A DNA stretch of 64,000 nt from Pythium myriotylum (taxonomy: Eukaryota > Oomycota > Peronosporomycetes > Pythiales > Pythiaceae), in contig JALJCQ010000013.1 of the NCBI GenBank assembly GCA_023091665.1, positions 1,736,001 to 1,800,000 on the forward strand, given 5' to 3'. Of the stretch, positions 1-64,000 are shown piece after piece; within the stretch, counting starts at the first letter, position 1; each line of letters begins with the position of its first letter. The notes under the pieces are model-generated. The model was not told where the DNA came from and made no database searches. It saw only the letters and a program-made list of their open reading frames with translations. Both the position numbers and the translations under genes were made by a program.

Positions 1-626
1 TCCAGGTCTCACTGGATGAAGCACCTGTTCTTGGGATTGAGACAAAGGGATCCGGATGCGTAGAGGAATGGCGAGAAGCCTTGTCACCGCCAAGCGAGAG
101 CAAGGAAGACCAACAGAGAGCAGAAAGTCTTCCGGTCGGCTCGAGGGATGACTCCGTTGCGACCGACGAACTTACTCTGGACGCGCCAGACGACATCATC
201 CCGATGGCAGTCGCAGTTATCCTTGATGATGGCTCGCCGATAGCCAGGCCGTCAGGTGGCTTGCTGCCATCGTCATCAGCGCAAAATTCCAGTCATGGAT
301 CCATCATGGCGGTTCCCCTGCCACACGTTGCGCAACGCCGTGCACTGAGGACCAAGAGAAGGGCGATGGGCCGTCGGCCGTGTGACTCAGACAGGAAGCA
401 AGCCATCACGGCGGTGCGCGACAAGTCGGCGACTCCGGCGGCTGTCTCACGGCGCGCCATTCAGCTCCCCCAAGCCCTCGCGGCTGCCGTCTGCATCCCT
501 CACCGCGACGGCGCCATGGGTCCCCATCGGGAGCCCACGGTTGCGACGCTCGCGACTGTGTCGGTCGTCGCGGCGTCGTTCGGCGCGCTGGTCGCTTTTC
601 TCGCTGCGCGCCGCCGCAACCCGTAG
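1..626 (+). CDS. 3' part of an unknown protein with a C-terminal membrane anchor (partial)
   Basis: The reading frame is open from the left edge of the window (frame starting at base 3) to a TAG at 624-626, so the gene probably begins outside. The visible part is about 207 residues. It is low in complexity, rich in Ser, Pro, Ala and Arg, and has no domain I recognise. The last 25 residues form one hydrophobic stretch (LATVSVVAASFGALVAFLAA) followed by a basic tail RRRNP, which looks like a tail anchor or the last helix of a type I membrane protein. The base composition resembles coding sequence, but with no homology or neighbouring exon in view it could also be a chance open frame. Confidence 0.35.
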   Translation, partial: QVSLDEAPVLGIETKGSGCVEEWREALSPPSESKEDQQRAESLPVGSRDDSVATDELTLDAPDDIIPMAVAVILDDGSPIARPSGGLLPSSSAQNSSHGSIMAVPLPHVAQRRALRTKRRAMGRRPCDSDRKQAITAVRDKSATPAAVSRRAIQLPQALAAAVCIPHRDGAMGPHREPTVATLATVSVVAASFGALVAFLAARRRNP

Positions 627-1747
627 ACCGCACGCATGGGCCGCGGCGCCCTGTCCAAGGCGAGCTGTCCGACGACTGGGACAGGGACCCTCGGGCGCCG
701 AATGGGTTCGACGTCACGTACAAACCCAGCAGTTCAGTCCCTCGCTGCACCGCATTTCCACCCAGACCAAGCGATGGCTACACTGCTTGTTCCCATCCTG
801 ACTCAAGGATCTTCCACAGGCGTGTCGCGTCATAAAGTTATAGAATAATCAACTGCGATTGAGCAATATCACCTTGAAACGTTGCTCAATCGGGGTCCAC
901 CAGCTGCGCGACGATCAGTTTTTTGTAGAAGTCAGCCGCATCCATCACGGGCTGGAAATCTACTGGAGACCGGCACGAGCCGATTTGTCCAACACGACGG
1001 TACGACTCACTTCGAGCCTCCATGTCCGTCCGACAACTGGGACACGCGAAAGAGGAGGATTAAAGATTTTGATCATTACGGTGGTGCTCGCTCTTGCCAC
1101 CATCCCCTCTGCCGTGAAAAATTGCTGCACAAATCCCCTCCCCATCCAATCCAGCAGCGCATCTTGATTGATGGGGGGAGACGATTACCCTTGTGGCCAT
1201 GGCCACCAGCTCGAACGAAACACACGCCGTGGAACCTGCAAACGGCGAATCAGACTTGGCCACCCCGAACGAGGAGAGCCTGTAAACGCGTCACGCTCAT
1301 AACCAGCTCTGTTGGCCAATCACCACGGTGCGGTCTCCCACTATTCAACAATAGGGCTAGCGCCAAGTTTTGCTTCCAGGCATCAGTTTACAGTATCCAT
1401 CAAGTCTGAGAGGTCGTCGGGAAGCGGTGAAGCTCTCCTCAACTTGGGGATGCGATGATGGATGATCGAAAATGAGAGGGACCGTATGACACCTATGGAT
1501 AGGTCGCCGTGCGCGACATTCGCATGACCTTTGAGTTGAGAGAAAGCTCAAGTCTCTTCTGTTGATTGGGGTGTACAGTACAGCGGAGAGAACGAGAGAG
1601 AGAGAGAGGAGACAGCCAGCGCGTGGCTTCCTCAGCCCTTCGGCGACCACACGACCGGCGACTCGGTACTATCTAGCGGCCAGTCACCACATCCCAATCT
1701 TCCACGAGGAACGAAAGACCCTGCCCGACCAGCCTTCTTCCTCCACC
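627..1747. other. Intergenic region with no convincing gene
   Basis: Several overlapping open frames of 60-175 codons occur here on both strands, but none shows a domain, a codon pattern or splice-compatible neighbours. A GA dinucleotide run lies near 1590-1612, roughly 140 bp before the ferric reductase start, and may be in its promoter or 5' leader. I see no RNA gene. Confidence 0.4.
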
Positions 1748-3937
1748 ATGCTGCGTCGAACGCTCGCTCTCGCGGCGGCGACGCTCTCGCTCGTGGACGC
1801 GGCCGCCACCTCCAGCTCCATCTGTCAGAGCGCTGCCTTCCAGGCGCTCACGCCCACGCAGCTCGGCTCGAGCCCGCTGCTTGTGCGCTCGCTCGTCAAC
1901 GGCACCGAGGTCTGCTTCGAGTTCCAGATCTCCGAGTCCACATCGGCGACATGGTTCGCCGTCGGCCTCGCCGCCAGCTCGTCCATGGTCAACTCCCCCA
2001 CGAGCAACGTCATGCTCTACCAGGCGTCGGTCGGCACGCCCGAGTCGTACGTGCTCAGCGCCTACTCGAGCAGTGGCGTCAAGAAGGAGAGCGACCAGTC
2101 ATTCTTTGTGGTCCACGAGACCTCCACGTCCCCGCTCAAGTTCAGCTACCAGCGTACGCTCGCGGCCTCGTCGTCGAACGACGTCGTCGCCAACCCCTCG
2201 GGTGAGAATGAGTTCATCTGGGCCTACGGCACCTCGTGGCCAATCTCGAGCCACCGCAGTGGCACCAAGGGTTCGGCCAAGTACACGCTCACGACCTCCA
2301 CGGCAAGCGGTGGCACGACGGGTACGACCGGCGGCTCCACGACGGTGACTATCTCGACCCCTTCGACGCCGTTCTGCGACGGCAAGAACTGCACTGCTAT
2401 CGTCGGCGGCATCGCATTCGCGATCATGCTGGTCTGCGGCTTCGTCCTCACGGCTGTGATCCCGCACACGCCGCTCGGCCGTGCGCTCCTCCAGCGCACG
2501 CTCACGAGCCCGCCGGTGAAGCTCACCACGAACGCTCCTGTTTCATCGCCGCACGTGATGTTCCTGCAGTGTCTCGCTGATCTTCGTCTCGGTGAAGTGC
2601 TCATCGTGCTCATCTTCGCTGGAGCCCTCGCTGCACTCGTGATCCTCAACAACAAGTCGAACGAGCAGAAGACTTCGGGCCAGGCCGCGCTGCTGATCAT
2701 GATGTTCCTGATCCTCCCCGTCACGCGTATCCCGCTCTGGAAGATCTCGTTCGGCAGCTCGTTCGAACGCATCGTTAAGTTCCACCGCTGGCTCGGCATG
2801 GCGCTCTCGATCACGACCTTCATTCACTTGCTCGAGGCCACCAAGGTCGTCGACCTCTTCAGCTCGGATAAGTACTCGGAGGTGTACCCGATCTGGGGTA
2901 TGTTCGGCTTCATCGCGTTCATCCTCATCGCCTTGACCGCGAACGAGTACATGCGCCGCCGATTCTTCGACGCCTTCTACATCTCACACCGTGTCCTCTC
3001 GATCGTCGGCTTCGTGTTCACGATCTTGCACAGCGCCAAGACTATCGGCCTTGCTCTTCTCGTCCCGCTCGTCTTCTACGCCCTCGGTGTCGTAAGCTCG
3101 TGGGCTACCCAGTACTCGAGCTCGTACCAGGCGACTGTCTCGGTCCACGAAGGCACAAGCGTTGTTACGTTGCTTCTGAACTCGACTGAAAAGACCAAGA
3201 AGATCGCTCAGACCATGGACCTGTGCTCGTACTTCTATGTCCGCATCCCAACCGTTTCGGGCTTCCAGTGGCACCCATTCTCGGCCATCGTCACCCCGAA
3301 CGGCGACTCGATCGGTTTCTGTATCCGCGCCATGGGTCCTCCGGACACAAAGACGTTCACGCGCGCCCTCGTCGACCAGGCCCTTCAGAGCCACTCGCTT
3401 GCGGTCAACCTCTCAGGTCCTTTTGGGAAGCTCTCGGTTGACATCGAGAAGTACGACGTCATTGTGCTCATCGGCGGTGGCATTGGTGTGACCCCGCTCC
3501 TCAGCGCACTCAACCAGCACCGCCTCTTCGCGAAGAAGTCCGCCAAGGCCGCCGACTGGAACATCTTGTGGTCGGTGCGCTACCCGCAGGATCTGCTCAT
3601 GATTGACCAGCTCATGCCGAGCCAGGGCCAGCTCCAGTACTCCGCTTCGAACCTCCAGGAGCCGTACCAGATCGGATCGGCGGCCCCGCCTCTCAACGCG
3701 ACCTGGAACACGCACTGCTCAGAAGTGAAGGAGGACGGTGTCATGACGCGTGCGAACGGTGAGCAGATCGCCTACCGTGCGGGCATCCCGGTGCTTGATG
3801 AGTACATCAACACTGGTCGTTACATGGGCCGCAAGGTCGCAGTGCTTGCCTGTGGGCCGCCGACGATGGTGGTTGAGGCCCAGTCGCTTGCGCGCAGCTG
3901 TGGTTTCGACTTCCACAAGGAGGTGTTCCACTGGTAA
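1748..3937 (+). CDS. DOMON-domain ferric reductase / NADPH-oxidase-like transmembrane flavocytochrome
   Basis: A single-exon gene of 729 aa. The ATG at 1748 is chosen because it begins a clear signal peptide (MLRRTLALAAATLSLVDAAA). Residues about 30-170 look like an extracellular DOMON haem or sugar-binding domain (WFAVGLAAS near 68), followed by a Ser/Thr/Gly linker and a first membrane segment at about 216-238. Further membrane helices follow; histidines in HRWLG (about 345) and HRVLS/LHSAKT (about 414-430) are candidate ligands of the two haems of the ferric-reductase core. The cytosolic part has the FAD motif HPFSAI (about 509), the NADP motif GGGIGVTPL (about 576) and the terminal CGPPTMV (about 701). 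The family moves electrons from NADPH across a membrane to ferric iron or oxygen. The substrate cannot be told from sequence. Confidence 0.85.
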   Translation: MLRRTLALAAATLSLVDAAATSSSICQSAAFQALTPTQLGSSPLLVRSLVNGTEVCFEFQISESTSATWFAVGLAASSSMVNSPTSNVMLYQASVGTPESYVLSAYSSSGVKKESDQSFFVVHETSTSPLKFSYQRTLAASSSNDVVANPSGENEFIWAYGTSWPISSHRSGTKGSAKYTLTTSTASGGTTGTTGGSTTVTISTPSTPFCDGKNCTAIVGGIAFAIMLVCGFVLTAVIPHTPLGRALLQRTLTSPPVKLTTNAPVSSPHVMFLQCLADLRLGEVLIVLIFAGALAALVILNNKSNEQKTSGQAALLIMMFLILPVTRIPLWKISFGSSFERIVKFHRWLGMALSITTFIHLLEATKVVDLFSSDKYSEVYPIWGMFGFIAFILIALTANEYMRRRFFDAFYISHRVLSIVGFVFTILHSAKTIGLALLVPLVFYALGVVSSWATQYSSSYQATVSVHEGTSVVTLLLNSTEKTKKIAQTMDLCSYFYVRIPTVSGFQWHPFSAIVTPNGDSIGFCIRAMGPPDTKTFTRALVDQALQSHSLAVNLSGPFGKLSVDIEKYDVIVLIGGGIGVTPLLSALNQHRLFAKKSAKAADWNILWSVRYPQDLLMIDQLMPSQGQLQYSASNLQEPYQIGSAAPPLNATWNTHCSEVKEDGVMTRANGEQIAYRAGIPVLDEYINTGRYMGRKVAVLACGPPTMVVEAQSLARSCGFDFHKEVFHW

Positions 3938-4062
3938 ATTATCGATGGTAGTCAGGATGATCTCTCAAGTCTGAATGGGCGGAGGACGCTATCCGCTCGA
4001 CCTACTTCTGTAGCACTGGAGGCAAATATATACCGAATGCATGGACTCTTTACTCGTCTGAT

Positions 4063-4868
4063 TTACTCCACATAGTCGAAATCGTCTTTGATGCCGAGCC
4101 ACTTGTCGGCCTCTGACCCAGCGCAACCTCGCTTTTGAATGACCCATGACCGCAACGTATACACGTTGTCCGTCCATCGGTCGGCCCCAATCTTGGCAAC
4201 TTGTACCTTGCGTTCTGCAGAAGAGGGTTTTTGCTAACGTGGCAGCTTCCAGTGGTGGCATAGCTTAGAAAAAACGCACCGATCTCGTCCAATACTTCGG
4301 GGTCGTTGTCAGCCAAGTGCTGGATCTTGTTGCGCATCTCCTTGACTTGCGTCTGGAGCTCTCCGAGCCGCTGCAGCTTGGACACACGCTCGTCCTGCAC
4401 ATGACCGCTATCCTCAGCAAAAAGAAACGACAGTCATACCCTGTGTTACACGTACGGATTCTGTTCGCTGGGCCTTCTGAGTCTCGACGTCTTGCCTCAC
4501 GGTCTCGAGGCGGGCTTGCAGCGAGTGCTTGCGCTGCTGCAGCTCGCCCAGTTTCCGCTTGCGCTGCTGCGACACCTTGCTGGGGAACGACCAAAAGTAG
4601 TTGCCCGAGCCAATCTTGTCCGAGTCAACGAGCGCATCGTCCACGAGCGCCTGGTTCACGTCCTTGATCGTCTGCAGCACTGCGAAGCGGCGATCAATCC
4701 ACTCCGAAGACGGGCTCATCGCCAGGCAGCTCCACACGCACCGACGCCGGCTTTGGCGCCCAGCTTCTCGACCTCCTTGAGGTTGAAGACCTCTTTGGAG
4801 TCGTGGTAGATCTTGAGGATGCGCTCGCGCTTCTCCTCGAGCGATACGCCCTTCTTCCGCTTGGACAT
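4063..4868 (-). CDS. MND1: Meiotic nuclear division protein 1 (Mnd1)
   Basis: Four exons on the minus strand: 4868-4742, 4679-4456, 4394-4280 and 4214-4063. Together they give 205 aa, the usual Mnd1 length. The start MSKRKKGVSLEEKRERILKI and the winged-helix segment KDVNQALVDDALVDSDKIG are typical of the family. A coiled coil follows (about residues 80-150), and the end reads ADRWTDNVYTLRSW with the acidic tail KDDFDYVE. Mnd1 pairs with Hop2 and stimulates Dmc1/Rad51 strand invasion in meiotic recombination. All splice sites are GT-AG and phases agree. The gene is convergent with the ferric reductase, 125 bp apart. Its presence fits an organism with a sexual cycle. Confidence 0.9.
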
Positions 4869-4975
4869 TCTCGCGTCTTCGTCAAATCTTGGCGGGAAAG
4901 CGCTGGAAACGATGTTCTTAACATAGGTAACAAACCAAATCAATACACATTTGATTCAGTATATCCTTTCAGAAG

Positions 4976-5961
4976 CTACTTCGACTTGGTGAGCTCGCTG
5001 GAGGCCCCGACAAGGTCCGCCGTGCGCTGCAGCATGGCGTGAGCGTTATGGAGAAGGTCGTCGAGCGAGCCGTCGTTCTGGATCACGAGCTGGGCTTTCT
5101 TCACCTTTTCCTACAGTGTCAGAAGCGTTATTACGGTCCGACCGACACAAAGTCAAACGAGTTGAGAGACCGAGACGTACGTGGAGAGGCATTTGCGACT
5201 GGATGCGCTTCTTGGCGTCGTCTTCGCTCAAACTGTCGCGCGCGATGAGACGCTTGAGCTCGTTCTCCTCGGAGCAAACGACCACAATCGTTGGGTAGCA
5301 GAAGCGCTCAAGGAAGTTAGTTTCAAATAGCAGCGGCGCGTCGAACACGACGAGACGCTTGCGTGCGACGAGCCGATAGTACACGAGCTGCTTAAACATA
5401 TCCCACATGATGAAGGTGTGGGTGCAGGCGTTGAGCGTCTTGCGTTTGGTTGGATCATTGAAAATGATCGACCCGAGCTTCGCGCGGTTGATGGTCTTGT
5501 CCTCGTCGTTGAGCACTTCCTCGCCGAACCGCTTGACAATCTCCTTGTAAGCTCCACGGCCTGGCAGCACAACCTCTCGAGCAATCACGTCGGCGTCGAT
5601 GATGACCGCACCGTTTTGCTTGAAGACCTTCGACACGGAGCTCTTCCCCGTGGCGATCCCACCGGTGAGACCCACGGCGACGAGCGACGACGTCAGTTGC
5701 TGGGCCACAATGGTACCAACGACAGCGAAGTAAGACGCGGGTGACGAGAACTGACATTCCAAACGTTCAATTGTTAGTATTGGCCACGACCAGCTCAGCA
5801 GAAGCCATGGTTCGTACGAGTGGCGCTGTCAAGTAAGGAGCGAGCAGGATCGCCCAGCGCTTCCACGACCTTGCCGGCTCCATCTCTTTCAAGAAGCCAG
5901 TCGGCAGCCCGAGCCCGAGGCCGACCACGGCGGCCAGCAGCGGGAGCACGACCTCGAGCAT
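4976..5961 (-). CDS. Dephospho-CoA kinase (CoaE/DCAKD type) with N-terminal membrane segment
   Basis: Three exons: 5961-5818, 5750-5181 and 5110-4976, giving 282 aa. The Walker A motif GGIATGKS is at about 78-85. The DADVIAREVV, DAPLLFE and RDSLSEDDAKKR segments are the CoaE fold's substrate and lid regions. The enzyme phosphorylates dephospho-CoA, the last step of coenzyme A synthesis. Exon 1 adds about 48 residues with a strong hydrophobic stretch (VVLPLLAAVVGLGLGL), so the protein is probably anchored in a membrane, as proposed for animal DCAKD proteins. The gene is divergent from the SPRY gene, 165 bp away. The final exon (EKVKKAQLVIQNDGS...) continues the kinase fold in phase, which supports the splice. 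Confidence 0.88.
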
Positions 5962-6126
5962 CGCGGAGACTCGTTCTCTATCTCTCTGAGCAATGCTGAC
6001 AGGCTAGTTTGACCCGGTAGTATTCGAGCCAATCCGCATCGATTCGACCGTTATTTGGACCAATCCACAAGCACTGGACCTGCTCGGGAGAGGTGAATGC
6101 GAAGTCAGTCGCGATCTGAAGCGATC

Positions 6127-7159
6127 ATGGCGACTGCGCGCGGCAACCCGCGCATCTTCTGGGTGCTCATGGACAGCGCGCTGCTGCTCGAGTACCTCGA
6201 AGCCAAGGACATCATCCAGGCCTTCCACGCCTGCCACGAGAAGCTCATGGACCAGCCAACAATGATCTACCACTGGGTGCACGCTCGTCTCCACGCAGTC
6301 TGGCCGGCACTACCGCCGGCGCCACCTCCCGCGGAGTATCTGCACCCTCGCGTGCTCTTGAGACTACTGGAGCAGGTCCACGTGATCTCGACATGTGAGT
6401 CGCGAAGCAGCACTCGGGCTCGATGCGGCCGGTTGATCTCACTCTCTTGTGCGTGTAGACTCGTTCCCGATGCGGCTCAGTCCATCTCGGTGCGGCGTCA
6501 AGTTGCGCCTCGTCGAATACGAGTACGGAATTCGGTGTCGTACCCCGACACACGGCTCTGTGTACGGAGACCGCGAGTGCGCGCTTGACACTGTGAGCTA
6601 CTGGGAGTGCAAGGGCATGACCATGGGTTGCTATGCAGGCGTCGCGCAGGAGCTCGACCCGGAGTTCTTCCAGCGCTATGGGTTTGTGTTTGGTCGCAAC
6701 TTTGATTTGCGCCCCGATATAATGCTCAGCAAGAAGATGCGATTGTGCGACATGATCCCGGCGATCATGTACGGCCAGACGGGCGAAATCACGACGGGCG
6801 AGTTTCGAGGGCCTCGCTTAGCCCTTCCTGGAGGTCTACGATCCATGCAGGCAACTCCGATATCTCCAGACGACGTTGTTGGTATCTGCGTCGACATGTG
6901 GCAGGGACAGCTACTGTTCTTTCTTAATGGTGTGCTTCAAACACGGATCGCATTGGATAAAGGGAGGAGGTACGTTCCGGTCTTCAGCTGCCAAATGTCG
7001 GCGTCAAGTTTGTTTATTCGCAATGCAGCTGCGCCGCCATGGCAAAACATCTACGAATACCATACATTTCGTGAAGATGCCCAGCTATTGGCGATCCAGC
7101 TTCGAGCCAATGCCCAAAAAGAGGCGGCGGGTAACCGTTCGCTTGCCCGTGCCGCTTAG
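6127..7159 (+). CDS. SPRY/B30.2-domain protein
   Basis: Two exons, 6127-6394 and 6459-7159, giving 322 aa. An alternative in-frame ATG at 6097 would add ten residues. The first exon is hydrophobic and helical (residues about 1-90, [27 protein letters not shown]) and has no family I can name. The second exon has SPRY features: YWECKGM, then [21 protein letters not shown] as [21 protein letters not shown], and [22 protein letters not shown] domains bind partner proteins, often in ubiquitin-ligase complexes, so a substrate adaptor is possible but not shown. The TAG stop at 7157-7159 overlaps the stop of the gene on the other strand. Confidence 0.75.
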
Positions 7160-7995
7160 GCCGTCGTGCCCTGGAGAGTGATCACGATCTTGCGCTCGTG
7201 GCCTCCACCCCAGCCGCCTGAGTTGCGATGCTCGCACAAGTAAATGCCTGTCGGGTGATGTATGATATGCCATCGATAGAATAAATAAGGATGAATCGAC
7301 TGCTTCCACAGACCTTGCCAGGTTCCGAGGTTAAACTTCCCGTTCGTGATCGGGACGTTAATTGATGCGCCGATCAGTGTCGACTTGATGTGCCCCGGCA
7401 TATCATCTAGGATTCATTGGTCTCAGTCTGGTTTACTCAGTTTGCGGATGACGGTCAATAGAAAGTCTTACCGTCGCCTTCGTCGGTGTGCTTAAAGAAC
7501 TCGCTACACCGCAGGACAAGTTAGGACAGATCCGAATAGCTGAGTAGAAGCTGCGCGGCTGACCGATTCCAAGACTCTGGCACGATACGGTTGAAAGCAG
7601 CCTCCATATCGGTTCTACAAGCACGAATCGTTCGAGGTTGGTGCCGGACAACGGAGTTGACTCGAGAACACACCACCTCACCGCACATCTGGGTCACAGT
7701 TCTCGTTGATCGACAACGATGCGGACGTATGCTTAATAAACAGATTGGCCATGCCGATTTTGATCTGCTTCATCTCCGGGATCTACATCCAATGGTCCGA
7801 GAGACTTGAGAATTGACTCTTCGAACGGCAGCTCGTCGTTCACCCCACCTGCTTCTCAATCTCGCGTGTCACCACTGCACCGTCACAGCTGGCAATGTAA
7901 GCGCTAGATTAACGGACCCTCAGCAGTCCATCCCTACGGTGGAAGCCGCGGCTTGGCGCCGTCAAGCGGATCTCCTTCTGGAACCACGTCGTCAT
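7156..7995 (-). CDS. YjbQ / UPF0047 family protein
   Basis: Seven small exons: 7995-7938, 7874-7849, 7782-7682, 7614-7564, 7503-7472, 7406-7314 and 7247-7156, giving 150 aa. Joined, they show the whole family signature in order: [32 protein letters not shown], the acidic [19 protein letters not shown] and GIYLCEHRN near the end. The family is a small trimeric beta-fold with conserved His/Asp/Glu residues. Some bacterial members have weak thiamin-phosphate synthase activity, and the true role is unknown. The 66-nt intron at 7248-7313 is a multiple of three with no stop, so it can be mistaken for coding sequence. Removing it restores the conserved [11 protein letters not shown] junction. Confidence 0.85.
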
Positions 7996-8189
7996 TGTCG
8001 GTGCAGGTTGGACAAATGAGCTCCTCGTTTTTGAGAACCAAAATGACCACCACTCCCAGCGCATCGCTGATTGGTGTATAATAGGAAAGGAGCTCCTGAC
8101 GGGCTCAAAATCAGATCTGTGGCTTGAGCAAATGGGAACCTGAACAACTCGACAGCGATGGAATTAGCAAATTAGGTATCTTACAGTCT

Positions 8190-10508
8190 CTACGTTAGAA
8201 CGCGCGCCGACACGTCGTTCGCCCGCTGGAAGTGCTGCTCGTAGTATCGGTCCATGAGCAGCGCTTGCAGTTTTAAGTCGCGGCGGCGCTCGGCGAAGTG
8301 GAGCGACAATCCACCGACCCGGGCGCCGAACTGGAGAAGCAGCTTAGTCACCTCGTAGTTGCCGAGCAACGAAGCCGCGTCCATCGGATATGTTCCATTG
8401 TTTTTCGGAAGGTGGGCGTTTGCTCCAGCCGTTAATAGTGCGCGGACGACCTGTGTGTGGCTCTTCTGGCTCGCGACGAAGAGGGGACTCGTGCCGTTCT
8501 TGGTCTGCAGGTTGATGTCTGCACCTTGCTGCAAGAAGAACTGGACCATGGCGAGGTGTCCTTCTTCGCTTGCAATGTACAGCGGGGTGAGTCCTGATCG
8601 AGTCTGCTCGTCGATTCCGGCTCCTTCTTGAAGTAGAACCTGGGCGACAGACGCGTGGCCCATCCGCGCAGCGATGTGGAGCGCCGTCGACAGATCGTCC
8701 ATGCGAGCGTGGACGTTGACCCCGTGACGAATGAGGAGTTCAACGATCCGATGTTTGCCTTCTTGTGCAGCGATGTAGAGACACGAGACACCACCGTTAG
8801 GGCGGCGAAAGTTTGGATCGGCGTTACGCTCGAGCAAGAGAGCAACAACGCCATCGTGGCCCATCTGGCATGCCAAGTAGAGCGGAGCGACGCTGTTGTC
8901 CATGAGCACGTTCGCGTGGATATCCGTTCGGTCGAGAATATCTCGGACGATATCTACGAACCCACGTTCGCATGCGAGGAAGAGTGCTTGCACGTGTTGC
9001 GCTGTGTGGGGCAGCCTCCTGTCCAATTGCCCTGGCCTTCTGCGGTCTTGGTGGAGCTCGGCTGCGAGAAGGCGCAGAACTGTCTTTCGACTCCCGTTCT
9101 TAGCTGCGACGCACAGTGGTGTTGCACCACCAACGACGGCACACGTTGCATTGGCCTTGCACTCAAGAAGTAACTCGATGACGTCGTCCCAGTTCATCTC
9201 TGTTGCGATGTACAGAGGCGTTGCGAGGCACTGGGTTCGCTTGTTCACGTCGGCCCCATACTCCAAGAGAAGGCGAGACACGTCTGTAAGCCCGTTCGTG
9301 ACAGCAATCGATAGGGCGCTGGCTCCGTCTTTGTCCGTGGCCTCGACGTTCGCCTTGCCGTGCATGACCAGCGCTGGGATCACGTTCGTTAGCCCATTTT
9401 CGCACGCGTACAGAAGCGCCGACATAGAATCGCCACGTTTGAGAGGGACATCAACGAGGGCTTTCGGGCCACTGGCCAGCAGGGTGCGACGAAAGACGCT
9501 GAGAGGAGTAGCGCCCACGCTTCGCTTATGTCGACTCACACGCGATGTAAATTCCTCGATGAGCGCGACCACGTGGGGCAAGTCACTCATCTCGTTCGAG
9601 ACAAGAAAATCTAATTCGTCGACGAGATCTTGCCAGTTCATGTGCTCGAAGAAGTCGAGGTGCGCGGGCGTGTGAGTCGCGTGGATTGCTATCAGCGACG
9701 GAAACTGTCGCTCGAGCCCTTCAATGAGATCATACCTGACGCGTGTATCCGTGAAGTCGAGTGCCACAAGCGAAGGATGGCGGCCGCCCACTTGCTGTTG
9801 ACCGAAAGCTCCCGTCACGTTCTTGCAGTGCCGCATCGAGATGCTACGCAAGCGCTGCGACTGTGCGTTGAGGATCGAAAGTAATCCAAAATCTGTAATC
9901 TCAAGGCAGTCGTCGACCGTCACGTGCTCCAGATGTGACCAGAAGCAAGACGTGATCACGAGCAAGTCGCGGTCACACAGAGACCTTTGGCCAGACAAAT
10001 CGATGTGGCGCACAGTCGAGTAATTGTGAAGAACAGAAACGAACGCTCGATCGAGTGTTGCGGTCGTAAGTGGGGAGCGTGCGTTCGACATCTCAAGTTT
10101 GTCCAACGCCAAGGTTTGTACAAGCCGCATCCATGAGCGACAACATGTCTTGATCAGCTGGTGGTCGCGCACGTCCAGGAACCCAAAGACTAGGCGGATG
10201 AGCCCCTCCTCTTGCAACGAATGCTCGAGGTCACACGTCCTTCGGCGTAGGCGGCTTGGTCGGAAGGAGACAGCGCAAACCGAGGATGCCACATAGGTCT
10301 CGAATCGAGATGATGAAGATGAGGAGCTGAGTGTCGTGGAAGCAGCCGCAACCTCACTCGCCGTACGCTTGAGTGGTGGGATGTCCGAGGAGCGGTTCAT
10401 CACGGCCGGGACGACTGGGTACACGATTTGCTGGTTGTTTTCGTTCTCGCCGTCGCTGTGTGGGTGGGGGGTGGGGGCCGAGAGAATCGCCTCGATTGAT
10501 CGCTTCAT
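8190..10508 (-). CDS. F-box / leucine-rich / ankyrin-repeat protein
   Basis: A single open frame of 772 aa from the ATG at 10508. The frame also stays open to an ATG at 10730, but those 74 extra residues look like leader sequence. After a Ser-rich N-terminus there is an F-box-like helix set (about 90-130, LIRLVFGFLDVRDHQLIKTCCRSW). Leucine-rich repeats of the AMN1/F-box type follow (LEHVTVDDCLEITDFGLLSIL, SMRHCKNVTG). About ten ankyrin repeats fill residues 360-730 (DGASALSIAVTNGLTDVSRLLLEYGADVNK and so on). The likely role is substrate recognition in an SCF-type ubiquitin ligase, which is inference. F-box plus LRR plus ankyrin in one chain is unusual outside protists. Confidence 0.75.
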   Translation of the reverse strand: MKRSIEAILSAPTPHPHSDGENENNQQIVYPVVPAVMNRSSDIPPLKRTASEVAAASTTLSSSSSSSRFETYVASSVCAVSFRPSRLRRRTCDLEHSLQEEGLIRLVFGFLDVRDHQLIKTCCRSWMRLVQTLALDKLEMSNARSPLTTATLDRAFVSVLHNYSTVRHIDLSGQRSLCDRDLLVITSCFWSHLEHVTVDDCLEITDFGLLSILNAQSQRLRSISMRHCKNVTGAFGQQQVGGRHPSLVALDFTDTRVRYDLIEGLERQFPSLIAIHATHTPAHLDFFEHMNWQDLVDELDFLVSNEMSDLPHVVALIEEFTSRVSRHKRSVGATPLSVFRRTLLASGPKALVDVPLKRGDSMSALLYACENGLTNVIPALVMHGKANVEATDKDGASALSIAVTNGLTDVSRLLLEYGADVNKRTQCLATPLYIATEMNWDDVIELLLECKANATCAVVGGATPLCVAAKNGSRKTVLRLLAAELHQDRRRPGQLDRRLPHTAQHVQALFLACERGFVDIVRDILDRTDIHANVLMDNSVAPLYLACQMGHDGVVALLLERNADPNFRRPNGGVSCLYIAAQEGKHRIVELLIRHGVNVHARMDDLSTALHIAARMGHASVAQVLLQEGAGIDEQTRSGLTPLYIASEEGHLAMVQFFLQQGADINLQTKNGTSPLFVASQKSHTQVVRALLTAGANAHLPKNNGTYPMDAASLLGNYEVTKLLLQFGARVGGLSLHFAERRRDLKLQALLMDRYYEQHFQRANDVSARVLT

Positions 10509-10730
10509 TTCGTGCGCACGTCCAGTTTGGGGGGAAGTGAGCGATGAGTTCTGACTTGCGACTGGGAAAGAGTGACAGCAATCACTCTGGGAGACGCCAC
10601 GGCGCGCAGAGGCGAAGTGGTCGACGCGCAGGTGACGCGACGACGCACCTGCGGCCGGCGTGGGCTGCCAGAACCGAGCCTTGGGATCTGAGTAAAGCAG
10701 GACGAGGGGGCCAGCCTGAGAATGGAGCAA

Positions 10731-11230
10731 GAGTAAGATCCCATCTTGTCTCTCCCTCTCGTGATAGCTATTACAGATGGAAGCTGGAGGTAAAACCAGA
10801 TCTCGTATCGTGGATTAGGCGCCCGCGTTGGTGAGCACACGCTTCGGTCTCCCGAGGAAGGTTCAGGCAATAATAAGACCTCGGATGGTAAAATTGGGAT
10901 GTGGTGATCGTGTATACCTACTCCTTGCATCAGGAATGCTCGGCATGTGGGAATCCACCGCGTTTGGGCGAAACCTGCTGCATATGAAAACCGATCGCAA
11001 CGTCCTGGCGAGGGAAAGCCCGCTCTTCCCAGCCTCCACCAGGCGTGATTGGGTCGACTATCAGTGTTACTAACTCGTGGCACTTTTCAGGTGCCAGCAG
11101 CTGCCCCACGACAAGGGAGGGAGGGCAGTCTCATGTCCTCGGTGGCTTTCCCATTTGCAACACGCGGAGGCGGTAGCAGAGTGCAGAACACAATTCCCTC
11201 CTGACTTAAATAATAGATTAACCAACCTCT
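10731..11230. other. Intergenic region between the F-box/ankyrin and TPR genes
   Basis: About 500 bp lie upstream of the F-box gene and downstream of the TPR gene. Open frames on both strands are short and have no recognisable content. I see no tRNA-like fold or repeat. Confidence 0.4.
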
Positions 11231-11962
11231 TCAGAGCTTCAGGTCGAAGTGCTGCCCCGTCAGCGCTCGATAGCGCTCGTAGTAGGACGCTGCAAGCGCT
11301 GAGTGTCCTTTCCCCAGACTTAACATGGCCACACGATGCGTGACTGCAGTGTCGGTCGGCTCGAGTGCCAACGCCTTCTCGTAATGAACTAGCGCTTCCG
11401 ATGTCTTTCCCATAGCCTCGTAGATCTTGGCTGCGTTGCGATGGAGGGCTGCGTCGTCTGGAATGTGCTCGAGTGCCTTCAGCGCGAACGTGAGCGCCTC
11501 GCCGTACTTGCCGCCGCGAGCCGTCACCACCGACATGTTGACATACGACCACGGGAACGTCGGCCAGTAGTGGATGACTTGCTCAAAGAGGTCTCTCGCC
11601 TCGTCTCGTTTGCCCTGCTCCAGCAGCGCGAGCCCCATCTCGTTCCAGACCTTGGGGCCGCCGTCCTTGGTGAGCGTCGCGACGCGCGCGTGGAGCGCGT
11701 GCCTCTCGAGGTCTCCCTTGGATCGGAAGAGCGCCGCGAGGCTGTAGTGCGGCTCCGGGTCCATCGGATCGTCGCGCGCCCGGCGCTCGAAGTGCGCGAT
11801 GGCCTCCTCGCGCCTCGCCATCGCTCGCCAAGGTGAGAAGAGGGCGAGCAGCCATTTTCGGGCTCCGAGCTGCTCGTCGTCAGCAACAACGGACTCTGAT
11901 TGGACAAAAAAGGCCGTCTGTCCAACATTAGCCTGTGGTGTGGTCCACTCCGCTTTCGCCAT
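11231..11962 (-). CDS. Tetratricopeptide-repeat protein
   Basis: One exon of 243 aa from the ATG at 11962; a start at MARREEAIAHFE (about residue 48) is an alternative. At least four TPR units can be followed from about residue 65: PEPHYSLAALFRSKGDLERHALHAR, PKVWNEMGLALLEQGKRDEARDLFEQ, PWSYVNMSVVTARGGKYGEALTFALKALE and AALHRNAAKIYEAMGKTSEALVHYEKALALEP. Such repeats are protein-binding scaffolds. No catalytic domain or targeting signal is evident, so the partner is unknown. The gene is divergent from the condensin gene, whose ATG lies only 64 bp away, so the two probably share a promoter. CCAAT-type sequence (ctctgattgg) lies near 11893. Confidence 0.7.
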   Translation of the reverse strand: MAKAEWTTPQANVGQTAFFVQSESVVADDEQLGARKWLLALFSPWRAMARREEAIAHFERRARDDPMDPEPHYSLAALFRSKGDLERHALHARVATLTKDGGPKVWNEMGLALLEQGKRDEARDLFEQVIHYWPTFPWSYVNMSVVTARGGKYGEALTFALKALEHIPDDAALHRNAAKIYEAMGKTSEALVHYEKALALEPTDTAVTHRVAMLSLGKGHSALAASYYERYRALTGQHFDLKL

Positions 11963-12026
11963 TTTGTTTTGTGTTCAAACCAACTTTCCCTCGCTTTCTC
12001 CAGGGAGAAAAGCCAGCGACGAGACC

Positions 12027-15000
12027 ATGGCGCGCCGACCGCGTGCGCCCAAGCGCCGCCGCGGTGACAGCGACGACGACGAGCCGCAGGCGACGAGCGA
12101 AGCGCAAGAGACGGGCCAGGAGCTGCCCGATGCGCCGTCCGCGGGCTCCGACGGCGCCGCGAGCGACCGGGACGAGCCCGAGAACCACGACGACACGGGC
12201 GCGACGCCCGGCGACCCCGACCCCGCGCGCAAGCGGCAGCTCAACGGCACGCCCACGACCGCGCAGGACGAGGCCGAGCTCGCGCGCCGCCGCCGCCGCC
12301 GCCAGTCGCTCGTGTTCCAGAAGCGACGCCAGTCGCTGACCCCGAGCAAGAACCTCGCCGGCGGGGACGCCGAAGGCCGCCCCAATCGGCAGTACATCAG
12401 CGACATGTACTCGACGATCATCAAGATGTCGTCCGAGAATGTGAGTCGGAGATCGCGCCAGAGCTGTATGAGTCGCGACTGAAGATGCTGTGGTGTCCTC
12501 GCAGAAAATCAACATCAAGAACACGTGGTCGCTCCACCTGATCGACCACATGGAAGACATTCTCGCAGCGCCACAGTAGGTTGAGTTGATGGAAGGATCC
12601 GCGTTAGTTAAGCAGGGAGTGGTGAGACTGAGCGACTGTGCGCGACAGGGAAGAACGAACGGGGATCGTGGAGGACGCCAACACCTTCAACTTCCAGAAA
12701 GCAAGCTGTACCCTCGACGCGAGCGTTAAGATCTACTCATATCGTGTCGATGATACGTGGACATCGTCCTACAAGATCTTGGAGAACTTGTCGCGCTCCG
12801 GTGGCGAGAAGCGAGTTGGTACGTTCGGATCAAACATTCGACCGCCATGCCTGGATTCTAAGCTTTGTGGTAAGATCGCGACGTTGGAGATGAAGATGAT
12901 GACGACATTGCCGAGGTAGAGGACGGAGAAGATGGAGCGCAGCGACGTCCGAAAAAGAAAGGCCCACGCAAGGTTGGAGGTGCTGCCAAAACCATCGAAA
13001 AGAACCTCAACAACATAACTCTAAAGAGCTATGAACTCGACTTCGAGCCGGATCCACTTTTCCACAAGGTTTGGAACTCACTACTAGTGGGATCGATATC
13101 AGCCTCACCTATTCTTCATTTGGCCTAGATGTCGCAAACGTTTGATGAAGGTGGTGCGAAGGGCATGCTGCTTGCCAACCTTGGCGTTTATGATGGTGCC
13201 AAAATTCTGCTGAACTCGGCTGACGTGAAGCTCTCCACGAGAACCCTCATTGAGACGAAAAAGGAGAGAATCGACACCGAAGAGGACGTAGACACGGCGG
13301 ATGATACAGAATCGAAACCGCCACGGAAGCCCAGCAGAATTGATCTCTCTAAGTTGGGAAGTCTGTCGTGTTTTTCGAAGGACATCACTGTAAGTTGATC
13401 TACTCTACCAGATGTAGTATCGGGACCTCAAAAAATCATGTGCTGTTCGTGTAGTCCATGGCGATCTGCCCACCGTTGAATCGCCTCTACGAACAGATCG
13501 AGGAGCTGCAAGACCCTGACACAACCCAAAAGAAAGTAATCATATCTGAGCCCGTCCTCCCATTCCCTATGAAGAACGAGTGCAGTGCTGACGAGTCGGC
13601 TGTGGAGGCAACAGACGAGAGCCTCTCGACGACCGAACCCAATGAACTTCAACACGAGGATTCCGTCATGGAAGATGTATCAGAGGGTGTTTTGATCGAC
13701 AAGAATAACGAGACCGTCAAAGACAGCAACGACGACGCCGATGATCACGATGACGAAAACAATGAGCCTGATGACCAGGGGTTTGAGTTCGGCGGTTGCG
13801 AGGATATGGACGTTGAGATGCAAGATGACGATGGTGACGTTCCTATGACCGATGTATCTACTTCAATCGAAGGAAATCCAACTCAAGAAGAAACTGTGAG
13901 CGACGAGGTAGATGAGAACGAACCTGTGACCGAGCGCCATATTGATCCAGTCACGAATCTGAGCAGTGACCCGAAGCCATTGGTGATTAAGAGCGCTGCA
14001 GACTACTTTCGTTCTCAGCTGGATGATGAGACTGTAAAAGACGAAGAAGACGTGGCGTACTCCCAGTTGATTGAGACTGCACTAATGAGGTCAGTTATCC
14101 TTGAAGCTGAAGGGACTGCTGAGTCCAATGATCGCGGGGATTATTCGTATTTCGACACGAAGTTGTTAAAGAACTGGGCTGGGCCAAGCCATCTGAAGTT
14201 TAGTGGAGCTCGAAAGATTTCTTCCAAAATGCTCGCGCTGATAGATGACTTAGATGAGACACAGGCTCCTACGAAGCGAGGACGCAAACCCCAACAGAAG
14301 AAGAGCGTATCACTTGCAGCCGAGAAGCGGTCGTTGGTCGTAGATTTTTTGTCGAGCGACGTTCCCGATTTTGCCAAACTCTTGAAGGTGCCGAAGGCTA
14401 CTGGCGTGACTCTACTCTCAAAGCAGGTTGTCCAGCGCCAACTTCAAAAATCTGCAGAGTTGGTCTTTCCCGTGGACGCGCACATCGAAACCAATATCTT
14501 CTTCCGGCACTTTCTCAAGCCACGTCTGCAACTCTTCCATCGCCGTCTTCAACCGTCCCGCGGTGTAGAGAACGACGTCACCCAAATCCCCTCGGCAAGT
14601 GATCCAGGTCTTGCGGAGGCTGACAACCTCGCATATGATGATGGAGGCCAAGATTTTGGAGTTGACGGCTACAGCGACGACGATGACAGCGAGAACGAGT
14701 TTGAAAGAGAAGGAACAACCCAATTCTTCTCTTCTGCAAATCTGATTACTGCTGAACGCATTATCGAGAAGGTTGACGTGCATTATGAGCGTGTGGCCAA
14801 GCGAGTGGACGTGAAAAAACTCAAAACCAGTATCTGGAGCCACCTCGAGTCCGAAACCGCGCTGCTTGGAAAAAGGAAGTCTCGAGTCAGTGACCGTGTT
14901 GAGCCTGAGCCTGAGCGAGCCGAGGAATCGGACGAAGAACTAGGGGCTATTGTACCTACAACGTTTGACAGTGTCGTGCACGGTGTTGCTGGGCAGGTAC

Positions 15001-15195
15001 GAGGTCACCCTATTGCTCCTGTGTGGCGCGGTAAATGCTTACGTTGTGTGCGGTCCATAGGTGCCATCAAACGTCACAGTCTCGTTCTACTTTATTTGTA
15101 TGCTTCACCTTGCGAACGAGAAGGGGCTTCGGCTTACTGGCCAAGAAGATTTAAGCAACTTTGTGATAAAGAAAGAGGAACGTCTAGAGCACTAG
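12027..15195 (+). CDS. Condensin complex subunit 2 (CAP-H / Barren, kleisin)
   Basis: Seven exons: 12027-12440, 12505-12575, 12649-12818, 12890-13068, 13129-13389, 13455-14996 and 15061-15195, giving 923 aa. Family motifs appear in order: the N-terminal kleisin helix region NTWSLHLIDHMEDIL, CTLDASVKIYSYRVDDTW, a basic linker KKKGPRKVGGAAKTIEKNL, FDEGGAKGMLLANLGVYDGA, and the C-terminal VAKRVDVKKLKTSIW with FYFICMLHLANEKGLRL. CAP-H bridges the SMC2 and SMC4 heads and recruits the HEAT subunits for mitotic chromosome compaction. Residues about 455-650 are very acidic. Ser-Pro and Thr-Pro sites in the basic N-terminus could be CDK targets (inference). The last exon is short but carries the conserved SMC4-binding end. 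Confidence 0.92.
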
Positions 15196-15270
15196 AGGAG
15201 ATGGTGGTAATGAAGTGGCTACACATACATTATGCAATAAAGGAAGTGCTGACTATATCTACCAAAGTGT

Positions 15271-16485
15271 TTAGTTGCTGTCGTGGGGACCGAAAAACTC
15301 ATAATGCACCTGCTCAGCTGGCACACCAAGCTCACCGAGGATCTTACGTACGTTGAGCATGAACGCAGGCGGGCCGCAGAAGTAGTAGTGGGCGTCAATC
15401 GAATCGCCAATGTACGCCTTCAGGATTTCCTTGGTCAGCAGACCCTTGGCATCCCCAAGAGCACTCGAGTCAAAGACCGTCTTGACCTTGAAGCTATCGC
15501 GCTCGCCGGCTAGCTGGTGGAAGCGTGCGCCAAGTGCCGCCGTCTGCGGGCAGCGGTTGCAGTTGACCATAAGCACCTTATTGGGCAGATTCTTGGTTGC
15601 CAGGAACTCTGCCATTGAAGCCATTGGCGTGATGCCAACTCCGCCACTGAGAAGCACAATCGGTTTGTCATGATCTACCTCCAAGAAGAAGTCACCGCTT
15701 GGCACCGTGAGCTTGAGCACATCTCCTTCCTGAATTTGCTCGTGGAGGTAGCTTGAGACCTTGCCCATGGGGCAGCCTGTCATGGACGGACCTTCCTTCT
15801 TGACGGTGATGCGGTATTCACCCGTGCCCGGCGCGTTCGATAGCGAATAGTTGCGCTGTGTCGTCATCATAGGCAACTCCACGCGGATGCCGATGTACTG
15901 GCCGGGAAGAAAGCCGAGAATGGGCTTGCCATCCTTCGGCTTCAAGTGGAATGACATCGTGTCAGCTGACTCGGCAACTTTCTTGGAGACCACAAAGTCG
16001 CGCCAGCCCTCCCAACCACCAGGGAGCTTACCCTTCCCTTCACGAAGCTCGCGCTCGCGATCAATGAAAATATCCGCGAGCACCTGGTACCCCTCAGCCC
16101 ACGCAGACATGATCTCCGGAGTCGCCGCGTCACCCAAGACCTCCTTGATGGCCCAGAGCAGGTTCTCCCCCACGACCGGATAGTGCTCGGGCAAGATGTG
16201 GAGCGCGACGTGCTTGTGGGCGATGCGCTCGACGGCGGGTCCGAGTGCGCCGAGGTTGTCGATGTTTTGCGCGTACGCGAGCACGGACTGCGCGAGCGCG
16301 AGTGGCTGGCGCGCGACGCTGTCGCCCGGGAGCTTGACCTGGTGGGTGGGGTTGAAGAGCTCGCTGACCTTGGGGTTGTTGGGGAGCATGCGTCCGTACA
16401 TGGTGGTGGTGATGGCGTAGCCGTGCTTTTCGAGCACGGGGGCCGTGGCCTTGATGATCTTGACGGTGGCGGGCTTGAGCGACAT
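15271..16485 (-). CDS. Flavohaemoglobin (nitric oxide dioxygenase), copy A
   Basis: One exon of 404 aa. The start at 16485 matches copy B exactly in length and sequence; an upstream ATG at 16617 in the same frame would add 44 residues without family similarity. The globin domain covers residues 1-140, with the proximal-histidine region around RIAHKHVALHILPEHYPVVGENL. Next come the ferredoxin-reductase FAD motif RNYSLSN and the NAD motif GGVGITPMASMAE. The end is CGPPAFML with HYEFFGPHD. The enzyme turns nitric oxide and oxygen into nitrate using NAD(P)H. Copy B lies 1.3 kb upstream in the same orientation. The globin half is nearly identical between copies at the DNA level, while the reductase half is not. 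Confidence 0.93.
   Translation of the reverse strand: MSLKPATVKIIKATAPVLEKHGYAITTTMYGRMLPNNPKVSELFNPTHQVKLPGDSVARQPLALAQSVLAYAQNIDNLGALGPAVERIAHKHVALHILPEHYPVVGENLLWAIKEVLGDAATPEIMSAWAEGYQVLADIFIDRERELREGKGKLPGGWEGWRDFVVSKKVAESADTMSFHLKPKDGKPILGFLPGQYIGIRVELPMMTTQRNYSLSNAPGTGEYRITVKKEGPSMTGCPMGKVSSYLHEQIQEGDVLKLTVPSGDFFLEVDHDKPIVLLSGGVGITPMASMAEFLATKNLPNKVLMVNCNRCPQTAALGARFHQLAGERDSFKVKTVFDSSALGDAKGLLTKEILKAYIGDSIDAHYYFCGPPAFMLNVRKILGELGVPAEQVHYEFFGPHDSN
15989..16458. repeat. Near-identical 470-bp block shared with the second flavohaemoglobin (pair at 18529-18998)
   Basis: By direct reading, 15989-16458 matches 18529-18998 (constant offset 2540) with only two differences, at 16330 and 16339. 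On both sides of the block the copies diverge at once, in the reductase domain on one side and in the first codons on the other. The block covers most of the globin domain. Confidence 0.9.
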
Positions 16486-16821
16486 CGTGGAGGACTTGGT
16501 GGTCGCTAGAAGGCGAATTGCGTTGTGAGTCCCGGTGGGGAACTGCTGCGCTTCGGCGAATTGCGGATCACTCATTCTCGAGCCGTGTTGCTTCCGCCTT
16601 GGCTGCAGGAAAGACATGCAACCGCCTGAGAGATCCTGTCGTTCCAGTTCGGTTTCAAAGGGACGCAGCAGCTCAGCTGTCCTTCTGAGATGAGTGATCA
16701 GTTTTGTTCATTGGTTGAAAAGCTCAGTCAGTACTATTTGATTGGTAGAAACGGCGTTGTCACGTGAGTCATCCAAAAAAACACCCTACTGGGTGCGTGT
16801 CTCTTCGTCTCAGCGGGTGGT

Positions 16822-16835
16822 CCAGATTGGAGCGG
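16822..16835. repeat. Left copy of a 14-bp direct repeat flanking the TIR element
   Basis: CCAGATTGGAGCGG occurs here and again at 17516-17529, immediately outside the two ends of the inverted-repeat element. This is what a target-site duplication looks like. The exact length can shift by one base because the element ends share letters with the repeat. Confidence 0.7.
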
Positions 16836-17515
16836 ACTTTTGACAAAAGTGGGGGCTTTCCAGAACTGCCTGCCAGAAGTGGGCAAAAACTGACAAAAGT
16901 GGGGGCGGGTCAGGGTAGCTAAATCAGTGAGCGTAAACTGACAGAAGTGGGTGAATGCAATACCAGAAGTATGGATCGTGGTACAAATTACACCGTACAT
17001 TTTCACCCATTTCACCCTCGTTCCACCCGTAGTCAATCTCGGGCGGGGGGTTGAGCCAAGAATCCCAGTGCTTGTAGAAGCACGGTGTGTGCATCGTGTG
17101 CGCGCAATTTGCGGACGCGATCGTCTTGCGCTCAGGCTCCGTGCATATGTCGCACGGAGGATACACAGACATATTTCTTACGCTTGCGCGCAGCGTCAAG
17201 ATCACGCGCCCTGGCTTTGGCGAGCTTCAGGCGGACTTCGCGGAGACGGGGGTTCCGCGTCTCTCGACAGACACGGCGGCCTTCGTGCTGCTGAAGGTTC
17301 CGCTTGCTGTGCAACACTTTCTTGCACTTCTTGCAAGCGAACTCTTTCATGGTTGTCCGGAGTGTTGGTTACTTGGGGTTACTGGGACTTGACGAAACTG
17401 ACAGTTGTGGGGGCTTTTCTGCCTTTTCATCTGCCAGTGAAACCGCCCCCACTTTTGTCAGTTTTTGCCCACTTCTGGCAGGCAGTTCTGGAAAGCCCCC
17501 ACTTTTGTCAAAAGT
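16836..17515. mobile_element. 680-bp element with 73-bp perfect terminal inverted repeats
   Basis: The ends 16836-16908 and 17443-17515 are perfect inverted copies of 73 bp, starting ACTTTTGACAAAAGTGGGGG. Each end holds two copies of a TGACAAAAGTGGGGGC-type motif about 50 bp apart, with weaker copies just inside (near 16940 and 17400), as expected for sub-terminal binding sites of a transposase. The element is flanked by a 14-bp direct repeat. Inside are two overlapping minus-strand frames with cysteine/histidine clusters but no transposase, so the copy is probably non-autonomous. It sits in the spacer between the two flavohaemoglobin genes. Family assignment is open: a 14-bp duplication is longer than those usual for hAT, Mutator, PIF or Tc1 elements. 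Confidence 0.75.
16924..17350 (-). pseudogene. Zinc-finger reading frames inside the TIR element
   Basis: Frame one (17350-17132, 72 codons) begins MKEFACKKCKKVLHSKRNL and carries a C-x2-C-x12-H-x5-C finger followed by a long basic helix. Frame two (17205-16924, 93 codons) overlaps it in another frame and carries CDICTEPERKTIASANCAH, an incomplete RING-like cluster (C-x2-C...C-x-H-x2-H-x2-C), with no clear second half. The overlap suggests one former gene broken by a frameshift, or a spliced gene whose junction I cannot find. No transposase catalytic domain is present. The function is unknown; DNA binding by the first finger is inference. Confidence 0.4.
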
Positions 17516-17529
17516 CCAGATTGGAGCGG
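17516..17529. repeat. Right copy of the 14-bp direct repeat flanking the TIR element
   Basis: Identical to 16822-16835 (CCAGATTGGAGCGG), in the same orientation, directly after the right inverted repeat. Confidence 0.7.
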
Positions 17530-17810
17530 TGCCGTGGTAAAGAGAAGCGACAGAGTGACGAGGAGATGGACGATTCCGAATCTTCGCATCCTTCTGACCA
17601 CACGCGAAGTGTCGCGCCTGACTGAAGGTCCGCCATCGACGTGTAGAAAATGGGACCGAACAGGAAGCTCACGACGAGGCGCCGGGTCGCTGTTTGAAGA
17701 GGTGATCTTCGGTTACAAGCAACCAACGCGTACGAAAGGCAGGGAATCTATTTTTTTGTTTCAGTGTGTGCTTATAGCACGTTATAATCGAGGCCGTGTG
17801 ATACCGTTGC

Positions 17811-19025
17811 CTAGTTGCTGTCGTGGGGACCAAAGAACTCGTAATGGATCTGCTCGGCCGGCACACCCAGCTCTTGAAGCGTCTTGCGCACACTGACCAT
17901 GAAGACAGGCGGGCCACAGAAGTAGTAGTGGGCCAGGGTGGTGTTGCCCACGTACGACTCGAGCAGCTCCTTGGTCAGGTAGCCCTCGGCGTCGCCCAGG
18001 CCGCTCGCACTGTAGACCGTCTTTACCGAGAAGTTGTCGTTCTCGGTTGCGAGGTGCTGGAAGCGTGCGCCGAGTGCAGCGACCTCTGGGCAGCGGCTGC
18101 AATTGACCATGACCACTTGGTTCGGCAGCTTCTTGCTGGCCAGGAATTCCGCCATGGACGACATGGGTGTGATGCCCACGCCACCGCTAATGAGAACAAT
18201 CGGTTTCTCGTGGTTCACCTCCAAGAAAAAGTCGCCGCTTGGCACCGTGATCTTGAGCACGTCTCCTTCGTTCACGTGGTCGTGGAGGTAGCTCGACACC
18301 TTGCCCATAGGGCAACCCGATGCTGCCGGTCCTTCCTTCTTGACGGTAATTCGGTACTCACCAGCATCAGGTCCATTCGATAGCGAGTAGTTGCGCTGTG
18401 TCGTCATCATTGGGAGCTCGATGCGGATGCCGATGTACTGACCAGGCAAAAAACTCAGGATCTCTTTGCCGTCCTTTGGCTTGAGATGGAAGGAGGTGAT
18501 CTCCGACGACTCAACGACCTTCTTGGAAACCACAAAGTCGCGCCAGCCCTCCCAACCACCAGGGAGCTTACCCTTCCCTTCACGAAGCTCGCGCTCGCGA
18601 TCAATGAAAATATCCGCGAGCACCTGGTACCCCTCAGCCCACGCAGACATGATCTCCGGAGTCGCCGCGTCACCCAAGACCTCCTTGATGGCCCAGAGCA
18701 GGTTCTCCCCCACGACCGGATAGTGCTCGGGCAAGATGTGGAGCGCGACGTGCTTGTGGGCGATGCGCTCGACGGCGGGTCCGAGTGCGCCGAGGTTGTC
18801 GATGTTTTGCGCGTACGCGAGCACGGACTGCGCGAGCGCGAGTGGCTGGCGCGCGACGCTGTCGCCCGGAAGCTTGACTTGGTGGGTGGGGTTGAAGAGC
18901 TCGCTGACCTTGGGGTTGTTGGGGAGCATGCGTCCGTACATGGTGGTGGTGATGGCGTAGCCGTGCTTTTCGAGCACGGGGGCCGTGGCCTTGATGATTT
19001 CGATCGTCGACTGGGAGAGCGGCAT
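17811..19025 (-). CDS. Flavohaemoglobin (nitric oxide dioxygenase), copy B
   Basis: One exon of 404 aa, the same length as copy A and in tandem with it. Start MPLSQSTIEIIKATAPVLEKHGYAITTT; globin domain about 1-140; FAD motif RNYSLSNGPDAGEY; NAD motif GGVGITPMSSMAE; end CGPPVFMVSVRK with HYEFFGPHDSN. Substitutions relative to copy A are spread over the reductase half (for example VESSEITSFHLKPKDGKEILSF against AESADTMSFHLKPKDGKPILGF), while residues 10-166 are almost unchanged. The likely role is detoxification of nitric oxide made by the organism or its host. Two copies may allow different regulation. The upstream region, 19026-19601, differs from that of copy A. Confidence 0.93.
   Translation of the reverse strand: MPLSQSTIEIIKATAPVLEKHGYAITTTMYGRMLPNNPKVSELFNPTHQVKLPGDSVARQPLALAQSVLAYAQNIDNLGALGPAVERIAHKHVALHILPEHYPVVGENLLWAIKEVLGDAATPEIMSAWAEGYQVLADIFIDRERELREGKGKLPGGWEGWRDFVVSKKVVESSEITSFHLKPKDGKEILSFLPGQYIGIRIELPMMTTQRNYSLSNGPDAGEYRITVKKEGPAASGCPMGKVSSYLHDHVNEGDVLKITVPSGDFFLEVNHEKPIVLISGGVGITPMSSMAEFLASKKLPNQVVMVNCSRCPEVAALGARFQHLATENDNFSVKTVYSASGLGDAEGYLTKELLESYVGNTTLAHYYFCGPPVFMVSVRKTLQELGVPAEQIHYEFFGPHDSN
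18529..18998. repeat. Near-identical block, partner of 15989-16458
   Basis: Second member of the 470-bp pair in the flavohaemoglobin genes, with two mismatches. See the entry at 15989. Confidence 0.9.
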
Positions 19026-19396
19026 CTTGCTTGGGGCTTGGTTGCTTGCTGGAAGGCAGATTGCAAAGTGAGGCTGCTTGTGCGGGGCGTCCAGAGAGTA
19101 TTTTCGGGTTACTCATCGGTGGGCGGCGCCATAGAACTGCGTCGGCGGCTCGTGATCCGATTTTTCGTTGCTGTCGCACCGATTACGGATCCAGCGTAAC
19201 GGGCGACATGGGGGGCTGGGTGGTTTCGTCTGCAGCTGGGTTGAATGTGTGGAAGTGACAGGTGCGAATGAGTGATCCGAAATTGGTCATTGGCAATAAA
19301 TGTTGATGCTAATGATTCATTGGCTGATGCGAAGCTCAGATTGGAAGGAGCAGGTCTCCATGTGGGGCACGCACAAACCAGTGGTTTGTCCGTGGT

Positions 19397-19429
19397 CGTT
19401 TGTCTGTGGTTTCAAACCACAGACAAACG
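19397..19429. repeat. Perfect 16-bp palindrome with one-base loop
   Basis: CGTTTGTCTGTGGTTT at 19397-19412 is followed, after a single C, by its exact reverse complement at 19414-19429. A further partial copy (GTGGTTTGTCCGTGG) sits just before it at 19381-19395. The site lies between flavohaemoglobin copy B and the 3' end of the TMEM184-like gene. It could be a relic of a foldback element or a cruciform. It is too far from either stop to be an obvious terminator. Confidence 0.7.
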
Positions 19430-19601
19430 CTTAGTCTGGCGTGGAGGAAGGTCTTTCTTCATCATCACAGCTGTTTGTCCGCCAGCTGCAATTCACCCAG
19501 TTCCGTTGGTGGCGAGAGAAGCCGGTGCTTTATGCGTCATGTACGATATCGATCGCTCCCATGAGACCCTCAACGGTTGTAAAATAATATGAAACGGTTA
19601 C

Positions 19602-21027
19602 TCAGAGGCGCCAGCCTCTCTTCTGAGACACGGAGTCCGTTGTGGCTGAAGAGTCGGTGCCGACGCTCTCGCTGTCGGCGCTCAACAGTCCCACTTGCTC
19701 AGGTGGCGGCGGTTCGTACAGATCTCGCGGCTGGCCGTGGCTGAGGTTCTTCTTGCTTTTGATAGTGGATGCGCCAGGCTTGAATGGCGTCGGTAGTACG
19801 ACGGGCATGACCTCGTTGAAATCTCTCACTGCGTCCTCGATCGCGAAATGTTCAGCGAGGAGGCTCGTGCGCTGAGCTGACTTGGAATATCCGATGTAAG
19901 GTTTGAACGGGAACGCGTGGTGGTGGGCAAGGGCCACGAAGCACATCTCGAAGCAGATTAGCAGATTGTTGATGCCGGTTGTCACATTCTCCACACTCCA
20001 GGATCCGATCTCATGGATAATTTGAAAGCGAGAGAGGAAAGCGAGAACGACGCTCTGCCAGAACGAGAGAAACAACACGGCCTTAATGCAGAGAAACTTG
20101 GGCACGGGGTTGTACGGCTTGAGGTTCTCCCCCAATGCGAGGTAGAACAGTACAAGATAGTAAAAGGCGTATGTGATCGAGCAGTTGACGATAAGGCTCG
20201 TGTACAAGTAGCCCTTGGTCATGCTGAAGTTCCCCTGGTCATACATTCCGTTCACCTCGAGCAGGATTGCGAAGAAAGCCATCAGTGGCTTGAGCACGAC
20301 GAATTGCATTGTCGCCATCTTGCAGTCGCGCAAGAACTCAGGGCCCATGCGGATCGGAGGATTCCATCGGTTGAGTGGCCACGGGTGCTCGAGATCCGGA
20401 AGACCGCGCAAAACCTTAAAAACATCGATTACCCACTTGTTCTCACCGAGAATCTAGTGCACATACCTGGAGAACGCGTTCATTGCTTCCATCTCCCAGG
20501 TAGGCGATCATTAGCGCCAAAAAGAGGTAGATCACGTAGCCTTCGTACGAATCTCGAAGCAGGTCCAGATACAGCGCCGAGTCCTAGCGAGCATCGCGTG
20601 ATTGTAAGGCGCCATGGAAGATTGATAGAGAAAAAGACTAGCGTTTTAACCTTGAATCGAAGGGAGAGCCACGAGTCGGTCGCGTAGATTGGCACCATCC
20701 ACAGAATGCCCACAATCTTCCAGTCCACAGAGCAAAACTCAGTCGCCACAGCCTCGCTCGCTCCGCACAGTGCCGCCGCCACACCTTGCTCTGCACAATG
20801 GGCTTGGTGAAGTTGTTGAGGTGCCCTCGGATGAGCTTGATGGACGCGATGACGGCCACGGCAACGAAGAGCCCGGCGACGATCCAGATGACATACTGCG
20901 CGTAGGCCTCGGCGTCGGCGTCCGGGTCGCCGCTGTCTCCGAGATCGGAGATCGTGCCGCGCGTCCTTTCTCTGTCGCCATCGCCCCAAGTGGTGGGCGC
21001 AGCGTCGCTCGTGACCAGACTGCTCAT
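19602..21027 (-). CDS. TMEM184 / organic solute transporter alpha family membrane protein
   Basis: Four exons: 21027-20785, 20716-20651, 20583-20467 and 20414-19602, giving 412 aa. Exon 1 has a first helix (YVIWIVAGLFVAVAVIASIKLI). The tiny 66-nt exon 2 supplies IVGILWMVPIYATDSWLSL, the most conserved motif of the family. Exon 3 gives DSALYLDLLRDSYEGYVIYLFLALMIAYLG. Exon 4 has four more helices with FLRDCKMATMQFVVLKPLMAF and LLICFEMCFVALAHHHAFPFKPY. Seven membrane spans fit the family. The C-terminal 90 residues are hydrophilic and Ser-rich. The family includes sterol and bile-acid transport subunits and endocytic or vacuolar proteins; the substrate here is unknown. Divergent from the next gene, with palindromes between them. 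Confidence 0.85.
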
Positions 21028-21260
21028 GGTGCTGAAGGGGAGCTCTCGCCATGCACGGCAGGGAAGGTCTCACCTTGAAGAAAATCCAAGATGGGGCAGA
21101 GAAAAAGATCTGATTCTGAGAGCGTACCTGATCTTATCGGGCATAAAAATATCCACAATCTGAGGTGCTTTGGGGCGTTTTATGGCCAATTTTGAGCCGA
21201 GAGTAATCACCTGGCGCGATAGAAACCCAGTTTCTAAGAAAGAGTGTTGGTCGTGTGTGA

Positions 21261-21343
21261 GAAATGCTGGTTCCATTAAATGGAACCAGCATTTCTCCGT
21301 GTCACTTGTGGATAGAAATTTTCTATCCACAAGTGACACGGAG
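21261..21343. repeat. Two adjacent perfect palindromes in a divergent promoter
   Basis: Stem one: 21261-21276 (GAAATGCTGGTTCCAT) pairs exactly with 21280-21295 around a three-base loop. Stem two: 21295-21318 pairs exactly over 24 bp with 21320-21343 around one base. The stems abut at 21295. They lie 13 bp before the ATG at 21356, between two divergent genes, so they may be in the 5' leader of the plus-strand gene. Such perfect pairing is unlikely by chance and suggests a recent inverted duplication, a foldback remnant or a functional structure. Confidence 0.85.
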
Positions 21344-21355
21344 GATCCGACGCCA

Positions 21356-22515
21356 ATGCTCGCCCACGCGCGCCGCCTCTCGGCGCTCACGCAGCCGCTC
21401 CACGCGGCGAGCGCTCAGCACTTTCTACCCACCGCATCGCATCGGCTCTTCGCGAGCGTCCAGGGCCTGGAAGCGAGGCGAACACTCCACCCGTCCTCTG
21501 GTAGCACGCTCTCGAACACAGCAGCTCGCACGGGTCGCTCGCCACTGGTGTCTCCTGTGGTCTTCCTGCAAGTGAGAGCCTTCTCTCGTCGCGGCGGGCG
21601 GCATCCGTGGGAGAGCGGACAAGGCGACTGGCTATCGACGGTCAAGACGGGGGCGTTGCTCGCTCTTGGTGCGGGTGCTGTGGTCGCTGCAGCTTCAGGT
21701 CTGTCCCGACAGCATGTAACCACTAGCCAGTGCTCCTCTTACTCATGGTAGCTCTTTGCTGTAGTGGGATTCGGCTTTATCGTGTTCGGCGCTGCCGGGT
21801 ACGGCGTCTATACCCTCTACCAGCGATTCTTTGCGCCGTATCGGACGAACGACCCTTTCGGACAAGTCCAAGCTGATATTGACCGTATCTTCAAAAATGA
21901 TCGGAGATCGAGAGACCGATCGGCCACGAGGACTGCCACTGGTGGCAAGGACCTTGACTCTCTTGTGGACGGGTTGCCGTTCGTTGTGCGTGGGTTGGTG
22001 AAGACACTCTTCTCTTTCGTGGGTGGGGCGATGCAGAACTCGATGGCTCGCGCAGGCGAACTTCGACGCCTCGCCAATGACGCGATGCGCGGAAACGCGA
22101 ACATTGTCTCCCAAATGGGAAGTGATGTGTCGATTTCAACACCACAAAACTGGATGGAGTACTGTACGTGAAGACGCCTATTGCAGAGCCTGCTTGGGAA
22201 CTGATCATTTGAGTCTTGTGGTTGTAGCCGTGAATGGTGTCGGGCGGGTTGAAGCTGTGTTTCCAGTTATAGGTAGCGGACACGGAAAAGCCCAGATCAC
22301 AACCAAAGCATCCATTGATGCGAATGGGGACCTTGCCTTGCAGGAACTGAAGTGTAGGTGCTCCTTGTGCTATATACTATCAACAGAGGCATTGACAGAG
22401 GATTGCAGACCAAAACCTTCGAACTGGAGAGGTTATTGACCTGATGCGCTCACCAGGAAGCCGACGAAAGACAGTCGTTGACGCAGAATATGTTGAACTC
22501 GATGATCGCAAGTGA
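21356..22515 (+). CDS. Mitochondrial inner-membrane protein, COA1/TIM21-like (tentative)
   Basis: Four exons: 21356-21698, 21765-22163, 22228-22353 and 22409-22515, giving 324 aa. The first 80 residues are rich in Arg, Ala and Ser and lack acids (MLAHARRLSALTQPL...), a typical mitochondrial presequence. A hydrophobic region spans about 98-135 (GALLALGAGAVVAAASVGFGFIVFGAAGYGVYTLY). The C-terminal part (VGRVEAVFPVIGSGHGKAQITTKASIDANGDLALQEL) resembles the small alpha/beta fold of COA1 and TIM21 proteins, which act in cytochrome oxidase assembly or protein import. The similarity is modest, so the name is tentative. Convergent with the next gene, 73 bp between stops. Confidence 0.5.
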
Positions 22516-22588
22516 GCATCAACTCTTTTGAAAACACAGTTTTACTTCGCTTTTTTATTGGGAGTTAATCTTGGACGGCGATCTTCCT

Positions 22589-24535
22589 TCAGCTCTGAGC
22601 CAGACGCTTCGCCATAGGGAAAGATCCGAGATGCTTGACCTGACACACAGTGGTTTGCAATTTTTCCACAGCCGCACGCACGTTGCTGTCTTCGAAATGA
22701 CCCACAATCTCAACAAAGAAGTCGTATCCATCGCCTTCCAAGCGATAAATTGACTCGAGACACGACAAGTTCACGCCGTGGTGTTTCCAAACTTCCAAAG
22801 CAGACAGTAGAGAGCCAACCTCGTGCTTAATCTCCATGCTGAGGCAAGACTTGTCTTGTCCGGTAGGCGGGAGGCACCGCTTCGCGATGACTATGAAACG
22901 CAACGAGTTGCTGTTTGTTGATGATGATTTTGGCCATGTCGTGGTAGCCAATGTGTTCGTGTTGTCCAGCAGTTGAAGTCCATGGGCGTGGGCTGCTCCG
23001 ACAGTAGTGATCGCGATCGAAGGCTCTTCATCCGATGTCACACTGACTTTCTGGGCCGCAACAGTGACACTTGCAACGGTGATGACACGAGCGCTGGGCC
23101 AGCACTGCTCAACATGGGTGAGTAGGCTACCATCTGCGTCACTAGGGGCGTAAACAGCAGCTACGTCCCCAGTCTTGGTGATATCCTTGGACTTGGCAGC
23201 AAACGTGAATGTCTTGGCAATGATAATCTCTGCGGCAACTTTAAGTGAACTGTGGAGCAAGTGAGCTTGGGTCTCCTTGATCATTCCGAGCTGTGAATCC
23301 TCAATGGGCACAACACCGTACGCGGTCTTGTTGGCTGCTACGTCTTCAAACACTTTGCTAACAGAGTCGCGGGATACGAAGTGCTCTTTCGCAAGTGAGC
23401 CTCCACCACTGGTTGATGACTCCACAGCAAAGTGTTTCTCCGCTGCGATCCATGAGAAAGACCCTTCAACTCCGAGGACTGAGATTGAAGGATGGGACAC
23501 ACGCTGGAGCAAGTACATCACTTGAACTTCCTTAGTCAGGGGCATCACGAAATCGCGGTAAAGATCCGAAATCAGCTGGGGATCGACCTTAAGATCGTTT
23601 GGGTTTTGAGGTTGCTGCGGAGCTGAACCTTCATGAATGTCTTGGCCGTACGTTGAGGCTTTGAGTCGGACTCGCTGAAGCACCTTCTCTTCAACAACCA
23701 TGTTCGTCAGGGCGTCCATGATGCCTTCCGCATCATTGTTGAGAATCAACGCCGTGTAACGCTCGCGCTCAGCCTGAAACTTCGCCTCCGCGATAAACTT
23801 GCCGAAGTGGATGCGCTTGCTTAGTGCTTGGAGCACAGCGATATCAGCAGTCGCGGCCGAGCCAAACTATCCACCACCCACAACGAGCAATGAGCTACCA
23901 GTGCGAACATCGTATCTTTTTGGGCTGACTTACCGAAGTTGGATCGCTCTTGTCCTCGGTGATACCAGGGAGAATTTTCTCTAGGTACACTTCCATGATT
24001 TGGTCGTTGATGTTGATGCGATTGGGGTTCAAGACTTGAGGGTAGTTGATGTTGGGGAGGATCGGCTCGGGCAACAAGTGCGGGTAGAATGCGTTCTCGT
24101 CCGGCGATGTGTAGCGGCGATTGAGAGCGTGGAGTTTCTCGGTCTCACTGAACATGAAGTCGAGAAAGCTGCCCGTGAAGGCGTCATACTTTCCCTTGAG
24201 TCCGCCGAACGACACGCTTCCACTGGGAGGAACAACCACAGACATTTCGTAAGGGGCCTCGTGGGTCATGCGCGAACGGAAAGAAGCACAACTCACGGTT
24301 CGTTGCGCTTGATGTAGATATCTCGGTTGCGCGCAAACTGAGCGCGCTCGATGAGCGCGAAGATGATCGTTTCCTCCTGGCTGATCCATCAAGAGCGTCG
24401 CCGCTCAGCTCTGCGCGACCTCGAGACCCCATGAGAAAGGGAGACATACCGGATGAGCACGTTGCGGAAGTCGTCGAGGCGCACGGGCTTGACCGGGTCG
24501 CTGAAGACGACGGCGTGGGCGCTCTGGATCGCCAT
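22589..24535 (-). CDS. Bifunctional chorismate mutase / prephenate dehydratase with ACT domain
   Basis: Four exons: 24535-24450, 24380-24297, 24222-23934 and 23866-22589, giving 578 aa. The first about 265 residues are a eukaryotic-type, all-helical chorismate mutase: RQEETIIFALIERAQFARNRDIY, FLDFMFSETEKLHALNRRYTSPDENAFYP, LPEPILPNINYP, NVNDQIMEVYLEKILPGI as NINDQIMEVYLEKILPGI, and the C-terminal ALTNMVVEEKVLQRVRLKASTYGQD. After a VMPLTKEVQVMYLLQRV segment comes prephenate dehydratase (SVLGVEGSFSWIAAEKHF, YGVVPIEDSQLG), then an ACT domain (HEVGSLLSALEVWKHHGVNLSCLES). The product makes phenylpyruvate from chorismate for phenylalanine synthesis, with phenylalanine feedback likely through ACT (family knowledge). 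The expected TRD triad of the dehydratase is not obvious in the part I read. Confidence 0.85.
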
Positions 24536-24894
24536 GGTCGCTGTGGCGGGGAGATCGCGATGTGACAAGTTGCTGTCTGTCTGGGAGGGGCCACGCAGCT
24601 TCAGCAGCCATCTCGCTGGATGATGGACTCCATTTGCGCAAACCGAAGAAGTTTCAGCGAATGAGAGCAGAGTATTTAGGAATACTGAGCGCTGATTGGC
24701 TTCTGCGAAGGGAAGTTAAGGCTGCCCGTCACAAGAGCAGAGTCAAGTCAATTAGTGACATTGCGCTGGGGCAAATGATGCTTGTGTGTATTGTGTTGCC
24801 TCATCAACTGCCAGTTGACTGTCTAGTAGCGACGACGCTTTTGCCTACAGAGCGTTCTCAAGGTTAGTTGCCTTCCATGGCAGGGCCAGTCCAG

Positions 24895-25910
24895 TTAAGT
24901 AGCTACGTACTGGAATTTCTTCGCCGGGAAGCCCGTCGGGTCCTCGCGAACCATATCTTGAGTCTCGAGCATCGTGTCAGGCAATGGCAAACCGCGCTCA
25001 ACACGCTTGACGAGCCACAGGTGCAACGCGTGGAGCTGCTCGTATTGGCGCATCATGTTGTTAATTTCTTCGGCCGACTATAAAAATCACGATGACGAAG
25101 CATGAGATCCGCGGCATCCAAAGTGATGGTATCAATAACAACCAACATACATGGCCAGACTTTTCGGCAAGCACCCGCTTGGCCTTTCCGGCAATCAAAC
25201 GAGGGTTCTCGCGGTGCTCTGGCTGCCAGATAAAGCGCAAACTCAGTGTACAGCGGCGATTTCCCAACACACGGCATCAATAGCAAACCTCAACGTGCTC
25301 CAAGATGGTCATGAAGGCCTTCATCTGCTGAACTGCAGTCTATTGAAGGCATAAGTAGGGAACTAATCAGCAAAACGGTTCCATACATAGGTGCGATCAT
25401 CGCAGTCACCTACCATTTCGTTCACGCCTGGAATGTACGACTTCCAGCCGTTGATACCAGCAAGGTCGGCGTTTTTCTACATCAACGCTCCTATTAGCAC
25501 AGTTGCGTCAAGCCTGCAGTGCTCTTGGCTGCATGCTGACTCACCTTGAGCTGCACAGCGAACGCGTTCAGATCGAACTTGGTGCTGTTCGCGAGGTCTT
25601 TGACCTGTTCGCGGTATGCCTCCGCTATAGCATGTGCAGGGAAGAGCACACGGTGAGTGCTCGATCATTCGTAGCCGGGTTTCTTCCGACGCGACGCACC
25701 CTGCTTCTCGTCGTTGCGCTCTTGCATCTTGCTCGTCACGGTCTCGCGGAGACCCGAGAAGAGACTCATGGTGCGCGTCTGCTGGGCGACTGGCGAGACG
25801 CGCGCAGCGAGCTGCGGCTGCTTGTGCAGAGAGAGGCCGCTGCGTGCGAGTGAGCGCAGCGGCGACGCGCGGCGCGTCGCGGCGATGGATCGGCTCACGA
25901 TCGTCTCCAT
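24895..25910 (-). CDS. Mitochondrial protein with an SRP54 M-domain-like region
   Basis: Six exons: 25910-25700, 25624-25545, 25476-25414, 25339-25289, 25222-25151 and 25077-24895, giving 219 aa. The N-terminus is a strong mitochondrial presequence (METIVSRSIAATRRASPLRSLARSGLSLHK). Residues about 45-70 read SLFSGLRETVTSKMQERNDEKQ. The C-terminal half contains MKAFMTILEHVEPEHRENPRLI, GKAKRVLAEKSGHSAEEINNMM and RQYEQLHALH. This order (T/PEERxNP, a basic helix, GSGxSxxEV, then a long amphipathic helix) is that of the signal-peptide-binding M domain of SRP54, but there is no GTPase domain. A role in membrane targeting or insertion inside mitochondria is inference. All phases fit; one 144-nt and several 70-nt introns. 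Confidence 0.7.
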
Positions 25911-26387
25911 GGTTTTCTGGCCTGCCGTTCTGTGGTCACACGAAAACGCTGGCGCACTTAATGAGGCCGATGCGAACCTATGAACTATACACGTATACTT
26001 GGCGTGAGGCAAGTTGAAGGATCATCTAATGCAGTACTTCAGCCTCTCTCGAGCGGAAAATGTGCTGTCACGCTGACGAAGACACACATCCGAGGCGGTC
26101 CATGGCCCATGGCGATCGGACTCGCTGCAGAACTCCATGGCTCTCCTGTGGATCAGCCCCACAAGTAGACGGTGGGCTCCTGACCCCGTCTCCTTCCACA
26201 TCCATGGCCAGGTACAAGAAGACAGCCTCAATGTGTTGAACGGCATGCCTGGTCTTCTGCGTGCGTCTCGAAGACATTTCCCCTTCAGCTCCAGGTTCTG
26301 CGCACACAAGAACAGTCAGAGAGATCTTCTGGTGAAGAAGGCTGAGAGGGTCTGAAAGAGACCTTCACTCACTCTTAACCCAACGAG
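25911..26387. other. Intergenic region, divergent promoters
   Basis: This 477-bp spacer separates the divergent mitochondrial M-domain protein and the dehydrogenase gene. Open frames within it (for example 26022-26309 minus) have no recognisable content or splice partners. No repeat or RNA gene seen. Confidence 0.4.
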
Positions 26388-28258
26388 ATGGGTTCACAAC
26401 AGCCTCCGCGTCTTCCTTGCAGTCTCCACTCGACGACGGACAAGGAAATGGAGAAGAGCGAAAGCCAGCCTCTTGTCGGCCCAGAATTGCCTTTCACTGC
26501 CGAGGAGCTGGCCGCTTGTATCAAAGTTGTATCGTGCCTCAAATCGCATCAAGAACTGTTCCTCGCCCCATGGCTGCGGCCGCTCCGCAAGGCACTTGCC
26601 CCTCTCGCGGACATGATGGGAGGCAGAGCACGTGATGAAACTATCGGCCAGAAGCGGAAACGCGAGCTTGAGAAAATCAGAAATGGGATCCTCGATAAAG
26701 CCCGTAGGCTCGACGAGCAAGCGATCAGCACTTGCCGACTTCGTGCAGAGCGAGTCAACAGGCTTCAAACGCTCAGGGAGGACCAGGACATCCCAGCCTG
26801 GGTACCACTTGCCGCAGACGGCCCGGTGCGCGACGATCAAACTGACTACTGCGCACTGACACATTACGATGACACCAGCGTCGTTGAGCGATCCGCCGAC
26901 CCATCGCCCCGAGTTCTCTTTCATCCACGCAAGTGCTATGTTTGCGAGATGCGCTTCACACAGCTTCATCACTTTTATGATTGGCTTTGCCCTGAGTGCG
27001 GGGAGTTCAACTACACCAAGCGGCAACAAACGACTGATCTGAACGGCAGAGTTGCTTTGGTCACTGGCGCTCGAGTCAAAATCGGTTTCTTCACGACACT
27101 TAAACTTCTCCGCGCAGGTGCCACGGTGATTGCCACTACCAGATTCCCATGCGACGCAACTGAGAGATTCCAGCGAGAGCCACAGTACGAGCAGTTCAAG
27201 CAGAGACTACATATCTTCGGTATCGACTTACGGTACGTCGACTTCACGTCTGTGTACGCTCTATCTGTGCTCATAGAGTTGTTTTGAAGTGATCTCGTGC
27301 ATCTACATTGCTTCCTTGATTTCCTCGACTCCACGTTTGAACGTCTCGATATCATCATTCACAACGCAGCCCAGACGATCCGCCGGCCTCCTCAGTTTTA
27401 CAGGCACCTGGTGAGCAAAGAACTTTTGTGCGATCACCAGAAAATTATGCGGCAAGGTGCCCAGTCTCCTCTTTCCCACTATGCTGAATTCCAGTCATGC
27501 ACGACTTCGTCAATAGGCGTCCACAGCCAAAGGTGTGGCATTATCGACTCATACCGAGCATACCGAGCTGAGTGCGAACGCGTCTATGTCAGTTCCGCGC
27601 TGAAGTCACAGCTACCACTCCTCAGCTCGGATTTTAAAGAAGACGACAACTCGTTTCCGGACGGGCTGTTCGACATCCACGGTCAACAACTCGATCTAAG
27701 GACAAAAAATTCATGGATTCTCCGACTCGGCGAGATTGAAACCCCTGAGGTCGCCGAGGTCTTCACAATTAACGCAATGGCGCCGTTTATCATCAACAAC
27801 AGACTTTTGAGCAAGTTGGAAAGGACCAATCGTGACGAACCAAAGTTTATTGTCAACGTCAGCGCTATGGAAGGTAAATTCAATAGACCCAAGCGACCAA
27901 CACATCCACACACAAACAGTACGCCTTCATTTGTGGCATGGCGGGTTCTTGGATTTGCTCACTCTTGGTATACATCGTAGTGGCGAAGGCAGCATTGAAC
28001 ATGATGACTCGAACTTGCGCTGCAGATCTGCGTCGACGCAGGATCTTCATGAACTCAGTAGACACTGGATGGATAAATGACGAGAATCCACTCGAACTCG
28101 CAGCCAAGGCAGCTCAACAGCACGGATTTCAGCCTCCATTGGACGAGATAGACGCAGCAGCTCGCGTGCTCGACCCTATCTTTTCGGCCATCAGAACCCC
28201 GAACGCCGAGCCTGAGTTCGGATGTTTCCTAAAAGACTACAAACCAACCGAATGGTGA
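26388..28258 (+). CDS. Short-chain dehydrogenase/reductase with N-terminal zinc-ribbon extension
   Basis: Three exons: 26388-27232, 27290-27918 and 27981-28258, giving 583 aa. The first about 175 residues are helical and charged (KRKRELEKIRNGILDKARRLDEQ). A cysteine cluster follows (CYVCEMRFTQLHHFYDWLCPECGEF, C-x2-C...C-x2-C), which could bind zinc. The Rossmann domain starts at about residue 218: DLNGRVALVTGARVKIGF in place of the usual GxxxGIG, ATTRFP, HNAAQTIRRP, NVSAMEGKFNR and TGW near the end. The usual YxxxK active site is altered: after the last splice the region reads KRPTHPHTNMAKAALNMMTRT, with Lys present in MAKAAL but the Tyr replaced by His/Thr-type residues. The substrate is unknown. 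Confidence 0.8.
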
Positions 28259-28980
28259 CAGACACACTAGTGGCAAAAATGCTTTCGCGTGTATATATTG
28301 CTTGGTCCGTTGCTTTTTATGTGTCTTTTTGTCCCAGGCCCATCGGCTTCCGAATGTCGGTTGCACGTGCATGTTCTCGGGCTTTTTCCTCCTTTTTGTT
28401 TTGTTTTTGAGCGCGTTTTCTGCTTTTTCTGGAGATGCAAGTAAGATCAATAAAATAAATGTGGAGTCGTGAGCACTAACACAGCAGCTTCCAGAGACGG
28501 AGTAACGAGTCACAACGAACGAGAACGAGTCCCGCGTCTCCCTTCAATCTGCGCGCCGCAAACCGAAGCCGAGACACGACCACCCGAACTCATCGAGAAC
28601 CGCCAAAACCCGCGCGTCCACTGCTGTCGCTCACCCTAACGCAAATCCTGAACACGACGAGGCTGTGATGTCAAGGTCCAACCGGGCGCCGACCAACTCG
28701 AGCGCTGAGAAGACGATTGTTTGATCGGTCGGGCGAGGCAGCGCACACAGAGAGAATTTGGGAGGCGAGCTTCTGTAGTCATCTCTTCCAATTGATTACG
28801 TTAATAACCAACCTCTTCCAAAAGAGATGCCTCCTTTCTTCGTCTTCCAAGAAGCAAGTCACCTCGCCTTTTGATTCTCTCAGTGTCGCCATCGCCCGAC
28901 GAGCCGAACGTCTCTCCAACGAACGACCAGTCGACACCAACTTTGCGAACGACAACACACAGCAGTCGTCGGTTGGACGT
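28259..28980. other. Intergenic region between the convergent SDR and poly(A)-binding protein genes
   Basis: About 720 bp without a supported gene. An AATAAA at 28449-28454, about 190 nt past the dehydrogenase stop, may be its polyadenylation signal. The large plus-strand frame entering from 28717 is the antisense shadow of the poly(A)-binding protein. Confidence 0.4.
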
Positions 28981-30919
28981 CTACTCGGCGTGGGCCTCCA
29001 AGACCTGGAGCGCCTCCACGATCTTGGCATCCAACGCCTCCGGGCTCTCCAACAGGTGAAGCAGCTCGCCATTGTCCATCTCAAGCAACATACCCGTGAT
29101 CTTGCCGGCAAGCTCAGGCTGCTGCTGCTGGATAAGCGGGTAGAGACGCTCGCCGATCATGTTCTTCTGCGCCTCTGGCGAAGCAGCAGCAAGCGCAGCA
29201 GACGTCAACGGGCCGAGGCCAACCGGCATCGGGGCCGCTGGAGGGAGAACACCTTCCGGAGCGCCAGGAACATCCGAACGGGGCTGGTTGCGCACGTTGT
29301 TCGTGTACTTGAAGTTGCGGCGGTTCACCGGAGCACCAGGCTGCTGCGGGCCGGCAGGGCCAGGACCCTGGCGGCGACCGCGTGGCTGGCCACGGCCCTG
29401 CTGCATCGGAACAGCGTAGCCGGGGAGGTAGCCCGGGCCAGGAGCGGGGGCACCAGGGGCGCGAGCACCGTACGGGATCGGACCACGCGGGTGCATGCCA
29501 CGCGGAAGCAACTGCTGCGGGTACATGAAGCCCTGGCGGGCCTGCGGTGGAAGCTGTCCAGGCTGGCCGTAGAACATCGGGGCGGCGCCGTACATCGGCG
29601 GCTGGCCGAGCGGCATGCCACGGCCGATGAGGCCAACACGCTGCGCGTGCTGGGCCTCGAGCTGGGCACGGCGCACCTCCTTGCGCTGGGCGAGGGCGAC
29701 GTAGACGGGCTTGCCGGAAATGAGCTTACCGTTCATCTCCGCAACGGCCTTGTTGGCCTCGTCCGGGGTAGCAAAGCACACGAAACCGAAGCCGCGCGAG
29801 ACGCCAGCAGGGTCACGCATGATGCGCGAGGAAGTGATCGAGCCGTAGGCGCCGAACGCCTCACGGAGCTCTTCATCCGAGAGCTGCTCATCGAGGTTCT
29901 TCACGTACAGGTTGACACCCTGGTACTTGTTCAGGCGCTCCAGCTTGAGCTGCTCGAACTTGTTGCGGAGCTCGCGCTCACGCTCCGAGCGCTTCTGGGC
30001 GCGGCCGACGTAGAGCTCAATGTCCGAGCCGTCGCCGTTCTGGAAGACCTTGCCGTTCAGGTTCTCGACGGCAGCGTGGGCGCCATCCGAGGCCTCAAAG
30101 TTGACGAAGCCGAAGCCCTTGTGCGTCTCGGCACCGGCGTCCTTCATGATCACGGCGCTGGCGACCGTGCCAAACGGCTTGAACTCCTTGAGGAGGTCAT
30201 CGTCGGACCACTGCGACGGGATGTTCTTGACGTAGCAGTTGGTCCACTCGTCGACATCGGGGCGCTCGGTGCGCTTCTGGAAGTGGCCGACAAAGACCTC
30301 CGTGCCGGCGATGAGCATGCCGTTGATCTTGGCGATGGCCTCGGTGGCGGCCTCGGCGGTCTCGTAGTGGACGTAGCCGTAGCCCTTCGAGTTGCCGTTG
30401 TAGTCAAGCGCGACCTTGCACGAGAGGATGTTGCCGAAGAGCGAGAACGTGTCGTAGAGCGCCTTGTTGTCGATCGATTTGTCGAGGTTCTTGACAAAGA
30501 TGTTGCCGACGCCCGACTTGCGGAGCGACGGGTCGCGCTGCGACCACATGATGCGGCACGGCACGCCCTTGATGCTCGTGAAGTTCATCGTGTCGAGCGC
30601 GCGCTCGGCGTCCGCCACGTTGTGGAAGTTGACGTACGCGTAGCCGAGCGAGCGGCGCGTGACGGCGTCGCGGCAGACGCGGATGGACGCGACGGGGCCC
30701 ACGGCGTTGAAGATCTCGAACAGCAGCGCCTACATGGACATCATGAGAATGTTTGTTTCCGACGTTTCCGTCAATGCGAGCGGCGCGGCTCACCTCCGTG
30801 ACCTCCGGGTGGATGTCGCCGACGTAGAGCGAGGCCGTCTGGAACGGCTGCGCGGCGCCCGTGGCCGAGGCCGCCGCGGTCGCGGGGCTGCTGGTAGGAG
30901 AGGTCGCCGAGTTCGCCAT
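28981..30919 (-). CDS. Polyadenylate-binding protein
   Basis: Two exons, 30919-30794 and 30729-28981, giving 624 aa, the usual size for cytoplasmic PABP. Four RNA-recognition motifs follow in order: ASLYVGDIHPEVTE...SLGYAYVNF; GNIFVKNLDKSIDN...GYGYVHYET; NCYVKNIPSQWSDDDLL...GFGFVNFE; NLYVKNLDEQLSDEELR...GFGFVCFA. A Pro/Gly/Arg-rich linker precedes the C-terminal MLLE domain (QKNMIGERLYPLIQQQQPELAGKITGMLLEMDNGELLHLLE). The protein binds poly(A) tails and eIF4G and supports translation and mRNA stability. The start at 30919 is the first with a good context; in-frame ATGs at 30934 and 30985 are possible. Codon use is strongly biased to C/G endings, as in highly expressed genes. Confidence 0.96.
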
Positions 30920-31576
30920 GACTAGATCCATGCAGCAGAGAGCGTGAGCACGCGCGTCGCCGGCGCCCTCGCGCGTGGGCGGCACCTACTCGTTGGTGTT
31001 TTTTTTTGGTTGGAGAGAAGACAAAAAGCGAGGTGGCGCTTTTTTATTTGACTTTTTTTTTCTTTTTAGTGGAAGAGAAGAAAAAAAGAGAGAATGACCG
31101 GCGCAATGGGCCCGCGGCAACGTCGGCCACGACTTCCAGAGAGCGCGCCGAGGAAACCACGGGCGCAAGCAAAACCGAACAGCGCGGTTAGTTAACCGGC
31201 CCCACCAAACAGCCGCTCCACGGGCGCGGTCATTTATTTCGTTTGCAACATCGATAGTTTTCACTGTGCACGACCCGGCGGACGGGTCGAAAAGTGGTTA
31301 GGGCAGGCGGATGCTGTCAAGGATTGCCGCCGCTCCACTGCAATTGGTGGCTCTTGGAGGCGGCGGCTCTCCACCAGTCAAATATCGGCCGGGCCATGAC
31401 CACCAACCGTTCCAAGTGGGGGACTAAAACCACCGCCGATGATTGGTCGAAACGATGAGCAACCACTTCAACTGCGCAGGGAGAACCGTGATTGGAAGAA
31501 AAGCAGAATGGCGCAAGAAAGATCTTGGCGAGTGAAGAGACACACCCACGTTGAAGAGAAGGCGCCGCGTCGCGTT
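30920..31576. other. Intergenic region upstream of the poly(A)-binding protein gene
   Basis: Contains T-rich and A-rich runs around 30998-31085 (complementary TTTTTTTTTGG and AAAAAAAG stretches), probably promoter or 5' leader of the minus-strand PABP gene. A short hairpin-like sequence GACCCGGCGGACGGGTC is at 31272-31288. No gene is supported. Confidence 0.4.
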
Positions 31577-32829
31577 TTATTCGCGCAGGATGCGAGCAGA
31601 CAAGGAGGCAACGAGTCGGTCTAGTTCATCTGCGATCGCCTGCTGGCCTCGCGGTGGGGGCGCACGCGGGAGGTCGGGAGAGGCCTCGAGCGACAGCTGC
31701 GAGGAGAACCCGTGAGCGAAGAGCCGATCGTGGAAGTGTCGGAATTTGCCCTACAGCGAACGCGTCAGGCCCTCGCGGAACTTCCGGGTCTGAAAGACGC
31801 GTTGACGTACCTGGATGCGGTCTGCACACACTGTGAACACTGGTTTCCCCGACGCGATTGCCTCGGTTGTCATCGAGATGGAATCCGGAGTGGTCACTAT
31901 CCCCGTTGCGTGGTGGAGCATCGCTTCGTACGGATTGGCGCCGTGCCCGTCCCACACGTAGAGCTGGTCGGGGAGAAGCTCACGATTCAGCCGATTCTCA
32001 ATCACCACACGCGCCTATCGAATGCCACTCATGATCAGATAAAACGCCGTTTTGAATGGGACGAACCGTTCTCATTTCTACTCACCTCCTGCGGCGTTCG
32101 GCGCGAAAACGTGACCATTAGCGACGTGGTTGAGCGATTCCTATTCACTAGGCGGAGGACCTGGTCGGTCATCTCACGTACATCCCGCTCGGAGAAAGAA
32201 AAGCCGCGGCACGGGCCACCGATGAGCCATGCGAGGCGAACCTTTTTCTCTAGAAACTGTTCGCCTAGTGCTCTTCTCCACCTGTCTCCTTCGCGCTGGA
32301 GGCTCGCCTGGTCAATCGAACAAACGGTGCCGTGGGTGAAGAAGAGGTTCGCTGGGTGGCTGGTAACTTTCAATGCATCATGGTGCGGCGTGATAACAGC
32401 ATCAAAGAGCCTCAAAGGCACGTGCGGGTGTTGAATTTGGATGTTGAAGACGCCTTCCGCTGCTGTCCACGGTTGGCGGAGCGCAGCGTTCAGAGAGACG
32501 GTCGTCCTGCCACAACCAATCAGGACCCGCTTTCTCGTCGGCTGTCGATCGTCTCGCCCAAGAAGCACGCGCTTCTGTTCATCAGTAGTAGCATATCCGA
32601 AAAATGGATCGCGCGTGAGCCGCGCACCTGCGATCTGAAGTGCGGGAGGCAAGTTGCGGAAATACGCGCTGTCCTTCATCTCCACTCGCACGAGCTGGGG
32701 GGCAACTGGGCTCACGTTGGCGGGGCAGACTTGCCGCAAGTGCGCGTGCAGTCGGCTGCTGAGCGAGAGCGCCTGCTTCTCAGCGCCAGCGGCGCCATTG
32801 CCGAGCACGAGGATGCACACTTCGCGCAT
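31577..32829 (-). CDS. ELM1-like / DUF1022 family protein (GT-B fold)
   Basis: Three exons: 32829-32086, 32014-31811 and 31750-31577, giving 373 aa. The N-terminal half has GNGAAGAEKQALSLSSRL, IGCGRTTVSLNAALR, VFNIQIQHPHVPLRLFDAVITPHHD and FFTHGTVCSID. It then shows WLIGGPCRGFSFSE and LMVTFSRRTPQE. The second half contains YVWDGHGANPYEAMLHHATGIVTTPDSISMTTEAIASGKPVFTV. This is the pattern of the bacterial and plant ELM1/DUF1022 family, related to GT-B glycosyltransferases. Plant ELM1 recruits the dynamin DRP3 to mitochondria, while bacterial members are uncharacterised. No targeting signal is evident. Function here is open. Confidence 0.8.
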
Positions 32830-33008
32830 GACGAGCTCTATTCTTCACAGTGATCCGTGTCACTATTTGGAGGATTCAGACGGCAAACAAAAACGAAAAG
32901 CATGGAGAATGGATATGTATGAGATTGAACAGTTGAACAATCAGCTAGAAAGCAAACCATGTAGTGCGAAAGACGAAGCAGTTCGCTGCAAACGACTTCA
33001 GCCGATGC

Positions 33009-34394
33009 CTACTCGTCGTCATCGCTTTCCTCTTCCGCGTTTTCGAGCCACTCGACAAACGGCTTCAGCAGAGCCGACAGCTTCTTGCCCTGCTCCTCAG
33101 TGACCTCCCAGTGGCCAAACTCCTTGCGCGCATCAGCCCAGGCGACGAGAGTCTCCTCCTCAAGCAGGTCCTCATCGTAGAGTAGCTTCAGCACGATTGG
33201 GTACGAGGAGAGCATGTTAGGGTGGACAACCGCGCAGAAGTGTTCAGTCAGAGCGATGAGCTGGTTCTGCGCGAGCGTGCCCTGGACAATCTTCTCCATC
33301 ACAGGAGCGTACTTGGCAACCTGGTTGCTCGAGAGGATCTCCTTGGTAAAGGCCGCTCGGAAGAAGATCACGAGACGATCATTGATAGGGAGGGCGGCGT
33401 ACGTCTGCTGGCGGCAAAGTTCTTCGAAGATCTCGGACTCGGAATGACTCTCCGTCAAAAAGCGTTGAAGGTTAGCAACGGCTGACTCGATGGCGTTCTC
33501 ATCATCGACTTCCAAGTTGTCGAGTGTGGCAACAACTTCATCATCGTCGTCCTCCGCCTTGGCGGCATCCGCCGCCATCGCTGCTCGAGCGGCAACTTCG
33601 ATGGCCTCAGCCTCGGCGGCACGAGCCGCGACAGCTTCTGGCGAGAGATCCGTGTGCCACTCAATCTCATCATCCGAGTCACCGTCTTCGTCGCTCTTGT
33701 TCTTCTTCTCCTTCTTCTCCTTTTTCTCCTTCTTCTCTTTCTTCTCCTTCTTCTCCTTGCCATCCTTGTCCTTCTTCTCTTTCTTCTCCTTCTTCTCCTT
33801 ACCATCCTTGTCCTTCTTCTCTTTCTTCTCCTTCTTCTCCTTGGTCGAGGACTCCTCCTTTTCCGGCTCGTCGTCTCCCTTCTTCTTGTCCTTCTTGTCC
33901 TTCTTCTTCTTGTCTTTGTCTTCCCCGTTCTTCTTGGCATCACGCTTAACCGCCGCGTGCTCCTTCAAGATAAAGGTCGTGAGCTTATGGTTCATGTCCA
34001 CCGGCTCAACAGCACCACATGCGTAGCACTTGTGGAAGATCATTTGACCCTTGAACTTGTACTTGGTTTCCGGGAGACGACACTGAGGGCAGAGCACAAA
34101 CCCTTCAATGTACTTGGACAGATGCTGCTGCATCATGCTGGCCTCGAAGGCGCCGTTGACGATCGCACGGTCATTCTTCTCGTCGTACTTGGACTGCGCG
34201 CCGAGTTCGCAGCCGAAGAACTTGCAGACTTCGGCGGTCGAGCGGTGGAGCGAGGTTGCCAAGTCGGCGCAGTTGACCACGAGCGTCTTGATACCGTTAC
34301 CGCGGCCTTCAATCTTTGCAATCAGACGAGGCATCTTGTAGCGGTACTCCGGGTCTTCCACGGACTGCGTGCCGGCAATGTTAATGAACGACAT
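33009..34394 (-). CDS. Translation initiation factor eIF5
   Basis: One exon of 461 aa. Residues 1-150 are the GTPase-activating domain, with the start MSFINIAGTQSVEDPEYRYKM, the arginine finger RYKMPR region and the zinc cluster CPQCRLPETKYKF...CYACG. The C-terminal W2/HEAT domain ends EFGHWEVTEEQGKKLSALLKPFVEWLENAEEESDDDE. eIF5 stimulates GTP hydrolysis by eIF2 at the start codon and bridges eIF2, eIF1 and eIF3. The linker (about 175-245) is an unusually long Lys/Glu run built from KEKKEKKEKKDKDG units. Poly-Lys or poly-Leu frames on the other strand and in other phases are its shadows. Confidence 0.95.
   Translation of the reverse strand: MSFINIAGTQSVEDPEYRYKMPRLIAKIEGRGNGIKTLVVNCADLATSLHRSTAEVCKFFGCELGAQSKYDEKNDRAIVNGAFEASMMQQHLSKYIEGFVLCPQCRLPETKYKFKGQMIFHKCYACGAVEPVDMNHKLTTFILKEHAAVKRDAKKNGEDKDKKKKDKKDKKKGDDEPEKEESSTKEKKEKKEKKDKDGKEKKEKKEKKDKDGKEKKEKKEKKEKKEKKEKKNKSDEDGDSDDEIEWHTDLSPEAVAARAAEAEAIEVAARAAMAADAAKAEDDDDEVVATLDNLEVDDENAIESAVANLQRFLTESHSESEIFEELCRQQTYAALPINDRLVIFFRAAFTKEILSSNQVAKYAPVMEKIVQGTLAQNQLIALTEHFCAVVHPNMLSSYPIVLKLLYDEDLLEEETLVAWADARKEFGHWEVTEEQGKKLSALLKPFVEWLENAEEESDDDE
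33699..33851. repeat. Imperfect tandem repeat encoding the eIF5 Lys/Glu linker
   Basis: A TTCTTCTCC-based array with longer units that include CCATCCTTGTCC at about 33761 and 33803, about 42 bp apart. It lies in frame inside the eIF5 coding region and encodes repeated KEKKEKKEKKDKDG segments. Arrays of this kind often vary in copy number between strains. Confidence 0.75.
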
Positions 34395-35077
34395 GGTGGC
34401 GGGGTTTCTTTAGTGATCGGGGTCTTTGGGGTCGTGGCAAAAGGCAGCTCGCTTTTATAAGTCGGGCTGGGTCTTCCGCTTGTCGAGGGTATTACGCGAC
34501 GCTTTTTTTCTCTTCCACGTTGAATCCTTCGTTTCCAACTGAAGCCAAGTAAACGACGGAATTTTCAAACGCATGCACCGCGGAGTCGCTAGGGGCACTG
34601 TGTTCGTCGCTGGGAGTGGCGCCGACGCTCGGGAGCTGGGGACTGCTGGGGGTCGCGAGGAGAGGAGGCTCTTGCACGGGGTCCAAGAGCAAGCGGCGGG
34701 CGGCACGGATGCGGCGCGGTCTCGGTCTTTGAGAGTGGGGAGAGCTGTTTCGCCACGGCGGAGACGAGAGGGTCCGTTGATTGATTGGTTTGTTTTTGGA
34801 GTGCCTCGGCATCAGGAGGCGAGGAGGGGCGACGAGGCTTTGGATCGTGCAAACAAAGGTGAGTTCGAAAACCAGAGAGTGGTCATCCCGCCCCAACGGC
34901 TTCGTTGGGTGAGGTGGCTCTCCCACAAAGAGGAACCGTCACTCACCACAAAGCCTCGGAAACTGCAGTATCAACTTTGGGAGAGTGATGGTTCCCTTCT
35001 ATTCGCTTTGAGAGGGATTCACGATGGCTCAGAATCTGATCGGAGCCTGTCATATTCACCATTCAGCAGCGAGCACC
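34395..35077. other. Intergenic region between divergent eIF5 and ankyrin genes
   Basis: Overlapping frames occur on both strands (about 34455-34926 minus and 34573-35217 plus), but I find no domain or consistent splice structure. It may hold a short unrecognised gene; nothing is strong enough to call. Confidence 0.35.
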
Positions 35078-35709
35078 ATGGCGAATATCTGGATCAAGGC
35101 GAGCGACGGCGACATCGACGCCGTGAAGCAGTTCATCGCGGACGGCGGCGACGTGAACATCAAGGACGAGTACGGCTACACGCCGCTGTGAGTTGCACGG
35201 CTCTGCGATGCAATTGAGGCCACGAAGACGCTGACCGCAGTCGCGATAGGCAAGCTGCAGTGAGCTACAGCCACGTCGAGCTGGTGCAGTATCTGATCGC
35301 TAGTGGCGCCAGCGTCACGCTCGGTGGGTGACTCGACGGAATCCTCTTCTGTGCGGATGGGCGGTGCTGACCGAGAACCACGTTGCTAGCTGACAACGAC
35401 CTCGACACGCCACTGCATCGAGCCGAGAGTGTCGAGGTGGCGAAGATTCTCCTCCAGCACGGCGCAGAGCTGAACGCGCGGAACTCAGAGGGCCAGACGG
35501 TGAGTGGGATTGCAGCTGGCTCATAGCGAGTCGTCTTCTCTCGCAGGAAGTAACGACGGGACTCTTGTCTCCAGCCCTTCGATTCGGCGATTGAGGAAGA
35601 GCACAGTGAACTGATCGCGATGTATGAAGCCCTCGGCGCCGAGAAGTCCGACGTGAAGGAGGATGACGACGAGGAGCTAGGGCAGTGGAATGAGGAGATG
35701 GAGAGCTAG
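35078..35709 (+). CDS. Small ankyrin-repeat protein
   Basis: Four exons: 35078-35187, 35250-35323, 35390-35499 and 35575-35709, giving 142 aa. Ankyrin repeats are visible: DGDIDAVKQFIADGGDVNIKDEYGYTPLQAAVSYSHVELVQYLIASGASVTL and DNDLDTPLHRAESVEVAKILLQHGAELNARNSEGQTPFDSAIEEEHSELIAMYEALG. The last 20 residues are very acidic (EDDDEELGQWNEEMES). Each intron cuts the repeats in phase with the protein, which supports the model. It resembles small eukaryotic and fungal ankyrin proteins of the YAR1 type, a ribosome-assembly chaperone; that identity is only suggestive. Confidence 0.8.
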
Positions 35710-35825
35710 ATCTAACAGCGTCGGCATGTGCGCGCACTCACAAGGTTAATAGAAGACCGTCGTTGGGAGTTATGGCTACCCTCAGAATGTCACTAAATCA
35801 GTGCATTTCTCGTCTGAGTGACGGT

Positions 35826-35848
35826 TCATTGATTCCCATTTTCAAAAT
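35826..35848 (+). promoter_or_regulatory. Candidate oomycete-type initiator plus flanking promoter region
   Basis: The sequence TTCATTGATTCCCATTTTCAAAA, about 30-50 bp before the ATG at 35879, resembles the TCATTYY initiator followed by the CAWTTT-type flanking element described for oomycete core promoters. The match is by eye and the motif is short. Confidence 0.4.
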
Positions 35849-35878
35849 TCGGACTGCAGCCTTTCACCATTGGCGGCG

Positions 35879-38257
35879 ATGGCGGATGCGCAGGAGATCT
35901 ATCGCCGCTTCTGCGCGGCGCCGCTGCGTCTGAGGACGAAACCGTCGCCGCCGCCGAGTGCCGCGGCGCTTTCTGATTCCGACGAGTCGCCGACGCACGC
36001 TCCACGCAAAGATCCGGCGACGGAGAACCAGGCGACGGAGGCTGCTTTGGAGCTACTGGAAGAACGCATCCAGCTCGAATGCCGAGTGGACGATGCGCCC
36101 AAACCACTCACCGTACTCCCTCGAAGAGTGGCCAAGAAGAAGGCCCCGCTGCGGCGACCGCGTTCAAAAGCAGTTGAGCCAGCTCCTGTGTTGTCGCCCC
36201 CACAAGAAGTCGCGCCGAAGAAGCACAAACGCGTGACGAGGGCAGTCGCGATGGTGAACAGCAACACGGGCGGCGTCTGCATTGACACGCCTACGAAAGC
36301 GGCTGCGCCTCCGAAGCGTAGCCGCAAGGCCGCCCATCCACCGGAATCGAATGGTGAGATTAGCGATGTCAATATGGAAGACGCTGACAAAGAAAACGTG
36401 TCCCTCTCGAGAAACATTATGGATGCATTTGAGGAAAGCGATGGGGCGCTGTCAGATGTGGCAATAAAGGAGAAACCGAAGCGGCACGAACGACAGAAGC
36501 CCATCCCACGACCGAGGCAAACAAGAAAGCCGTCTCGGACTGCGGCGAAATCACGAAAGCCAACACCTAGTCACGAACCAACTCGCAGAAGCAGTCGCCT
36601 ACAACAGTCGCAGCCAAGGGATCTTGAAGATGAAGCGGTAACCATCAAGCAACTTGATTCCGGTGGTGATACGGACTCTGCGCATTTTCCGCTGTCGCGT
36701 GAGGTGGACTCAACGGCGGAAATTATACCCTCCAAGCCACCACCCGTTGTTGATGTGCATAGTGAATTCTGCGGGCCACTGCTGGAGACCAGAACAACTT
36801 CTGGGGCTCTATTTGCCTTATGGTTCAGCGCTCTCGGGTTTGAGGTTGAGGAGTGCAGCTCAGGTGATATCCAAATTCTTCTCGATATTTTGCGCGCCAT
36901 CTACTCCATCTGCATTGGGATCTGTCAGTGCGAAGCGCTTGCAAGATCACAAGACAATGACGATCAGCGATTCTCCGATGAGCCGCGTGAGTCATTGGAG
37001 GAGAAAAAGGAAATGAAGAAGAAGAAGGTTGTTCGATTCCGGCATTTTGACCTCTCGACCCTCAATTTGAGTTACATCGACGATGAGACAGCCGCAGCTG
37101 TGGTGGAAGAATTACTCCGCAAGTACGTCGAGATCAGGGGTATTCTGACTGAGCTATGTGATTGGCAACATTATTCAGCTAAGGCGGCAAAGTTTGCCCA
37201 CATTGTGGGTATTCTGAACGACACTGATCGACTTGCAGCACAGAGCGGGGGCAAAGGGATGGTTGCGAGTGCTTTTTTCTCAATGTCGAAGTTCCAGCAC
37301 GATGAAATTCGAGCATGCCAGCCGTTTTTCAGTCGAGAGTTCGCCAAGCTGTCTTCGTTTGATTCAGCGTCATCCAAGTTTCTAGAAGGAATGTTCTCGT
37401 CGTTGATTTCTTCCCTCGCCAGGTTTCGATTACGAGAACTCTTTCTTCCCTTTGAACCGAGTGCTCTTCTCGATGAAGGAGAACAACTGCACATAGCAAC
37501 ATACGAGCATCAAGATTTCGGTGCTGCAATCCATCGTGCGCTCAAGGAGACACACCACTTCCATACCCTGGTGGCTCCAATTCTCGCCGTGATTGAGAAG
37601 CCCGAGACTAGCATCCAAGATGACCCGAGCTCGCGAGACGAGGCAGTAATGCAGGCAATTGCCTCTGTGGCTGTGGAGGATCTGATCCATGTTGAGCGAT
37701 ACATTCTTGCCAGTCGGTACCTTCGGCTTAGCTTCGGCCGATGTATCCTCCTTGACAACGATGGCGACACTGAGGCATGTCAAATGCGTGCGAATCTCGA
37801 GCAACTTTGTGCAATTGCGAAGCGGTAAGTAAGAGCTCTCTGTCGTGTCGATTGCAATCTCGTAACCTCATTGCTTCCAGGTTACATTTCGAAGATGAGG
37901 CCCACTTTTTCCCACTTGCTTCAATTGAAGACTTTGTCCGGGATTTGGAGAGAAGGGAACCGGCTTTGATAGTGGTGGAGAATGCGCTCCAAGGAATTTC
38001 CTTACCACATTACGGTGAGATCTGCGTGAAGACTGACGTTTCCCACATCCTGGCTCAATCGTGTGCTTTATCCAGACCCAGAAGCTCCATGTGTTGAGTG
38101 TAACGAAATCGTGACTCGTCGTCAACAGTCTGAGGCGATTTCATGCATCAGCTGTGAAGGCCGCTTTCACTTGAAGTGCCTCGATCTACCCCTAAGTTTT
38201 GCCCAGTTTGCTGGGAGCTACACTTGTCCGTCTTGCTACCTCGGAAGAACCCGATAG
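35879..38257 (+). CDS. Large nuclear protein with C-terminal PHD finger
   Basis: Three exons: 35879-37824, 37881-38014 and 38076-38257, giving 753 aa. The first about 270 residues are basic and disordered, with many KR-rich stretches, SP sites and nuclear-signal-like clusters (KRSRKAAHPP, RKPSRTAAKSRK). The middle (about 300-640) is helical and shows no family I recognise. The last 60 residues hold a PHD-type finger, CVECNEIVTRRQQSEAISCISCEGRFHLKCLDLP...YTCPSC, with the C4HC3 spacing. PHD fingers commonly read histone H3 tails, so a chromatin role is likely (inference). Convergent with the transposase-derived gene, 160 bp apart. Confidence 0.75.
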
Positions 38258-38417
38258 AATATCCTGTCCACAATTCCCCACGTTTCATAACATAGAAGAC
38301 AATGTGAACCCAACCTTGTCGATCACACACCAGTCTCGATGTCATGTATAACTATGAATAACCCCGATTTCTCAGAGAACCTCATGACCTTAACCCTTCC
38401 TACAAAAAGAAATCCTC

Positions 38418-41026
38418 TCATACAACCTTCGACAAGAGCTTTTTAACCTTTGGACGGGGGCCAGGCTTTCTCTTCACATTCGGGTCCTGGACGTACAACT
38501 CTTCGAGAGGAATCGTTAGGCTCTCATCGACCTCGAGAGTAGCAGACTCAAGTGGCCACGGCGTGAAGCCGACTTCGTAGCACGTCTTATAGTGCTCAAC
38601 AGAGAATACTTTCGCATTGTACAGCGAGTCGATGCGACGACGGTTGAGTTCCGCTGCGTGGATGCCGTGAACGCATGGAAAGAGGCGGTCTTGCCACTCC
38701 AGACAAGTGCACTCCCAATCGAGAAGATTGACGTGACGCCACGTGTCATGACTCGAAGGTGATAGTTGAGCCAAGGAACGGACCATAAAGGTGCCGTTCG
38801 AGCATGGCACGGACTAAATCGCACACCACGACTTATCAGTGAAGCGTCATGTCAGTGAAATGCACAACAACTTACCTCGCATCGCTGGCTTCCTTGAAGA
38901 ATCTGCTCAAGCTGGTAAAAACGCTTGGGTACGAGTTCGGGCAGCGGGCGCTGCTCAACCGACTTGCGACGCGAGTGGAAGTTCTCAGCAATTTTCATGA
39001 AGTAACGATTGAAAACAAGGAGAGGTTGAGACGATCGGGGAAGCTCATCGCCAAACCACTGCTTGAGAACAGGAATGGATGTGGGAGCTGCAATTGTGGC
39101 CGATCCGATTGACCCTGGTTTTGAGGCTGCTGATTGTTTGCAATCTTCGAGGTTAGACAAATCCGACGAGATGACACCATAAGTGGGCTTCTTGAAGGCT
39201 TCGAGGAACGCGTATTTTACCCAGCTGGGGCGATTGAGACTGTCAAGAAAGTTGACCACAGCTTCATTTGTAAGCGCGAGCTCTTGGCGAATGTGCTTAT
39301 ACTCAGCCTCACTCTCGCAACGAGCCAAATCATAAATGCGCTGCTTCTTGTCTTCCGGAAGCGGCAACTTCTTGTTCATTACGAGCTCCTCTTCAACCAA
39401 ACGACGAACGCACAAATGATGGCTTGCATGCGGCCAAACCGTATGTACTGCTTGTTGGAGACCGTTTGTACGGCCGGCGAAGACGGTATACTCGTTCCAG
39501 CCGCCAACCATCGAGAGATTATGGCTGTTTTGCAGTGTGGACAGGAACCACATCCAGTTCTCCTGGTTCTCGACAGTGACAAGAGCCACAGCGAAGACCA
39601 CGACCTGATCGTTATGATCCTTCGTAGAAGCGTACAGGTACACACCGGAGACCGCATCGTCGCTTTCCTCTTCCACCGTATCAGGGATCGCGCCCTTGGC
39701 TTCCATCTCACCCCACAACATAGGGCGAATTCGGTCGAGCGCAATCACCTTCTGGCAGTATTTCATAGCATGCATTGTTGGCGCAGGCATTACCATTGCT
39801 CGCTTGAATGCGCCTCGCTCGTCGACATCAAGCAAGTACTTCGTATCGGGATTCTTTTCAACGATGAGATCAAAGTAGCTCTTGAGACGTTGGAAAGACG
39901 AGCGAATGGACTTGATGCGGTTCATCTGGATTTGACGCTTGATGCGCGACGCCATCATATGGTTGATTGTATGCCCGCGGCTGAGAAGAATACGCTTGAT
40001 AAGCTTACCATCCAGCTTGGACATAGCAATTGCGGACGATGGGTACTTGTCCAGTTCTTCATTGACCATGCGGCACAGCACGTTCGTCGATAGCGTCGTG
40101 TTGCGCTGTGGACGAGGCTTAGGCTTGTCGCCGGCACCACCTTCTCCATTTTCGGCGTTGGCTTCATCCCCGGGCTCACCACCAGGCGGTGCGCCTGACA
40201 AGTTCAGTCTTGACCCGATGTACTTGTAGTGGTTGTGCAGAAAACACGCCCGGGTGATCTTCCAGGCTGGTCCAAGTCCGAATCCATTGATGTAGAAAGG
40301 GCATTGAAGCTGCTCAACGGGCGTATTGGGGTCGAAGAATTGCTGTCCGTGGAGCTTCTTGCACTTGTACTTCACGTTACCGCCACCGTCGGCGCGAGAA
40401 CTGGACCCAGCGACGTACAACTGGAACCCTCGCTCCATGGCAAACTGTTTGCATCGTTCCTGGAGCGCCTTTTGCGATGGGAAGACGTCTGTGCCACAAC
40501 CGGCAGCTTTGGAACCACCTCGCTTCTCGTAGGCGACGCCGTACTCGCTCGAGGACGCATCCTCGCCCACGTCGATGGTCGCATTGAGCAGGCCCAGAGC
40601 ACGCGCTTCAGCGACGTCGCTCGCATCTAGCCGACTGTAGAGAGTGGGGTTGACAGCCGGCTCGGACGCCGAGACTGGTGCATTCGGGAGGATCTTGAGC
40701 AAGTCCTTGCCGGCAGCTTCGTCTTTGACAGCGAGCTTGGGTGCCTTCCGCTTGCCCTGGCCAGCAGCAGCGCCGGGGCCTCGTCCGCCCGCGCGTTTCT
40801 TGTTGCCAGGGCCGAGCAGGCCCGCTGCGTCGTCTTCGTCGGCGGCAGGCGGCGCTGCGTCCTCGGCGATGGCCGCGGCCGCGGTCAGCGAGGCCACGGG
40901 CGAGGCGGCGACGTTGGGCGAAAGCGAGGAGCTCCTGGCGGTGGTGGCGGACGCGACGGCGGCGACGGTGGCGAGCCGCGCGGTGGCGTCGGCCGGCGGC
41001 GTGGCGGTGGGCGTGCTTCCCGCCAT
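38418..41026 (-). CDS. MULE/FAR1-like transposase-derived protein with SWIM finger, probably domesticated
   Basis: Two exons, 41026-38876 and 38813-38418, giving 848 aa. After a low-complexity Ala-rich start (about 1-110), residues about 165-265 form a FAR1/FLYWCH-like zinc domain (VKYKCKKLHG...LQCPFYINGFG...CFLHNHYKY). The central part follows the MULE transposase fold: VIALDRIRPMLWGE (about 427), VVVFAVALVTVENQENWMWFL and WPHASHHLCVRRLVEEE. The C-terminal SWIM finger is WECTCLEWQDRLFPCVHGIHAA (about 748). At the position of the second catalytic Asp (usually xxDR) the sequence reads VFAGRTNGL, so the catalytic set looks incomplete. No terminal inverted repeats are seen around it. It is probably a host transcription regulator of the FAR1/FHY3 kind. 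Confidence 0.75.
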
Positions 41027-41310
41027 TTTCGCCCCCTTTCTTTATTCAAACGCAGGCGCTTCAAGTCGCCGCGCGGCTTCTAAGTAAGTAATGCGCTTGA
41101 GGTACTGAGGGCCGCGGAATCGCGAATGGCGCCTTGTTACTGAGACAAGAAGGGAGGACAGGCCCCGAGAAGCGATGGCGAGGTCATCCCTCCCGGAGGC
41201 GTCGATTCAATGAATTGAGTGAGGAGATGGGACGAGAACGTCCGGTAAGAACCGACAGCACTTCCATAACCGGTTTTATGGGAAGCTGCCCCATCATATC
41301 CATCGCCATC

Positions 41311-44300
41311 ATGAGCAGTGATGTCGACGAGGACAACGAGCTCCACTCGAGCAGTTTTCTGCGGCCACCGCCGGCCGAAATGGCCGACGACGCGGGAAAC
41401 AATGCGCTGACAGCCGCGGAAGCCGACGCTCGTCCTGCAGAACGTAGCGGCGGCGTCAGTGACGCTGGGGAAGCCACGCCGGAGGAGGACGACGAGGACG
41501 AACGGCCACGAGAAGTGCCGCGCGAGCGGATACTGAGCGCGAACCCATTCGCAGCACCTGAAGTACCCCCACAATCGGCTTCTGCGAGCTCTGTGCAGTC
41601 GATTGGAGTGACAGCCACGCCGTTCGCGCAGCCGCACAGTCATCAGCCCCCAGTCTTGGGCCCTCAGCCCGAGGACGAGTACCTCCGCGTCTCGGACAAA
41701 TGCACAGCGCGACACTGCTTCCGCTTGCAATGGGAAGCCGAAAGTAAGAGAAATCTGCGGCGTAGTTGAGTTGTTGACGAGCTGAGTTGGCTTCGTGTCC
41801 TTCGTAGTGAACCCGCGTTGCAGAGAGAAGACTGCACTGAACGTTGAGAACAAGATCTATCTTTTCGATGGCTTTTACATGTTATGCCACGATGAGACAC
41901 CGGACATACCGCAGGTGCGAATTTGAAGCATGGAATTGTCGATGTTTCGATGATAAACCTGATATGTGCGCTTTAGTTTGAGTACACTCGGGGTGGTGTG
42001 ATGTGCCGCATCCGGTTCGTGCGTGAACCGCTCCCACAAACGTTACTCCCTCCCAGTGAGCCAGGGAACCCATCAATAACATCGATAGAAGGTTGCCACA
42101 CAATATTCCAGCTCAAGCATTACTTGTTCCAGCAGCTTCTTGGAATCCAGCCGATGCACCTCTTCCAGGCCGTGTTCGGCGATCCATCACGAGCAACAGG
42201 TGATGTCAGTGACTATTGTTCCGATTTCCACCTCATACCTCGTTTCATCTCTGTCTCGGACGCGCCACTACTAAACAAAGAGGATTTGCTAGCTCCACAT
42301 CGCATTGGATTTGCTGTTGGCAAGTTTCTTCCTATCAATCATGTGCTGGGTTGCCTCGACGCAAGCGCCAAGTACCCCGTCGCTGCATTTCTCGAGACTA
42401 GCTCACCTAGGGCACTCGTCGACTCGATTATTTCGACAAGAATTAACGGTGTGCCCGGGGTTTATCGTGTGGACGGATTGGTTTACGAGGAGTTAAACGT
42501 GCATGCTGGAGAAGCTGACATGAGCACGCTGCCCGACCCCAGCAAAGTACCAGCAAAGCCAATGCTACGACATCTTAAGCACTGTGGTCAAGGCGCTGTT
42601 GAATACGATGGTATCACGAGCAAGAAAAAGCTACGGAAGTGGCAAGAGTTGGGTCGGCTTGTGCAGGTCTCCCCGCGCGTTGACCCTCACATTGAACTAT
42701 TGAATCCATTTGAGTGTCATCTCACAGGACTACGAGCGGATGTTTTCGAACTCGGAAGCGCCATCCCCATGGTCCTCAAGTACGTGCGCCACTACAAGCT
42801 ACTCGCGAGCTTTGAACGAGACATGAAGATCCCTTTTAAAGAGAAAACGTTGCTACGCCAGGCATTCACTCACGGCTCCTATGTCGATGTCGCAATGCAA
42901 AGTGTCAACACCGTTGAAGCAACAATATCACGAGTCCGGTTAGGTCATATCTTTGAGAACACTGGTATGCTGAAGCGTGACCGTTCAACCTTCTTGGAAG
43001 AACAGAGCAGCAATCGTACGGGTGTCAAGATGGACGCGGAGGTGAAGCGCGTTGCAGAGCAGCACTTGACCAGCGACTTCCGCCCTGAGTTCCACACAAA
43101 GTACTTGTGTCCATACGAGCGGCTCGAGTTTCTCGGCGACGCGGTACTGAGTTTCTTAGTCGCATCGTCTTCATTCCTCAAGCTCCCCCACTCCGATGGC
43201 GAAGACGTGCTGCACGAGACTCGCAAACTCATTGCCAATAATGCTGCTTTGGGGCGAGTCGCGCGAGCTGCCAATTTTGATGTACTCATGCTAACCGCAT
43301 ATGACCTGAGGCAACTGCCTGAAAAAGATACGACTAAGATTGCTGCCGACTGTATGGAGGCTCTCCTGGGTGCTGTATACAAGGACCAAGGTATTGACGC
43401 ATGTCGAGCCTTATTGCTTGAGCTCATGAACCGTCACGCCCCAGATGTATGCGATCTGTATTTGCTGGACAAGAGTAGCTTGGTCGAAGCAGCCAAACAA
43501 TACGTTGCCACAGATCGTGATCGCTTCAGGGAGTGGGAGCGCGAACGTGAGACCCGAAAGACCCACCTGAAATTCTCTACAAGTACTAACGTGGTGATCC
43601 ACAACACCCATTTGTGGCTACAAGCACTAACACACAACTCCTTCAAGTCCCCTCAGATCGATGATGGTGAGTTTGTCTGCACAGATCCAAGTTATGAGAG
43701 GATCGAGTTTCTAGGCGATGCCGTGCTCCAGCTTCTCTCTTCAGAATTCCTCGTGGAAGCATTGCCAAACTACCAAGAGCACTTGCTAACCCAAGCTCGC
43801 TCGTCGCTCGTCAAGAATACCCGCCTTGCCATTGTTGCACGCAATGCGGGGTATGAGGAATTCATTCGACTGGGAAGAGAGGTCAAGAAGAATGGCAATC
43901 TGTACATGGATGATGTGCTTGCAGATGTGTTTGAGGCTACTCTTGGTGCGGTCTTCCTCGAGAATCCAACCAATCTAGCCAAAGTACGAGCTATTCTCGA
44001 GGACAACCTGTTTCCGCTACTCAAGGAGGTGAGAGTTCCTTATCCTGCCGGACCGTAACTTTTGTTCTCGTGGCTGACGACATATTGCTTTCTCTTAGGC
44101 GATCCGTAGACGTGAGTGGATGAACCCGGAGAAAGTTCTTATGCACTACATCAATGAATGGAGTCGCGGGCAGCGAAAGGTTGAGTGTGCTTTCCGAAAG
44201 TTGCAAAGCCGCAACGACAACGAACACAGTATTGCGGTCTACATCAATCGCTTTCGTGTCGCCAGCGGGAGTGGCCGTACCATACAAGAGGCTAAGAATC

Positions 44301-44350
44301 GAGCGTGCAAGCAAGCTCTGTATCTGTATGGTGTTGGATTAGCCAAATAG
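41311..44350 (+). CDS. Dicer-like protein: tandem RNase III domains plus dsRNA-binding domain, no helicase
   Basis: Four exons: 41311-41743, 41808-41914, 41977-44028 and 44099-44350, giving 947 aa. The first about 130 residues are disordered and acidic. Residues about 135-440 include CTARHCFRLQWEAE and KIYLFDGFYMLCHDETPDIPQ and may correspond to the platform/PAZ region; the assignment is weak. RNase IIIa has ERLEFLGDAVLSFL (about 562) and ADCMEALLGAVY; RNase IIIb has ERIEFLGDAVLQLL (about 754) and ADVFEATLGAVFLE, so both catalytic Glu/Asp sets are intact. The last exon is a dsRBD (SIAVYINRFRVASGSGRTIQEAKNRACKQAL). It probably cuts dsRNA into small RNAs. No DExD helicase lies upstream, where the divergent transposase-derived gene begins at 41026. 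Confidence 0.88.
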
Positions 44351-44433
44351 GTCAGCTCGCATAGACGAAGAGCTGTATTTAAGACAGTTTTTGGATGACG
44401 AGTTCATGCCGCAGTCAATAACGCCAGTACCTG

Positions 44434-45279
44434 CTACTGACTCTTCGTTTCTTCATCCTCTGACTTCTTTGGAGGGGGTCCTCGAGGTGGTGGGGGCTTC
44501 GCAGCAGGCGGTGGTGGAGGTGGGCGGGGTTTGCTTGACGGGGCTGCTGATCCAGCTGGTGGAGGGGGTGGAGGCGGTGGACGATGAGTCTTCTTCTTGG
44601 AGCGCCCCTCGCCTTCAGTGCCGCTTAGCATTTTTTCTGCGACCGGATCATTCTTCCCATAGAAGCGGTCTTGAATGTTTTGCTTTGCGAGAGGGTCGTT
44701 CTTGTCTCGCGGCATCTCGTGGAGGTACGGACACGCCTCACCGCGATTGCATTCGCCCCGAGCGAAGAAAGAACACAAATGGGGTCGGTTGCGCTTGTGG
44801 TAGGGCTCCGATCGCGCGATTTGGAGCATTGCGTTATGGGTTCCGGCGATCTTGCCGTACGCGGAGACTGCGCCCTCCTGTTCGAGCATGCGGTTGTGCT
44901 GTTGAGCAAACCACTCGCGGTTGGCGTCGCTCTCGGGCACGTCGACATGCTCGCGCCCCTCCGCGGCCGCGAGGAACGAGTCGCGCACTTGCACGGGCAG
45001 ATTGTACTGGAGATCGAGGATGCACGTCTGGCAGACGTTCTTCATGCGCGCGCAGGTCTGGCAGATCTCGGTCTTCTTGTAGCGCGCTCGCTTGCCGGGC
45101 TTCCAGCGGAAGACCGTGAAGGGGCGCGCGCAGATCTTGCAGGCCTGGCCGAACGAGTCCTTCATCATGCGCACGTACGGGTTGTCGCCCAGACAGGACT
45201 CGCAGAGCTGCGGGAACTCCTCATTCTCCCACGCTGCCTTGTTGGTGTCCGCCTTGATCGCGAGGCCCCGCTCGCCCAT
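44434..45279 (-). CDS. Pre-mRNA splicing factor of the RBM22/ECM2 (SLT11) family lacking the RRM
   Basis: One exon of 281 aa. Start NKAAWENEEFPQLCESCLGDNPYVRM, then CKICARPFTVFRWKPGKRARYKKTEICQTCARMKNVCQTCILDLQYNLPVQVRD and the CCCH finger RPHLCSFFARGECNRGEACPYLHEMP. The region ends NIQDRFYGKNDPVAEKMLSG, which in RBM22 directly precedes the RRM. Here a Lys-rich stretch and poly-proline runs (PPPPPPPP at about 237) follow and the frame stops; no RRM fits in the 83 bp before the next gene. The family joins the spliceosome NineTeen complex and contacts U6 and the pre-mRNA. Divergent from IBA57, 239 bp apart. Confidence 0.88.
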   Translation of the reverse strand: MGERGLAIKADTNKAAWENEEFPQLCESCLGDNPYVRMMKDSFGQACKICARPFTVFRWKPGKRARYKKTEICQTCARMKNVCQTCILDLQYNLPVQVRDSFLAAAEGREHVDVPESDANREWFAQQHNRMLEQEGAVSAYGKIAGTHNAMLQIARSEPYHKRNRPHLCSFFARGECNRGEACPYLHEMPRDKNDPLAKQNIQDRFYGKNDPVAEKMLSGTEGEGRSKKKTHRPPPPPPPPAGSAAPSSKPRPPPPPPAAKPPPPRGPPPKKSEDEETKSQ

Positions 45280-45518
45280 GGCGCCTGCGTTGTGCAGTGG
45301 ATGGAATGCGCTGGACGCATAAATACTGCGCGCTTGGGAAGCGTACTTAGTGGGACAGTGGCTGGTTTAACGCATTTCGTACCTAGCAGAGGCGGCGCCG
45401 TACACTGGATGTGGCTGTCAACGGACGAGAGGCAACAAGACAAGCTGCTCACTCGCTGCCGAGCCGAGTCGGCTGCCCACCGCGCCGCGCGTGCATCGAG
45501 AGTATCTCACCAACCACC

Positions 45519-46889
45519 ATGCTAAGCCAGAGCGCGATTGTGCGGCTCACAGACCGCAAGATCCTGCAGATCAAGGGCGCAGACGCGCACCGATTCCTGC
45601 AGAGTGTGCTCACGAACGACATGAAGACCGTCGTCAAGCCCCAAGATGCGATCTACGGCGCCTTTCTCACCTCCAAAGGGCGCGTGATTGGCGATGCGAG
45701 TGTCGTGCAAGTTGAGGTACGTCAGCTCCGCTTAATGGGCAGTATCAGAATCACCAGATGATGAAAGAGGATTCTTCCGTGTTCTTCGGTAGGCCGACAC
45801 ATTCCTCCTTGACTACGATGCTTCTGTGCATGACGATCTCACGAAACATTGGAAGCGTTACAAGCTGCGGATGAAAGCAACCCTAGAGGACAAGAGCGAT
45901 ACAATGAGCGCGTTCGCTGCGCTACCTGCAGCTATCTCAGCCAGCGACAAGAGCTATGTCGAAAGCGCTGGCGAACTCGAAGAGCTGTTGCGGTTGAATG
46001 AGCGTGACACATCGGCCGTGCATGGTGCAGTGTTTCGCGATCCAAGGGGCGATGCATTTGGTCTTCGAGCAATTCTACCGTCAGCAGATAAACGTATGTG
46101 GACTACCTATTGGCAATTTTATTGGTTATAGTCGAAGATCAACACCAACTAACCATTGGTTGCACCTAGTCGACGGAATTTTCAACTACAGTGAAGCAGA
46201 ACTCTACGCGTACACAAATTACCGCATCTTTTTAGGTGCGGCAGAAGGGTAAGAACGCTCGACCCGTATTTTTATCGTATTTGTGAGTTGAGTGCTCGTT
46301 TCCTCCGTTGGCAGAAAGGAGTTAGCGGATGCTATCCCGCTGGAGGCAGACCTGGAACTGCTAAAGGGCGTGTCTTTTCGCAAAGGATGCTATGTGGGGC
46401 AAGAGCTGACAGCTCGAACGCAGTTCAAAGGAAACGTGCGGAAGCGTTTCTTGCCTGTGGCTCTGATTCCTACCACGGCTGAGCAGGCTCATGCGGTAGC
46501 CAATCAACCATTCCAGCGTATTGACGCCCAAGGGCTTCAGCCCCTACGTGAATACTTGGTTTCGGATGCTGCGAGACTTTCTATTCCTCAAGGAGAGCAG
46601 GCAATTGTGAAGCCAGGATCCGCGAAGACTGTTGGCTCAATCATTTCCCTAGGTCAAGGTCCGTGCTCAAGTTACCCTTGCTTTCAGGCCAATAGTAGCT
46701 CACGGTGTGTGTCGTACAGAGCTTGGCGTTGCTGTTGCCATGATGCGTCTAGAGCATGTGCTGCCGAAAGAAGATGGCGAGACGCCGTTGATGGACTTCA
46801 CAACTGCTGATGGAGCATTGGCCGCCGTCCCGTTCCAGCCAGTCTGGTGGCCATCGCTGGATCTGAAAACGGGCAAGATGGTTTTGTGA
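45519..46889 (+). CDS. IBA57: IBA57 (YgfZ/GcvT-fold) iron-sulfur cluster assembly protein
   Basis: Five exons: 45519-45716, 45793-46093, 46170-46248, 46315-46658 and 46720-46889, giving 363 aa. The diagnostic motif [12 protein letters not shown] is in exon 4 (about 226-237). The N-terminus has the GcvT-like folate fold ([47 protein letters not shown]). Together with ISCA proteins, IBA57 matures 4Fe-4S proteins such as aconitase and lipoate synthase in mitochondria. A presequence is not obvious at the ATG used; an in-frame upstream region (45411 on, NGREATRQAAHSLPSRVGCPPRRACIES) is basic and could encode one from a non-ATG or unseen exon. Junctions agree in phase. Confidence 0.9.
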
Positions 46890-47081
46890 GCCTTCGATTT
46901 GAAAGGCACAGATACGTGTGGGTATGTTATCAACAATAGAATGCAGTTGTTCATCGTGAACCTGTGAGATTCCTAAATCTCAGTTCTCGACTAAGTACGA
47001 AAATAAAATTCACAAGCTGTGACTGGGTTGAAGTGAACGTGGAGAACGATTCCGAAGGCAGGGAGAGTGCATCGTCCCAGC

Positions 47082-48390
47082 ATGACGACTCCGTCTACGA
47101 GCGCTGAGCTCCAGCGCCTGCGCGATGCGATCGACAGTCTAAGTGACGCGCGCTTGAAGGTGAATCCTTCTGAATACTGCGCACTTTGTGGGCGAAGCGA
47201 ACTGACCGCGAGTTCGGTGGCTCTCTGTAGACCCACATGCTCCAAGCACTCAACACTTTCCAGCCAACCGAGACCGATTCGAGCGAGTGCAAGGAAAGCG
47301 AACGTGGCTCATCAAGTGACGACAGCAAAGACACGGTTGTTATCGCGCTGCGAACCAAAGAGGTCGTGGCCAAGGCTCCTCGAGATGCGCTTTTCCTTGC
47401 AGTCCACGTGATTCTCCAAGAGACGGGTGAGGCTCTTTCATACTCAGTGTTTGTCTCCCTTGAGAGCTCACAATCGCGAAATGCAAATGAGAAAAGGATT
47501 TGAGGTGCAAAACGCGACGAGCGGCGATGCACTCCCGCTGCCCACAGATTGGAACAATCACAGCGAGAACGGACTCTTCACGGCTACTTACAAACACAAG
47601 CACGACTCCGGCGTAAGCTTCAGCTTGCAGGTATGGCCTTGTCCGTGAAAGGGAGGCACTCCTTCAGAAACTGATCCGTTGAAACACTCTCTAGGGCTTA
47701 TTTGTTGGGAACAAGTTCGAGGTTTATCTCTCTGACAACAAGAACATTACCCATTCGATTGAGCTAGATGTGGGTACCTACGTATCCCTCAGCGCAAGCT
47801 CCAGCAATGCTGCTGATCTTCTGCGCGACCTAGCTGCTCTTCGAAACAAGCTTCTACCATTTTTGGAGAACGTAATCCCCAAGAAACCCCGTCAAGACGA
47901 GACAAAAGTCGCCTCAAGCACGCCGTCGAGAATCCTGCCTCCCAATTATGATGGTATTAGTGGTGGATCGTCTCCGTACTCGATTCCATCAGTTGGTGGC
48001 GGTGATATCCTACCACCGGGACTTGGTGGAGGAGACCCGAGCACGCTAGTGGGGCCAAACCACCCGATGTTCGGTCGTCGCGCTGACCCTACACGAGGTC
48101 CCGTTCCTGGTGCTCGATTTGATCCGTACGGCCCATTTTCGACGGATCCACAGGGCCCCCCACGAGGATTTATCGGTGGCCCGCACCCAACCCGTCCCGG
48201 TCCGGCCCCTGGGTTTCCTTTTGGCGACCCAAATCCAGATCATCTCCGCATGCCTCGGGACGACATGATGGACGATCCGTTCGGGCCACGGAACACTCGT
48301 CGTCCAGGACCAGGATTTCCTCCTGCGCGTGGAAGCGGCGGATTCGGATCGGGTGATATGCCGTTTGGTTCTGGCAACTCTTTCTTTTAG
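47082..48390 (+). CDS. Proteasome inhibitor PI31-like protein
   Basis: Four exons: 47082-47159, 47231-47426, 47467-47630 and 47695-48390, giving 377 aa. The N-terminal FP domain shows DALFLAVHVILQET, LPLPTDWNNHSENGLFTATYKHK and KFEVYLSDNKNITHSIELDVGTYV. The C-terminal half is Pro/Gly-rich with PGARFDPYGPF, GGPHPTRPGPAPGF and DPNPDHLRMPRDDMMDD, the signature by which PI31 binds proteasomes. The family moderates or adapts 20S proteasome activity and transport. The 40-nt intron at 47427-47466 is very short; an alternative acceptor cannot be excluded. There is a Gly/Phe-rich end (GSGGFGSGDMPFGSGNSFF). Confidence 0.85.
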
Positions 48391-48579
48391 CTAAGCTCAA
48401 TCTCACAGCAGACGACAGGGTTGTCAATGTCTTCGTGTGGTTGAAATCAAACCGAGCGAATTTTGATGTACACCTGTGCTCCATGCTGCTCCAGTTCGAC
48501 GAAACATCGCAGTGTAACCTCTTTCACACAAGACGGACCTGAGAAACTTCGTGTATATGATTCACCATGCGTGTCTCTA

Positions 48580-48976
48580 TTACACAAAGTATTTGCCCTT
48601 CTTGAAGCAGCTCATGCAAAGGCGGTGGCGCAGCTTCTTCTCGCCACAGAGCGTGCAGTTCTGGAAGTGCACAATGTTCTTCAGACGCTTGCTCGGGTCG
48701 TTGTTGCGGATCTTCTTGCGGGACGGGGTCACCTATTTGAAACCATACCACGCCATGAGCTGCCTCCGACCGCCTCGGCGCGGTTACCAAGGCCACTCTC
48801 ACCTTCGACTTGGGCGCAGCGAGCCAGATCGCGTCGAGAAGAGGGTTTGAGGCCGGAGCAGACGCAGCGCCAGCGCCGCTGAGCGCCAGCTGTGCGAACG
48901 CAGGCGCCGCCGGCGTGGAGGCGCCGTGGCCGAAGAAGGAGAGCGCGCGCTGGATCACACGCTGCACGAGCGCCAT
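48580..48976 (-). CDS. Mitochondrial large-subunit ribosomal protein bL32m
   Basis: Two exons, 48976-48803 and 48732-48580, giving 108 aa. Exon 1 encodes a presequence-like leader (MALVQRVIQRALSFFGHGAS...) and the segment NPLLDAIWLAAPKSKV. Exon 2 carries the L32 core TPSRKKIRNNDPSKRLKNI and a C-x2-C...C-x2-C zinc cluster (NCTLCGEKKLRHRLCMSCF). The size and the short zinc ribbon fit mitochondrial bL32. It is divergent from the riboflavin reductase gene with 150 bp between the ATGs. Confidence 0.9.
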
Positions 48977-49126
48977 TTCGACGAGGACTGGCTGGTGAGA
49001 GTGTCGGTGAACCTCCTCGCGTCCACAAGTTGCCGGTTGGAATTAGATGTTGTTTTGGACGTTGGATTCAACATATAAAACCCCGTTTCAGTGCCCTCCG
49101 TGTTTGGCGGTTGTCGCCAAGACCGT

Positions 49127-50237
49127 ATGATGCAGGTTGAAGAGGTCTTCAGGGAGGTGGCGCAGCTCATTGAGGCGGACGCGGCGGCATGGGACCAGCG
49201 ACGCGAGCAGACCACGCTGCCGAGAATCACGCTGACCTATGCGCAGAGCATCGACGGGTCGATCGCGGCGGAGCGAGGTACAGGCATGATTTACAGGGTC
49301 ACGTGCTGCTCCTGTCCTGAAGTGAACGCGATACATGGCACGCAGGAAAGCCGACTCTTCTTAGCGGTTCATCGTCCATGAAGATGACCCACTTGCTTCG
49401 AACGCTCCACGATGGTATCATGGTCGGGATCGGTACCATTCTAGCAGACAACCCGTCCTTGAATGCTCGGCTTATGCAAGGTTTGTCTGGGCGCGATTGC
49501 TTGCATTCATTCTAGTACGTAATGACGTTCAGCTGCCACTAGGCAAGAACCCGAAGCCAATCATCGTTGATACATACCTTCGCTGTCCTATCGATATAAA
49601 GCTGTTCACGAACCCAACCTGCGAGAAACCAATCCTTCTGTGTTCAACTGAAGTCGCCGACCAAGGTCTATAACCGGATTCTGGAACAAAGCATTCTACT
49701 TGCGCATGCTAACACTCGTCACTCTATTTGGATAGACTTTCTGCGCCGAAAGACTGCGTTGGAAGAAGCTGGTGCAAGAATTCTACAATGCAGGACACAG
49801 AACTCTTCGCACCACAATCCGATCATTGCTCTACGTGACGCATTCGGTGGGCAACGCTTCCCTCTCCAAAATTCTCCACCTCACTGACAATGTATGCATA
49901 GAGAGACTCCGATGTGAAGGTATAGCTAGCGTTATGATCGAAGGCGGTGCTTCAATCATCCTCGGCTCGCTTCGCGAAAGTGCGCGGGCTCACTTTATAG
50001 ACCGCGTCGTTGTTACGGTGGCGCCAACTTTCGTAAGTTGGATCGTGTCTCCTTATGCGATCTGCCTTGATAGCAGGTATGGTCTTCAAGGACGGCAACT
50101 TACAAGTTCTGTGTCGAACCCAGATTGGTGGACTCCATGCAGTCGGTCACCGAGTCTCCGCAGAAGAATCTCCTCGTCTTCTCGAACCCATGTATCGCAC
50201 ACTTGACGACGACGTCGTCATCTTCGGCAAGCTATAG
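49127..50237 (+). CDS. RIB7/RibD-C type diaminohydroxy-ribosylaminopyrimidine reductase
   Basis: Six exons: 49127-49277, 49346-49480, 49543-49665, 49736-49846, 49902-about 50036 and 50074-50237, giving about 272 aa. Motifs: PRITLTYAQSIDGSIA, LSGSSSMKMTHLLRTLHDGIMVGIGTILADNPSLNARL, KPIIVDTYLRCP, SVMIEGGASIILGSL and the end LDDDVVIFGKL. The enzyme reduces the ribosylamino side chain in riboflavin synthesis, with NADPH. No deaminase domain is fused. The last junction is uncertain: the strong GTAAGT at 50033 gives the wrong phase, while a donor at 50037 keeps the conserved frame. The gene seems to have lost nothing, but short exons make it easy to miss. Confidence 0.8.
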
Positions 50238-50497
50238 CAGGAGACAAAGCCGTCTGTGTCTTGACCAGCACAACGCCTCGTCCCAGCGTCTTAAGCAGAA
50301 TTGATGTGGCAGTTGATACGGGATATCCGTTCTCAATTCAATTTTGAATCGCATACCACTGTTTTTTATCGACCGTTTCTGAGTCGAGAGGTGTGATCTT
50401 GTGACCCGCGCAAGTTGCGACGAGAAAACCAGAGCGTCTCGCCAACCACGGGGACTGCTCGTGGATGTAGCACAATCCAATCGAACGGGTGATTCTC

Positions 50498-51616
50498 ATG
50501 GCGTCCGCATCTCTCACGACTTCCGCACTGCCTGCCGGCGACGAGGCTCCGCGTGCCGTCGTGCGACGCTCGCTCTCGGTCTCTCAGGCGAACGCTCTCG
50601 CCAACTTCGACATGTTGCTTGCCGAAATGCGCAATCGACGACTCGTGATCTTCTTGGACTACGATGGCACGCTCACTCCTATCGTCAGCGATCCTGCCAG
50701 TGCTCTCATGCCGCATGAGACGCGTGCGACGCTGCAGCGCCTCCGAGAACGCTTCATCACGGGGATTATCAGCGGACGTTCGCTGAGCAAAATCCAGCAG
50801 TTCGTGAGTATTCCTGAGCTGTATTACGCCGGCAGTCACGGCTTCGACATTGCTGGACCAAACGGCACCGCGATCAAAAACCAGGTCGCTGTCGATTTCC
50901 TCGCCCATCTGGAACAAATCCGCGATGCGCTTGTGATGAAGATTTCCAACATTCCTGGTGCCGCTGTGGAAGACAACGTGTACTCAGTATCGTTGCACTA
51001 CAGGTATTTGAACCAACTTTGCTACTAACATCAAGCGGCGAGTGTATAATCGGCTATTCTGTAGAAACGTTCCCCCTGATCTTCATCAACGTATGGCTGC
51101 GATCGCACATGAAGCGATTGCATCGCATCCGCAAATCAAGTTAGTGTGGCAACCATTTTGGAGATATTCACAGCGGTTGTTCATCTGGTGTAAATGTAGG
51201 TGCAACGAAGGCAAGATGGTGTTTGAGTTTAAACCCAAGATCGACTGGAACAAGGGTAAAGCTCTGATTTGGCTTCTCCAGGCCTTGGGGCTAGACGAGC
51301 TAGAGGATGTATTCACCATTTACATCGGCGATGATACTACCGATGAAGACGCATTTGATGTTTTCCGGGACAAGGAAACACGCAAAGGTATGCACTCACG
51401 TCATCCACCTGGAACTGTATCATGAGCCTGACCTCTACCCGTTCGTTATATCTAGGCGTGGGTATCATTGTGACCGACAAGAGCAAGCCCACCGGGGCTT
51501 TTTTCACGCTCCACGACACCAACGAAGTGTCCCAGTTTCTCAACCGTCTCGCGGATCTTGACGCGGACGCCACGCAGCACAGCAGCTCCAGCAGCTCCCC
51601 GTCGTCTGAGCGGTGA
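50498..51616 (+). CDS. Trehalose-6-phosphate phosphatase
   Basis: Four exons: 50498-51003, 51065-51145, 51200-51387 and 51456-51616, giving 311 aa. HAD-family motif I is [11 protein letters not shown] (about 52-62). Motif II is TGIISGRSL, then [10 protein letters not shown], motif [22 protein letters not shown] and motif [14 protein letters not shown]. The enzyme releases trehalose from trehalose-6-phosphate. No synthase domain is attached, so this is a stand-alone OtsB type, as in plants and many protists. The 54-nt intron at 51146-51199 is a multiple of three with no stop; keeping it would insert 18 residues (WQPFWRYSQ...) between the catalytic parts. A run of serines ends the protein. AATAAA at 51670-51675 may be the poly(A) signal. 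Confidence 0.92.
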
Positions 51617-51970
51617 CTTAACAAGTTGAAGTTAGAATTTGGAGCACGCCGTTGACAGTTAAATGTTGAAATAAACATGTTCTTAACATGTTAGAAACTC
51701 TATTGAACTTGATTATCTGACAAGGACATCAGGATCAAGGCTCTCCCTGACTTGCATCATCAGTGTTGCTGGAGCTAGCGACGCGCGCCATTCTCACGTC
51801 GGCACCGACCGCCGCACTCCGGAATCCATTGGCTGGAAGCGAAGGCGCGATGATGCAGCGCGGGCTGGCTCGAGTGGTGTTGGGGACCGCGAGGCGAGGT
51901 GGTCGCGAGCAGCTCAAAGGTGCCTCGCACTGAGTCACCCTGTGGCAGTACGTTCACTGACCGCGCTGTC
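51617..51970. other. Intergenic region between the trehalose-phosphatase and dioxygenase genes
   Basis: Holds the 3' end of the phosphatase transcript and the promoter of the dioxygenase. No gene seen. The frame entering exon 1 of the dioxygenase is open back to about 51899, but it has no clear upstream ATG in a better context. Confidence 0.4.
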
Positions 51971-53684
51971 ATGCAACGGCTACAGGGGTTGCAGCGCGCG
52001 CCAGCACGATCTGTGATACGCGTCCTCGGTTCGAGGCAGCCTTCCAGAGTCGCGGTTTTGCCTCAAACGAGTTTGCGTCTCACGACCATGTCAAGCCCGT
52101 GTCAGACTCGCCTCTCGGAGTAAGAGTCACGTGTCCCAACTGTGGCACTATGTCTCTTGGCTGACGTCGCGTATACCTTTGCAGTTGCTGAGCATGGATA
52201 TCCAACATCGCGATTTTATCTCTCTCAAGTGGAACGATGGACGCAACAGCAAGTACCATCTCCACCATCTCCGTGCGTGGTGCCAGTGCCCCCAATGCCA
52301 GCACGAAACTGGGCAGCGACTCTTCAACAGCGCCAATGTTGCCGAGAACCTGGAGATCAACGATATCTTCAGTACGTCCGATGCCAGGATTCCGCGTGGC
52401 AGCGCATGAACTGACTTGTTTGGACAGTCAAAGGAGAGACGTTGAACATCGTGTGGGCCCCCGACAATCACCAGAGCACTTTTACATGGTCATGGCTGCG
52501 TGAGCACTGCTATTCAAGCGCCGAGTTGAATCGACGGGCTAAAGATATGACAACGAAAGCGCTTACTCCTGGATCGATTGTTCCCAGTGTCGATTACGAC
52601 CACATGATGAACGACGACGGGGGATTGTTTGAAGCTCTTCACAATGTAATCGAAAACGGCTTGACGGTGATCAAGAATACTCCTTCGACTCCGAAAGAAG
52701 TCAAGCGTGTTGCCGAGCGAATCGCGCCAGTTTCTCATTCGTAGGAAATCTTTTATCCTCCTGATATCGAGAAGGCTCTCATCTATGCATTGCGTGTGCT
52801 GTGCAGATTCTTGTACGGCGATGTCTTCGATGTGATTGCGGAGCAAAATCCGGTAGGTGACTCTGCGAGCGTCATTGCCAAGAGCGCTACTGATCTCAAT
52901 TGCAGGTAAACATCGCGTACACAAACCATCACCTCAAGCATCACCTGGATCTCGCATACTACGAATCACCTCCTGGATTTCAGTTCTTGCATGCGCTGCA
53001 GTTTGACCCGACAGTACAAGGCGGCGAGTCAACATTCGTAGACGTTTTTGCGGTTGCTGAGGAGTTCCGGCTATTGTATCCCCAACATTTCCAAACATTT
53101 TGCCGAGTTCCGGCTACTTTCAAGAAGCACCATCTCAACCGAAGTAACCCTGCTGTTATGGAATACCAGCGCCCCCACATCCAGCTAAACCACCGTGAAG
53201 AGGTCCCTGATCTCCAGCAGCATGATTCGTTGAATCCTATGTTTCTGACCAGTTTTGTTATGTCACAGGTTGTCGCCGTCCATTGGAGCCCGCCATTCGA
53301 AGGCCCTCTTCGCGTTCCGTTTGACGATGTGACACCGTACTACGAGGCGTACAAGGTTTTCCACGACATCGTGGAAAGCGGCAAGTTCAAAGTGGAGTTC
53401 CGGCTCCAACAAGGCGACACGGTCATCTTCAACCAGCGAAGGCAAGCCTCGTGTTGATGTCTTTGCCAGATATGAGTGGTTCGCTGAAGGCGTTTTTTTT
53501 CCTATGTAGAGTGCTGCACGGCCGAAACCAATTCTCGGTCGGCTCAAGTGGCGTGCGCCACTTGCAGGGCACATACCTCAACATCGATGACGCTCTCTGT
53601 CGCTACAACGCTCTGCGCTACCGCTTTGCTGCAGACGACGCAAAGTTCAAGAATCGTCGTGTGGCGAACGGGAACTTCGCCTAG
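51971..53684 (+). CDS. Gamma-butyrobetaine / trimethyllysine dioxygenase family protein
   Basis: Six exons: 51971-52119, 52193-52371, 52428-52740, 52807-52852, 52906-53441 and 53510-53684, giving 465 aa. The first 50 residues are Arg/Ser-rich and look mitochondrial. Next is the zinc-binding N-terminal domain (FISLKWNDGRNSKYHLHHLRAWCQCPQCQHETGQRLF), then FLYGDVFDVIAEQNPVNIAYTNHHLKHHLDLAYYESPPGFQFLHAL. That part carries the iron ligands H-x-D (HLDL) and the GGESTFVDVF strand; the distal ligand is in GRNQFSVGSSGVRHLQGTYLN or nearby. The family hydroxylates trimethyllysine or gamma-butyrobetaine in carnitine synthesis with 2-oxoglutarate and Fe(II). Junction 1 is uncertain, and intron 5 begins with GC. 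Confidence 0.85.
53442..53509 (+). other. GC-AG intron in the dioxygenase gene
   Basis: The exon ends CGAAG and the intron starts GCAAGC, ending TATGTAG before AGTGCTGCACGG. Only this junction continues the family sequence from NQRR to VLHGRNQF. There is no GT near the exon end that keeps the frame. Confidence 0.7.
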
Positions 53685-53924
53685 AAGGTTAGATCACTGT
53701 AGACAGTTGCAGGGAGTGTAGCCATTTCTTCAAATATCCAACTGAGCTCCACCCCGTTTTTGGGTTATTGGGTGGCTGTTTGCTTTCGGCGGGGACACCA
53801 AAGCTGGAAGCCCGCCGAGAAGGACGCGGGCTTGGTGACGGAGTCTGGCTGTGCACGTCGCCGCGAGGGGTCGTGGCCGACAGAAGAGCTCTCTTTCGCG
53901 TGCGCGAGTCACGGGCCCGCTGCC

Positions 53925-56516
53925 ATGGCGAAGAAAGCGCCTCAGAAGCCTCAGCAGGCCGAGGGAAATGACGTGAAGAAGGAAGGAAAGGCTCCGCTGG
54001 GCCGCGGGTCTGCGGACGCCGAGGCGATGGACGCCGAGAGAGCGACGAGATCAGAAAGGGACTCTGCAGAAGGCAATTCTGTTGAAGAACCTGCAGTCGA
54101 GCCGCGGAGCAAAAGACCGCGTATGGGCTCCTCAGAGAGAGCTGCTCAGGAAGAAGCGACTTTGTGTGTCGCGTGTCGTTTGCCTGCGACGACACCGGGG
54201 GCAGGACCTGCGCTCCAGTGCGGAAAGTGCCAAGAAACTGTCCACGCATTTTGCTATTTTCGCACTCAAAAGACGAGTGAATCACAAACACCGTGGACAT
54301 GTGACTCGTGCAAGGAAGATTCCACCGTACCTCGCGACTGCATCTACTGCACACAAGTTGGTCACTCGTGCATGCGGCGCGTTGACACTGTGTATTGGCC
54401 AGCTTCGTATTTGAAAGGCGTCGGGGAAGGATCTGCGTGGGGCCATGCTTTGTGCGCTTTCTGGGATCCATTTAACACTCCATCCCCAGCGAGTCCTGCA
54501 GATGCAGGGGTGAAGGAGGAGTCAAAGACCACGGAAACAACGCCTGCAGACGCTGCACTTAAAGATGCTCCACCACAAACAACGAAGCCCACGGAAACTT
54601 CATTTGCACTCGACTTTCGCACTCGATTGGAGCTGCCCGTACCACCATGCGCCTATTGCAGTGGTGTCGGAGGTGTCCGCATCCAGTGTCGTCGCCTCAA
54701 CTGCGGGAAGTTCTTCCACGTGTGGTGTGCAAACACATCTGAGCACGGTTACATCGAAGTTTCAATTAACCCGTTTCCACTTAGGCAAGCTTTGTGTGAC
54801 CGCCACCTTCACCATCGCCACGAGTTGAAGGACCTGGTCAACAAGCTCACGTCGAAAACAATGGCCAGTCTCGTACCGCGGGATATCGCCTCCAAAGTGC
54901 AAGCTATTGCTCGCCGTGCCGATACTTATTCTTCAATCGACGACTTTATTGCTGAAATTATTAACGTGCTCGTTGAGATGAGCAAGAAAGGACTGAAAAA
55001 CTCAAAGAATGACCCTCCGACCTTCAGCATGCGGCAGCTGCAAGCAGTTCAACTTGTCCTCGACCATCTCCCACAGCTGCGTAACATATATGATCGAGTG
55101 ACGCTTTCCAAGAGTGACAGTGAGTTTGTTCAAGACGCTGACGTGTTTCTCGCACTTCAGAGAGCTTTTCACCCTCAGCGCTACGTGAGGAAGTTTGCTG
55201 GGCCGCTGAGTCAGTTTTATCATTGTGATATGTGCCGCGAACCTTTCCAAGATAGACAGCACATTTTCTATTGCACATGTTCAGAACAAACTCACGCACT
55301 GCATTGGAAATGTACAAAGAGGAAGTCGGCGGCGAAGGAGTCTCGGCAAGGGGGATCAAGTAGTTCCAAGAAAAAGCTGAAGGCAGTGTCGCTCGTCCAA
55401 CAAGGTCACTGGAAGGACGTCAAGTTACCGAAAGGTCTGCCCAGCGTCGGAGAGGGGATCACCTGTGGTGTCTGTCGAGCTCCGGTGGATGGAAGAGGAA
55501 TACTGGCTAGTCGAAAGGAAACGACACGTCTTGAGTTTGACAAACCAACTAGCGACTTCATGTTTGGCGGGTGTTTCGCAAACGAGATGGATGCCCGCAC
55601 AGCTGCAGCTGCCGGACTGAAGAGCAGCCGAGCGACAATGATGTCCGCGGCACAATCGTTATCAACTGTGAATGGCAATAGAGCTGGAACCAAGACAGCA
55701 CCAAGAAGATCTTCTTCAATGATTGCCTCGGGGCAACAGGAATCTGAATGTGATGTCGCCGCAATGCTTGGACCTCCTAAGATGGATCGAATCAACGTGA
55801 GGCGTACAACGCGGTGGTTAGCATGCCTAGGTCAGGTAATTCGACTGGTACTTGCGTCTAACATGGCACCGGGAGCAAAAGAATCGGACAACAGAGTGGC
55901 GCGAAGCATTGAGGAGTCAGCTCAGGCAGAGCCAGCTGGAACGGACGGTTCAGCAATCGTTTGTGTAGTCAAGAGCAGCTCCTCAAACCCGAGAGAGGGA
56001 GAAATAGATGCGGAGCCCCAATCCTCGGACACGAAAACAGAGGAAGCTCTATCGACACAACAGGATGCTGCGATGCACCCGATCAATAGAGACACTGTCG
56101 GTGATACGGAGAGGGGGTCTAGTGGTGCCGAAACTGCAGTATCGGAACAAACTCAACAGATCAAAGTGCAGCCCTCATCGCTTCCCTCGGCTGCTCTGCC
56201 GTATTTGGAGGAAGCAAAAAGCATAGTTCGTCCGTTTGACGCGTATGCACTCAGCAAAATGGAGGCTGCACACAAAATGTTCAATGAGCGCAACGGACCA
56301 GCACTCAGTGTTCTAAGTACGCTCATTCAGGAGTACACACGCTTCATGTACATTAAGCATACGCGAGCGGTGGAGAAAGCTACGAACGAGAAACGGAAGC
56401 GACAGGAGCTAGAGGCCCAAGAAGAACGTGAGCGCGAGCGGAAACGAATCGACCGAGAGGCGGAGCTTGCGCTGAAGAAGCAAATGCTTGCGATGCGCAA
56501 GAAACAGCGGCAGTAA
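53925..56516 (+). CDS. Multi-PHD-finger chromatin protein (BRPF/JADE/AF10-like zinc module)
   Basis: One exon of 863 aa from the ATG at 53925; the frame is open upstream to 53760 but without a likely start. A PHD finger covers about 80-128 (CVACRLPATTPGAGPALQCGKCQETVHAFCYF...WTCDSCK). An extended PHD follows (about 135-295: CIYCTQVGHSCMRRVD...WGHALCAFW...CAYCSGVGGVRIQCRRLNCGKFFHVWCANTSEHGY...CDRHLHH). Further zinc pairs lie at about 434 (CDMCREPFQDRQHIFYCTC) and 511 (CGVCRAP). The C-terminus is a strongly charged coiled coil (KRQELEAQEERERERKRIDREAELALKKQMLAMRKK). The PHD-plus-extended-PHD pair is known from histone-acetyltransferase scaffolds and AF10. A similar chromatin role is inference. 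Confidence 0.8.
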   Translation: MAKKAPQKPQQAEGNDVKKEGKAPLGRGSADAEAMDAERATRSERDSAEGNSVEEPAVEPRSKRPRMGSSERAAQEEATLCVACRLPATTPGAGPALQCGKCQETVHAFCYFRTQKTSESQTPWTCDSCKEDSTVPRDCIYCTQVGHSCMRRVDTVYWPASYLKGVGEGSAWGHALCAFWDPFNTPSPASPADAGVKEESKTTETTPADAALKDAPPQTTKPTETSFALDFRTRLELPVPPCAYCSGVGGVRIQCRRLNCGKFFHVWCANTSEHGYIEVSINPFPLRQALCDRHLHHRHELKDLVNKLTSKTMASLVPRDIASKVQAIARRADTYSSIDDFIAEIINVLVEMSKKGLKNSKNDPPTFSMRQLQAVQLVLDHLPQLRNIYDRVTLSKSDSEFVQDADVFLALQRAFHPQRYVRKFAGPLSQFYHCDMCREPFQDRQHIFYCTCSEQTHALHWKCTKRKSAAKESRQGGSSSSKKKLKAVSLVQQGHWKDVKLPKGLPSVGEGITCGVCRAPVDGRGILASRKETTRLEFDKPTSDFMFGGCFANEMDARTAAAAGLKSSRATMMSAAQSLSTVNGNRAGTKTAPRRSSSMIASGQQESECDVAAMLGPPKMDRINVRRTTRWLACLGQVIRLVLASNMAPGAKESDNRVARSIEESAQAEPAGTDGSAIVCVVKSSSSNPREGEIDAEPQSSDTKTEEALSTQQDAAMHPINRDTVGDTERGSSGAETAVSEQTQQIKVQPSSLPSAALPYLEEAKSIVRPFDAYALSKMEAAHKMFNERNGPALSVLSTLIQEYTRFMYIKHTRAVEKATNEKRKRQELEAQEERERERKRIDREAELALKKQMLAMRKKQRQ

Positions 56517-56621
56517 GTCATGCGCATAGATTTCTGATGATTACAAAGAGTTGCAAATAGCTATGAGCAATCTTGAACAGTGTGATGAGATCTTAGACCA
56601 GTTTGCGCTCCGAACTGCCTC

Positions 56622-57180
56622 TTAATCGTCGAAATCGCTGTCTGAGTCCGATGCGTTCCCACTGGTGATCCCGACACCAAGCTCGAGCTCTTTGATGGAT
56701 CCAGCGTTCACGTCGTAGCAACCATCGCAGATTGCTCGGATTGTGCTCTTGGCGTGTGTGTAGGCCATCTTGAATCCCGGGCTCGAGTTCTGCGGGATCC
56801 TGCCGAGAATGTCAGTCCGCGTTCATCCGTCAGCCGCACCTGAGACACGTTTCGACTACGCACCACGTGATGAAGAAGAGCTTGCTCGACTTGCGTCCGT
56901 CCGCCGTGAGGAACTCGTGGTCGTAGACAGCGTAGCGGCACTCGTTCTCGGGGAGCAGGCCGACGAACGAGGCGAACGTGGCTGAAGGTTCGCCGGCGCC
57001 GTCGACGACGATCTGCGGGCCGTCGATGCGGAAGAAGACGTATCGGTGCTTGCGGCGCATCTTGAGCTGCTTGAAGAGCGCGGCGACGTCGTCCGTGGGC
57101 GTGATGGCGCTGGCCGACACGTCGTCCTGGTGGCGCACGGTCGCCGGCACGCCCGCGGTCTTGAGGTGCGGCTCGGCCAT
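56622..57180 (-). CDS. ADF/cofilin family actin-binding protein
   Basis: Two exons, 57180-56864 and 56799-56622, giving 164 aa. The fold's motifs are MRRKHRYVFFRIDGPQIVVD, ATFASFVGLLPENECRYAVYDHEFLTADGRKSSKLFFITWIPQNSSPGFKMAYTHAK, then STIRAICDGCYDVNA. Cofilins bind and sever actin filaments and speed turnover. The N-terminus is longer than in yeast or human cofilin, and the usual Ser at position 3 is replaced by MAEPHLK, so control by LIM-kinase-type phosphorylation is unlikely. The end is acidic (SDSDSDFDD). A strong C/G codon bias and the position next to eIF5A suggest high expression. Confidence 0.88.
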
Positions 57181-57573
57181 GACGCTTGTTGAAATGGCTC
57201 TTGGGATTGAAGTCGAGCCGCAATCACCAAGGCTGCTGCCACTATTTGTCCCTTGTGCCACTAACCCGCCGCACCCACCTTCAATCGGTGGCGGGAGTAG
57301 TACCCTTCCCCTGACCTAACCGCCGCGCGTCAAGATCCCTCTTTGGTCCACTCGTTCCCGGATAAACTCGAAGTAATGGGGATATTCCTGAGATATCTTG
57401 GATTTTCCGTCCGCTGACACGGGCGGATCCGCTCGCTCCGCTCCACGGCCCCCTCATTCGGCAACCGATCCCGCCTGATGATTTGGTTGGTGGGGACGCC
57501 TTCTATTGGGTCGTTCTCTGCCGCAGCCTTCGCCCCCCGTCGCCGCGAGCCATTTGAAAGTTCCCCAGCAACC
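57181..57573. other. Divergent promoter region of cofilin and eIF5A
   Basis: The spacer between two genes transcribed away from each other. CT-rich sequence precedes the eIF5A leader. No further gene seen. Confidence 0.4.
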
Positions 57574-57673
57574 GTAAGTGATCTCCTCTCCTCTCTCCTC
57601 CCTCCCTCGGCTCTCTGCCGCTGTGGGTGGAACCAACGCGGACCCGTGCTCATGGCCTTGTGTCTGCGTGCAG
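57574..57673 (+). other. Probable 5' UTR intron of eIF5A
   Basis: GTAAGT at 57574 and a CT-rich tract ending TGTCTGCGTGCAG at 57673 are well-formed splice sites, 24 bp before the eIF5A ATG. The upstream open frame has no homology, so the segment is read as a leader intron, common in highly expressed genes. Confidence 0.6.
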
Positions 57674-57697
57674 TTTCTTTCATTCCCCCTCCTCACC

Positions 57698-58180
57698 ATG
57701 GCTGACGAAGACTACTCGTTCGAATCCACCGATGCCGGTGCCTCGGAGACCTACCCGATGGAAGCCGGCCAGATCAAGAAGAACGGCTTCATCATGATCA
57801 AGGGACACCCGTGCAAGGTCGTCAGCGTCTCGACCTCGAAGACGGGCAAGCACGGCCACGCCAAGTGTAACTTCACGGCCCTCGACATCTTCACCAACAA
57901 GAAGTACGAGGATATCGTGCCGTCGACCCACACGACCTCGGTCCCGTTCGTCTCGCGCAAGGAGTACACGCTCCTCGACATCTCGGACGACGACTTCGTC
58001 ACGCTCATGGACGAGTCGGGTGACACCCGTGACGACGTCAAGCTCCCGGGCTTCCCGGAGACGTTCGCCCAGGAGATCCGCGACGACTTCGATGCTGGCA
58101 AGCAGCTTGTCGTCGTCGTCCTCAAGGCCTGTGGCATCGAGCAGATCATCTCCAAGAAGGAGGACACCTCGAGCGCCTAA
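57698..58180 (+). CDS. Translation factor eIF5A
   Basis: One coding exon of 160 aa from the ATG at 57698. The hypusination loop STSKTGKHGHAK is intact, with the lysine to be converted to hypusine at position 51. The rest (ALDIFTNKKYEDIVPSTHTT, RKEYTLLDISDDDFVTLMDESGDTRDDVKLP) is the S1-like domain. eIF5A promotes peptide-bond formation on stalled ribosomes and termination. The start chosen gives the standard length, and the ATG context (CACCATGG) is ideal. Codons end almost always in C or G. Confidence 0.97.
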   Translation: MADEDYSFESTDAGASETYPMEAGQIKKNGFIMIKGHPCKVVSVSTSKTGKHGHAKCNFTALDIFTNKKYEDIVPSTHTTSVPFVSRKEYTLLDISDDDFVTLMDESGDTRDDVKLPGFPETFAQEIRDDFDAGKQLVVVVLKACGIEQIISKKEDTSSA

Positions 58181-58520
58181 GCAGTGCGCTGTGGGCGTCT
58201 GACGCGTTGCGGCTATGCCTTCGACGTGGAGATTGAAACACAGCACCCGACTCCCTCGTGTTGGGGGGAAGGTGGAGGAAAGCTGGAGCCGGGGAGGAGC
58301 GTAGGATAAGTGCGGAGAAAGCTTCTCTGCATTGTCCTGCCCCTTCTCGGTTTTTGGACAAGCGACTTTCTCGCGATTTTCATTCTTTTTCATAGTCCAA
58401 TAGTAATGTATTTCTCACCATTCCTATCGTTGGCTATCAACATCGAACTTCTCTCGTCACTTCTCTAACTTCGAATGGCTACACTTGTTACTCCACCACC
58501 ACCGGGACAAACTCCCGTGG
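58181..58520. other. Intergenic region between convergent eIF5A and zinc-domain repeat genes
   Basis: Contains the two 3' untranslated regions. No gene or repeat seen. A pyrimidine-rich stretch lies at 58385-58470. Confidence 0.4.
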
Positions 58521-61500
58521 TCAGTCAATGAGATCCACAATACTACCGGGATCGGCTGCTGCCTGGTGGTCTCCTTGCTCGGCCACCACCTCGTCGGAGC
58601 GGTGCTGCTGCCATCGCTGCACGAGGTTATGAACATCTTTCATGAGTATGTTGCACTTGGTCGCGCCTTTGAGAAACTCAAACACCTTCCGTCGTGGTTG
58701 TCCTTCGCGCCACATCTGTTCGGCCCGTGCAAGCAGCTCTGGATCCTTGATCCGACGATTCTCTGAGTAACTCTGAAACATACTGGCCGAAATCTCGTGG
58801 TTGTGATCAAGCACGTGCTTGGTTACAACGACATTCCAGTTTTCCGAGTCATGCGGGTCGCGTTGAAGTGTGACGCAAATCTTGACAGGACAAGCGGTCG
58901 ACCGTAGGTTGTGGCTCACACGTTGGCCCTTGCCACGCCGACGCTCCTTCCACCCGTGCGTGCAAACGTAGGTCTTAGAGTACCATTCGTACGAAGTTGG
59001 CACGAGCTGTGGGACGACGACCTCCTCTTCTTCATCGTGTTGCTCTTCAACCGTCACACCATTTTCCTGCATCTGCTGGATCTGCTGCGAGATGCGAACA
59101 TTACGAGCGGCAATAGACGAGGTTGTGCGCACACGGTACAGCTGAAATGTTGCCTCTGAATAGGCGTTCAGATGATCCGTGAACTCCATCCAGTTCTCAT
59201 GTCGACGTTTCAAGCGCGGAGCTCTCCACACTGTGGTGCCATCGACGTCAGTTACTGGGAAGGCTTGGGCTAGATTCTCGGGAGACCAGACCTGATTAGG
59301 CCCATTTGTAGCGATAGAAACGGTCCCCACGCTGTGGTCAGTAACTCTGTGCGGATTGATCGCGGAGTCCGTTTCACCTGGACGAGATCGTTTCAGGGCA
59401 ACGACACCAAGAGAGTGATCGTTACCTCGAGTCCGACGCTTCCCCTGGGTCTCAACCTCCGGGGTAGTCGCAGCTGCAGTCGCGAACTGGTGGACAACTG
59501 GAACTCGTAGGCAGGTGCAATCGGCAGTTGTTCCGCTCTGGCTATTGTCCGATCGCTCGGATGATGGTGTGTTTCCGTGGAGCTGACATAGCACGTTGAT
59601 TGTCATCCCATTCGATGCTCCTTGAAAATCCGAGGCTGGTAAAGCAGCAGCATACACTACACTTGGATAACCCGCTCCGGACTCAAACATCTGCTGCATT
59701 GCAAGTGAGGACACCACACCTTGTGCACTGGAGGAATCTGATTGCAAGAGGCCGGACCCCACTGCAATCATCGACGAGTATGACATAAGTGCGATTCCAC
59801 TCGTTGTCGACAGCGGCACCTGGTGGGCTGACGCCGAACTGCCGGACGCGACGTAGGCTGCCTCAGGGAGGGAGTGCTGATGCGATCCAAACGGCTCGTT
59901 CTGGTCAAAGACCATAGCCGCAGCTCCGGCAAAAAAAGTCTGATGGTCATCCCCTATCGAAGGCATTCCTGCTACTGCAGGCTGGTCACCAAGAGGCTGT
60001 GCCGAGTCAGTAGACACTCTTGCCGATGAAGAGGCACTTCCGCCAGCTACCGGCGTGCTAGATTGGTCGATTGTAAGTAGATCTGGGTCATATATGCGAC
60101 GGTTATCGCAGTAATGTTGATAGAGTTCCCTTGACAAATTGTGGTTGTGATCCACAATGTGCTTCGTCACAACGACGCGCCACCCAGCTTCGTTCACACC
60201 CGTTGAAGTGTTGGGTTCAAGGTATTGAAGTGTAGCACAAATCTTGACGGGACACAATGTGGAGCGTACAATATGGATGGTTCGCTTGCCTGCTCCACGC
60301 CGCCTCTCCTTCCAGCCGTGGGTGCACGTAAGAGTCTTGGAATACCACTTGAACTCTTCTGGAATGAGCCGAGTTGATTCAGCAGGCCCATTATCGCTGG
60401 ACTGGCCAATATTGGTGTTCTCAGACTGTGTCCGCATTTCTAAGATTTTGTGGTTTCTTCCTTTAACGGAACTTGTCGTACGCGTGCGGTAAGACTGATA
60501 TGTTCTCTCAGAGTACCTTTGTAAGCATTCATGGAAGGCTTCCCAAGATTCATGAACACCGACGAGTTTTGCAACGCGAACAACCACTTCAGTTACCACA
60601 CTCATCTGTCTTTGTGCGGTTTGTTCTTCACCCAAGGACTGCAAAGGGGTCTCTTCCGTTTCTGGTGCATTTGCATCATCCAATGTCCCCGAATCTTCGT
60701 CTCCTTGATTTTGTTCTTCTTCTACCCTTGTTTGCGGTATCTGTAGATCGTCCAGATGCTGGACAGCAGCATTCACGAACTCATCGTTTTGTTCATCCTC
60801 TGTTGTCGATAGTTCATGGGTGTTGTCATGGCCAACAGATGAACCCAATAATGCGGCAGACGTTGTCGCAGAATCTTCCAGATCTGATGCAATTCCGTCC
60901 TCGATTTGGTCGGTCTCCGAGGCCTCGAGAGAGAACAAAGAGTGATTATGCATGAGCACTTGGCGATTAATGACGATGCGCCACTTGTCGTGGATATCTC
61001 GCTGAAGCCGAGCCATAATCATTGCTGGACAAGCATTCGGATTCGTATCACTCCACTCGTCACCAGTACCTCGACGCTGAAACTTGGTCATCTTGCTTCG
61101 CGACTTGCGCTTCCAACCGTGGTTACAGATCAGCAGCTTCGAGTACCACTTTTGCGTCTCAGGAACCAGGTGAACAGCGATCTCTTGCTCGGTTTTCCCT
61201 GCCTTTGATGCTTGTTCGAGGATTTTGGCGTTCTTGGACTGCGCCGATATCGTGGATCGAATACGGAAGTGCTGTTGTGTTGATAAAGAGTACTCGACCA
61301 GCGCGCTATGAAATTGGTCCCAGGAACTGAAAGCTTTTGGCGACATAGGTGCGAGCGAACTGGGCAGAGCTGACGTATCCTCTAGGCTTGCTGCTTGGCC
61401 AGCGTGCGTGGAGTCCTCCTCCTCCTCTCCAAATGCCCCATAGAACTCAGCGATGACGTGACCGTTGCTTGGCGAGTTTCCGCCAACCAAAGCGAGCAGC

Positions 61501-62249
61501 TCTGGGTCGTATATGCGGCGATTCTCAGTGTAGAACAAGAACAACTCTCGGCTCAGCGGATGATTGTGCGTGCGGACGTGTTTGGTGACGACGACTCGCC
61601 ATCCGTCGTCACTTTCGTCGTCCGCAGCATCGCTTGTGTGCTGAAGTGTTATGCACATCTTGACAGGGCAGCCAGTGGACCGAACCATGGTCATAGAGCG
61701 CTTTCCTGTTCCTCGGTGGCGATCTTTCCACCCGTGCGTACACATCATTGTCTTCGAGTACCACTTCCAGTGAGATGGAATCATGAGCCGGTCGCTACTA
61801 GTCGAGGTGTCGTTAGCTTGGCGAGAAACGAAATCGCCGTCCTCTCCGTCCTCCTGAGCATCATCAGCGTCCGCATTTATAAGTCCGGTCGTCGAGGCAG
61901 TCGCCGCGAGCTCTGCAATGCGGATGTTGCGGCGACTCACGGACGTGGTCGTGCGCACGACGTACAGTTGGTACGTCGACTGTGCATACGCCTTGAGCTG
62001 CGCGTCGAACTCTTCCCACGAGCGGTGCACTGCTGTGAACGGCGGAGCTAGAGCAGACACTGCCAGCGCAGACGAGAGCGACTGGCCAGTGGGCGAGCCT
62101 CCCGAGTCCTCAAAGAAGCCGCCAGCTGCGCTCTCTTGCGTCGGCTCTCTCTCTCGACCCGCCTCCTCCTGTGCTACGCGTACTGTTTCTTCCCTCGTTT
62201 CCCGGAGCTCCTCGAGCAGCTCCGCTCGTTCGACGGGCGCGTCCTCCAT
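58521..62249 (-). CDS. Protein with four tandem FAR1/WRKY-GCM1-type zinc-binding domains
   Basis: One exon of 1242 aa. Four similar units occur at about 75-255, 305-450, 560-730 and 1015-1185. Each has WEEF-type helix, YQLYRVRTTSSV, then KWYSKTxxCTHGWKERRRGxGKR, CPVKICVTLQ, a strand WRVVVTKHV, DHNH and a RRIYDPELL tail. The C...C...HxH spacing and the HNH-like end match the zinc domain at the N-terminus of FAR1/MULE transposases (WRKY-GCM1 superfamily). No transposase core or SWIM finger is present. Unit 2 is the most diverged. A Ser/Gln-rich region (about 740-1000) between units 3 and 4 may activate transcription. It is probably a DNA-binding regulator (inference). Confidence 0.8.
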   Translation of the reverse strand: MEDAPVERAELLEELRETREETVRVAQEEAGREREPTQESAAGGFFEDSGGSPTGQSLSSALAVSALAPPFTAVHRSWEEFDAQLKAYAQSTYQLYVVRTTTSVSRRNIRIAELAATASTTGLINADADDAQEDGEDGDFVSRQANDTSTSSDRLMIPSHWKWYSKTMMCTHGWKDRHRGTGKRSMTMVRSTGCPVKMCITLQHTSDAADDESDDGWRVVVTKHVRTHNHPLSRELFLFYTENRRIYDPELLALVGGNSPSNGHVIAEFYGAFGEEEEDSTHAGQAASLEDTSALPSSLAPMSPKAFSSWDQFHSALVEYSLSTQQHFRIRSTISAQSKNAKILEQASKAGKTEQEIAVHLVPETQKWYSKLLICNHGWKRKSRSKMTKFQRRGTGDEWSDTNPNACPAMIMARLQRDIHDKWRIVINRQVLMHNHSLFSLEASETDQIEDGIASDLEDSATTSAALLGSSVGHDNTHELSTTEDEQNDEFVNAAVQHLDDLQIPQTRVEEEQNQGDEDSGTLDDANAPETEETPLQSLGEEQTAQRQMSVVTEVVVRVAKLVGVHESWEAFHECLQRYSERTYQSYRTRTTSSVKGRNHKILEMRTQSENTNIGQSSDNGPAESTRLIPEEFKWYSKTLTCTHGWKERRRGAGKRTIHIVRSTLCPVKICATLQYLEPNTSTGVNEAGWRVVVTKHIVDHNHNLSRELYQHYCDNRRIYDPDLLTIDQSSTPVAGGSASSSARVSTDSAQPLGDQPAVAGMPSIGDDHQTFFAGAAAMVFDQNEPFGSHQHSLPEAAYVASGSSASAHQVPLSTTSGIALMSYSSMIAVGSGLLQSDSSSAQGVVSSLAMQQMFESGAGYPSVVYAAALPASDFQGASNGMTINVLCQLHGNTPSSERSDNSQSGTTADCTCLRVPVVHQFATAAATTPEVETQGKRRTRGNDHSLGVVALKRSRPGETDSAINPHRVTDHSVGTVSIATNGPNQVWSPENLAQAFPVTDVDGTTVWRAPRLKRRHENWMEFTDHLNAYSEATFQLYRVRTTSSIAARNVRISQQIQQMQENGVTVEEQHDEEEEVVVPQLVPTSYEWYSKTYVCTHGWKERRRGKGQRVSHNLRSTACPVKICVTLQRDPHDSENWNVVVTKHVLDHNHEISASMFQSYSENRRIKDPELLARAEQMWREGQPRRKVFEFLKGATKCNILMKDVHNLVQRWQQHRSDEVVAEQGDHQAAADPGSIVDLID

Positions 62250-62567
62250 CTGCGCATCGTCACAGCCTCGTCAGCGTCCCTACGTTGAAGTGGCCGCCGC
62301 ATCTTCACGCCACCGACGCACCTCGTCGATCGAAGCTTGGGGCGGATTCGCTCTTGCGCCACAAACTCCACAGAACGAGTGGAGTCTACAGGAGGGACAC
62401 CTGCAATAATCAATATACAGCCCAGAGTGGTTGCACATTCTCTGCCACAGGTGAGCATGATACTGTGGAAATGCATATTTCCGGCTTCTTGATACAATTA
62501 GGTGGTCCACACTATACCAACCAACTTCAATGTTGATCGCCTCCGAGAAACCGCCCCACGAAGAGCT
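62250..62567. other. Divergent promoter region upstream of the zinc-domain repeat gene and the SERINC gene
   Basis: The 318-bp spacer has no supported gene. Frames crossing it on both strands lack recognisable content. Confidence 0.4.
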
Positions 62568-64000
62568 ATGAACGCGGTTCGCGCAACGTACCTCGCGCTC
62601 TTCTTCGCGAACGCGACGTTCGCCGCGCTCTTCAAATCGATTGGCGAAGGTGAGCGAGCGGTGGCTCTGGCGGCGACTGCGTCGGGCGCTGACTGCTGAA
62701 ACAGACACGCTCCAAGAGTTCGGCACGTTTCGCGATTGCGACCGCAGCAAGAATGACTCGTGCCGAGGCAACCATATGGTGTTCCGCGCAAGCTTCAGCA
62801 TAGCAGTATTCTTTGTGGTGCATACGGCCCTATGTCGCCTCTACAGGCCACAAAAGGAATGCCGCGCGTTCTTGCTGCTCGCAGTTTTGGAGGTACCAAT
62901 ATACATCGGCATGCTAGTTGGCTCCTTCTTCATTCCGACGTGTCGGTACAGAAGCAACTCCTTCCTCGATCATGGTGGTGCTGATCATATTCTGTCAGCA
63001 GCTTTTTTCGATGGGTATGCCCATTTTGCGCGAGTTGTTTCAGGGTTCTTTATTCTCTTCCAGATTGCCAGCATCGTCGACTTCTCTTGTAGGTGACGAT
63101 ATCACAAACTGGCACCTGATCACACTCATGGTAACATTGTATCCTTGCGATAGACCAATTGAGAGATGGCCTTCTCGACCGGATTGAAGAATCAACAAAG
63201 ATCCAACAAGAACGACCAGGTCGGGAGAGTTCATTCTGGGCTGCCTTTTGGTGGGTAAATCTCTCGCTTCTACCTCTCATTGACACTCACACAGACTGCT
63301 GATATGATAGGAAGGTTACCTTCCTTGGATTCTGCTTGATAGCTCTTATTGGAGCCGGCGCTGGCATCGGGTACCTCGTGAGTCTTCTCCTTTTCTACGA
63401 TTGATTAAAGATGGCAAACCTCTATGTCGCACAGTACCACAAGTACGGCCTATGTACGGTGGGGGTGGGTTTCACCACCGTCACTGTGCTCTTCGTTGCG
63501 CTGTTCCTCGTCATTTGCAGTTCGTTGTCTCGTCAGAGTCGGTACATAAACTTCCACTGATGGCATTCGTGCTTACTGTAGTTTCCGCATGGCTGAACGT
63601 GGGCTTGTTGCCGCCTTGCGTCGTTGCAGTCTATCTCGTTCTCATGTGTTGGCAAGCGCTAACAAGTAATCCCCACAAGTCGTGCGAGCGAGGGTACGCA
63701 GTGACCACAATAGCTGAATCACCGAATGGAATTACGTATAGTGCCATTATCGGGGCCTTCTCCATGACCTGGACGAGCTGGAGAACGTCGTCAGCGGCGT
63801 CGGAAATGTTCAGTAAGGATGCAGCCGATTCCTCGGCGTCCGCGACTCGTCGAAAGTCCTCGAGACCAGCGCCTGCGACGTCCCAAGTCGAGTTTTCGGC
63901 AGCAGCAGTGGGCAACCTGAGCATTGGGGACACGAATTCAACTCCAAATCCAGAGCACACGAAGCCAAAGCGCAGCGAGGCACCTCCAGAGCCATGGCAG
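62568..64000 (+). CDS. Serine incorporator (SERINC/TDE1) family membrane protein, 3' end outside the window
   Basis: At least seven exons: 62568-62649, 62705-62941, about 63002-63088, 63154-63250, 63311-63377, 63435-63519 and 63537 to the edge. Family features: NATFAALFKSIGE, HMVFRASFSIAVFFVVHTALC, VLEVPIYIGMLVGSFFIP, FFDGYAHFARVVSGFFILFQIASIVDFSY and many hydrophobic helices (GFCLIALIGAGAGIGYL, VGFTTVTVLFVALFLVIC). SERINC proteins are 9-11-span membrane proteins linked to serine-containing lipids and membrane asymmetry. The exon 2/3 junction is ambiguous by three bases, and that intron is a multiple of three. The part running off the edge is a hydrophilic Ser-rich loop (SKDAADSSASATRRKSS), as in the family's large cytosolic loop. 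Confidence 0.82.

What the first reader, a model, noticed from the sequence alone, without database searches (positions are those of the whole stretch)
16822..17529. Small TIR element with 73-bp perfect ends, 14-bp target duplication and a zinc-finger cargo
Read directly: 73-bp perfect inverted repeats (16836-16908, 17443-17515), internal copies of TGACAAAAGTGGGGGC in each end, and CCAGATTGGAGCGG on both sides. A duplication of 13-15 bp is longer than those of the common cut-and-paste families (2-11 bp). The cargo has a C-x2-C-x12-H-x5-C finger and an incomplete RING-like cluster, but no transposase. Perfect ends imply recent activity, so a full-length partner encoding the transposase should exist elsewhere. 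It could be a new transposon family or a satellite element.
Basis: seen in the sequence. Interest (0 to 1): 0.75.

Follow-up and report, generated by a model that had tools for sequence, protein, structure and literature searches.

The report
Non-autonomous Mutator-like (MULE) transposon
This is a small jumping gene that lost the middle part with its transposase and kept a piece of a zinc-finger gene; longer relatives with a Mutator-type transposase gene sit elsewhere in the same genome, so it belongs to a known kind of transposon.

Summary
The element is real, but the reading '14-bp duplication, possibly a new family' does not hold. The inverted arms are 75 bp (16834-16908 / 17443-17517, 100%), because terminal GG...CC belongs to the element. 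The target duplication is then AGATTGGAGC, 10 bp; it looks like 14 bp because the target also had CC before and GG after it. The end motif occurs at 11 loci found in the same genome. Eight have two ends with a flush 9-10 bp duplication (7 of 8 perfect, 1 of 8 with 8/9 bases). Counting GG/CC as target gives a perfect 13-14 bp repeat at only 2 of 8. The predicted long partners exist: C27 (3.2 kb) and C22 (3.4 kb) carry MULE transposase sequence on one strand and a C2H2+RING gene, homologous to the window's 'cargo', on the other. The window copy is an internal-deletion derivative: no transposase, RING truncated, reading frame split. A 99%-identical copy with its own duplication lies on C12. No intact transposase gene, and no long copy of the window's own subfamily, was found. 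Verdict: new member of a known kind (non-autonomous MULE). Least ordinary: the antisense C2H2-RING gene, with a relative in Pythium insidiosum; zinc-finger second ORFs in MULEs have precedents.

The parts
16834..17517 (.). whole element, 684 bp, non-autonomous MULE
   Evidence: inverted arms, second copy on C12, flush 10-bp repeat
16824..16833 (+). left target site duplication AGATTGGAGC
17518..17527 (+). right target site duplication AGATTGGAGC
16834..16908 (+). left terminal inverted repeat, 75 bp, starts GGACTTTTGAC; motif copies at positions 9, 39, 59
17443..17517 (-). right terminal inverted repeat, 75 bp, ends GTCAAAAGTCC; motif copies at the same three positions
17132..17350 (-). open frame with the C2H2-like finger and basic linker of the second gene; leaves the family sequence at the frame change near 17168
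16924..17205 (-). open frame that holds the first part of the RING domain of the second gene; the last C-x2-C pair is missing

Best explanation
The feature is a non-autonomous Mutator-like element (MULE). The parent type has inverted ends that start with GG and carry a motif three times, a MULE transposase gene on one strand and a C2H2-RING gene on the other. An internal deletion removed the transposase gene and the end of the RING domain and left both ends. Shown: ends, copies, flush 9-10 bp repeats, long relatives with both genes. Inferred: the transposase of a long relative binds the motifs in the ends, excises the element and inserts it with a staggered cut of 9-10 bp, and acts in trans on short copies such as this one. 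Not shown: that any copy is active today.
For: Second copy, 684 against 687 bp, 5 substituted positions and 2 length differences, on another contig with a different flush repeat. Flush repeats of 9-10 bp at 8 loci, 7 of 8 perfect. Motif spacing kept at about 30 and 20 bp in 15 of 17 ends. C27: PF10551 MULE transposase 29.2 bits, cut-off 27.6. C22: SWIM 30.6 bits, cut-off 19.6, 9-10 bp repeat and the same end type as C14. The window's cargo is homologous to the second gene of both long copies. Best outside relatives of the C22 transposase piece have MULE or SWIM domains (5 of 7 with PF10551 and/or a SWIM domain listed plus P0003 above cut-off).
Against: No long copy with the window's own end type (GGACTTTTGAC) was found; the long copies belong to two sister subfamilies. 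PF10551 in C22 (16.2 bits) and PF03108 in C27 (16.4) and C22 (19.8) are below their cut-offs. Frames of both long transposase genes are broken or may hold introns. Element ends were set by eye. 3 of 11 loci gave no repeat: C12:1543156-1543356 has two motif-like ends without one, the two C7 loci show one end only.
Confidence: 0.95

Rival explanations
1. A new transposon family with a 13-15 bp staggered cut.
For: The window has 14 of 14 and C29 has 13 of 13 identical bases if GG/CC is counted as target.
Against: The other 6 of 8 loci match only 12/13, 11/13 (three), 10/13 and 11/14 on that count, while the flush 9-10 bp repeat is perfect in 7 of 8. GG is at the left end of 8 of 8 and CC at the right end of 6 of 8 (CT and CA in the others), so these bases go with the element. 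Related long copies carry MULE transposase sequence.
Confidence: 0.02
2. A satellite element whose C2H2-RING gene is kept by selection in the short copies, so that they are more than deletion leftovers.
For: The C12 copy keeps an open frame of 130 codons; short copies on C12, C13, C29 and C30 retain the first part of this gene.
Against: Window copy frameshifted; two finger ligands replaced in C29 and C30, and RING truncated in the window and C12 copies; C14 has a stop inside its RING part. C29 and C30 also keep a damaged start of the transposase gene, as plain end-retention would give.
Confidence: 0.04
3. A local inverted duplication, not a transposon.
For: The inverted arms alone would allow it.
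Against: A whole second copy, 99% identical, at another locus with a different flush repeat, and six further two-ended relatives.
Confidence: 0.005

Closest known systems
Oomycete MULEs, for example MuDRx-Phytophthora (group 17 in PMC6446971; passages only)
   Same: oomycete-type relatives, 9-bp duplications, inverted ends of 40-80 bp, MULE transposase
   Different: listed there with one ORF and a FLYWCH finger; no antisense C2H2-RING ORF is listed for it. Sequences were not compared.
Spectre and Ghost MULEs of arthropods (PMC6446971; passages only)
   Same: Spectre: two ORFs (C2H2 and transposase), perfect 74-bp inverted ends, 8-bp duplication. Ghost: a 420-bp ORF with a RING domain beside the transposase
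   Different: here C2H2 and RING are in one protein; other hosts; no sequence comparison was made. The paper's table lists these clades with one ORF each, unlike its text.
Mutyl of Yarrowia lipolytica (PMC6446971; passages only)
   Same: MULE with a second ORF (MutB), C2H2 finger, 9-10 bp duplication
   Different: 22-bp ends; the paper gives the direction of MutB as same-orientation in the text and antisense in the table
Muta1 of Aedes aegypti (PMC5225508; passages only)
   Same: about 3.2 kb active MULE, repeated motifs in the ends, 8-9 bp duplications, many shorter derivatives
   Different: nine 12-bp tandem repeats per end, little or no target preference reported; here three spaced motifs per end

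Membership tests
Mutator-like elements (MULE) | target site duplication of 8-11 bp flush with the ends | tested here: met
   10, 9, 9, 9, 9, 9, 9 (8/9 bases), 10 at 8 loci; range from PMC6446971 passages
Mutator-like elements (MULE) | terminal inverted repeats shared by autonomous and non-autonomous copies | tested here: inconclusive
   75-bp perfect ends in the window; the same motif plan is in the C27 and C22 long copies, but those have other end sequences (GGACAAATG, GGGCTTTCG), and no long copy with the window's own end was found
Mutator-like elements (MULE) | MULE-type transposase in the parent or a full-length relative | tested here: met
   C27: PF10551 above cut-off; C22: SWIM above cut-off, PF10551 below it. 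The window element itself has none (no hit to the three C27 transposase pieces in the window)
Mutator-like elements (MULE) | mobility: excision or reinsertion, empty sites | not testable with these tools
   G000 has no relatives held; only the differing flush repeats of copies speak for transposition
New family with 13-15 bp duplication | 13-15 bp identical repeat at most copies | tested here: not met
   perfect at 2 of 8 loci

The most novel reading that the evidence does not exclude
The antisense C2H2-RING gene is a conserved accessory gene of an oomycete MULE lineage: a protein that binds DNA with its finger and ubiquitinates with its RING, helping integration or countering host silencing, in the way proposed for other second genes of MULEs. 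Its zinc ligands are kept in proteins 48-50% identical (C27, C22, P0008, P0009), which suggests that it was once selected for.
Probability: 0.3. Interest if true: 0.5.

Novelty: new member of a known kind. Interest (0 to 1): 0.27.

Why it matters
It shows that no new transposon superfamily is needed here, and how terminal GG/CC plus matching target bases can make a 10-bp duplication look like 14 bp. It also describes a two-gene MULE lineage (transposase plus antisense C2H2-RING protein) whose transposase relatives are in Aphanomyces euteiches and whose second gene has a relative in Pythium insidiosum; what that second protein does would be testable.

Tried and rejected
Local inverted duplication: rejected by the C12 copy. 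Captured host gene as cargo: rejected, since the same gene sits in the long elements. An 18.6-kb giant element at C12:3141941-3160499: its ends and 9-bp repeat are there, but inside lie retrotransposon ORFs in two opposite copies (gag, RNase H and integrase domains), so I read it as a short element with nested insertions. An IMG/VR contig (L059) matched 33 residues of the second gene; my tblastn of six query pieces against it with default filters gave no hit at E 1, and I dropped it. The single-sequence search with the C27 second gene scored none of 8 candidates; the four-sequence alignment found two proteins among 7994 scored. An empty site in the paralogous gene spacer of the window was sought by self-comparison of 16400-18200 and not found. 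The promoter/terminator scan gave 0 promoter-like sites (0.5 expected) and 2 terminator-like ones (1.5 expected); it is made for bacteria and says little here.

Full report
Observation. The window holds perfect inverted arms at 16834-16908 and 17443-17517 (75 bp), TGACAAAAGTGGGGGC twice in each, and CCAGATTGGAGCGG on both sides.

Copies. The window is C13:1736001-1800000 of an unnamed 58.7-Mb assembly in 55 contigs. DNA and motif searches and a protein search with the second gene led to 11 loci with the end motif: the window; C12:2637619-2638305; C12:3141941-3160499; C14:251082-251802; C29:362244-363074; C30:105376-106178; C27:3092-6266; C22:314735-318102; C12:1543156-1543356; C7:372385-372458; C7:494815 onward. 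The tool says that such counts are lower bounds. Controls with the reversed pattern: 0 against 16 hits, 1 against 27, 0 against 8.

Duplication length. With the ends set at GG...CC, the flush direct repeats are: window 10/10, C12 (2.64 Mb) 9/9, C12 (3.14 Mb) 9/9, C14 9/9, C29 9/9, C30 9/9, C27 8/9, C22 10/10. With GG/CC counted as target, the 13- or 14-bp repeat is perfect only in the window (14/14) and at C29 (13/13); the others match 12/13 (C12 3.14 Mb), 11/13 (C12 2.64 Mb, C14, C30), 10/13 (C27) and 11/14 (C22). I set the ends by eye: the left end is GG in 8 of 8, the right end CC in 6 of 8, CT in C14 and CA in C22. At C29 the right end has one more C, so a 10-bp repeat with symmetric ends is equally possible there. 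Three loci give no repeat: C12:1543156-1543356 has two motif-like ends without one, and the two C7 loci show one end only within what I fetched. In the eight sites the second base before the repeat is C in 7 of 8 and the second base after it is G in 5 of 8 (read). A target preference of this kind would help explain the 14-bp look of the window; eight sites are few, and Muta1 is reported to show little or none (PMC5225508, passages).

Partners. C27:3092-6266 has three ORFs on the minus strand. Pfam gives PF10551 for one at 29.2 bits (cut-off 27.6), PF03108 for another at 16.4 bits (below its cut-off of 25) and nothing for the third. On the plus strand is the C2H2-RING gene, 3160-3570. C22 has the same plan: SWIM at 30.6 bits (cut-off 19.6); PF10551 16.2 and PF03108 19.8 bits, both below cut-off; PF08731 (AFT) 23.2 bits, cut-off 21.6, on the same piece as PF03108. 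A third two-gene copy on C7 has its second gene split by about 9.6 kb, a transposase piece 92% identical to C27, and no right end that I could see. The C27 transposase piece has 17 matches in the genome at E 0.001 or better, 14 of 17 with less than 50% identity. The transposase frames of C27 and C22 are interrupted by stops, or by introns that I did not model; no intact gene was identified, and I did not look at the more distant matches.

Anatomy of the window copy. Its minus strand carries the start of the second gene: finger and basic linker, 62.5% identical to C22 and 52% to C27 over 56 residues. Then comes the first part of the RING; beyond it the sequence leaves the family and the last C-x2-C pair is missing. 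The C12 sister copy (687 against 684 bp) differs at 5 substituted positions and by two length differences of 2 and 1 bp, and there the two parts form one open frame of 130 codons. Loss of the middle of a two-gene parent explains this. C29 and C30 keep a damaged start of the transposase gene at one side and the start of the second gene at the other; C14 keeps RING pieces.

Ends. A motif close to GACAAAAGTGGG occurs three times in 15 of the 17 ends examined (9 loci), with spacings of 29-30 and 20 bp, most often at 9, 39 and 59 from the end; the left ends of C27 and C22 have only the outer one (up to two mismatches allowed, no shuffled control run). In maize, MURA binds a motif of about 32 bp in the inverted repeat (PMC3310237, passages). 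That the motifs here are binding sites is inference.

Second gene. Across C27, C22, the C12 copy, a JGI protein (P0008) and a Pythium insidiosum protein (P0009), finger ligands C8, C11, H24, C30 and RING ligands C69, C72, C85, H87, H90, C93 are invariant (5 of 5); the last C-x2-C pair is present in 3 of 5. P0008 and P0009 lie on contigs of 1201 and 591 bases, so their link to a MULE is not shown. Pfam matches to zinc-finger families are mostly below the curated cut-offs (the window RING frame reaches 21.1 bits for PF00097, cut-off 21). Against selection in short or broken copies: two finger ligands are replaced in C29 and C30, and the C7 copy lacks three residues with one ligand. C27 against the C7 copy gives dN/dS of 0.040/0.069 and 0.048/0.069 for two parts of the second gene, 0.033/0.063 and 0.067/0.078 for two parts of the transposase; C29 against C27, 0.199/0.403 over 53 codons; the C12 copy against C22 is saturated at synonymous sites. 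The numbers of changes are small and no test was made.

Place. The element lies between two tandem flavohaemoglobin-like genes, 15271-16617 and 17811-19025, both on the minus strand, 216 bp upstream of the first ATG of the longer ORF; the true start of that gene was not established.

Host. No call names the host.

Literature. MULEs have 8-11 bp duplications; Phytophthora MuDRx 9 bp with 40-80 bp ends; Spectre has a C2H2 ORF, Ghost a RING ORF, Mutyl a second ORF (PMC6446971, passages). The same table lists a C3HC4 RING finger for one Phytophthora element of another group (37_Pi). No paper was read whole. In six searches I saw no listing that names an oomycete MULE with a combined C2H2-RING gene; they cover open-licence papers only, I opened three papers, and Repbase was not available.

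Verdict. A non-autonomous MULE deletion derivative: new member of a known kind.

Noticed in passing
window 15271-16617 (-) and 17811-19025 (-): Tandem flavohaemoglobin-like genes (globin, FAD and NAD domains); by eye their first halves are almost identical as proteins while the 3' ends are about 74% identical as DNA, which may point to gene conversion.
   Followed up: partly
C12:3141941-3160499 (L009, L046, L010): Two copies of retrotransposon ORFs (gag, RNase H, integrase domains) in opposite orientation inside a member of this MULE family.
   Followed up: partly
C27 near 3110-3135 (L045) and C30 near 106070-106100 (L036): Long runs of G (or C) in or next to the ends of two copies, at the G-rich motif; expansions or assembly artefacts.
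   Followed up: no
sites flanking 8 copies: C two bases before the duplication in 7 of 8 and G two bases after it in 5 of 8: a possible target preference.
   Followed up: partly
C12:1543156-1543356 (L033): Two motif-like ends of this family only about 200 bp apart, without a flush repeat; origin unexplained.
   Followed up: no
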